Part shown: positions 1 through 35,067 of the stretch, one piece after another | Layout of the letters: each line of letters begins with the position of its first letter | How positions within the stretch are numbered: position 1 is the first letter of the stretch | From: Mycobacteriales bacterium | GTDB lineage: Bacteria; Actinomycetota; Actinomycetes; JAFAQI01 | Assembly (NCBI GenBank): GCA_035504215.1 | Contig: DATJSI010000138.1 | Coordinates: 1 to 35,067 of the forward strand | Direction: 5' to 3' | Length of the DNA: 35,067 nucleotides | Program-made: the position numbers and the translations under genes | Notes under the pieces: model-generated | Told to the model about the DNA's origin: nothing | The model's input: the letters and a program-made list of their open reading frames with translations, nothing else | The model's database searches: none

Positions 1-608
1 ACAACGCGGGCATCCTGCGCGACAAGTCCTTCGCCAAGCTCAGCTGGGAGGACCTCGACGCCGTCCTGGACACGCATCTGAAGGGTGCGTTCTACGTCTC
101 ACAGCCGGCCTTCGCGGTGATGAAGGAGAAGGGCTACGGCCGCTTCGTCTTCACCTCGTCCAACTCGGGCGTCTTCGGCAACTTCGGGCAGGCCAACTAC
201 GGCGCGGCCAAGATGGGTCTGGTCGGACTGTCCAACGTCATCGCCATCGAGGGCGCGAAAGCCGGCATCCTCTCCAACTGCGTGTGCCCGGTCGCCGCGA
301 CCCGCATGACCGAGGAGCTGCTCGGCGACCTGTCCAAGCTGGTCCGTCCGGAGCTGGTGACGCCGCTCGTCACCTTCCTGGCCTCGGAGGCCTGCACGTT
401 CACGCACGAGACGTTCTCGGCCGCCGGCGGTCGCTATGCGCGCGTCTTCATCGGTCTCGCCCCCGGCTGGTACGCCGGCAAGGACACCGTCGCCACGGCT
501 GAGGATGTGCTCGACCACCTGGCCGAGATCGAGAACCAGGAGGGCTACATCGTCCCGGCCGCGTCGTCGGACGAGCTCGGCCAGCTGCTCGGCGTGCTCG
601 GCAGCTGA
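1..608 (+). CDS. short-chain dehydrogenase/reductase (SDR), 5' end cut by window
   Basis: The reading frame is open from the first bases (NAGILRD, the conserved segment after strand beta-4 of SDRs) to a TGA at 606-608. The catalytic pattern is visible: serines in FTSSNSG followed by Y-x-x-x-K in NYGAAK. The N-terminal TGxxxGxG nucleotide-binding segment lies outside the window. The segments VCPVAATRM and FLASEACTFTHETFSAAGGRYAR, with the following C-terminal stretch, resemble the SDR domain of bacterial (3R)-hydroxyacyl-CoA dehydrogenases related to peroxisomal multifunctional enzyme type 2. A role in acyl-CoA beta-oxidation is therefore plausible, but the substrate cannot be fixed. The gene converges on the toxin gene at 635 with only 26 bases between the stops. 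Confidence 0.85.
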   Translation, partial: NAGILRDKSFAKLSWEDLDAVLDTHLKGAFYVSQPAFAVMKEKGYGRFVFTSSNSGVFGNFGQANYGAAKMGLVGLSNVIAIEGAKAGILSNCVCPVAATRMTEELLGDLSKLVRPELVTPLVTFLASEACTFTHETFSAAGGRYARVFIGLAPGWYAGKDTVATAEDVLDHLAEIENQEGYIVPAASSDELGQLLGVLGS

Positions 609-634
609 GCCGGCCGCGGCCGAGGGGGTCGGAG

Positions 635-2035
635 TCAGCGGCCGAGCGGGTAGCTGGTGAGCAGCGAGATCCCGGAGCGGTCCCGGATGAGGATCACCGT
701 CGCAGTCCGGACGAACCGCACCCGATCGTGGCGGTCGACGCCGTACCCCACGTTGTAGGGCAGCTTCCACTGCAGCCGTAGCGGGTCGTCGCTGCCTGCC
801 TTCAGCCACGCCCGCACCGTGTCCTTGTGCGCCGCGAGCGTCTGCTCGATCGCGTCCTGTGCGCTCGGCTCGCTCCAGTACGTCGAGGCGAACCGCAGTC
901 GGTCGCCGCGCACCCGCCCGAGCAGGTAGGCCTCGGGCTTCGCCACGTGCCGGCCGATGGTGTGGCCGACGCCCTCGTTCAACCTCAGGTCGATGCTCCC
1001 GCGCCGCAGTTCGCGCGTGGTCTGCCTGAGCAGCGCGACCTCGTGGGCGATCTCGGGGTCGACGATCTTCCCCTGCCGGTGGAGCAGGCCGACCAGGGCC
1101 TCACGTCGGTAGTCCCGCCGTTCCGGCCACAGGTCGCGAGCCTCGAGCTCGTCATGGGCGTAGCTGCCGCCGCCGGCGATCACGAACGCCTCCGAGATGC
1201 CGATCGGGCTGAGGCGGTGGCCCGTGCTCGCCTCGTGGGCGGCCTCGGCGCCCGCCCAGCTGGTGCTTTCGACCAGGTGCGGCGCGGCCCGCTGGGCGAT
1301 GGCCGGTGTGGTGCGCAGCCAGGCCGAGCCCTCAAGCACCTCGTTGCCCTTGGCTGCGGCCACACCTGCAACGAACGCGATCCCACCCGCCTCGAGCGCC
1401 CGTCCCCACCGGATCCGACCTCTGCTCACCTGGTCGTAGCCGGCTGAGCCGACTGATCCCCACGCGAACTGGGTGAGGTTGGGGGCGACGAAGCGAAGCA
1501 GTGGGCGGAGCCAGGACAGGTCGGCGAACGCGCTGTCGACGCCGGCGGCGGCGGCCACGTCCGCGGTCGCCGCCGCGCCCGCCGCCTCGATGGCGCCACT
1601 GACGGCGGCCGTCGCGGCTGCTGCCTCGATCGCGCTCGCCGCGCCCATCGTCACGACAATCGTCGTTAGGCCGACCGTCGCGACCGCACCGATCACGAGC
1701 AGCTTGTGCAGCGAGAAGCCGTGGTGATGATGCGCGTGTTCGAGCCGGGTGGCGTAGGCGTCGAGGTGATCGGCGGTCTCGCGTAGCCGCCGGGTGGCGG
1801 TGGCGGCGGTCGCGACGAAGTCCTCGGCCGGGCCGTCGATCCCGCGGCGCCCCTCGCCGTGCCAGGTGGCGGTCAGCTCGGAGATCACGTGCGTCACCTG
1901 GCGTTGCGTTCCCGCGATTGCCTCGGCGAGGTCGCGGCAGGCCGCGGCGACCCGGCGGGCGGCCGCCGGATCGCCGTTCACCTTCGGCACCTCAAACCTG
2001 CGCGGTCCCACCACCGCCGCGGTCCCGACCGTCAC
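635..2035 (-). CDS. WXG-type polymorphic toxin with C-terminal RNase A-like (CdiA-CT) domain
   Basis: This 466-residue protein starts at GTG 2035, and its start overlaps the upstream gene's stop as GTGA. Residues about 20-105 are helical and carry a W-x-G turn (W58, G60), as in WXG100/ESX proteins. Residues about 110-165 are a hydrophobic, alanine-rich stretch. The last ~116 residues (351-466) match the bacterial CdiA-CT RNase A family: GHTIGRHV near 357-364, R374 eleven residues after H363, a middle helix with AIEQTL, and a terminal LLTSYP with T460 and Y462. From memory, the Yersinia kristensenii CdiA-CT uses a His, an Arg eleven residues later, and a Thr-x-Tyr near the C-terminus, which is the pattern here. 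Inferred role: type VII-secreted or contact-dependent RNase toxin. No immunity gene follows; the next gene converges from the other strand. Target and export route are unknown. Confidence 0.78.
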   Translation of the reverse strand: MTVGTAAVVGPRRFEVPKVNGDPAAARRVAAACRDLAEAIAGTQRQVTHVISELTATWHGEGRRGIDGPAEDFVATAATATRRLRETADHLDAYATRLEHAHHHHGFSLHKLLVIGAVATVGLTTIVVTMGAASAIEAAAATAAVSGAIEAAGAAATADVAAAAGVDSAFADLSWLRPLLRFVAPNLTQFAWGSVGSAGYDQVSRGRIRWGRALEAGGIAFVAGVAAAKGNEVLEGSAWLRTTPAIAQRAAPHLVESTSWAGAEAAHEASTGHRLSPIGISEAFVIAGGGSYAHDELEARDLWPERRDYRREALVGLLHRQGKIVDPEIAHEVALLRQTTRELRRGSIDLRLNEGVGHTIGRHVAKPEAYLLGRVRGDRLRFASTYWSEPSAQDAIEQTLAAHKDTVRAWLKAGSDDPLRLQWKLPYNVGYGVDRHDRVRFVRTATVILIRDRSGISLLTSYPLGR

Positions 2036-2313
2036 CTCGGCTCCACGACCCGCTGGTCGACGGCGGGGTAGAGATCGGCCAGCGCCGTAAGCGCATCAGC
2101 CAGCCGCTCCACGTCGTCGACGAGCGCATGCACCACCTGCTCGGCGCGCGCGACCGTGCGGCCGATCGCCGGACCGGCCTGCGTCCCGAGGTCTGGGACG
2201 TCGGCATGCGCCAGCCGGCAGAACGACGTACCCGCGTCACCCAGGCGCGTGCTCGAGCGGCGAAGCGCGACTGCGGCAGCGCTCAGATCGCGCGGACGGA
2301 CGGTGAGCTCCAT
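2032..2313 (-). CDS. small helical WXG100/EspC-like protein, partner of the downstream toxin
   Basis: This 93-residue protein is predicted to be almost entirely helical (AAAVALRRSSTRLGDAG, then VARAEQVVHALVDDVERLADAL). Its size and pattern fit the small ESX/EspC-type proteins that accompany type VII secretion substrates. There is no canonical W-x-G in the turn. Its stop overlaps the GTG of the RNase-domain gene by 4 bp, so the two are translationally coupled. The likely role is a co-secreted partner or targeting chaperone for the toxin. It is an unlikely immunity protein, because it is shaped like an N-terminal trafficking domain and precedes the toxin. A CACACT -10-like box lies 8 bases before the ATG. 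Confidence 0.6.
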   Translation of the reverse strand: MELTVRPRDLSAAAVALRRSSTRLGDAGTSFCRLAHADVPDLGTQAGPAIGRTVARAEQVVHALVDDVERLADALTALADLYPAVDQRVVEPR

Positions 2314-2321
2314 GGCCAGGC

Positions 2322-2327
2322 AGTGTG
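2322..2327 (-). promoter_or_regulatory. -10-like box of the WXG-toxin operon
   Basis: CACACT on the minus strand, 8 bases before ATG 2313; transcription would start one or two bases ahead of the start codon. Confidence 0.35.
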
Positions 2328-2372
2328 GCGGTGCGACCGGGTGCTGTGCCGCCGTTGTCCACAGGGGGCAGG

Positions 2373-3512
2373 ATGGTCGCCATGGTCGTCGCTCGGGTGA
2401 TCGGCGTCGTGGTCGCGATCGGGATCATCGGCGCGACCACGGTCAGCGTCATGCGCACGCTGATCATCCCGCGGGCGAGCCTCGGCAAGATCGGCAGCAG
2501 CGTCGACTTCGTGGTCGACCGGGCGTTCGTGATCCTGACGAAGCGGTTCAAGGACTACCGGGACCGCGACACCGTCCTCGCGGCGCAGGCCGCGGTGTAC
2601 CTGCTGAGCCTGCTCGTCACGTGGCTGGCCGGGTACCTGGTCGGCTTCTCCTTGCTGCTCTGGCCGTCCACGCACCACATCGGGCACGCCTTCCGCGAGG
2701 CCGGCTCGTCGATGTTCACGCTCGGTTTCGTTGCGTCGAGCGGTGGCGGTGCCACCGCGATCGACGTGATCGCAGCGGCGCTCGGCTTGTTCGTGATCGC
2801 CGCGCAGATCGGTTACCTGCCGACGTTGTACTCGGCGTTCAACCGCCGCGAGACCGACGTCGCCCTGCTCGGCTCACGCGCCGGCGCACCTCCGTGGGGT
2901 CCCGAGCTGCTCGCACGTACCAAGTGGGGCATCTACGGCGATCGCGACGACCTGCCGTCCTTCTACGTGATCTGGGAGCGCTGGGCGGCGGATGTCGCCG
3001 AAAGCCACGCGAACTACCCGGTGCTGATGCGCTTCCGCTCGCCGCAGCCGTACTCGTCCTGGCTGGTCGGCCTGCTCGCGGTGATGGACTCGGCGGCGTT
3101 GCTGCTCTCGATCGCGCCGAGCCGCGACCGGCTCGAGCCGAGGCTCGCCCTGCGCATGGGGTTCACGGCTTTGCGGCAGCTCGCTCGTGCGGTCGGCATC
3201 CCGTTCGTCGAGGACCCAGACCCGGACGGAGAGATCCTGCTGAGCTTCGAGGAGTTCGAGGCAGGGGTGCAGCGACTGGTAGACGTCGGATTCGAGGTCG
3301 AGCGCACCGCGGCCGAGGCGTGGCCGCATTTTCGCGGCTGGCGGGTGAACTACGAGTCGATCGCCTACGCCCTTGCCTACTCCACCGACGCCGTTCCCGC
3401 GCTGTGGTCGGGACCACGGCGCTGGCCGCACGAGCCGGTCGCGCCGCAGCGTCCCGCGAACCGCCGACCGACCGAGGCGCAGCCGGCCGAGGCACAGCCG
3501 GCCGAGGACTGA
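2373..3512 (+). CDS. membrane protein resembling a two-TM ion channel, with cytoplasmic C-terminal domain
   Basis: The frame is open from 2325, but ATG 2373 (GGGGGC about 6 bases upstream) is the better start and gives 379 residues. There is an N-terminal membrane segment (about residues 1-24), then a second (AVYLLSLLVTWLAGYLVGF). A re-entrant-like loop HAFREAGSSMFTLGF follows, then a third segment (IDVIAAALGLFVIAAQIGYLP). The order helix, S-x-x-F-T-x-G-F, helix is that of Ion_trans_2 pores, where TxGYG or TxGFG is the potassium filter. Here the motif reads TLGFVA, so potassium selectivity is doubtful. The C-terminal ~200 residues are soluble and end in a short E-A-Q-P-A repeat. I know of similar unnamed actinobacterial proteins, but no function. 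It is transcribed divergently from the toxin operon and I see no sign that it is an immunity protein. Confidence 0.6.
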   Translation: MVAMVVARVIGVVVAIGIIGATTVSVMRTLIIPRASLGKIGSSVDFVVDRAFVILTKRFKDYRDRDTVLAAQAAVYLLSLLVTWLAGYLVGFSLLLWPSTHHIGHAFREAGSSMFTLGFVASSGGGATAIDVIAAALGLFVIAAQIGYLPTLYSAFNRRETDVALLGSRAGAPPWGPELLARTKWGIYGDRDDLPSFYVIWERWAADVAESHANYPVLMRFRSPQPYSSWLVGLLAVMDSAALLLSIAPSRDRLEPRLALRMGFTALRQLARAVGIPFVEDPDPDGEILLSFEEFEAGVQRLVDVGFEVERTAAEAWPHFRGWRVNYESIAYALAYSTDAVPALWSGPRRWPHEPVAPQRPANRRPTEAQPAEAQPAED

Positions 3513-3539
3513 TCGCTTGGGTCTTGGTGGCGGCGACGC

Positions 3540-4205
3540 TCAGGAGCGGCGGCCGGCCCGTCCGGGCCTGCTGTCGTAGGCCCGCAGCGCGTCCTCCGCG
3601 GCCTGCAGCTCCGCGCGCAGCCCGGCGGCCTGCTGCTCGACCACCGTGCGACAGGCTTCCACGGTCTCGACCAGCGCCGCGCGCACCGCGTCGTCGTCGA
3701 GCTGCTCGGCGAACGCGCTCACCGCACCCGGACGCACCGCGGACGGCCGAGCCACCCGTCGTGCGCCGCGGGTCGCCTCGACCGTCCAGCCGCCGTCGCG
3801 GAAGCGAAGCGTGACGACCAGCGGGGGCACCCGCTTGCCCTTCGCGCGGCCGGCCGACCGGGCCCGCGGCATGGGAGCCGCCGGTTTTGGCGCCGGACTC
3901 CTGGCGGGCGCCGCTGCGGCTCGCGACGGCGCGGTGCCGGCAGCGGCCTTCGGCTTGCTGGTGAGCGCGAGCTCGGACGGTGCGAACGGCACCTCGTCCT
4001 TGCCGAGGCGCACCACGACGTACTCGCTGTCCTTCGGGTCGCCGAGCCGGATCACGTTGCCGCGGGTGCCGGCAGCGACCGCGGCCGATGCCACCCGGAC
4101 GATGACCCGTGGACGCTCGCCGGCGCCGATCCGGGCGCGCAGGTGCGCCACGTCGGCGTCCGTCAGCGGTGGCGGGCTGGCGGCGGATCGACGGTTCGGC
4201 GGCAC
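3540..4205 (-). CDS. DUF6319-like conserved actinobacterial protein
   Basis: I chose GTG 4205 because AAAGGGG lies about 8 bases before it; the open frame extends up to a TTG at 4274. The product is 221 residues. The N-terminal domain (LTDADVAHLRARIGAGERPRVIVR, then VIRLGDPKDSEYVVVRLGKDEVPFAPSEL) has the look of DUF6319. An alanine/proline/arginine-rich linker follows. The C-terminal part holds a beta segment (LVVTLRFRDGGWTVEA) and a terminal helix that may form a coiled coil (VEQQAAGLRAELQAAEDALRAY). The basic, Ala/Pro-rich linker would suit a nucleic-acid-associated protein, but no function is established. It is transcribed divergently from hmgA and ends 27 bases from the channel-like gene. 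Confidence 0.6.
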   Translation of the reverse strand: MPPNRRSAASPPPLTDADVAHLRARIGAGERPRVIVRVASAAVAAGTRGNVIRLGDPKDSEYVVVRLGKDEVPFAPSELALTSKPKAAAGTAPSRAAAAPARSPAPKPAAPMPRARSAGRAKGKRVPPLVVTLRFRDGGWTVEATRGARRVARPSAVRPGAVSAFAEQLDDDAVRAALVETVEACRTVVEQQAAGLRAELQAAEDALRAYDSRPGRAGRRS

Positions 4206-4273
4206 GCGCGGCCCCTTTCGAGAAGGTCGACCCGGCGATCGTAGGGCTAACCTCGGATTCGAGGAGGCCGACA

Positions 4274-5473
4274 ATGGCGTTCTATCGACGCGTTGGTGAT
4301 GTTCCGCCCAAGCGGCACACGCAACATCGCCGCCCCGACGGCGGCCTGTACGCCGAAGAGCTCATGGGCGAAGAGGGATTCTTCTCCGACTCCTCGCTGC
4401 TCTACCACCGCGCGATCCCGTCCGCGATCGTCGACATCCGGCCGTGGGAGATCCCCGGTCTGCAGACGACGGCGAACCTGCCGCTCAAGCCGCGGCACCT
4501 CGTGCTGCACGACCTCGTCGACGGCAACGAGTGGAAGCGCCTCGACCCGGTGACCGGCCGGCGGCTGATCCTCGGGAACTCCGACGTGCGGATCTCGTAC
4601 GCGGTCGCGGGGGAGACCTCGCCGTACTACCGCAACGCCCTCGGTGACGAGTGCGTGTACGTCGAGTCAGGGCGGGCGCTGGTGGAGACGGTCTTCGGCG
4701 CGATCGAGGTCGGGCAGGGTGACTACCTGATCGTGCCGCGGGCGACGACGCACCGCTGGCTTCCCGACGGCGGCGAGCCGTTGCGGGTGTACGCGATCGA
4801 GGCGAACAGCCACATCACACCGCCGCGGCGCTACCTGTCGAAGTTCGGCCAGCTGCTCGAGCATGCGCCGTACTGCGAACGAGACCTTCGCGGGCCGGGC
4901 GACGTGATGCTCGCGGACGGCGAAGACGTCGAGGTGTTCGTGAAGCACCGGGCCAGCGGGGGCGGCATCGGTGGCAGCATCCACGTCCACGCGAGCCACC
5001 CCTTCGACGTCGTCGGCTGGGACGGCTGCTTGTATCCGTACGCGTTCAACGTCTCCGACTTCGAACCGATCACGGGCCGGATCCACCAGCCGCCGCCGGC
5101 GCACCAGGTCTTCGAGGGCGGCAATTTTGTCGTGTGCAACTTCGTGCCCCGCAAGGTCGACTACCACCCGCTCGCGATCCCGGTGCCCTACTACCACTCG
5201 AACGTCGACAGCGACGAGGTCATGTTCTACTGCGGCGGCGACTACGAGGCGCGCAAGGGCTCGGGCATCCGGCAGGGTTCGATCTCGCTGCACCCCGGCG
5301 GGCACACGCACGGGCCACAACCGGGCGCGGTCGAGCGCAGCCTCGGCGCCGAGTACTTCGACGAGCTCGCGGTGATGGTGGACACGTTCCGCCCGTTGGA
5401 GATCGGCGCGGCCGGCCTCGAGTGCGAGGACGAGAACTACGCGTGGACCTGGGCCGGCCGGCGGTCACTCTGA
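4274..5473 (+). CDS. hmgA: homogentisate 1,2-dioxygenase
   Basis: The enzyme opens the ring of homogentisate to maleylacetoacetate using Fe(II) and O2, in tyrosine and phenylalanine breakdown. The ATG at 4274 has a strong GAGGAGG site at 4261-4267, which settles the start although the frame is open further upstream. The product has 399 residues, slightly short for the family (about 380-445). The iron ligands of the human enzyme (His335, Glu341, His371) correspond to H308 and E315 in YYHSNVDSDEV and H346 in HPGGHTHGP. The cupin-like N-terminal domain contains YVESGRALVETVFG and YLIVPRATTHRW. The 3' end overlaps fahA by 31 bases, so the two steps are coupled. Cytosolic. Confidence 0.95.
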   Translation: MAFYRRVGDVPPKRHTQHRRPDGGLYAEELMGEEGFFSDSSLLYHRAIPSAIVDIRPWEIPGLQTTANLPLKPRHLVLHDLVDGNEWKRLDPVTGRRLILGNSDVRISYAVAGETSPYYRNALGDECVYVESGRALVETVFGAIEVGQGDYLIVPRATTHRWLPDGGEPLRVYAIEANSHITPPRRYLSKFGQLLEHAPYCERDLRGPGDVMLADGEDVEVFVKHRASGGGIGGSIHVHASHPFDVVGWDGCLYPYAFNVSDFEPITGRIHQPPPAHQVFEGGNFVVCNFVPRKVDYHPLAIPVPYYHSNVDSDEVMFYCGGDYEARKGSGIRQGSISLHPGGHTHGPQPGAVERSLGAEYFDELAVMVDTFRPLEIGAAGLECEDENYAWTWAGRRSL

Positions 5474-6582
5474 GCGAGTGCTTCCCGTACGGCGCATACA
5501 GCCACGACGGGACCGAGCGGCCTCGGCTGTGTGTGCGGGTGGGAGACAACCTGCTCGACCTTGCCGAAGCCGCCACCCGCGACTGGTTCCCGCTGTTGGA
5601 CCTGATCGACCAGCCGACCCTCGACCGCTTGCTGGCGGCCGGGCCGGCTGCCTGGTCGGCGGTCGCCGAGCAGGTGCCCGCCTGGGCCGCCGATCCGGTC
5701 GAGCTGATCCCGATCTCCGAAGTGAGCTTGCGCCTGCCGTTCACGGTCGCCGACTACGTCGACTTCTATGCCAGCGAGGCGCATGCGGTGAACGTCGGGA
5801 GGGTGCTGCGACCGGGGCAGGAGCCGCTCCGCCCGAACTGGCGGCATCAACCGATGGGCTATCACGGGCGGGCAGGCACGGTGGTGGTGTCGGGGACGCC
5901 GGTCGTGCGCCCGCACGGCAACGTCGCAGCCGGTGACGGCGTCGAGTTCCGCGCGACGGCACGGCTCGATGTGGAGGTGGAAGTCGGCTTCGTCGTAGGC
6001 GTCGGCTCGGCGCACGGCCGGCCGGTCCCGATCGAGCGCTTCGCCGACCACGTGTTCGGCGTCGTGCTCGTCAATGACTGGTCCGCGCGCGACATCCAGG
6101 CCTGGGAGACGGTTCCCCTCGGCCCGTTCCTCGGTAAGTCCTTCCAGACCTCGATCTCGCCGTGGGTCGTGCCGTTGTCGGCTCTCGAAGCGGCGCGGGT
6201 CGGGGTGCCTTCGACAGGCACGCCGTTGTCGGCGTACCTCGTGGAGTCCGAGGCGTGGGGGCTCGACATCGATCTGGAGCTACGCATCAACGGGGAGCTC
6301 GTGTCGTCCCCGCCGTACCGGACCATGCACTGGTCGGCGGCGCAGATGCTCGCGCACCTCACCGTCAACGGCGCCAGCCTGCGCACCGGCGACCTGTTCG
6401 CCTCGGGCACGGTGAGCGGGCCGGCCGACGACCAGGTGGGGTCGCTGCTGGAGCGTTGGGCCGATGCACGTTTTCTCGCCGATGGCGACGAGGTCGTGAT
6501 CAGCGCGAGCGCGCCTGCGGTCGACGGCTCCCGGATCGATCTGGGTGCGGTCCGGGGGACGGTGCTGGCTAGCCCTTCCTGA
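5443..6582 (+). CDS. fahA: fumarylacetoacetase
   Basis: This is the last step of tyrosine catabolism, splitting fumarylacetoacetate to fumarate and acetoacetate. I chose GTG 5443, inside the end of hmgA, because it restores the small N-terminal domain (ECFPYGAYS, then RLCVRVGDNLLDL); the product is 379 residues. The C-terminal FAH fold is complete. DYVDFYASEAHAVNVG holds metal ligand D107 and catalytic H114 (mouse Asp126, His133). E178 and E180 lie in LDVEVEVGF, D212 in VNDWSARD, and K232 in LGKSF, matching mouse Glu199, Glu201, Asp233 and Lys253 in spacing. GYHGRAGTVVVSGT is the usual substrate segment. The isomerase for maleylacetoacetate is not adjacent. The gene overlaps dacB on the opposite strand by 14 bases at their 3' ends. 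Confidence 0.93.
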   Translation: MDLGRPAVTLSECFPYGAYSHDGTERPRLCVRVGDNLLDLAEAATRDWFPLLDLIDQPTLDRLLAAGPAAWSAVAEQVPAWAADPVELIPISEVSLRLPFTVADYVDFYASEAHAVNVGRVLRPGQEPLRPNWRHQPMGYHGRAGTVVVSGTPVVRPHGNVAAGDGVEFRATARLDVEVEVGFVVGVGSAHGRPVPIERFADHVFGVVLVNDWSARDIQAWETVPLGPFLGKSFQTSISPWVVPLSALEAARVGVPSTGTPLSAYLVESEAWGLDIDLELRINGELVSSPPYRTMHWSAAQMLAHLTVNGASLRTGDLFASGTVSGPADDQVGSLLERWADARFLADGDEVVISASAPAVDGSRIDLGAVRGTVLASPS

Positions 6583-7855
6583 CGGTGGTCTCGACGGCGG
6601 CGTTGACGTGCCCCATCACCCGGGTGAATCGGCGGTCCTTGAACCCGCTGAGCAGGAACGAGAACGTCACGCGGTGGCCGGAGAGCGTCGTCGTGTAGCC
6701 GGAGAGCGCGGTGTTGTGGTCGAGCGTTCCGGTCTTGGCGCGAACCCGGCCGCGCACGTGACGGCCGCACATCCTGCCTTCGAGCGTTCCTGTCTCGCAG
6801 GACAACGGAAGCGCGAAGTACACCCGTGAGTAGAACGACAGCGTCGTCAGCTTGGTGAGCCAGGCGACGATGGTGGCCGGCGACTCACGGTCGGCGTAGG
6901 ACAGACCAGACCCGTCGTGGTCGATCCCGAACGGCAGCCCGAGTGCGGTGGCGACCGCGCGCACTGCGGCGACGCCGGTCGCCGGGGTGCCGTGGCCACT
7001 GAGCTGTGCACCTGCCTCGCGCAACATCATCTCGGCGTTGAAGTTGATCGAGTCCGTCAACGTCGCATCCGTGATCGCGGCCAGGTCAGGCGAGTGATGG
7101 ATTGCCAGGGTGTGCAGGCCGCCCGGCGCGCCCTCGACTCTCGTCACGTGTGCCACAGTGATGTGCGACTTCCGCAGCGCCTTGCGGAACAGCGCCGCGT
7201 TGTACGGCGTCGGGTCGCGCTCGAACGACGCACCCGCTCGCCATTGGTTCTCGTCGACCGTGAACGCGTCGACGGTGCGGCTCTGGCCGGGTACGAACTT
7301 GCGCTTCCAACCGGCTACGCGGGTGGTGTGGCTGTAGCGGGTGTCGTCGACGATCAGGTGCCCGGTGACGTGGCGCAAACCCTTGGCGTGCAGGCGTTTT
7401 GCCAGCTCGCGCAGGTTCGCGATGGTGAGCGTCGGGTCGCCGGACCCGACGACCACGAGGTCGCCGCTGACGGTGTGGTCGACGATCGGCGCAGTGCCGT
7501 AGATTTTCGTCGCGTAACGGAACTCCGGGCCGACGAGGTCCATCAACGTGATGACGGTGAACAGCTTCTCGTTGCTCGCGGGCGGCGTCGGGTGCGATGC
7601 GTCATGAGAGATCGTGCCGAGGCCGCTGATCACGATGCGGTAGTCGACGTGTCTCGCCGTACTGCCGCCGATCGACCGGCGGACGGCAGCGGCCAGCGAG
7701 CTGAGCGCTCGGGAGTGACGGCCGGCGACGGAGGTCGCCGGGCGGTCCGTGTGGCTCGCTCGCGGAAGCGCCGAGGAGGCGGGGGTAGGCATCGCGAGCA
7801 GGCCGGCAAGTGCGACGAGCGAGGTGACGGCGAGCGGTCTCAGGCGGTGCGGCAT
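6569..7855 (-). CDS. dacB: D-alanyl-D-alanine carboxypeptidase/endopeptidase, PBP4 (class C) family
   Basis: A penicillin-binding serine enzyme that trims or cleaves peptidoglycan stem peptides outside the membrane. ATG 7855 is preferred because it is followed directly by a signal peptide (basic MPHRLR, hydrophobic core LAVTSLVALAGLLA, small residues SSA) and preceded by GGTGGAG. The product has 428 residues. The three active-site motifs are present: S94-x-x-K97 in PASNEKLFT, S-x-N in DSINFNAEM, and K-T-G in RAKTGTL. The insertion between motifs 1 and 2 is typical of PBP4. It is divergent from the SpoU methyltransferase with only 23 bases between start codons, where overlapping -10 boxes for both genes can be read. 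Confidence 0.93.
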   Translation of the reverse strand: MPHRLRPLAVTSLVALAGLLAMPTPASSALPRASHTDRPATSVAGRHSRALSSLAAAVRRSIGGSTARHVDYRIVISGLGTISHDASHPTPPASNEKLFTVITLMDLVGPEFRYATKIYGTAPIVDHTVSGDLVVVGSGDPTLTIANLRELAKRLHAKGLRHVTGHLIVDDTRYSHTTRVAGWKRKFVPGQSRTVDAFTVDENQWRAGASFERDPTPYNAALFRKALRKSHITVAHVTRVEGAPGGLHTLAIHHSPDLAAITDATLTDSINFNAEMMLREAGAQLSGHGTPATGVAAVRAVATALGLPFGIDHDGSGLSYADRESPATIVAWLTKLTTLSFYSRVYFALPLSCETGTLEGRMCGRHVRGRVRAKTGTLDHNTALSGYTTTLSGHRVTFSFLLSGFKDRRFTRVMGHVNAAVETTVRKG

Positions 7856-7862
7856 CCGCTCC

Positions 7863-7872
7863 ACCGTACGAT
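7863..7872. promoter_or_regulatory. overlapping divergent -10 boxes, dacB and SpoU methyltransferase
   Basis: Plus strand TACGAT (7867-7872) lies six bases before GTG 7879. Minus strand TACGGT (7863-7868) lies seven bases before ATG 7855. The two hexamers share the TA at 7867-7868, a symmetric bidirectional arrangement. Confidence 0.5.
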
Positions 7873-7878
7873 GTCGCG

Positions 7879-8499
7879 GTGTCCGATGCGGGTCATGTCG
7901 TCGGTGTCGGCCCACACCCGCAACCGTGGCCGGACGACGAGCGGCTGGATCGCGATCTGCTGTCGGCAGGCGACCGGCGTAACGTCGTCGACCGGTATCG
8001 CTACTGGCGGCACGACGCGATCGTCGCCGACCTGGCCGCGCGCCGACGGACTTACCACGTCGCGATCGAGAACTGGCAGCACGACCTGAACATCGGCACG
8101 GTCGTGCGTAACGCGAACGCGTTCCTCGCAGCGGCCGTACACATCGTCGGAAGCCGACGATGGAACCGCCGCGGCGCGATGGTCACCGACCGCTACGTCG
8201 ACATCCGCTACCACGCGACCGTGGAAGAGCTCGCGGCATGGGCCGAAGCCGAGGGTCTTCAGCTGATCGGCATCGACCTGCTGCCGGGGTCGAGCAGCAT
8301 CGTGGATGCCGAGCTGCCCGAGCGCTGCGTGCTGCTGTTCGGGCAGGAGGGGCCAGGACTCAGTCCGGCTGCTCGCCAAGCGGTCAGCGCGGTCCTCCAT
8401 GTGCCGCAGGACGGATCGACGCGATCGATCAATGCGGGCGTCGCCAGCGGCATCGCGATGTTCGAGTGGGTACGCCGCCACGCTGCTCGGGGCGGGTGA
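7879..8499 (+). CDS. TrmH/SpoU-family RNA 2'-O-methyltransferase
   Basis: This predicted SAM-dependent enzyme methylates a ribose 2'-OH in tRNA or rRNA and acts as a knotted dimer in the cytosol. All three SpoU motifs are present in order: motif 1 around NIGTVVRNANAF, motif 2 LLFGQEGPGLS, and motif 3 VPQDGSTRSINAGVASGIAM. The product has 206 residues. The extra ~50 N-terminal residues before the catalytic domain contain RNVVDRYRYWRHDAIVADL. The GTG start has no Shine-Dalgarno sequence, but TACGAT sits exactly six bases before it, suggesting a leaderless mRNA. The exact RNA target cannot be told from sequence. Confidence 0.88.
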   Translation: MSDAGHVVGVGPHPQPWPDDERLDRDLLSAGDRRNVVDRYRYWRHDAIVADLAARRRTYHVAIENWQHDLNIGTVVRNANAFLAAAVHIVGSRRWNRRGAMVTDRYVDIRYHATVEELAAWAEAEGLQLIGIDLLPGSSSIVDAELPERCVLLFGQEGPGLSPAARQAVSAVLHVPQDGSTRSINAGVASGIAMFEWVRRHAARGG

Positions 8500-8516
8500 C
8501 CGCGATGTCGTCACCC
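8494..8516 (+). terminator. short inverted repeat at the end of the SpoU gene
   Basis: GGGTGAC (8494-8500) and GTCACCC (8510-8516) are exact complements with a 9-base loop. The first arm covers the stop codon, and the second ends 5 bases before the -10 box of the RraA gene. Terminator or operator. Confidence 0.35.
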
Positions 8517-8521
8517 TTGGG

Positions 8522-8527
8522 CATGAT
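8522..8527 (+). promoter_or_regulatory. -10-like box of the RraA-like gene
   Basis: CATGAT, exactly six bases before GTG 8534. Confidence 0.4.
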
Positions 8528-8533
8528 CACAGG

Positions 8534-9115
8534 GTGACCCCACTTCCGGCCTGGTTGACCAGCACACTCGCATCCGACGGCGCGGCCGGCCGCGGAGCAT
8601 TGCCCGGCTGGATCCAAGCGTTGTCGCCGGAGGCCGTCGTCGTCGGACCCGCGTTGGTCGTGGCCGTCGCGCATAACGACAACCGGGCGATGCGCGCCGT
8701 GCCCGATGCCGTCCAGGGTCCCGGCACGGTGCTCGTCGTCTCGTGCGGCGAAGAGTCGACGACGGCGATTCTCGGCGAGATCATCGCGCGCGAGCTGCTC
8801 GGCGCCGGCATCGTCGCGGTGGTGACCGACGGGTTGATCCGCGACCGGAGGGATGTTGCTGCCGCCGGTCTCCCGGTCTGGGCGCGTGGTGTGACGCCGG
8901 TCGCGTCGGCGAAGGAGGGTCCTGACCAGGTCGGTGGCTCGGTCACGATCGGCGGCGTTGCGGTTAGTGACGGCGACATCGTGGTGGCGGACGCCGACGG
9001 CGTCGTGATCTGGCCCGCGGCCGACGTCGAGCGGTTCGTTGCGGCGGCGGATGCCAAGCGGCGCTCCGACGACGAGCGGATGGCACGCCTCACCGGCGCC
9101 GGAGGTCTGGGCTAG
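8534..9115 (+). CDS. RraA-like protein (HMG aldolase / regulator of RNase E activity family)
   Basis: This 193-residue protein has the RraA fold signature: VSCGEESTTAILGEIIARELLGAGIVAVVTDGLIRD, then LPVWARGVTP, then a C-terminal GDIVVADADGVVIWP. Some family members are divalent-metal 4-hydroxy-4-methyl-2-oxoglutarate/oxaloacetate aldolases; the E. coli RraA protein binds RNase E. The D-G-x-x-R-D motif (DGLIRD) used for metal and substrate binding in aldolase members is intact, which favours an enzyme. The start GTG 8534 has CATGAT six bases upstream and no clear ribosome-binding site; the frame is open further upstream but overlaps the previous gene. The MFS gene begins 4 bases after the stop, so the two may form an operon. 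Confidence 0.82.
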   Translation: MTPLPAWLTSTLASDGAAGRGALPGWIQALSPEAVVVGPALVVAVAHNDNRAMRAVPDAVQGPGTVLVVSCGEESTTAILGEIIARELLGAGIVAVVTDGLIRDRRDVAAAGLPVWARGVTPVASAKEGPDQVGGSVTIGGVAVSDGDIVVADADGVVIWPAADVERFVAAADAKRRSDDERMARLTGAGGLG

Positions 9116-9119
9116 GCCG

Positions 9120-10292
9120 GTGTTCGCCCGTTACCAAGTGGTCCTGCGCCGCCCGCACGTCGCGCGGATGCTGTTGACCGCGATGCTCGCCCGGCTGCCG
9201 CAAGGGATGTCGGGACTCGCGGTACTCCTCCTGCTCACCCCGCACGTCGGCTACGCGCGGGCCGGCCTGGCGACCGGCATCAGTGTCGCGACGTCCGGAC
9301 TTTCCAACGTGCTGCTCGCGCGCGGCGTCGACCGGCTAGGTGCCCGCAAGGTGTTGGTTCCGTCCGCGGCGGTGTACGCCGCCGCGATGGTGGTTCTCGC
9401 GATCGAGTCGCACGGCAGCTACTCCGTACAGATCGCGATCTGCGCTCTTATCGGGCTCTCGACACCGCCGGTGACGTCAGTGTCCCGCGGACTGTGGCCG
9501 CGGCTGCTCGAGGAGAGCGAGGCGCAGGTCGTGTACGGGCTGGAGGCGACGGCCCAGGAGCTGATCTACATCAGTGGCCCGGCGGCGGTCGCGCTGATCG
9601 CAGGGCTGGCAAGCGCGCGCACTGCCGTGGTTGCAAGCGGGCTGATCGGACTGGTCGGAGTGATCGCGTACGTAACGGCGCCGCCGCTGGGCACCCCGCT
9701 TCGCGCAGGCACCACCCGCAGGGTGAAGCGCGTCCTGTTCGGCACCGGCGTCGTCTCCTACGCGTTGGTCGGGCTGTGCATCACCTTGGGTTTCAACATG
9801 ACCGACATCGCGACCGTCGACTTCGTCGGCGGGCGCAAGGCGTCGGCGGCGGCCGGGGTGGTGCTCGCGGTGTGGAGCCTGGGCTCGCTGCTCGGCGGCG
9901 TACGGTTCGGGGCGTCGCGGCACGAGGTCACCGACCGGCGGCTCGCCAGGGTCGCCGGGCTCGCGGCGGGCGGGCTGGCGCTTGCCGCCCTGGCGCCCGA
10001 TCCGGTGGGCCTCGCGGTCATCCTGCTTTTCGGGGGAGCGTGCGTCGCGCCGACGATGGCCCGGCTCTACACCCGGATGGGCGCGGTAGCGCCGGACGGG
10101 TCGACCACGGAGGCATTCGGCTGGCTTGCGGTCGGCTTTCTCTCCGGCTCGTCACTCGGCTCGATGCTGGGCGGAGTGTCGGTCGACGGTCTCGGTCCCC
10201 GCTGGACTTTCGTGCTTGCCGGCGTGGCCGCGTCCGGCGCGATGGCGGTCATCGCCGCGCGCCGCCCGGTAGCGTCGTCTGGTGGCCGCTGA
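9120..10292 (+). CDS. major facilitator superfamily transporter
   Basis: This 390-residue polytopic membrane protein has about 11-12 hydrophobic segments. It contains an MFS-type loop signature between helices 2 and 3 (ARGVDRLGARKVLV, compare G-x-x-x-D-R-x-G-R-R), and small-residue-rich helices (AAGVVLAVWSLGSLLGG, GFLSGSSLGSMLGG). It resembles drug/metabolite efflux-type MFS proteins, but the substrate is unknown. GTG 9120 begins 4 bases after the RraA stop; GGAGG lies 14 bases upstream, which is rather far. The 3' end overlaps the GroES-like gene by 11 bases. Confidence 0.85.
   Translation: MFARYQVVLRRPHVARMLLTAMLARLPQGMSGLAVLLLLTPHVGYARAGLATGISVATSGLSNVLLARGVDRLGARKVLVPSAAVYAAAMVVLAIESHGSYSVQIAICALIGLSTPPVTSVSRGLWPRLLEESEAQVVYGLEATAQELIYISGPAAVALIAGLASARTAVVASGLIGLVGVIAYVTAPPLGTPLRAGTTRRVKRVLFGTGVVSYALVGLCITLGFNMTDIATVDFVGGRKASAAAGVVLAVWSLGSLLGGVRFGASRHEVTDRRLARVAGLAAGGLALAALAPDPVGLAVILLFGGACVAPTMARLYTRMGAVAPDGSTTEAFGWLAVGFLSGSSLGSMLGGVSVDGLGPRWTFVLAGVAASGAMAVIAARRPVASSGGR
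10270..10275 (+). promoter_or_regulatory. -10-like box of the GroES-like gene
   Basis: TAGCGT, exactly six bases before GTG 10282, inside the end of the MFS gene. Confidence 0.45.
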
Positions 10293-10608
10293 CAAACTGC
10301 CGATCCAGATGCTGCACGACCGGGTGCTGGTGACGATCGACCAGGAGCGCGGTGAGCGGCGTTCGAACGGCGGCATCGTGATTCCGGCGACCGCGCAGAT
10401 GGGCAAGCGGCTGGCCTGGGCAGAGGCGGTCGCGATCGGGGCGCACGTGCGGACGGTGCAGGTCGGCGACCGGGTGCTGTACGACCCCGAGGACCGCGCC
10501 GAGATCGAGCTGCACGGCAGCTCGTTCCTGTTGCTGCGCGAACGCGACATCCACGCCGTCGCGGCCGAGCGCATCGACGACGACGCCGCCCCCGGGCTGT
10601 ACCTCTAG
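10282..10608 (+). CDS. GroES-like co-chaperonin, orphan
   Basis: A 108-residue Cpn10-fold protein: LPIQMLHDRVLVTID (strand 1), the mobile loop ERGERRSNGGIVIPATAQ, then VAIGAHVRTVQVGDRVLY and IELHGSSFLLLRERDIHAV. In standard GroES the second half contains V..GD.VLF..Y.G.E....G....VL.E.DILA, which fits. It is slightly longer than usual because of a C-terminal DDDAAPGLYL tail. No groEL gene is nearby, so it is a second, divergent GroES-type protein rather than the main operon copy. The GTG start overlaps the MFS gene; TAGCGT lies exactly six bases before it, so an own leaderless transcript is likely. Confidence 0.8.
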   Translation: MAADKLPIQMLHDRVLVTIDQERGERRSNGGIVIPATAQMGKRLAWAEAVAIGAHVRTVQVGDRVLYDPEDRAEIELHGSSFLLLRERDIHAVAAERIDDDAAPGLYL

Positions 10609-10627
10609 CCCCGGCATCCTGATCTGC

Positions 10628-10655
10628 GGCACCTAACCGGCGGCACCTAACCGGC
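10628..10655. repeat. 14-bp tandem duplication between convergent genes
   Basis: GGCACCTAACCGGC occurs twice head to tail (10628-10641 and 10642-10655). The second copy holds the stop codon of the NUDIX gene at 10647; the first holds an equivalent TAG just beyond it. Confidence 0.8.
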
Positions 10656-11111
10656 GTGGACCGCCGGCCAGGTGCGCGCGAAGCCCGGATGCAGCGGCAG
10701 CTCGGCGACCTCGTCGAGCGGCACCCATCGCAGCTCGGCGGTCTCATGCCCTCGCGGGCTCGCGGCGGGGGCGCTCGTCGTCGTCGCGAGCACCGTCCAG
10801 TAGGTCCAGCCCCCGTGGTCGTCGTCGTGGATCCGGTCCACGGTCAGGGTCCCGAGCGTGACGGCGACCTCCTCACCGAGCTCGCGCAGCGCGGCCTGCT
10901 CGGGAGACTCCCAGGACGCTCGCGCGCCGCCGGGCACCCCCCAGGTGTCGCCGTGGTGGGTCCACCAGGCCCGGCGCTGGAGCAGGACGCGCGTGCCGCC
11001 GGCCGCATCCGTCGTCCGGAGAAGCAGCCCGGCTGCGCCGTAGCGGCCCCAGTGCTGGTGCCCGGTGTCGCAGCGGACCCAGCCGTCGCCGTCGGTGAGC
11101 GGGTGGGTCAC
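10647..11111 (-). CDS. NUDIX hydrolase
   Basis: A 154-residue NUDIX protein. The NUDIX box lies at about residues 61-84 (GGARASWESPEQAALRELGE, then EVAV). It fits G-x5-E-x7-R-E-U-x-E-E-x-G-U except that the late glycine is alanine. The catalytic glutamates are present, so it is probably active on a nucleoside-diphosphate-linked substrate; the substrate is unknown. The start is GTG 11111 (THPLTDGDGW), with AACACT six bases upstream and no ribosome-binding site; the long open frame upstream is antisense to msrA and is not part of the gene. The stop lies inside a 14-bp tandem duplication (10628-10655). Confidence 0.85.
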   Translation of the reverse strand: MTHPLTDGDGWVRCDTGHQHWGRYGAAGLLLRTTDAAGGTRVLLQRRAWWTHHGDTWGVPGGARASWESPEQAALRELGEEVAVTLGTLTVDRIHDDDHGGWTYWTVLATTTSAPAASPRGHETAELRWVPLDEVAELPLHPGFARTWPAVHAG

Positions 11112-11117
11112 CGGACC

Positions 11118-11123
11118 AGTGTT
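11118..11123 (-). promoter_or_regulatory. -10-like box of the NUDIX gene at 10647
   Basis: AACACT on the minus strand, exactly six bases before GTG 11111. Confidence 0.35.
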
Positions 11124-11204
11124 GCCCCTGGCCGGGACCGGGAACGCTCCCGGCCGGTTTGATGTTGGAATAGGCATCGACGACCCCGACCAAAGGTGAT
11201 GGTC

Positions 11205-11894
11205 ATGCTGTTCAACCGCCAGAAGACGACGATGATCTCGGCCGACGAGGCGCTGCCCGGTCACGACAGCCGGCCGTTCACGATCGCCCCGAAGCACTAC
11301 GTGCTCAACGCGCCGCTCGAGGAGCCATACCCGGACGGGCTCGAGGTCGCCTACTTCGGCATGGGCTGCTTCTGGGGTGCGGAGCGGATCTTCTGGCAGG
11401 TCGAGGGCGTGGTAAGCACCGCGGTCGGCTACCAGGGCGGCTTCAGCCCGAACCCGACGTACGACGAGGTGTGCTCCTCGCGGACCGGCCACACCGAGGT
11501 CGTGAAGGTGGTCTTCGACCCGAAGAAGGTCTCGTACGACGAGCTGTTGCGAATCTTCTGGGAGAACCACGACCCGACCCAGGGCATGCGGCAGGGCGGT
11601 GACTCGGGCACGCAGTACCGCTCGGCGATCTACACGACCTCGCCGGAGCAGCAGACCGCGGCCGAGCAGAGCGCGAAGGACTACCAGCCCTGGCTGACCA
11701 AGGCGGGGTACGGCGAGATCACCACCGACATCGAGCCGGCGAAGCCGTTCTACTACGCCGAGGACTACCACCAGCAGTACCTCGCGAAGAACCCGAGCGG
11801 CTACTGCGGCATCGGCGGCACCGGCGTATCGTGCCCGGTCGGCGTCGCGTCGGCTCCGGTCGAGGCGAAGGCTGCACCCAGCCCGGTCGTCTGA
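11205..11894 (+). CDS. msrA: peptide methionine-S-sulfoxide reductase MsrA
   Basis: Repairs methionine S-sulfoxide in proteins using thioredoxin. The active-site motif GCFWG is present with nucleophile C55, followed by the family segments [41 protein letters not shown] and [12 protein letters not shown]-terminal cysteines in [15 protein letters not shown] are candidates for recycling. ATG 11205 is chosen because AAAGG lies 8 bases upstream; a GTG at 11196 and an ATG at 11199 are in frame. The product has 229 residues, with an N-terminal extension of about 45 residues before the core, common in actinobacteria, and a low-complexity [13 protein letters not shown] tail. Cytosolic. Confidence 0.95.
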
Positions 11895-11914
11895 GCCCGT
11901 CGGGACGGCGCCGG

Positions 11915-12463
11915 CTAGGCCGACAGGGGCCAGTCGGCGACGGTCTCGTGGCGGGCCTGCTTGGGGCCGGGGGTTGACCGGACCAGTCGCAGTGAGGTCG
12001 CCGACCAGGTCGGCCCGGCGTACTCCCAGAGCGTCCGCAGCCGCTTGCTGACGTCGACCGGTGCGCCTCGAGCGCGTCCGAGGGTGAGGTGGGCGCGGAA
12101 GCGGCGTCGCTCCATCGCGAGCCCCTCGCGGCGACCGGCGGCGGTGCACCGCTCGGAGAGCCTGATGAGCTCGTCGACGTCTCCGGCCAGCCCGATCCAC
12201 AGCACGCGGGCGGCGTGCGGACGGCTCGGGAAGCACCCGGCGCCCGCGAGCTGGAGCGAGAGCGGCGCGGTCCGCGCGGCAGCTCGCTCGAGGCGCACTG
12301 CCAATGCCTCGGCGCTGTCGTCGCCGACCTCACCGTAGAACGCGAGGGTGACGTGCCACTGCTCCTCGGGCAGCCAGCGCAGCGCGTCGTCGGTCTCGCC
12401 GATCGCCCGACGCAGGTCGGCGATCGCAGCGGGCGAAGGATCGATCGCCGCGAACAGCCTCAT
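11915..12463 (-). CDS. thpR: RNA 2',3'-cyclic phosphodiesterase (2H family, LigT-like)
   Basis: A 182-residue member of the 2H phosphoesterases. Both catalytic H-x-T/S motifs are visible: H37-V-T-L in EQWHVTLAFYG and H125-L-T-L in RAHLTLGRAR. The N-terminus MRLFAAIDPSP matches the usual ThpR start, so ATG 12463 is preferred over the upstream open frame. The family hydrolyses RNA 2',3'-cyclic phosphates to 2'-phosphates and was first named 2'-5' RNA ligase. It is divergent from a NUDIX gene with 35 bases between start codons. GACGAT stands six bases before the ATG. Confidence 0.9.
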   Translation of the reverse strand: MRLFAAIDPSPAAIADLRRAIGETDDALRWLPEEQWHVTLAFYGEVGDDSAEALAVRLERAAARTAPLSLQLAGAGCFPSRPHAARVLWIGLAGDVDELIRLSERCTAAGRREGLAMERRRFRAHLTLGRARGAPVDVSKRLRTLWEYAGPTWSATSLRLVRSTPGPKQARHETVADWPLSA

Positions 12464-12469
12464 CCCGGC

Positions 12470-12492
12470 ATCGTCTCGCGCCGACGTACGTT
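12470..12492. promoter_or_regulatory. divergent -10-like boxes of thpR and NUDIX gene
   Basis: Minus strand GACGAT (12470-12475) lies six bases before ATG 12463. Plus strand TACGTT (12487-12492) lies six bases before GTG 12499. Confidence 0.45.
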
Positions 12493-12498
12493 GATGCC

Positions 12499-12957
12499 GT
12501 GGATGCCGTGGATGCCGCGATCGCCAAGCGCCGCCGCGCGGGCGTGATCCTGCTCGACCAGCAGCGCCGCGTGCTGCTCTTCCGTGGCGGTGACCCGGCT
12601 CGACCCGAGCGCGGCACATGGTGGTTCACGCCGGGTGGCGGCGCCGACCCTGGGGAGACGTTGGAGGCCGCGGCACGGCGAGAGCTGTTCGAGGAGACCG
12701 GTCTGCGTTGCGCCGACCTCGGCCCGGTCGTCCTGCAGCGCCAGGTGGCCTTCCAGTTCGACGGCGAGGTGTACGACCAGGACGAGGTCTACTACCTGGT
12801 GCGGACGCAGGCGTTCGACATCGACGAAGCCGGATGGACGGAGGTCGAGCGGCGTACGACGCAAGAACATCGGTGGTGGCGGCTCGACGACCTCGCCGCG
12901 ACGGCGGACGAGGTCTATCCGCCTGCGCTGGTCGACCTGCTGAGAGCCGTAGCCTGA
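12499..12957 (+). CDS. NUDIX hydrolase
   Basis: A 152-residue NUDIX protein with a perfect box at residues about 47-69 (GGADPGETLEAAARRELFEE, then TGL). The N-terminal half has RRRAGVILLDQQRRVLLF and TWWFTPGGG, typical of ADP-ribose/NTP pyrophosphohydrolases of broad specificity. The aromatic-rich C-terminal half (YDQDEVYYLVRT, EHRWWRLDDL) resembles actinobacterial members of unknown substrate. The GTG start is followed by a repeated GATGCCGTG, so an alternative in-frame GTG exists three codons later. TACGTT lies six bases before the chosen start. Confidence 0.87.
   Translation: MDAVDAAIAKRRRAGVILLDQQRRVLLFRGGDPARPERGTWWFTPGGGADPGETLEAAARRELFEETGLRCADLGPVVLQRQVAFQFDGEVYDQDEVYYLVRTQAFDIDEAGWTEVERRTTQEHRWWRLDDLAATADEVYPPALVDLLRAVA
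12950..12955 (+). promoter_or_regulatory. -10-like box of ygiD
   Basis: TAGCCT, six bases before GTG 12962; it overlaps the last codons of the NUDIX gene. Confidence 0.45.
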
Positions 12958-12961
12958 ACAC

Positions 12962-13840
12962 GTGACAGATCACGCGAGCGCGACGTTGATGCCGGCGGCG
13001 TTCATCGGGCACGGCAGCCCGATGAACGCGCTCGAGACCAACCGCTACACCGAGTCATGGCGCGCGTTTGGCGATTCGGTGCCGACGCCGACTGCGATCC
13101 TCGTCGTCTCCGCGCACTGGTACATCAACGCGACCGCGGTCACCGCGATGCCGAGACCCCGGACGATCCACGACTTCTACGGTTTCCCGCAGGAGCTGTT
13201 CGACGTGCAGTACCCCGCGCCCGGGCTGCCCGAGATGGCGAGGGAAGTCGCCGACATCGTCGAGCCGACCTGGATCGGTGCGGACCTCGACTCGTGGGGG
13301 ATCGACCACGGCACGTGGTCGGTGCTGGTCCATGCGTTTCCCGACGCCGACATCCCGGTCGTGCAGCTGTCGATCAACGCCGACAAGGGGCTCGACTACC
13401 ACCTCGAGCTCGGCGCGAAGCTCGCACCGCTACGCGAACGCGGCGTGTTGATCATGGGCAGCGGCAACGTCGTGCACAACCTCGGCGGGATGAACCCGAG
13501 GCTGGCCGAGGACGGCTATGACTGGGCTCAACGCTTCGATGAAGAGGCGAAGGCACGGATGTCTGCCGACCCCGCCGCGGTGGCGACCCTGGACGGGCAC
13601 CGTGACTTCGCGCTGGCGGCGCCCACCCCGGACCACTTCCTGCCGCTGCTCTACCTCGCCGGTCTCGCCGGCGCGGCGAACAAGGGCACGGACGTCCTCG
13701 TCGACGGCTACGCCTACGGCTCGCTCTCGATGACGGCGTACACCCTCGACCTCGACCCGACGGTGGCCGGCGGCGCGGTCACCGGCACGTCGCGCATGTC
13801 GCTGCCCGACGGCGTTCCGGTCGACGAGGCCAACATCTAG
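12962..13840 (+). CDS. ygiD: 4,5-DOPA-type extradiol dioxygenase (YgiD/LigB class III family)
   Basis: A 292-residue class III ring-cleaving dioxygenase, very similar in pattern to E. coli YgiD: FIGHGSPMNALE, VVSAHWY, IHDFYGFP, YPAPGLPEMA, WGIDHGTWSVL, VVQLSINA, GSGNVVHNL and PTPDHFLPLLYLAG. Candidate metal and catalytic histidines are H17, H52, H116, H172 and H225. E. coli YgiD opens L-DOPA at the 4,5-bond; whether DOPA or another catechol is the substrate here is not known. The GTG start lies 4 bases after the NUDIX stop, and its -10-like TAGCCT overlaps the end of that gene. Its stop shares the palindrome CTAG with the convergent thioesterase. Confidence 0.92.
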   Translation: MTDHASATLMPAAFIGHGSPMNALETNRYTESWRAFGDSVPTPTAILVVSAHWYINATAVTAMPRPRTIHDFYGFPQELFDVQYPAPGLPEMAREVADIVEPTWIGADLDSWGIDHGTWSVLVHAFPDADIPVVQLSINADKGLDYHLELGAKLAPLRERGVLIMGSGNVVHNLGGMNPRLAEDGYDWAQRFDEEAKARMSADPAAVATLDGHRDFALAAPTPDHFLPLLYLAGLAGAANKGTDVLVDGYAYGSLSMTAYTLDLDPTVAGGAVTGTSRMSLPDGVPVDEANI

Positions 13841-14253
13841 CGCGGAGTCAGGACCGCCTGGGTCTGGGTCGTCTTGGCGACCAGCCGGCCATCGGTGTCG
13901 AACAGCTCGGTCTCGACCACGATCACCGTGCGCCCGACGTGCAGTGGCCGGGCCACCGCGTCGACGTACCCTTCGCGCACTGCGCGCAGGAAGTTCGTCT
14001 TCGACTCGACCGTGGTCGTCCCCGCACCTTCGGGCAGGTTGAGATACGCGCACAGCGCGCCGGTCGTGTCCGCGAGGGCCATCAGCGCACCGCCGTGCAG
14101 GGCGCCGCCCTCTGTGCAGCGACTCTCGTGCCAGTCGAGTCGCGCGCGTACTTCGTGCGGCTCGGCCGCTGTGATCTCGATCCCGACCAGCCTGGCGAAG
14201 GGGACCAGGTCGCGCAGCGCAGTCAGTTCAGCGGACACCGCAGGCTCGCTCAT
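13837..14253 (-). CDS. PaaI-family hotdog-fold thioesterase
   Basis: A 138-residue single hotdog-domain protein. The family signature is ALHGGALMALADTTGALCA (HGG at 53-55), followed by TTTVESKTNFLRAVREG and ARPLHVGRTVIVVETELFD, with a C-terminal KTTQTQAVL. The likely reaction is hydrolysis of an acyl- or aryl-CoA thioester. ATG 14253 (MSEPAVSAEL) is chosen; CACACT lies six bases before it and no ribosome-binding site is seen. The stop codon overlaps that of ygiD on the other strand in the four bases CTAG. Confidence 0.87.
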   Translation of the reverse strand: MSEPAVSAELTALRDLVPFARLVGIEITAAEPHEVRARLDWHESRCTEGGALHGGALMALADTTGALCAYLNLPEGAGTTTVESKTNFLRAVREGYVDAVARPLHVGRTVIVVETELFDTDGRLVAKTTQTQAVLTPR

Positions 14254-14259
14254 TCGCTC

Positions 14260-14265
14260 AGTGTG
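14260..14265 (-). promoter_or_regulatory. -10-like box of the PaaI-type thioesterase gene
   Basis: CACACT on the minus strand, six bases before ATG 14253. Confidence 0.4.
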
Positions 14266-14280
14266 CCCGGTGCGGTGCCG

Positions 14281-14355
14281 ATGGCCCATGCGTGTCGCCC
14301 CGGCGACACCGGTGGGCCATGCGTGTCGCCCCGGCGACCCTCATGGGCCATGCGT
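14281..14355 (-). repeat. 31-bp tandem repeat array A (three units)
   Basis: Read on the minus strand, three units begin with ACGCATGGSCCA at 14355, 14324 and 14293, exactly 31 bases apart. Between cores there is a GTCGCC-x-GGCGAC type inverted repeat that could fold as a hairpin. The array starts 11 bases after the stop of the small gene at 14366-14593, in the same direction. Arrays B and C share the core and the period. Confidence 0.8.
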
Positions 14356-14365
14356 GCCTAGGTGC

Positions 14366-14593
14366 CTAGGGGAGTACGACGGCCGGGCCGTGGTCGGTGA
14401 GGTCGACCGGCTCGAGATGTTCGGGCTCGAGCCCGTTGCGGCGGGCCAGCGCGAGCAGGTCGTCCAGGTGGTCCTGTGCGGCGTCGATCAGGTCCTGCTC
14501 ACCGGTCGCCGCGGCCCTGGTGACGGCCGCACGGGCCGACGCGATCTGGCTGCGCATCTCGCGCTCGAACAGCGAAACGGGTGTGGTCGTCAT
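14366..14593 (-). CDS. small conserved-looking protein of unknown function
   Basis: A 75-residue soluble protein starting at ATG 14593, with GAGGAG 8 bases upstream, a clear ribosome-binding site. The sequence is mostly two amphipathic helices (SLFEREMRSQIASARAAVTRAA and EQDLIDAAQDHLDDLLALARRNG), then a short tail rich in Asp, His and Pro. No domain is recognised. It lies downstream of the sigma factor at 14792, separated by two hairpins, so it is probably a separate unit. It is followed at once by repeat array A. Confidence 0.65.
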   Translation of the reverse strand: MTTTPVSLFEREMRSQIASARAAVTRAAATGEQDLIDAAQDHLDDLLALARRNGLEPEHLEPVDLTDHGPAVVLP

Positions 14594-14662
14594 GGGCGCA
14601 CTCCTCATCGGATCGGGTTGTGCTCATGGGCGACGCTGCCCAGACGCATCGATGCCTGCCGG

Positions 14663-14696
14663 CCGGTTGCTAGCCGCCGGCGAGGCCAGCAACCGG
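14663..14696 (-). terminator. hairpin, 13-bp arms, between sigma factor and small gene
   Basis: CCGGTTGCTAGCC at 14663-14675 pairs with GGCCAGCAACCGG at 14684-14696 with one mismatch and an 8-base loop. It could be a second terminator after the sigma gene or an element in the leader of the small gene that starts at 14593. No T-rich tail follows. Confidence 0.4.
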
Positions 14697-14728
14697 GTAC
14701 ATCGTTTCACAGAGCAACGACATGCGAA

Positions 14729-14780
14729 ACGGCGCCTCAGCGGCGCCAACCCGGTGGGGTGGGCACCGCCGAGGCGCCGT
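14729..14780 (-). terminator. stem-loop terminator after the sigma factor gene
   Basis: CCGCCGAGGCGCCGT at 14766-14780 pairs with ACGGCGCCTCAGCGG at 14729-14743 with a single mismatch (15-bp arms, 22-base loop). It begins 12 bases beyond the stop of the sigma gene and is followed on the minus strand by TTTCG. The position and strength fit a terminator of the GC-rich, U-poor type. Confidence 0.6.
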
Positions 14781-14791
14781 CTCGATGGGTC

Positions 14792-15991
<1,200 letters not shown>

Positions 15992-16156
15992 GGCGTGCGG
16001 GGTTCCTCGGTCTCTGCGGTGGTTGTGCGGTCGGATCGTGCGGTCCTTTGCGTCTGCTCCGTCGTTACGTATGCTGCGTGGCGGTCCACCTGTGGCGACC
16101 GGCCCAGACGGTGCAACGTCGAGAGCACCGCCGGTTGTTCCGCGGTGCGACCCATC

Positions 16157-16185
16157 ATTCTGCCTCATCCGTTCCTGGATGTCAG
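16157..16185 (-). promoter_or_regulatory. candidate vegetative promoter for the sigma gene at 14792
   Basis: On the minus strand CTGACA (16180-16185) and CAGAAT (16157-16162) are separated by 17 bases, close to TTGACA-N17-TANNNT. It would give a leader of about 155 bases. The 15992-16266 gap holds no other clear feature. Confidence 0.4.
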
Positions 16186-16266
16186 CCTCGGGGGCCTCTG
16201 TGGCGCGTCGGCCACTGGGCTGATACCCGGATTGTCCGCTTTTCATTCCGCCGTGGGGCGTGCTGA

Positions 16267-17001
16267 TCACCCGTTCGGCAACGGTCCGGGCGCGCCGTAG
16301 CGCGCGCCGCGCGCCAGCGTTGCTCCCAGCGACTCGGCGACGTCGCGCGCGGTCGGGGTGTCGACGCCGAGCGCCATGACGCGGGCGCCGAAGCTGTCCG
16401 CGACCTTGAGCAGCCGTGCCACCGGAGCCGAGCGGGCGGCCCGGCCGGGCAACCGGAGGTCCACCTGGACGACGTCCGGACGGACGACATGGGCGCGGGA
16501 CAGCGCCGTGTCGTCATCGGCGACATCGGTGAGGACGACCTGCCAGCCCCACTCCCTGATCTCCGCCAGGCCGGCGTCGAGCTTGACTCCGTCGGCGAAG
16601 GCCTCCGCGTGGATCTCGGCGGCGATCGAGAGCTCCCGGTTCGCTCGGCCCATCAGGCCGGCGAAGCGCGGCGGGCAGGGGGCGCCGTAGGTTTCCGGCT
16701 CCGGGGTGAGGTGCAGCTCGAGCTCGGGGTGGGCCAGCATGTCCTCGACCGCGAGCGCGCGGAACGCGAAGTCGATCCGCTCGACGAAGCCGAGGCTGCG
16801 AGCGCCGTCGAGCAGGCTCAGGGTGTCGCCGAGCTCGGTGCCGGGCGCGCCGCGGCCGGTCGCCTTGAAGCCGACCAGTGTGTCGTCGGTGAGCAGGTGG
16901 ATGGGCTGGTAGTCGGGGCCGAGCTGGCGTGGCTGGGCGAGGAGCCCCTGAATGAGCTCACGGGTGTGAACCGTGCGCTCCAACTCCTCGCTGAGCGGCA
17001 T
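16267..17001 (-). CDS. degenerate EAL-domain protein
   Basis: A 244-residue protein that aligns by pattern with EAL phosphodiesterases: [20 protein letters not shown] (normally YQPI...VGYEALLR), [38 protein letters not shown] (normally ALDDFGTGYSSL) and [10 protein letters not shown] (normally DxLKIDRSF). The E of EAL is replaced (FKA at 45-47), and the DDFG and KxD motifs are altered. Cyclic-di-GMP hydrolysis is therefore very unlikely. Such proteins are usually binding or protein-interaction modules. The start ATG 17001 has no clear ribosome-binding site. Its position directly upstream of a sigma factor gene, same strand, suggests a regulatory link, which is unproven. Confidence 0.72.
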
Positions 17002-17073
17002 ACGTAGGAAGTCGGCACCGGGGATCGGTCGCCTGAGCGTCCATCCGGCGGTAATCGAGCTGTGATCTAGGTC

Positions 17074-17853
17074 TCAGCGCGGCGCGACGTACAGGGACTG
17101 GGTGCCGTGGCCGACCCGCCCGGAGGCGTCGTACAGGGTGGAGGCCGCCACCCCGAAGCCGGCCGGATCCACGGTCGTCGCAGCGTCGATGCAGAGCCAC
17201 TCGCCGGCCGGGTAGCGGCTGAGGTGCACCGTCAGGTCCGGGTTGATGAACAGCCAGTCGCTGATCGGGAGGGTGCTCGAGACCCCGTTGCCGCAGTCGG
17301 CCAGCGCCATCAACCGTTGCAGGCCGGACGGCTCTTCGCCGTCGACGAGCGGCACCCGCTGGCGGGCCCACACGGTCGCCGGACCGAGGTCGTCCCACCC
17401 ACCACGCAGGAACCGCAGCTGCATCGCGTGCAGGAACCCGCCCGACCACGCGCCACCGAACGACGTGTCGTCGGCAGGCATCGATGGGGCGTCGCTCGGC
17501 GGGGTGACCGCGGCCGGAAGCTCGAGCTCGGCGCGACGCACCCGCCAGCCGCGAGCACGCGCCGCAGGGCGGCCGCCGGCGACCAGCTCGGCGGCAACCA
17601 GCTCGACGCTGCGACCGGAGCGCTCGATCGTGCTGGACACCGCCACCTCGCCGACCGGCACCGGGCCGAGGAGGTCGACAACCATGCGTACGACGGTGCT
17701 CGGCAGCTGGGACGGCTCGCGTTCGATCGCCCGGGCCAGCAGCGCCGAGGGCGGGCCGCCGTGTTGCGCCGCGGGGTCCCAGGGACCCGCGGTGTGCTCG
17801 GTTGCGACGAAACGGTCCGGGTCGCCGGTCGGGGTGTAGAACGCGGATGCCAC
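17074..17853 (-). CDS. TesB-like acyl-CoA thioesterase family protein (double hotdog)
   Basis: A 259-residue protein. The N-terminal hotdog contains the family hallmark QHGGPPSALLARAIER, followed by RMVVDLLGPVPVGEVAVSS. The C-terminal hotdog has DCGNGVSSTLPISDWLFINPDLTVHLSRYPAGEWLCIDA and ends GRVGHGTQSLYVAPR. The family hydrolyses or binds acyl-CoA esters; the substrate is unknown. GTG 17853 starts 24 bases from the TauE start on the other strand, and the two -10-like boxes (TAGGGT here, TACGCT for TauE) overlap in the shared TA. Confidence 0.8.
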   Translation of the reverse strand: MASAFYTPTGDPDRFVATEHTAGPWDPAAQHGGPPSALLARAIEREPSQLPSTVVRMVVDLLGPVPVGEVAVSSTIERSGRSVELVAAELVAGGRPAARARGWRVRRAELELPAAVTPPSDAPSMPADDTSFGGAWSGGFLHAMQLRFLRGGWDDLGPATVWARQRVPLVDGEEPSGLQRLMALADCGNGVSSTLPISDWLFINPDLTVHLSRYPAGEWLCIDAATTVDPAGFGVAASTLYDASGRVGHGTQSLYVAPR

Positions 17854-17861
17854 GGGGCGGC

Positions 17862-17871
17862 ACCCTACGCT
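17862..17871. promoter_or_regulatory. overlapping divergent -10 boxes, TauE permease and TesB-like thioesterase
   Basis: Plus strand TACGCT (17866-17871) lies six bases before GTG 17878. Minus strand TAGGGT (17862-17867) lies eight bases before GTG 17853. The hexamers share the TA at 17866-17867. Confidence 0.5.
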
Positions 17872-17877
17872 GCGGCA

Positions 17878-18633
17878 GTGACCGCCCTGCATGCGCTCGT
17901 CATCGTGGGGATCGGTCTGGCCGCCGGAACCGTCAACACGATCGTCGGCGCCGGGTCCCTGCTGACCTTCCCGACCCTGCTCGCCCTCGGCTACGCCCCG
18001 GTGCTCGCGAACGTCAGCAACACCGTCGGGCTGATCTCGGGCTCGGTGAGCGGAGCGGTCGGTTATCGCCGTGAGCTGGCCGGGCAGACCCGGCGGATCC
18101 TCGTGCTGCTGCCGGCCGTTCTCGTCGGCACCGTCATCGGCGCCAGCCTGCTGCTGGCGCTTCCCGGCTCAGCGTTCCGCCACGTCGTACCGATCCTGAT
18201 CCTGTTCGCCGTCGTGCTCGTGCTGATCCAGCCGACCGTGGCGCGTCGACGGGCAGAGCGCGGCACGATCCGCGAGCACCCCGGAGCGTTGCTGCAGACC
18301 GGGACGTTCCTGACCTCGATCTACGGCGGCTACTTCGGCGCCGCCCAGGGCGTCGTCCTGCTCGGCTTGTTCGGCATCACCCTCGACGACGACGTCCAAC
18401 GGCTCAATGCTGCGAAGAACGTGGTCGCGGCCACCATCAACGCCGTCGGCGCGCTGTTCTTCATCGCGCGTACGACGATTGCCTGGGACGTGGCCGGGCT
18501 GTTGTTCGTGGGCTCGACCTTCGGCGGCCAGATCGGCGCGGTCGTCGGCCGGCGGCTGCCGCCCAAAGTGCTGCGGATCGTGGTCGCGGTCGTCGGCACC
18601 GCGGTCGCGATCGACCTGCTGGTGACCGGCTGA
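17878..18633 (+). CDS. TauE/SafE-family membrane permease
   Basis: A 251-residue integral membrane protein with about 7-8 hydrophobic segments and the family's repeated signature: VIVGIGLAAGTVNTIVGAGSLLTFPTLLALGY in the first half and GTFLTSIYGGYFGAAQGVVLLGLFG in the second. The family exports sulfite, sulfoacetate or other small organic anions; the substrate is not inferable. The start is GTG 17878 with TACGCT exactly six bases before it, hence probably leaderless; the open frame upstream is antisense to the thioesterase. Repeat array B begins 10 bases after the stop. Confidence 0.88.
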   Translation: MTALHALVIVGIGLAAGTVNTIVGAGSLLTFPTLLALGYAPVLANVSNTVGLISGSVSGAVGYRRELAGQTRRILVLLPAVLVGTVIGASLLLALPGSAFRHVVPILILFAVVLVLIQPTVARRRAERGTIREHPGALLQTGTFLTSIYGGYFGAAQGVVLLGLFGITLDDDVQRLNAAKNVVAATINAVGALFFIARTTIAWDVAGLLFVGSTFGGQIGAVVGRRLPPKVLRIVVAVVGTAVAIDLLVTG

Positions 18634-18642
18634 CCCCGCGCC

Positions 18643-18727
18643 ACGCATGGCCCATCGGTGGGGCTATAGGGCCACGCATGGCCCATCGGTGGGGCTATAG
18701 CGCCACGCATGGGCCACCGGTGGCTGC
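18643..18727 (+). repeat. 31-bp tandem repeat array B (two full units and a partial)
   Basis: Units start with ACGCATGG at 18643, 18674 and 18705, exactly 31 bases apart. Units 1 and 2 share ACGCATGGCCCATCGGTGGG and continue GCTATAG; the third diverges after CCGGTGG. Each unit can pair GCCCA with TGGGC across a TCGG loop. The array follows the TauE stop by 10 bases. Confidence 0.85.
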
Positions 18728-18753
18728 GGGTCGGCGGAGTTTTGCGCGCCGGC

Positions 18754-18783
18754 GACAACCTCGGCGGCCGGTGCGGTGTCATC
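18754..18783 (+). promoter_or_regulatory. possible ECF-type promoter of the SigE-family gene
   Basis: GACAAC (18754-18759) and GTCATC (18778-18783) are 18 bases apart. The -35 AAC core resembles ECF promoters and could serve autoregulation. The start of transcription would fall near the GTG at 18790. Weak evidence. Confidence 0.25.
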
Positions 18784-18789
18784 ACTGGT

Positions 18790-19311
18790 GTGCAAAGCCG
18801 TGGCGAGGACTTCGACCAGTTCGTGCTGGGCGCGGGCACCGGATTGATGCGGATGGCGGTGGCCTTGACCGGCGATCGTACGGCGGCCGAGGACCTTCTG
18901 CAGGACGTCCTCGAGCGGATGTACGTCGCCTGGCCGCGGATCGACGAGCCGCTTGCCTACGCGCGGCGGTCGCTGGTCAACGCCTCCACGAACCGCTGGC
19001 GAGGTCGCGGTCGGCGGCGCGAGATCGCGCTGTCCGAGGCCGCGCACCTGACCGTGCCGGATCGCAGCGACGACCACGACCGCCGCGACCTCGTGGCGCG
19101 CGCGGTCGCCGCGCTGCCCGCCCGCCAGCGCGCGGTCGTCGTTCTGCGTTTCCTTTGTGACCTATCCGAGGTCGACACCGCATCCGTGCTCGGGTGCACA
19201 GCCGGGACGGTCAAGAGCCAGACTGCCCGCGCACTCGCGCGGTTGCGCGACTTGCTCGACGACGCCTCTGACGCCGAGCCGAACCTCACCCTGACGAGGA
19301 GCATCCGATGA
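18790..19311 (+). CDS. SigE-family ECF RNA polymerase sigma factor
   Basis: A 173-residue ECF sigma factor. Region 2 is FDQFVLGAGTGLMRMAVALTGDRTAAEDLLQDVLERMYVAW, with the AEDLLQ motif, followed by the short linker YARRSLVNASTNRWRGRGRRRE. Region 4 is ALPARQRAVVVLRFLCDLSEVDTASVLGCTAGTVKSQTARALARLR. The pattern fits the actinobacterial SigE family (TIGR02983-like). GTG 18790 (QSRGEDFDQFV) gives the usual length; the frame is open further upstream into repeat array B. The next gene starts within its stop (ATGA), which is the usual place for a cognate regulator. Confidence 0.9.
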   Translation: MQSRGEDFDQFVLGAGTGLMRMAVALTGDRTAAEDLLQDVLERMYVAWPRIDEPLAYARRSLVNASTNRWRGRGRRREIALSEAAHLTVPDRSDDHDRRDLVARAVAALPARQRAVVVLRFLCDLSEVDTASVLGCTAGTVKSQTARALARLRDLLDDASDAEPNLTLTRSIR

Positions 19312-20429
19312 CCGTCGACGAGCGAGACCTGTCCGCCGCGCTGCACGCGCTCGACCCCGACCTTTCGCCCGACTTGGTGACGAAGGTCCGCGCCGGCGGC
19401 CGCCGCCGGTTGCTACGCCGCCGCAGCTACGTCGCTGCCGGTGTGGTCGCCGTGGGAGCGGCCGCCACGCCGGTCGGGCTCGCACTTCGCGCCGGTGGGG
19501 CTCCCGACCAAAGCGTCGGCGTCGCGGGTCACCATCGGGCGCGCGCAGCGTCGGATCTCTACGCTTCGCCGCCGCCCGTCGGCAGCCAGTGCAACAGCGG
19601 CTACTCGGCTACGCACAACCGAGCCGGGCACGCGCTCGCATCGACGTACCCGCAGCTGCTGCTGCTACCTCCGAATCAGCCCATCGACTACGCGTTCGTT
19701 CGCAGCCAGCGGCCCAGCTGCCCGTCGCCGCACGTGGCGCTGACCGCGGTCCGAGCGGGCGCAGACACGGACCACCAGGGTCTGGTGGTCGAGGGACCGA
19801 ACGCGCCGACGGCGGTCGAGGACGGTCGGGCCGGCCCCACAATCGGCTTTACGGGTCAGACCGGCCATGAGCCGATCCTGGGCGAGCCGGGCAGCGAGTT
19901 CACGATCACGAGCAACGGGCACACCGACGCGTTCTGGACCGAACCCGACGGCGGACAGTGGTACGCCGAGGTTCGCCACCTGCCGCAGGACCAGGCGGTC
20001 GCGCTGCTCGACCACCTCGCGCTCGACCCGGCGGCCGGCACCGCGACCCTCAACGGCGCAGGGTCGGGCTGGAGCACCGAACCGGCTGCGGCCGACGTGC
20101 GTCCGGATCAGACCGGCATCGTCTTCTCGCAGTGGACCGATCCCGATGGCCACGAGGCCTCGATGACGGTGACCGAGACTCCGAACCGGATCGACCAGCT
20201 CGCGGCCGGCTCCTACGTCGACTTCACGTTTGTGACCGTGCGTGGCCAGCGCGCGATCCTCGCGCCCGACGGCGGCCAAGGCGGCGGCGTTCAGTCACTC
20301 ACCTGGCAGGAGGCAGCCGACGTCCAGGTGTCTCTGACGATCGACAACGCCTCGGCCGCCGAGATCGAGCAGGTGGCGGACTCGCTGCAGCTGGCGAGCC
20401 CGAGCGACCCGAGGATCAGCAAGCACTGA
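19308..20429 (+). CDS. single-pass membrane protein, putative anti-sigma or sensor partner of the ECF factor
   Basis: A 373-residue protein coupled to the sigma gene by a 4-bp ATGA overlap, with GAGGAG about 7 bases before the ATG. The N-terminal ~38 residues are cytosolic and basic (VTKVRAGGRRRLLRRR). One membrane segment follows (SYVAAGVVAVGAAATPVGLAL), then about 310 extracellular residues with no recognised domain. No H-x3-C-x2-C zinc anti-sigma motif is present, so it is not a ZAS-type factor. SigE-family operons often carry such unclassified membrane proteins. A role in sensing and restraining the sigma factor is inference from position and topology. Array C begins 15 bases after the stop. 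Confidence 0.6.
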   Translation: MTVDERDLSAALHALDPDLSPDLVTKVRAGGRRRLLRRRSYVAAGVVAVGAAATPVGLALRAGGAPDQSVGVAGHHRARAASDLYASPPPVGSQCNSGYSATHNRAGHALASTYPQLLLLPPNQPIDYAFVRSQRPSCPSPHVALTAVRAGADTDHQGLVVEGPNAPTAVEDGRAGPTIGFTGQTGHEPILGEPGSEFTITSNGHTDAFWTEPDGGQWYAEVRHLPQDQAVALLDHLALDPAAGTATLNGAGSGWSTEPAAADVRPDQTGIVFSQWTDPDGHEASMTVTETPNRIDQLAAGSYVDFTFVTVRGQRAILAPDGGQGGGVQSLTWQEAADVQVSLTIDNASAAEIEQVADSLQLASPSDPRISKH

Positions 20430-20444
20430 GCCCTGCTGATCCGC

Positions 20445-20497
20445 ACGCATGGCCCATCGGTGGGGCTATCGGCCCACGGATGGGCCATTGGTGCGGG
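20445..20497 (+). repeat. 31-bp tandem repeat array C (one unit and a second, degenerate one)
   Basis: Units begin ACGCATGG at 20445 and ACGGATGG at 20476, 31 bases apart. The first is ACGCATGGCCCATCGGTGGG plus GCTATC; the second has diverged to GATGGGCCATTGGTG. It fills the whole gap between the convergent sigma-partner and sigA genes, so it may act as a two-way terminator. Confidence 0.8.
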
Positions 20498-21715
20498 CTA
20501 CTCGAGGTAGTCGCGCAGCTTCTGTGAGCGGCTCGGGTGGCGCAGCTTCGACAGCGTCTTCGCCTCGATCTGGCGGATCCGCTCGCGGGTGAGCCCGAAC
20601 TCGCGGCCGATCTCGTCCAGCGTCCGCGGCTGGCCGTCGGTGAGGCCGAACCGCAGCGCGACGACGGCGGCCTCGCGCTCCGGCAGCGTCTTCAGCACGC
20701 TGTCGAGCTCGCGCTGCAGCAACCCGAACGACACGACCTCTGCCGCGATCGGCGCGTCCGCGTCCTCGATGAAGTCACCGAGCTGGCTGTCGCCCTCGTC
20801 GCCGACGTTCTGCTCGAGCGAGACCGGCTCGCGGGCGTAGCCCTGGATCTCGACCACCTTGTCCGGCGTCATGTCGAGCTCGCGCGCGAGCTCCTCCGCC
20901 GTCGGCTCGCGGCCGAGGTCCTGGAGCATCTGGCGCTGGACCCGGGTGAGCTTGTTGATCTGCTCGACCATGTGGACCGGGATGCGGATCGTGCGGGCCT
21001 GGTCGGCCATCGCCCGGGTGATCGCCTGCCGGATCCACCAGGTCGCGTACGTCGAGAACTTGTAGCCCTTGGTGTAGTCGAACTTCTCGACCGCCCGGAT
21101 CAGGCCGAGGTTGCCCTCCTGGATCAGGTCCAGGAACGCCATCCCGCGCCCGGTGTAGCGCTTCGCTACCGACACGACGAGGCGCAGGTTGGCCTCGAGC
21201 AGGTGGTCCTTCGCGCGCTGGCCGTCGGCGGTCAGCCAGATGTAGTCCTTCTGCGTGGTCTTCGACATCCGAAGCTCGCCGCAGTCGGCCTGGCGCAGCC
21301 GCTCGGCCGCGAACAAGCCGGCCTCGATCCGCTTCGCGAGCTCGACCTCCTGCTCGGCGTTGAGCAGGGCGACCCGGCCGATCTCCTTGAGGTAGGCGCG
21401 GACCAGATCGGTCGACGGGCCCGCGTTGTCCTCCTCGACCGCGAGCTCGACGTCGTCGTCCTCGTCCTCGACCAGCTCGCTGGCCGGCGGCTCGGCCTCG
21501 GGGTCGATCTCGGCGATCGCTCCGAGGGCCGGCTCGGCACCCTCGGCCGGCTCGGAAGTTTCGCCTTCCGGGGCGCTCGCAGCGGCGGCGGCCTCGTCGC
21601 CCTCAGGGTCGGCGACGACCGCCATCGAGGACTTTCGGCGACTGCGTGGGGAAGCGGACTTGGCGGGTGCAGACTCCTTCGACGGGCCTGCGGTGGCCTG
21701 GCGTGCGCTGCTCAC
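20498..21715 (-). CDS. sigA: principal RNA polymerase sigma factor (HrdB/SigA type)
   Basis: A 405-residue sigma factor. The N-terminal ~90 residues are low-complexity, first Lys/Ser/Arg-rich, then strongly acidic ([15 protein letters not shown]). All conserved regions follow: 1.2 ([29 protein letters not shown]), 2 ([61 protein letters not shown]), 3 ([28 protein letters not shown]) and 4 ([34 protein letters not shown]). The end [13 protein letters not shown] is the hallmark of actinobacterial HrdB/SigA. GTG 21715 is preceded by GGAGAGG with 6-base spacing; the open frame that runs further upstream crosses the next gene and is not coding. Confidence 0.93.
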
Positions 21716-21796
21716 TAAGGGCCTCTCCCGGGACACGGACTTCGCAGCCAGAGTAGCGCGGGTTTCGGCGTACCCGGCCCGCCAACCGGAACCGAT

Positions 21797-21819
21797 CCGA
21801 TGGCCCATCCGGCGGGCTG
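21797..21819. repeat. lone copy related to the 31-bp repeat core
   Basis: ATGGCCCATCC followed by GGCGGGCT resembles the ATGGCCCATCGGTGGGGCT part of arrays A-C. It lies 7 bases beyond the stop of the gene at 21826-22872. A single, diverged unit. Confidence 0.45.
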
Positions 21820-21825
21820 AAATCG

Positions 21826-22872
21826 TCATCGGACAACGGTCTGTGCGGTGGCGTCCGGGACCCCGGCGATCGCGAACGTCACCGTGATCGGGTAGCCGGT
21901 GCGGAAGTTGCGGCGGTCCGCGGCGTACGACGTGTCGGGCAGGTGCAAGATCAACGACCCGCCCGCTGGGACGACCAGCCGCTGAGCCGGAAACGGCAGC
22001 GGTTGCACCACTTCTGCGGTCGCGCCGTCGCCGAGGCGGTCGTGAACGCCGATCAGGTACGTCGGGGTCGGTTGCAGCGCCACCGGCCGGGGCGAAGAGT
22101 TGGTGAACGTCGCCCGCAGGCCGGTGAGCTCTGCGTCCGGGCTGTTGTGGCGCACCCGCAACGTGACGCGCAGTGCGCGCCACGCAGCGGGCGCCGACTG
22201 CACCGGCTCGCCGATGTCGCCGATCGCTCCCGCGACCAGAGTGGATGCGCTCCGGCCGCGGCACGCGGCCTGCGGCCCGTGCAGCGGCACGTCGAGGGTG
22301 CCGCGCCCGTAACGCAGCCGCACCGCGTCGACGGCCGGCCCGCACCACGACCCGGTCCACGAGAATCCGAGCGCCACCCGCCCGACCGCGAGCGCCGGCG
22401 CTGCGATGTCGGTCGCCGGATTGACCTGATCGAGATCGCCGGCGAGCGGGATCGCCGCGACCGCATGGCCGTCCGAGACGAGCGCCAGGGGTGTCATGGT
22501 GATGGGGAAGTGGCAGGTCCCTCCGATCGCCGTGACCACGCCGATAACGCCATTCGGGGTCGCCCGCAGCGTCCCGGTCGTGCGGATCCGGTCCCTGCGG
22601 CAGACCGGCAGTGGCGGTGGCGGGATCGACTCCGGGGGGATCGGCGCCGGCGCGACGTCGTACGACGATGCCGGGTCCCGCCCACCCGTCGGCCGCAGGA
22701 CGGCAGCTGTGTCGTGGTGGTGGTGCGCCCTGAGCGCGAGCGGGACGGCAACCGCCGTGGCGGCCAGCGCCACGCCGAGTGCGGACGCGACGACGCGGCG
22801 GCGACCTCGTGGCGCCCCCCGCGGCGCCGACTCGAGCACGTCCCCGAGGTCGCGGTCGCGCCAACCGGTCAC
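21826..22872 (-). CDS. membrane-anchored or secreted protein of unknown function
   Basis: A 348-residue protein: about 27 cytosolic residues ([19 protein letters not shown], then RRR), one hydrophobic segment ([21 protein letters not shown]), a His-rich HHHH turn, and a long extracellular part. A proline-rich stretch ([15 protein letters not shown]) leads to beta-rich sequence with paired cysteines ([22 protein letters not shown]). No family is recognised with confidence; the architecture recalls DUF4232-type exported proteins. The start is GTG 22872 with AACGAT six bases upstream, and an 18-bp inverted repeat begins inside that box. Downstream, 110 bases separate it from sigA. Confidence 0.6.
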
Positions 22873-22878
22873 GGGGTG

Positions 22879-22884
22879 ATCGTT
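22879..22884 (-). promoter_or_regulatory. -10-like box of the anchored unknown protein gene
   Basis: AACGAT on the minus strand, six bases before GTG 22872. Four of its bases fall in the left arm of the 18-bp inverted repeat, so a factor binding there would block it. Confidence 0.4.
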
Positions 22885-22972
22885 TCAGCACACAACGCCG
22901 GCGGGAAACCGGACAGGCGGGGTGTGAGCGCGCCAAACCGCCGCCGGTCGGCGCGCGTTGTGTGCTGAAACG
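22881..22972. repeat. 18-bp perfect inverted repeat spanning an intergenic region
   Basis: CGTTTCAGCACACAACGC (22881-22898) and GCGTTGTGTGCTGAAACG (22955-22972) are exact reverse complements, 56 bases apart. An inner CCGGCGG/CCGCCGG pair (22898-22904, 22941-22947) extends the fold. It lies after the aldehyde dehydrogenase stop and over the promoter of the gene starting at 22872. It could be a terminator, a protein-binding site or a small mobile repeat. Confidence 0.75.
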
Positions 22973-23000
22973 GCTAGGCCAGCAGCGTTCGGGGCGGGGG

Positions 23001-24473
23001 TTACAAGTCGACCGCGACGTACTTGGTCGTGACGTACTCGTCGATGCCCTCGAGCCCGCCCTCGCGCCCGAAGCCGGACTCCTTGACCCCGCCGAACGGC
23101 GCGGCCGCGTTGCTGACCAGGCCGCGGTTCAGACCGAGCATGCCGACCTCGAGCGCCTCGCTGACCCGGAAGGCGCGCTTGATGTCGCGGGTGAACAGGT
23201 AGGCGACCAGGCCGAAGTCGGTGGCGTTCGCGGCCTCGATGACCTCGTCCTCGGTCGAGAACGTCGCGACCGGCGCGACCGGTCCGAAGATCTCCTCGCG
23301 GAGCAGGTCGGCATCCGGGTTGATGCCGCTCAGCACGGTCGGCGCGTAGAAGTAGCCGCGGTCGCCGACCGTCTCGCCGCCGGTCATGACCTTGGCGCCC
23401 TTGCCGACCGCGTCGTCGACCAGCTCGGCGACCTTGTCGCGTTGCTTGGCGTCGATCAGCGGCCCGAGCTGTACGCCTTCTTCCGTGCCGCGACCGACCT
23501 TCATCGCTCCGAGCTTCTCGCTCAGCCGCGCGGCGAACTCGGTGGCCACGGCCTCGTGGACGAGGAACCGGTTGGCCGCCACGCACGACTCGCCGCCGTT
23601 GCGCATCTTCGCGATCAGTGCCTGGTCGACCGCCTCGTCGAGGTTCGCATCGTCGAACACGATGTACGGCGCATTGCCGCCGAGCTCCATCGAGCACTTG
23701 ATCAGCCGCTTCGAGGCCTGCTCCATCAGCATCTTGCCGATCGGCGTGGAACCCGTGAACGACATCTTCCGCAGGCGCGGATCGTCGAACAACGGGCCGG
23801 TGACGGCAGCAGCACTGTGCGACGTGATGACGTTCAGGACGCCGTCGGGCAGGCCGACCTCCTGCATGATCGAGGCGAGCGCGAGCATCGACAGCGGGGT
23901 TTGCTGCGCCGGCTTGACGACCATCGTGCAGCCGGCCGCGACCGCGGGCCCGATCTTGCGGGTGCCCATCGCGGCGGGGAAGTTCCACGGCGTGATCAGC
24001 AGGCACGGGCCGATCGGCGCCTTCATCGTCAGCAGCCGGCCGGAACCGTTGGGGTTGACGGCATAGCGCCCGTCGATCCGCACCGCCTGTTCGGAGAACC
24101 AGCGCAGGAACTCCGCGGCGTAGACGATCTCCGACTTCGACTCGGCGATCGGCTTGCCCATCTCCAGCGTCATCAGCAGCGCGAGGTCGTCAGCCCGCTC
24201 GTTCATGACCTCGAAGGTGCGGCGGAGGATCTCGCCGCGGTCCCGCGGCGGAGTGGCGGCCCAGGACGCCTGCGCTGCGCAGGCGGCGTCAAGAGCGGCG
24301 ACGGCGTCTTCGGGCGTGCCGTCCGCGACCGCGCACAGCGTCTCTGCTGTGCTCGGGTCCTCGACGTCGAGCGTCTTGCCGTTCGAGCTGTCGCGCCATT
24401 CGCCTCCGATGAACAGTTGGTGCGGCGCGGCGTCAAGGACGCGCTTCTCGTCAGCTGCGGTCACGGTTCCCAT
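23001..24473 (-). CDS. NAD(P)-dependent aldehyde dehydrogenase, succinate-semialdehyde type
   Basis: A 490-residue member of the aldehyde dehydrogenase superfamily. Family landmarks are [32 protein letters not shown], the general base in ELGGNAP, the nucleophile in [21 protein letters not shown], and [14 protein letters not shown]. The overall pattern is closest to succinate-semialdehyde dehydrogenases (GabD), but in this operon a longer aldehyde, such as the product of the fatty acyl reductase, is an alternative substrate. ATG 24473 overlaps the end of the upstream gene by 23 bases; an in-frame GTG nine bases later has AGAGGG at better spacing. Last gene of the seven-gene operon. Confidence 0.88.
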
Positions 24474-25143
24474 CCCTCTGTCGTACACCACGCGGGCCGC
24501 TCGCAACCACCACGACGTCCGGCTCGCCTCTGGCCACCATGATCGCGTGCGACGACACCAGATCGAAATGCCGGCTCAGGAGCCGCTCGTACGCCGGGAC
24601 CGCGGCTGCGCTCCAGACCGCGAGTACGCCGCCCGGGCGGAGCCGGCTCACGAGCAGCGCTATGCCGGACTCGCCGTAGAGGGCCGCGTTGCCGTCGGTC
24701 ACCGTCCAGCCCGGCCCGTTGTCGACGTCGAGGCAGATCACGTCATACGCCGCCGTCGTCGACGCGAGCCAGGAGCCGAGATCGGCGATCACGACCTGGA
24801 CCCTCGGGTCGTCGAGCGCTCCGCTCGAGACGGCCGCGAGATGGGTACGGTGCCAGTCCGCGACCGTGGCCTCGACCTCGACCACCCCGATCCGGCGGAG
24901 GCGCAGATCAGCAACGGCCGCTTGCAGGGAGAACCCGACGCCGAGGCCGCCGATGAGCAGGTCCCGCGGCGCCGGATGGCGGTCCAACGCGGCCCGGACC
25001 AGCAGGCGCTCCGAGCGCCCGTCCCGGGTGTCCATCAGGAATGTGCCGTTGCTGATCACCTCGAAGTGCTCGCCGGCACGCCGCAGGACCAGCTCGCCTC
25101 GAGGCGTCGTCACCCGGTCGAGGACGACCGGACCGTCGGTCAC
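24451..25143 (-). CDS. spermidine synthase-like SAM-binding protein
   Basis: A 230-residue Rossmann-fold protein with GGLGVGFSLQAA as the glycine-rich SAM motif, VVEVEATV as the acidic strand-2 end, and YDVICLDVDNGPGWTV as motif IV. It resembles the spermine/spermidine synthase superfamily but lacks the usual N-terminal domain and the D-x-D-E type aminopropyl acceptor residues. A methyltransferase or other SAM-dependent role is as likely as polyamine synthesis. The GTG start overlaps the upstream stop as GTGA, so it is coupled to the helical protein gene. Confidence 0.7.
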   Translation of the reverse strand: MTDGPVVLDRVTTPRGELVLRRAGEHFEVISNGTFLMDTRDGRSERLLVRAALDRHPAPRDLLIGGLGVGFSLQAAVADLRLRRIGVVEVEATVADWHRTHLAAVSSGALDDPRVQVVIADLGSWLASTTAAYDVICLDVDNGPGWTVTDGNAALYGESGIALLVSRLRPGGVLAVWSAAAVPAYERLLSRHFDLVSSHAIMVARGEPDVVVVASGPRGVRQRDGNRDRS

Positions 25144-25610
25144 CCCGGGATCGGGATGCTGGCGAGCTGCGACTCGACCAGGCTCCGGTCCTCGCCGTCG
25201 GTGACCTTCTCCAGCAGCTGGCGGGTGAGGTCGGCCTCGTACTCGTAGTTGGCCCGGTCGCCGCCGCATGCGTGTGCGCGGGCGAGCCCTTCATGCGCCG
25301 AGGCCTTCATCCACGTGGGCAGGTCGGCAGCTTCGGCCCGAGCCGCGGCCGCGCGGGCGAAACGGAGTGCCACATCGGGGAAGCCGGCCAGGCTGGCCGC
25401 GTGGGCGACCTGCCAGTCGGAAACGGCGAGGTTCTCGTCGGTGCCACCGGCCTCGATCCAGTGCTGCCGGGAGGCGAATGCGAGCGAGAGCATGTCGCGA
25501 TCCTCCGCATCGGATCGCGACGGCTCGTCGATCAGATGCCAGGCCGCGTTGAAGTAGCCCGCTGCGAGCTTGCGGTGGTCGACCGGCGATCCGTCCGCGT
25601 CGCCGGTCAT
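25140..25610 (-). CDS. helical (TPR-like) protein of unknown function
   Basis: A 156-residue, almost wholly helical protein. Paired helices are suggested by AAGYFNAAWHLID, DRDMLSLAFASRQHWIEAGG, VSDWQVAHAASLAGFPDVALRFARAAAARAEA and WMKASAHEGLARAHACGG, in the style of tetratricopeptide repeats. No catalytic motif is seen. Both ends overlap neighbours by 4 bases (ATGA with plsC, GTGA with the SAM-binding gene), so it belongs to the operon. It may be a scaffold or adaptor, which is a guess. Confidence 0.6.
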   Translation of the reverse strand: MTGDADGSPVDHRKLAAGYFNAAWHLIDEPSRSDAEDRDMLSLAFASRQHWIEAGGTDENLAVSDWQVAHAASLAGFPDVALRFARAAAARAEAADLPTWMKASAHEGLARAHACGGDRANYEYEADLTRQLLEKVTDGEDRSLVESQLASIPIPG

Positions 25611-26536
25611 CGCCAGGCCTTGGCCTTCGCCGACCGGGCGGCCGGCCCGGCGGTCGAGGCCCAGACCCGCCGCCAGTTCGCGACCTCGGGGCCGGACGAG
25701 GCCGGCGTCTCGGTGGTAGCGGCCCGGCGTGCTGCCGAGTACCAGTCGGACGAGTCCTCGTCCAGCAGGGCGGCCAGCGCAGCGGACACCCGTCCGTTGA
25801 GCGCGAGCGTGTTCTCGTCGGGCAGGGGTCGCACCGGGCGGCCGTAGCGGACGTGCACCGGAGGGCGGCCGGGCTTGGGCCAGTTCCGGCCACGGGGCAT
25901 CGCGGCGAACGAGCCGATGATCGCCACCGGCACGATCGGGATGCCGTGGGTCCGCGCGAGCGCGGCGGCACCGGGGCGGAAGCGACGGGTCCAGCCATCC
26001 GGTGACCGGGTGCCCTCGGGAAACATCACGATCGACCAGCCCTGCTCGATCAGCGCGGTCGGCGTGTCCGACAGGCCGGTGCCGTGCCGCTCGATCGGGA
26101 AGGTCGCGAACGCGAGTGCGGACCCGATCGCCCGCCACCAGGCATCGAAGAAGTAGTCCGCCGCGGCGCCGACCGTCACCTTGCGCTGCCACTTCACCGG
26201 CAGCGTGGTGAGCAGGAGCGCCGTGTCCAGGTGCGATGCATGGTTGGCGACGATGATCACCGGGCCGTCGAGGCCGTCAAAGACGTCCAGTCCTTCGATC
26301 TCGACCGTGGTCTCGTGACGCACCAGCGGACCGAGGCCGCCGCGCAGGATCACCTCACGGGCCACCCGCGCCGGACGCGAGCGGGCCCACTCGGTCGGGA
26401 ACTCTCTCGGCTCCGGGAAGGTGTGGTGCGGCTCGGCCGACCGAGGCGGCAGCGACCGCCGGGTCCACCGCCAGCCTCGCGACATGACCGCGATGTCGGC
26501 GGCCAGCCCTTGTCCGCGCTGGCGCGTCCTCGTCAT
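25607..26536 (-). CDS. 1-acyl-sn-glycerol-3-phosphate acyltransferase-like (PlsC family)
   Basis: A 309-residue LPLAT-fold acyltransferase. The catalytic H-x4-D motif is NHASHLD (H99, D104), and the phosphate-binding motif is FPEGTR at 172-177, with FPIER and PIVPVAI as further blocks. The family moves an acyl group from acyl-CoA or acyl-ACP to lysophosphatidate or related lysolipids at the membrane. The start ATG 26536 overlaps the LarA-like stop as ATGA; an in-frame ATG at 26485 (MSRGWRW) is possible. The N-terminal ~60 residues are basic, with no clear membrane helix. Its coupling to a fatty acyl reductase gene suggests lipid rather than general phospholipid duty, by inference. Confidence 0.87.
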   Translation of the reverse strand: MTRTRQRGQGLAADIAVMSRGWRWTRRSLPPRSAEPHHTFPEPREFPTEWARSRPARVAREVILRGGLGPLVRHETTVEIEGLDVFDGLDGPVIIVANHASHLDTALLLTTLPVKWQRKVTVGAAADYFFDAWWRAIGSALAFATFPIERHGTGLSDTPTALIEQGWSIVMFPEGTRSPDGWTRRFRPGAAALARTHGIPIVPVAIIGSFAAMPRGRNWPKPGRPPVHVRYGRPVRPLPDENTLALNGRVSAALAALLDEDSSDWYSAARRAATTETPASSGPEVANWRRVWASTAGPAARSAKAKAWR

Positions 26537-28110
26537 CTCACGTCCGACAGGATGTGCGGCGGCGCGTGCTGATAGGTGATCGTCGGGCTCGACCCGACCG
26601 TGTCGCGCGCCAGTTCGAGCGCGTCGGCGAACGTCGATGCGGAGCGCATTCCCATCCGCGCAACCGCGCGGCGGTCGCCGCCGACCCAGATGACCTGGCC
26701 GAGATGCTCGAGCGCGTGCGCGCACCAGTACCACATGTAGAACGGGTGCACACCGTGGTAGGCGTGCGACGTCCGGTAGAGGTGCGTGTACCAGGGATCG
26801 GTCGCGTACTGCTGCTCAAACTTCGGCCCGATCACCTTCGGGTCCGTGCTCTCCGCGAGTACCTCGTCGAAGAAGTCGACGTACGACGGATGGTGCAGCG
26901 TCGAGAACTCCCACGGCACCGGGTGATGAAGGATCAACACCCCACCCTCGCGGACGAGCGGCTTCCCGCGGTACATGTTGAACAGGTAGCCGCGGCCGAG
27001 GCAGGCCGCGAGGATCGGGTTCATGACGCTGTTGACGTTGTAGGGGCACAGATACGGCAGGCCCATCACGAGGATGTCGGTCTGCCCGTTGACCTCGACC
27101 AGCTGCTGGCGGTGCACGCGTTCGAGGGTCTGTTCGTGCACCGGCTCGACGGCGCCCGCGCTGACGCCGGTGACGGCGTACGGCGCCTCCATCTGCTGGA
27201 ACAGCCGCCGGCGCGTCTTCGCCGGCATCAGGTCGAGTCCTCGCTTGGTGCCGAGGAAGACCGCTTGGTCGCGGATCGACCACTCCCACTCGCGCTTGGT
27301 GAGGAAGCCGTACTGCGACGGGAACGCGTCGTTGTTCAGCGTCGTCTCGATCTGGAAGACCTTCACGTGCTCCGACAGCACGCGACCCATCCGCCATGCG
27401 CTCGAGTGCAGCTCCGAGTGCCGCGGGTCCATGAAGGAGCGCGAGTGCACCATCGTGTGCGCGTTGTGGTGGTGACGCAGCGAGTTGTACGACGCCAGAC
27501 CGACGGCCGTCGACTTCCAGCCGCCGTCCATCGCGACCAGGTTGATGTTCACGTAGACCAACAGGTCCGACTCCGCAGCCCGCTTCGAGATCTCGACGTC
27601 CTCGTCGCGATCGGTCTTGCCGAGGTGCGCAAGGTTGGCGTGGTCCTCCGCGTCGAAGTTGTAGAGCTGGTCCGGCCAGAACGACCGGAACACCCGCTCG
27701 CCGACCGCGGCCTTGACCTCGTCCGCGGTCATCCGGCGATGCAACGCGGTGGCGATGATCAGCTCGACGTCGTCGACCCCGGCGTCCGCGGCGTACTGGA
27801 GGACGCGTTCGAGGATGCGCTGGCGGACATCCGGCTTGCGCATCGGCGGGAGTGGGAGGGACAGGTCGTCGAACGCGATCGTCAGCTTCATCCCGGCGTG
27901 CAGCAGCGCCGGCAGCGGCTCGCTGTCGACCGGGTTGAGCAGTGCGGCCTCGATCGCCTCGTCGACGTCCGGCACGCCGGGCAGCGACTCCGGCGGGTAG
28001 ATCACGCGGGTCCCGAGCGGGAACTGCTGCAGCCGGAACGACTCGCCGGAGTGCAGCAGCATCGGCGGGGTCCGCTCATCGACCGTGAGGACGAATCCGG
28101 GGCGGCTCAT
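26533..28110 (-). CDS. LarA-like (DUF2088) protein, possible nickel-pincer enzyme
   Basis: A 525-residue protein with the LarA N-terminal domain: LTIAFDDLSLPLPPM, then VDDVELIIATALHRRMTADE, then AMDGGWKSTAVGLASYNSLR and HHHNAH. In Lactobacillus plantarum LarA, as I recall, His108, His174, Lys184 and His200 bind the nickel-pincer cofactor. By spacing, H124, K199 and H215 correspond to three of them, but the His174 position (about 188-190) reads NIN. The C-terminal half (PYLCPYNVNSVMNPILAACLGRGYLFNMYRGKPLV) is longer than in LarA (about 425 residues). A racemase or epimerase of an unknown hydroxy acid or alcohol is possible. LarB, LarC and LarE are not in the window. ATG 28110 has AGGAG at 7-base spacing. 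Confidence 0.75.
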   Translation of the reverse strand: MSRPGFVLTVDERTPPMLLHSGESFRLQQFPLGTRVIYPPESLPGVPDVDEAIEAALLNPVDSEPLPALLHAGMKLTIAFDDLSLPLPPMRKPDVRQRILERVLQYAADAGVDDVELIIATALHRRMTADEVKAAVGERVFRSFWPDQLYNFDAEDHANLAHLGKTDRDEDVEISKRAAESDLLVYVNINLVAMDGGWKSTAVGLASYNSLRHHHNAHTMVHSRSFMDPRHSELHSSAWRMGRVLSEHVKVFQIETTLNNDAFPSQYGFLTKREWEWSIRDQAVFLGTKRGLDLMPAKTRRRLFQQMEAPYAVTGVSAGAVEPVHEQTLERVHRQQLVEVNGQTDILVMGLPYLCPYNVNSVMNPILAACLGRGYLFNMYRGKPLVREGGVLILHHPVPWEFSTLHHPSYVDFFDEVLAESTDPKVIGPKFEQQYATDPWYTHLYRTSHAYHGVHPFYMWYWCAHALEHLGQVIWVGGDRRAVARMGMRSASTFADALELARDTVGSSPTITYQHAPPHILSDVR

Positions 28111-29288
28111 GACGCACTCCTGAGATCGAACGCCACCTTCAATGTTCCCAACCGACCCGCATCATGCGCATGATCGAGCGCTTCGCGCCACCGGCCGAGT
28201 GGATAGGCGACTCCGACGAGGTCGTCGAGCGGCGCAGTCGCCGCCAGGCGCGTCGCGACATCGAACGCGTCGCCCGCGCTCGCGTACGCACCGGTCACGT
28301 CGAGCTCGCGGAACCAGGCCGGCGTCAGGTCGATGCCGTCGCCGGGCACCCCGGCGAGCACGACGAGCCCGCCGGCTCGCACGTTGCGCAGCGCGGTGTC
28401 GACCGACCCGCGCGACCCGACCGCGTCGATCGCCACATCGACCCCTCCGAGCAGGTACGCCGGCCCGCGTTCCGGCTCTAGTCGCAGTGCGCGGGTGGAC
28501 CGGCGTACGGCGGTCGCGACGTCGGACGGCGATACGACGTCGCTCGCGCCGAACAGCCTGGCCAGCTCTGCCTGCCGACGGTGCTTGGCGACGATCGTCA
28601 CCTGGCCGGCAGGCGTGAGCTCGCGGAGCGCGAGCGCGGTGAACAGGCCGACCGCGCCCGCCCCAACGATCAGCGCCGAGCCGCCGTCACCGAGATCGGC
28701 ACGCCGGGCGATGTGCACCGCGCAGGCCAGCGGCTCGATCAGCACGGCCCGGTTGTCCGGCAGGTCGTCCGGGACCGGATGCAGCTGCGAGACGTGCGCG
28801 ACCAGCTCGCCGCTCCACCCGCCGCCGGTGTCGGCGCAGTAGCCGGTCTGCAGCCCGGGGGAAAGGTGACCGACGGTGACACGGTCGCAGCGGTTGGTCT
28901 GCCCGACCCGGCAGGAGTCGCACGGCTCGAGCCCGCGCGCCCGGCAGCCGAGCACAGGGTCGAGGACCACGCGGGTCCCGGCCGGGATGCCGGGGGCGTC
29001 ATCGCGGGTCTCGCCGATGATCTCGTGGCCGGGCACGAACGGCAGGGACACCAGCGGGCTGAAGTACAGCGACGTGTGACCGGAGAGTGTGGCGAGGTCG
29101 CTCCCGCAGATCCCGGACAGTCGCGGGCGGACCCGGACCCAACCGTCGGTGCGCGCCCGCGGCCCGTCCCGATGGACCAGGCGAAGCGGAGCGAGCGGGC
29201 CCGCAAGCAGGCCGGGCAGCTTCGGCCCGACCGCCCTGGCCGCGACGTAGCGCGGCAGCGACCGGTAGACCTCGAGCGCGGAGATCAC
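28107..29288 (-). CDS. zinc-dependent alcohol dehydrogenase (MDR superfamily)
   Basis: A 393-residue medium-chain dehydrogenase. Catalytic zinc residues are C61 in GICGSD and H88-E89 in PGHEIIGE. The structural zinc lobe has cysteines in CRARGLEPCDSCRVGQTNRC. The nucleotide-binding motif is IVGAGAVGLFTAL, and the substrate-domain segment is IEPLACAVH. It most resembles the threonine/sorbitol dehydrogenase side of the family; the real substrate is unknown. The GTG start overlaps the fusion gene's stop as GTGA, and its stop overlaps the LarA-like start as ATGA. In this operon it could interconvert a fatty or other alcohol and the carbonyl form. Confidence 0.85.
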   Translation of the reverse strand: MISALEVYRSLPRYVAARAVGPKLPGLLAGPLAPLRLVHRDGPRARTDGWVRVRPRLSGICGSDLATLSGHTSLYFSPLVSLPFVPGHEIIGETRDDAPGIPAGTRVVLDPVLGCRARGLEPCDSCRVGQTNRCDRVTVGHLSPGLQTGYCADTGGGWSGELVAHVSQLHPVPDDLPDNRAVLIEPLACAVHIARRADLGDGGSALIVGAGAVGLFTALALRELTPAGQVTIVAKHRRQAELARLFGASDVVSPSDVATAVRRSTRALRLEPERGPAYLLGGVDVAIDAVGSRGSVDTALRNVRAGGLVVLAGVPGDGIDLTPAWFRELDVTGAYASAGDAFDVATRLAATAPLDDLVGVAYPLGRWREALDHAHDAGRLGTLKVAFDLRSAS

Positions 29289-31555
29289 GGAACCGCCGCC
29301 ACGGTCGGTGCGGTCGACGACGTGCGGCCGCCGTGCCAGATCTCGATCGGCCAGCGCTCCTTGCGTGCGACCCGGAACAGGATCACGTCGGGGTCGATCG
29401 CGACCGGCCGGCCCACCGCGCGCAGCAGCGGAAGGTCGCTCGCGGAGTCGGCGTACGCGTAGCTGTTGTCGAGGTCCCAGCCCGCCTCCGCCGCACGATG
29501 GCGTACCCAGGCGGCGCGGGACTCGCCGACCAGCGGCGGCCGGTCGAGGTGGCCCGTGCAGCGGCCGAACTGGTCGGTCGAGAGGTCGGCCGCCATGACC
29601 TCGTCGAACAGCGCCGCGATCGGGCGGGTGAGCGGGCGCACGGCTCCCGTGACGAGAAGCAGGTAGTGCCCCGCCTGGCGGTGCTCGCGGATCGCACGGA
29701 CTGCTTGAGGAGACAGCCGCGTGAGCATCATCGGCGCGATCTCGTCGTCGACGATGCGCTCCAGCTCGCGGATCGACGCGCCTTCATACCGGCGGTAGAC
29801 CATGCGAAGGAACGACGACCGGTCGCGGCGCTGCGTCATCAGCCAGCGCGGCAGCGCGCGCGCCACCTCGGTGACCTCGCGGGCCTTCGCCGCAAGCGCG
29901 AGCTCGGGCAGCCGCAGCCAGAGGTAGGACTCGACGACGTTGCTCGCGAGCAGCGTGCCGTCCATGTCGAACACGACGACCGTGTCCGGGCTGGCGCCGC
30001 TCACCGAACGCGTGGGATCGGTCCGCTTCCCCCGCAGCGCGGTGAGTGCGTTGAGCGGGCCGACGACCGCGGGGACGTGGACCTCGTTGATGTAGTGCCG
30101 CCAGTCGATGGCCATCGCGTCGAAGCCGAAGGCCTCGACGTCGTCCGGATGCAGGGCCTCGTGCAGGGCGAGCGTCGAGCGGTCCGAGAAGTGCAGCTCG
30201 GCGTCGGCGTACGGACGGTAGAGGTCGAAGTAGCGCCGAAGGAAGTCCAAGCGGCCGCGCTGCCGGTCAAGGGTCCGAGCCCAGTCGCGGGTGCGCGCCG
30301 AGCGCGGCAGTGACGTCACGACCTTGTCCGCGGTGCGGTGTGCGCGGTCGCCGAGCCGGATCAGCTGGTCGACCCGTTCGGAACCCGGCCACTGCCAGCG
30401 GGGCACCCGGACCTCGCCGCGGTCGCGTTGCACCATCGGGTGCTCGCTGAAGTACGTCGATACCAGCTCGTAGAGCCGGTGGAAGCTCAGCGGGTTCCTG
30501 GCGCCCGAACAGATCGTGTAGTACTCCGGCGTGCCCGGCTCGGGCCGGCGGGCCGCGGCGGCGAGGGTCGCGTTGACGACCAGGTCGACCGGGATGATGT
30601 CGATGACACCGTCGGGGATGCCGGGGAACTCCGGCAGGTCGCCGCGGCCGAAGGCCAGGATGATCGGCTCGGCCATCTTGAAGCCCTCGATCCAGCCCGG
30701 GTAGGGCTGGAGCAGCGCGCTCTCGATGATGCTGGGCCGCAGGATCGTGACCGGAAGGTCGGACGCCGTCTCCTCCACCGCGCGCTCGGCCATCGCCTTC
30801 GTGAACGTGTAGCAGTCCGTCCAACCGAGGCTGCGGCCGCGTTCGCGCCCGGCGTCGACCAGCTTCTTCGTGACCCACTCGCGGCGGCGGCGTTCGGCTT
30901 CGGCCGACACGGACAGCGCGCCCAGCGTCGAGTGGTCGGCGTCCGCCTCTGCCGTGAAGATCGCCAGCTGCTCCGCGGACCGGCTGTCCATCTCGGCGCG
31001 CTCACGAAGCTGGGCCGCCACCGCTGCCTCGCTGCGCCAGTCGACCGTGTGGTCGAGCCGGCCCTCCCGCACGTGACCTTGCTGCCGGCCCGCGACGTAC
31101 GCCGTGGACACATGCACGTAATGCGGCCGGCTCCCGCTCTCGTCGATCGCGGCGAGCAGGTTCAGCGAGCCATGCACATTGGTCGCGAAACCCTCGTCGA
31201 TCGCCGGATCGAACGACACCTCGCCGGCGCAGTGGATGACGATGTCGAGGTCGTCGGGCAGGTTGGGCACCGCGTCGAGGTCGCCTTCGAGCACGGTGAT
31301 GTGACCGTTGTCGACCAGCTCGGAGAGGTCCGTGCCGCGCGCCTCGCGCAGCCGCTCGAAGGCGGGTCCGTTCAGCACGTGGCGGACCCGATCGGTGGCA
31401 CCGAGCAGCCCACGGGCCCGCACCAGCAGCACGACCGGCGTCTCCGGCAGGTCGTGCAGCAGGCGCTCGAGCAAGGCCTCGCCGACGAAGCCGGTGGATC
31501 CGGTGACCAGAACTCGCTGGCCGGCAAGCACCTCGGCGATCGGCCGGGCGGTCAT
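29285..31555 (-). CDS. fatty acyl-CoA reductase fused to a HAD-IB phosphatase-like domain
   Basis: A 756-residue two-domain protein. Residues about 10-390 form an extended SDR of the fatty acyl reductase / male-sterility type (NAD_binding_4): TGSTGFVG at 18-25, VIHCAGEVSF, HVSTAYVAG, the catalytic Y249-T-F-T-K253, and RPSIIESALLQPYPGWIEG. Residues about 390-510 resemble the FAR C-terminal helical region. Residues about 525-735 are a HAD hydrolase of subclass IB: FDMDGTLLASN (D530, D532), LLLVTGAVRP, and YADSASDLPLL. Expected chemistry is NADPH reduction of an acyl-CoA to aldehyde or alcohol plus removal of a phosphate, linked in one chain. ATG 31555 is chosen; an in-frame GTG at 31573 is possible. 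First gene of the operon. Confidence 0.88.
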   Translation of the reverse strand: MTARPIAEVLAGQRVLVTGSTGFVGEALLERLLHDLPETPVVLLVRARGLLGATDRVRHVLNGPAFERLREARGTDLSELVDNGHITVLEGDLDAVPNLPDDLDIVIHCAGEVSFDPAIDEGFATNVHGSLNLLAAIDESGSRPHYVHVSTAYVAGRQQGHVREGRLDHTVDWRSEAAVAAQLRERAEMDSRSAEQLAIFTAEADADHSTLGALSVSAEAERRRREWVTKKLVDAGRERGRSLGWTDCYTFTKAMAERAVEETASDLPVTILRPSIIESALLQPYPGWIEGFKMAEPIILAFGRGDLPEFPGIPDGVIDIIPVDLVVNATLAAAARRPEPGTPEYYTICSGARNPLSFHRLYELVSTYFSEHPMVQRDRGEVRVPRWQWPGSERVDQLIRLGDRAHRTADKVVTSLPRSARTRDWARTLDRQRGRLDFLRRYFDLYRPYADAELHFSDRSTLALHEALHPDDVEAFGFDAMAIDWRHYINEVHVPAVVGPLNALTALRGKRTDPTRSVSGASPDTVVVFDMDGTLLASNVVESYLWLRLPELALAAKAREVTEVARALPRWLMTQRRDRSSFLRMVYRRYEGASIRELERIVDDEIAPMMLTRLSPQAVRAIREHRQAGHYLLLVTGAVRPLTRPIAALFDEVMAADLSTDQFGRCTGHLDRPPLVGESRAAWVRHRAAEAGWDLDNSYAYADSASDLPLLRAVGRPVAIDPDVILFRVARKERWPIEIWHGGRTSSTAPTVAAVP

Positions 31556-31594
31556 GGCATGGCAGTCAATCACGCCCGGTCGGGCCGGATCGAG

Positions 31595-31600
31595 CAGAAT
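31595..31600 (+). promoter_or_regulatory. -10-like box of the SRPBCC-aceB-glcD unit
   Basis: CAGAAT, exactly six bases before ATG 31607, in the 51-base gap to the divergent acyl reductase operon. No second promoter is evident ahead of aceB or glcD. Confidence 0.45.
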
Positions 31601-31606
31601 GCCCTG

Positions 31607-32317
31607 ATGCGGTGTTCCTACAGCGCGACGTACGCCGAGCCGGTGGATCGGGTCTGGCCGATCGGCGAAGCGCTCGACCAGGCGCTCTCGGCGCTGCCGG
31701 GCGCGACCCTCGCCCGCGCGGGCGACACGGCCAGCGGCTCGGTCAGGTGCACCCTCGGTTCGACCCAGGTGACCTACCGCGTGACGGCCCGCGCGACCGG
31801 CCGGGCCACGGCGGTCGACGGCGGCACTCGCTCGACGGTCATCACGGTCGAGGGCAAGGAGGCCCGCGGCGACGGGCTGCTGGCGGCCACCTTGACCGTG
31901 ACGGCGGCCCAGGCGGGCACCGGCTGCACGGTTGAGGTCGGTGGCGACATCGCGGTCACCGGCCGCGGCGAGCGGGCGGACGCGACCGGCTGGTCCCGGG
32001 TGCTCGGCCGCCTCGCGGACGGGTTCGCCGGATCGGGCGCCGAGCACTCGGTTGCCGCGCCGGCCCCGGCGACCGGCACGGCGGAGCCGGCGACCCGCGC
32101 GGCGAGGCCGGCGATCACCTCTCCCGACGAGCCGGCGGCGCCCCGGCCGGCGTTGACCGCGGCCGTCCCTGGCGCGGACCGGTGGACATCGCGGCCGTCC
32201 TGGCTGACCCCGAGGCTGCTCGGCCTGGCCGCGACTGTGATGGTGTTGGTGGTTCGGCGCCGACGGCGCCGGGCCCGGCGGGCTCGCGCGGAGATGGAGA
32301 CGAATGGCAAGCACTGA
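31607..32317 (+). CDS. CoxG-like SRPBCC domain protein with C-terminal membrane anchor
   Basis: A 236-residue protein. Residues about 1-145 have the SRPBCC/CoxG pattern ([75 protein letters not shown]). A Pro/Ala-rich linker of about 50 residues follows, then one hydrophobic segment ([13 protein letters not shown]) and a very basic tail ([13 protein letters not shown]). CoxG proteins help membrane attachment or maturation of CO dehydrogenase-type molybdoenzymes, none of which is visible here. The ATG has CAGAAT exactly six bases upstream and no ribosome-binding site. The 3' end overlaps the malate synthase gene by 14 bases. Confidence 0.7.
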
Positions 32318-33902
32318 CGCTGCGCAGGTGACCGGTCCGCTCGAGGACCGGTTCGACGAGATCCTGACGCCGTCGGCGCTCGACTTCGTCGCGGACCTCC
32401 AGCGGGCGTTCGGCGCCCGTCGTACCGAGCTGCTCGCCCGCCGGCGAGAGCGCCGGGCGCAGGCTGCGGCGACCGGACGGCTGGACTTCCTCGACGAGAC
32501 GAAGGACGTCCGCGAAGACTCCGGCTGGCAGGTTGCGCCGCCCGCGGACCTGCTCGACCGGCGCGTGGAGATCACCGGTCCGACCGAGAAGAAGATGCTG
32601 GTCAACGCGCTCAACTCCGGTGCGAAGGTCTTCATGGCGGACTTCGAGGACGCGAGCACCCCCACCTGGCACAACAAGGTGCAGGGGCAGCTGAACCTGA
32701 TCGACGCGATCGAGCGCCGGATCGACTTCGTGTCGCCGGAGGGCAAGAGCTACGCGCTGAACCCCACTGTCGCCGCGCTGATGCCACGTCCGCGCGGCTG
32801 GCACCTGCCCGAGAAGCACCTGCTCGTCGACGGCGAACCGGTGAGCGGCGGCTTGTTCGACTTCGGGCTGTTCTTCTTCCACAACGTGCTGCGGCTGCAG
32901 GCCAAGGGGACGCGGCCGTACTTCTACCTCCCGAAGATGGAGTCGCATCTCGAGGCGCGGCTGTGGAACGACGTCTTCAACCACGCGCAGGATGCGCTCG
33001 GTGTCGCCCGCGGGACGATCCGCGCGACCGTGCTGATCGAGACGATCCCCGCGGCGTTCGAGATGGATGAGATCCTCTACGAGCTGCGCGAGCACTCCTA
33101 CGGCCTGAACGCCGGCCGCTGGGACTACATGTTCTCGATGATCAAGACCTTTCGCGACCGCGGCAAGGAGTTCCTGCTCCCGGACCGCAACAGCGTGACC
33201 ATGACGGTGCCGTTCATGCGCGCGTACACCGAGTTGTTGGTGCAGACCTGCCACAAGCGCGGTGCGTTCGCGATGGGCGGAATGGCGGCGTTCATCCCGA
33301 GCCGCAAAGACCCGGAGGTGAACCGGGTGGCGCTCGAGCGGGTGAAGGCGGACAAGGAGCGCGAGGCGGCCGCGGGCTTCGACGGGACCTGGGTAGCGCA
33401 TCCCGACCTCGTGCCGACGGCGCTCGCCGAGTTCGACGCGGTCCTCGGCGACCGGCCGAACCAGATCGACAAGCTGCGACCGGACGTGCACGTCACCGCC
33501 GACGACCTGCTCGCGGTCGCTCTGACGCCCGGTGAGAAGACCAGCGTCGGCCTGCGCACGAACGTCGATGTCGGGATCCGGTACATCGAGTCGTGGCTGC
33601 GCGGCAACGGGGCGGCGGCGATCCACAACCTGATGGAGGACGCGGCGACCGCCGAGATATCGCGGTCCCAGATCTGGCAGTGGATCCACAACGACGCGAC
33701 CCTCGCCGACACCGGTGAGCAGGTGAGCGCGGCGCTCGTGCGGTCGGTCGCGGACGACGTGATGGCCGAGGTTCGCCGTGAGGTGGGCGACGAGGCCTAC
33801 TCCGCCGGTCGGTGGGACGAGGCGCGAGAGATCTTCGAGCAGGTTGCCCTGTCCGACGACTTTTTCGACTTCCTGACCCTTCCGGCCTACGACCGGTTGT
33901 AG
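32304..33902 (+). CDS. aceB: malate synthase A
   Basis: Condenses glyoxylate and acetyl-CoA to malate in the glyoxylate shunt. The 532-residue length is right for isoform A (about 530; isoform G is about 720). Signatures include [97 protein letters not shown] and [11 protein letters not shown]. The glyoxylate/Mg-binding Glu and Asp are expected in VLIETIPA and FEMDEI, and the catalytic Asp in the C-terminal domain ([19 protein letters not shown]). GGAGATGGAGA precedes the ATG. It overlaps the SRPBCC gene, and the GlcD gene begins 5 bases after its stop, so glyoxylate supply and use are co-expressed. Confidence 0.96.
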
Positions 33903-33907
33903 ACGGG

Positions 33908-35067
33908 TTGGGCGCGCTCGACACTCTCGCTGCGGACTGCGTCCGCCGGTTCGGAGCGGCGCAGGTCGTGACTGATCATGCCGAGCTCCGTACGTATGAG
34001 TCGGACGGTCTGGCCTCCTACCGCTGCATCCCGGGACTGGTCATCCTCGCTGAGTCAGCGGAGGACGTCGCGTACGTCGTGGGGCGCTGCGCGGCCGCCG
34101 GCGTCCCGTTCGTCGCCCGCGGTTCGGGCACCGGCCTGTCGGGTGGCGCGCTGCCGCGCAGTGACGGCGTACTGATCGTCCTGTCGCGAATGCGCCGGAT
34201 CGTGGACGTCGACCTCGACGACGAGCGAGCCGTCGTGCAACCCGGAGTGATCAATGCGGACCTCACCAAGGCGGTCGCGGCCGACGGCTTCTACTACGCA
34301 CCGGATCCCTCGAGCCAGCAGGTCTGCTCGCTCGGCGGCAACGTCGCGGAGAACTCCGGCGGAGCGCACTGTCTGAAGTACGGCTTCACCGCACACCACG
34401 TCACCGCGCTCGAGCTGGTGCTGCCCGACGGCTCGATCGAGCGAGTCGGCGGCCGCGCGCCCGACCCGGTGGGGTACGACGTCGGCGGTGCCGTCGTCGG
34501 CAGCGAGGGCACGCTGTGCGTCGTCACGGAGGCGACCGTCCGGTTGCTGCGCAAGCCGCAGGCGGTGCAGACCGTGCTGGCCGGCTTCCGCACCATCGAG
34601 GACGCCGGGGCCGCCGTCAGCGCGATCATCGCCGCCGGAGTGCTCCCGGCCGCGATCGAGCTGATGGACGCGCTTGCGATCGAAGCCGCCGAGGCTGCCG
34701 TGCACCCGAACTATCCGGCCGCGGCGGGAGCAGTCATGGTGGCCGAGCTGGACGGGCCGGCGTGCGAGGTCGATGCGCAGCTCGCCGAGGTGCAGCGGTT
34801 CTCCACGACGGCGGGAGCCTTCGAGATCCGGGTGGCCCGCGACGACGTCGAGCGCGCATTGATCTGGAGGGGCCGCAAGTCGGCGTTCGCGGCGGTCGGT
34901 CGGATCAGCCCGGACTACATCGTCCAGGACGGCGTGATCCCTCGTACCGCGCTGCCGGAGGTGCTGCTCGCGATCGAGTCGCTCGCGGCAGCGGCAGGCA
35001 TCCGGGTCGCGAACGTCTTTCACGCCGGTGACGGCAACCTGCACCCGCTCGTGCTGTTCGACGACAC
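33908..35067 (+). CDS. glcD: FAD-linked glycolate/2-hydroxyacid oxidase subunit GlcD, 3' end cut by window
   Basis: The frame is open from TTG 33908, five bases after the aceB stop, to the window end (386 residues seen; the family is about 460-500). The PCMH-type FAD domain is clear: VARGSGTGLSGGALP, VQPGVINADLTKAVA, then PDPSSQQVCSLGGNVAENSGGAHCLKYG and GGAVVGSEGTLCVVTEATVRL. The C-terminal domain has FHAGDGNLHPLVLFDD. It oxidises glycolate, or possibly D-lactate, to the 2-oxo acid; coupling to malate synthase favours glycolate. No other start codon fits better, and no ribosome-binding site is visible, so reinitiation after aceB is likely. GlcE/GlcF partners would lie beyond the window. Confidence 0.88.
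   Translation, partial: MGALDTLAADCVRRFGAAQVVTDHAELRTYESDGLASYRCIPGLVILAESAEDVAYVVGRCAAAGVPFVARGSGTGLSGGALPRSDGVLIVLSRMRRIVDVDLDDERAVVQPGVINADLTKAVAADGFYYAPDPSSQQVCSLGGNVAENSGGAHCLKYGFTAHHVTALELVLPDGSIERVGGRAPDPVGYDVGGAVVGSEGTLCVVTEATVRLLRKPQAVQTVLAGFRTIEDAGAAVSAIIAAGVLPAAIELMDALAIEAAEAAVHPNYPAAAGAVMVAELDGPACEVDAQLAEVQRFSTTAGAFEIRVARDDVERALIWRGRKSAFAAVGRISPDYIVQDGVIPRTALPEVLLAIESLAAAAGIRVANVFHAGDGNLHPLVLFDD

Follow-up and report, generated by a model that had tools for sequence, protein, structure and literature searches.

The window analysed here, a 35,067-nucleotide stretch of contig DATJSI010000138.1 from a Mycobacteriales bacterium, carries seven consecutive minus-strand genes. All seven reading frames were free of internal stops, and the genes overlap by 4, 4, 4, 4, 4 and finally 23 bp, in agreement with the initial annotation. 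The first gene (29285..31555) encodes a 756-aa fatty acyl-CoA reductase fused to a HAD-IB phosphatase (FAR-HAD; Pfam NAD_binding_4 3.7e-46, Sterile 1.1e-8, HAD 2.1e-34), residues 6-497 of which match the solved FAR 7eoz (E 1e-53). It is followed by a 393-aa zinc-type MDR alcohol/polyol dehydrogenase (ADH; 28107..29288; ADH_N and ADH_zinc_N), whose Zn ligands are intact and which, among proteins of solved structure, is nearest to ketose reductase and sorbitol-type dehydrogenases. The third gene (26533..28110) encodes a 525-aa LarA-like protein of the LarAH14/15/16 family (NF052592), a putative nickel-pincer nucleotide (NPN) enzyme, and the fourth (25607..26536) a 309-aa PlsC-type acyltransferase (Acyltransferase 2.9e-21) containing NHxSHLD and FPEGTRS motifs. 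These are the core genes 1 to 4.

Three accessory genes complete the run, encoding a 156-aa small helical protein that is an orphan restricted to the host's family (25140..25610), a 230-aa spermidine-synthase-like SAM-fold protein (24451..25143; Spermine_synth 1.1e-9) and a 490-aa SSADH-like aldehyde dehydrogenase that is likewise family-specific (ALDH; 23001..24473; Aldedh 3.6e-162, with an SSADH subfamily score slightly under the cut-off). Pfam and NCBIfam upheld the families first proposed for six of the proteins; the exception was the helical protein, which had zero matches in either database. Immediately past the operon end lies an inverted repeat with 17-bp perfect arms (22881..22972), present as two copies in opposite orientation where the chance expectation is none. 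It is possibly the transcript end of the operon and was absent from the other operon loci compared. A viral origin of the locus was rejected, as the search gave no match.

Gene order across the phylum

The conserved unit is composed of four genes, FAR-HAD > ADH > LarA > PlsC, and it extends across the phylum Actinomycetota. NF052592 scored above its cut-off in 86 of 396 genomes sampled across the phylum, in 33/297 genomes of the class and in 9/13 genomes of the host's order, where 12/13 gave some match. Among LarA neighbourhoods from the sampled genomes (56, including two diverged Frankia LarA loci), 46 had the complete core order; of the other ten, three were cut by contig ends, one was without ADH and six, all from one Rubrobacter-like family, were without PlsC beside LarA. 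A second set comprised 80 named loci from Kribbella, Nocardioides, Actinomadura, Frankia and relatives, Nitriliruptorales, Acidimicrobiia and others, and the full core was observed in 65 of the 69 that were untruncated, with ADH missing from three and PlsC from one (a single locus with a split ADH match was tallied by hand). Some Acidimicrobiia have kept LarA while the ADH gene is missing. Divergence of the four core proteins was correlated (Spearman 0.68-0.83). Many of the compared genomes are MAGs.

The initial annotation had treated all seven genes as one unit and had proposed neighbourhood conservation as a check. This check came out strongly for FAR-HAD, ADH, LarA and PlsC and failed for the helical, SAM and ALDH genes, which are confined to the host's own taxonomic family; a single seven-gene module was therefore rejected. 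Within that family, ALDH was found in all eight loci with a visible stretch downstream of PlsC, while the helical and SAM genes vary in presence. The spacing between FAR and ADH is -4 in most relatives, and the ADH-LarA and LarA-PlsC spacings in other genomes range from short overlaps up to gaps of 100-200 bp. Since spacing varies between genomes, it is conserved gene order and co-inheritance that constitute the signal, not the exact overlap. The 4-bp overlaps, ordinary here and unconserved, were accordingly set aside as key evidence, and with them the equimolar production that had been proposed from tight overlap.

Pfam annotation of 143 flanking proteins from 41 loci, by tally, gave TetR as the commonest family (11/143), with LarC, LarB, LarE and PlsY found two or three times each. 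In two Rubrobacteraceae-like loci PlsY lies immediately upstream of FAR. The motif of the HAD domain is not uniform, reading DLENT in Acidimicrobiia and DLDGA in Frankia sensu stricto, suggesting that the phosphatase may be dispensable.

LarA residues and cofactor genes

The window LarA matched NF052592 at 909 bits (cut-off 740) over residues 6-525, and its predicted structure (pLDDT 90.6) had 9q3k as top PDB fold match. In a 20-sequence alignment K199 (the NPN lysine, at the K184 position) and H215 (the Ni histidine, at the H200 position) were invariant, and D82 and H124 are likewise conserved. Only the first of the two catalytic histidines (H108, H174) has a counterpart, H124, the H174 position being occupied by N190; groups 14 and 15 of LarA have been recorded as lacking H174 (PMC7583248, PMC12611868). 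Because DDLSLP aligns to DHTRP, R75 of the NPN site falls on L85. Judged by these residues, LarA is an NPN enzyme.

Genes for NPN synthesis are coupled to the operon. LarC was detected in 47 of 49 operon genomes compared with 3 of 26 LarA-negative genomes (Fisher p ~6e-14, uncorrected for phylogeny), LarE gave the same counts (47/49 versus 3/26), and LarB/C/E adjoin the operon in several lineages. The host itself encodes both LarC (at C96) and LarE (at C112). In two operon genomes (G263 and G294) the NPN residues are kept and LarC, LarE and the ether-lipid enzyme AGPS were all undetected.

The name of the NCBIfam family, together with genes for glycolate oxidase and malate synthase that lie nearby in the window and handle 2-hydroxyacids, would fit a conventional LarA that racemises or epimerises some soluble 2-hydroxyacid, within a catabolic operon that feeds 2-hydroxyacids or aldehydes to central metabolism. 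We regard this as improbable: seven 2-hydroxyacid assays of LarAH14 from a Frankia sp. showed no activity (Desguin 2020, PMC7583248), asparagine occupies the position of the second catalytic histidine, FAR and PlsC are ill suited to catabolism, and the glycolate genes are not recurrent neighbours. The FAD-oxidase gene at 33812, which was considered as a candidate AGPS, is glycolate oxidase GlcD and was rejected.

Live LarA and true AGPS

Some genomes have FAR-HAD but not this LarA. There the partners of FAR-HAD are an SDR, a PlsC resembling that of the operon (39-48% identity) and a 560-aa FAD protein, often in a single four-gene array. The FAD protein matched solved alkyl-DHAP synthases (AGPS) with E-values of 1.4e-108 and 1.3e-81, versus 1.7e-19 for D-lactate dehydrogenase, so the LarA-less version carries the known ether-lipid set of a fatty-alcohol former, AGPS, a reductase and an acyltransferase. 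The two operon versions differ in having ADH or SDR, and LarA or AGPS. Of the components of the AGPS-type set, the host operon has the FAR and the acyltransferase; the host genome contains no true AGPS, its best match being a 302-bit paralog of the PQSF type described below.

Defining true AGPS by a score over 600 bits, we tested 80 genomes. It was present in 14/14 FAR-HAD genomes without LarA and in 9/9 genomes of Frankia sensu stricto (23/23 together); none of the genomes with a live LarA (0/49) and none of the controls (0/8) had it. Across the 396 genomes sampled from the phylum, AGPS-like matches above 370 bits were found in 0/86 live-LarA genomes versus 31/310 others (p 5e-4, uncorrected for phylogeny); only two of those 31 belong to the true-AGPS subfamily. 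Live LarA and true AGPS thus exclude each other. A weaker AGPS-like subfamily (~300 bits), with PQSF...GGY versus the PDSF...STLGGW of the true group, is present alike in LarA genomes (host included), Frankia and a Mycobacterium-like control. We set it apart by signature positions common to the true group and the Dictyostelium enzyme, and in our judgement it is probably a different enzyme; should this paralog function as an AGPS, the exclusion would carry less weight.

The exclusion of AGPS and the linkage to NPN genes are both left unexplained by a wax-ester or neutral-lipid operon, with FAR supplying a fatty alcohol for esterification by PlsC and with ADH and LarA as side activities. While a FAR with an acyltransferase is, as general knowledge, a common storage-lipid pairing, the acyltransferase here is a PlsC and not a wax synthase, and we consider such an operon highly unlikely.

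In a FAR tree, the AGPS-linked FARs formed one clade adjoining the LarA-linked Haloactinopolyspora-type FARs, plus a lone branch (genome G569), and the LarA-dead Frankia branch was nested in LarA-linked relatives. LarA has been replaced by AGPS three separate times, independently on this tree. The Frankia case concerns genus g271, which we take to be Frankia sensu stricto. LarC and LarE are gone from 9/9 of its genomes, both being present in relatives of the same family. The operon is still in place in eight aligned loci; in these, the NPN lysine is gone from LarA (together with H124 in some loci), the zinc ligands are gone from ADH, and the YxxxK motif of FAR and the HxxxxD motif of PlsC are intact. 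Whether these genomes possess AGPS was posed as a question ahead of the search, and the gene was found at a separate locus. LarA group 16, which has been described as without NPN residues (PMC7583248, PMC12611868), may be this dead Frankia type.

The frames of the dead genes remain open and both are still under purifying selection, with dN/dS values (0.21-0.35 for ADH, 0.15-0.22 for LarA) like those of intact relatives. Both proteins therefore probably serve some purpose other than catalysis, in the simplest case as parts of a complex, and their retention is a better hint of physical association than the gene overlaps are.

A candidate route to ether lipids and its relation to known systems

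Taken together, we favour, with moderate confidence, the reading that this is an ether-lipid operon working without AGPS, in which NPN-loaded LarA and ADH replace AGPS and its reductase. Points that weigh against it are the two operon genomes with LarC, LarE and AGPS undetected, the Acidimicrobiia with LarA but no ADH gene, and the varying HAD motif. A single lipid-related pathway had been suggested at the outset, with ether lipids among several guesses, and this part of the initial annotation gained support. It also knew of no characterised pathway with this gene set, and none was found in the literature we searched. That literature likewise gave no account of ether lipids from these aerobic actinobacteria, and no paper that connects NPN or lactate racemase to FAR, HAD or ether lipids. 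As other products, long-chain diol or hydroxy-fatty lipids were considered; the neighbourhoods give no support for them.

In the proposed pathway FAR-HAD, going by its family, would reduce acyl-CoA or acyl-ACP to a fatty alcohol, and the PlsC/PlsY side would supply 1-acyl glycerol-phosphate or glycerone-phosphate. LarA may then swap the acyl group for the fatty alcohol, taking the position of AGPS, and ADH may oxidise or reduce C2 in place of the SDR that serves as alkyl-DHAP reductase; these two steps have less support than the others. A hidden redox reaction is conceivable for the swap: H124 would deprotonate the C2 hydroxyl, the C2 hydride would be parked on NPN, the transient ketone would be identical to acyl-DHAP, the substrate of AGPS, and the exchange would be followed by return of the hydride. 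PlsC, again by family, would acylate sn-2 last. That a nickel-pincer enzyme forms a glycerolipid ether bond by such an AGPS-independent reaction, with the dead Frankia ADH and LarA persisting as scaffold subunits, is a tentative proposal to which we give somewhat less than even weight.

LarA family chemistry acts on 2-hydroxyacids (PMC7583248, PMC11770544), which would accord with LarA and ADH making or inverting some other building block, for example of glycerate or 2-hydroxyacyl type. The lipid would in that case be derived from fatty alcohol and would not be an alkyl-glycerol ether, and AGPS genomes would make another lipid with the same FAR-HAD and PlsC. The joint decay of ADH and LarA in Frankia sensu stricto beside intact FAR and PlsC motifs is also consistent with this arrangement. 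However, LarA/ADH has been cleanly swapped for AGPS/SDR more than once while FAR-HAD and PlsC stayed the same, which points to an unchanged end product, and we judge the other building block to be rather unlikely.

To our knowledge, all NPN enzymes described so far racemise or epimerise 2-hydroxyacids, and there is no precedent for a substrate without a carboxylate. If the ether-lipid reading is correct, LarA would be the first NPN enzyme with a job other than 2-hydroxyacid isomerisation, the NPN cofactor would be tied to membrane lipids, and an orphan LarA family, tried without success in 2020, would gain a testable function. The operon would give bacteria one more general route to ether lipids, and a widespread one among aerobic soil actinobacteria; a large group of such bacteria is hereby proposed as makers of ether lipids, compounds for which aerobic sources and their enzymes are poorly known. 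Frankia constitutes a natural experiment: changes in cofactor synthesis, in two active sites and in an alternative enzyme came together there.

Several known systems bear comparison. The window LarA belongs to the same family as LarAH14/15/16 (NF052592), including the Frankia sp. LarAH14 of Desguin 2020, a family without known activity; in the literature searched, its operon context had not been linked to the synthesis of ether lipids. The best fold matches of the window LarA are the recently solved single-His enzymes LarA-Bw and LarA-Sp (9q3j, 9q3k), which likewise have Asn for the second His and keep the NPN lysine and Ni histidine; they share ~20% identity with it and lie among sugar genes (PMC12611868), whereas the window gene lies among lipid genes. 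Bacterial lipids also receive ether-type bonds from the anaerobic plasmalogen/ether enzymes PlsA/PlsR and Ger, which occur mostly in anaerobes and reduce the ester once the lipid is complete (PMC9702350, PMC11868695); none of these genes was seen in the operon.

Closest to the operon are the ether-lipid clusters of M. xanthus, in which a FAR, an acyltransferase and an NAD-dependent reductase are joined by AGPS or else by a HAD protein (PMC9131029). The elb cluster (ElbD, a FAR-ACS-ACP-AGPAT fusion, with the HAD protein ElbB and ElbE) shares with our operon a FAR, a HAD hydrolase and an acyltransferase in one ether-lipid operon (PMC9131029). In contrast to ElbD, the FAR studied here is fused to HAD alone and the operon is without ACS and ACP domains, while elb has no described LarA or zinc ADH. 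The AGPS route (peroxisomal FAR1-GNPAT-AGPS-reductase; M. xanthus MXAN_1676-1674) similarly brings together a FAR, an acyltransferase and a keto-reductase-type enzyme, and in LarA-less actinobacteria AGPS and an SDR accompany the orthologous FAR-HAD and PlsC. The operon differs from this route in being without AGPS, with an NPN LarA and a zinc MDR dehydrogenase in the place of AGPS and SDR.

Operon variants in Frankia sensu stricto and Acidimicrobiia

Among the operon loci of relatives, those of Frankia sensu stricto (L057, L058 and L188-L193) encode an alcohol dehydrogenase (ADH) and a LarA that are both catalytically dead, yet remain under purifying selection. Both genes have been retained in these genomes after biosynthesis of the nickel-pincer nucleotide (NPN) was lost, and the HAD motif of the reductase-phosphatase fusion (FAR-HAD) is altered to DLDGA. 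The Acidimicrobiia-type loci L080, L165, L168 and L174 lack an ADH gene between FAR and LarA; here, as in other Acidimicrobiia loci, the HAD motif reads DLENT, with the second aspartate replaced by glutamate.

Operon LarA without detected NPN genes, and a LarA subfamily outside the operon

In two genomes (G263, locus L080; G294, locus L088) the NPN residues of the operon LarA are intact; despite this, searches of both genomes detected none of LarC, LarE or alkyl-DHAP synthase (AGPS). A related LarA subfamily (~39-40% identity) is located outside the operon at three loci (L095-L097) from families f23 and f37, with scores of 520-536 bits, under the family cut-off of 740 bits. The genomes carrying these loci also encode an AGPS-like protein, with the signature PESF where it was read.

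Neighbouring genes in the window

An inverted repeat with 17-bp perfect arms (22881-22972) separates the operon from the following gene; it was absent from the other loci retrieved for comparison. Divergently oriented to the operon are adjacent plus-strand genes for malate synthase A (32304-33902) and the glycolate oxidase GlcD (33812-35065), a glycolate-use pair that is cut by the contig end.

Two sigma-70-type (RpoD-like) factors (14792-16270 and 20498-22936) and one ECF-like sigma factor (18709-19311) are all encoded inside 9 kb of the window, and the same region encodes an EAL-domain protein (16267-17001). Near the window start, a minus-strand gene (635-2035) encodes a WXG100 protein that carries a CdiA-type RNase A toxin domain at its C-terminus; the small minus-strand ORF overlapping it (2032-2313) could encode its immunity or partner protein.
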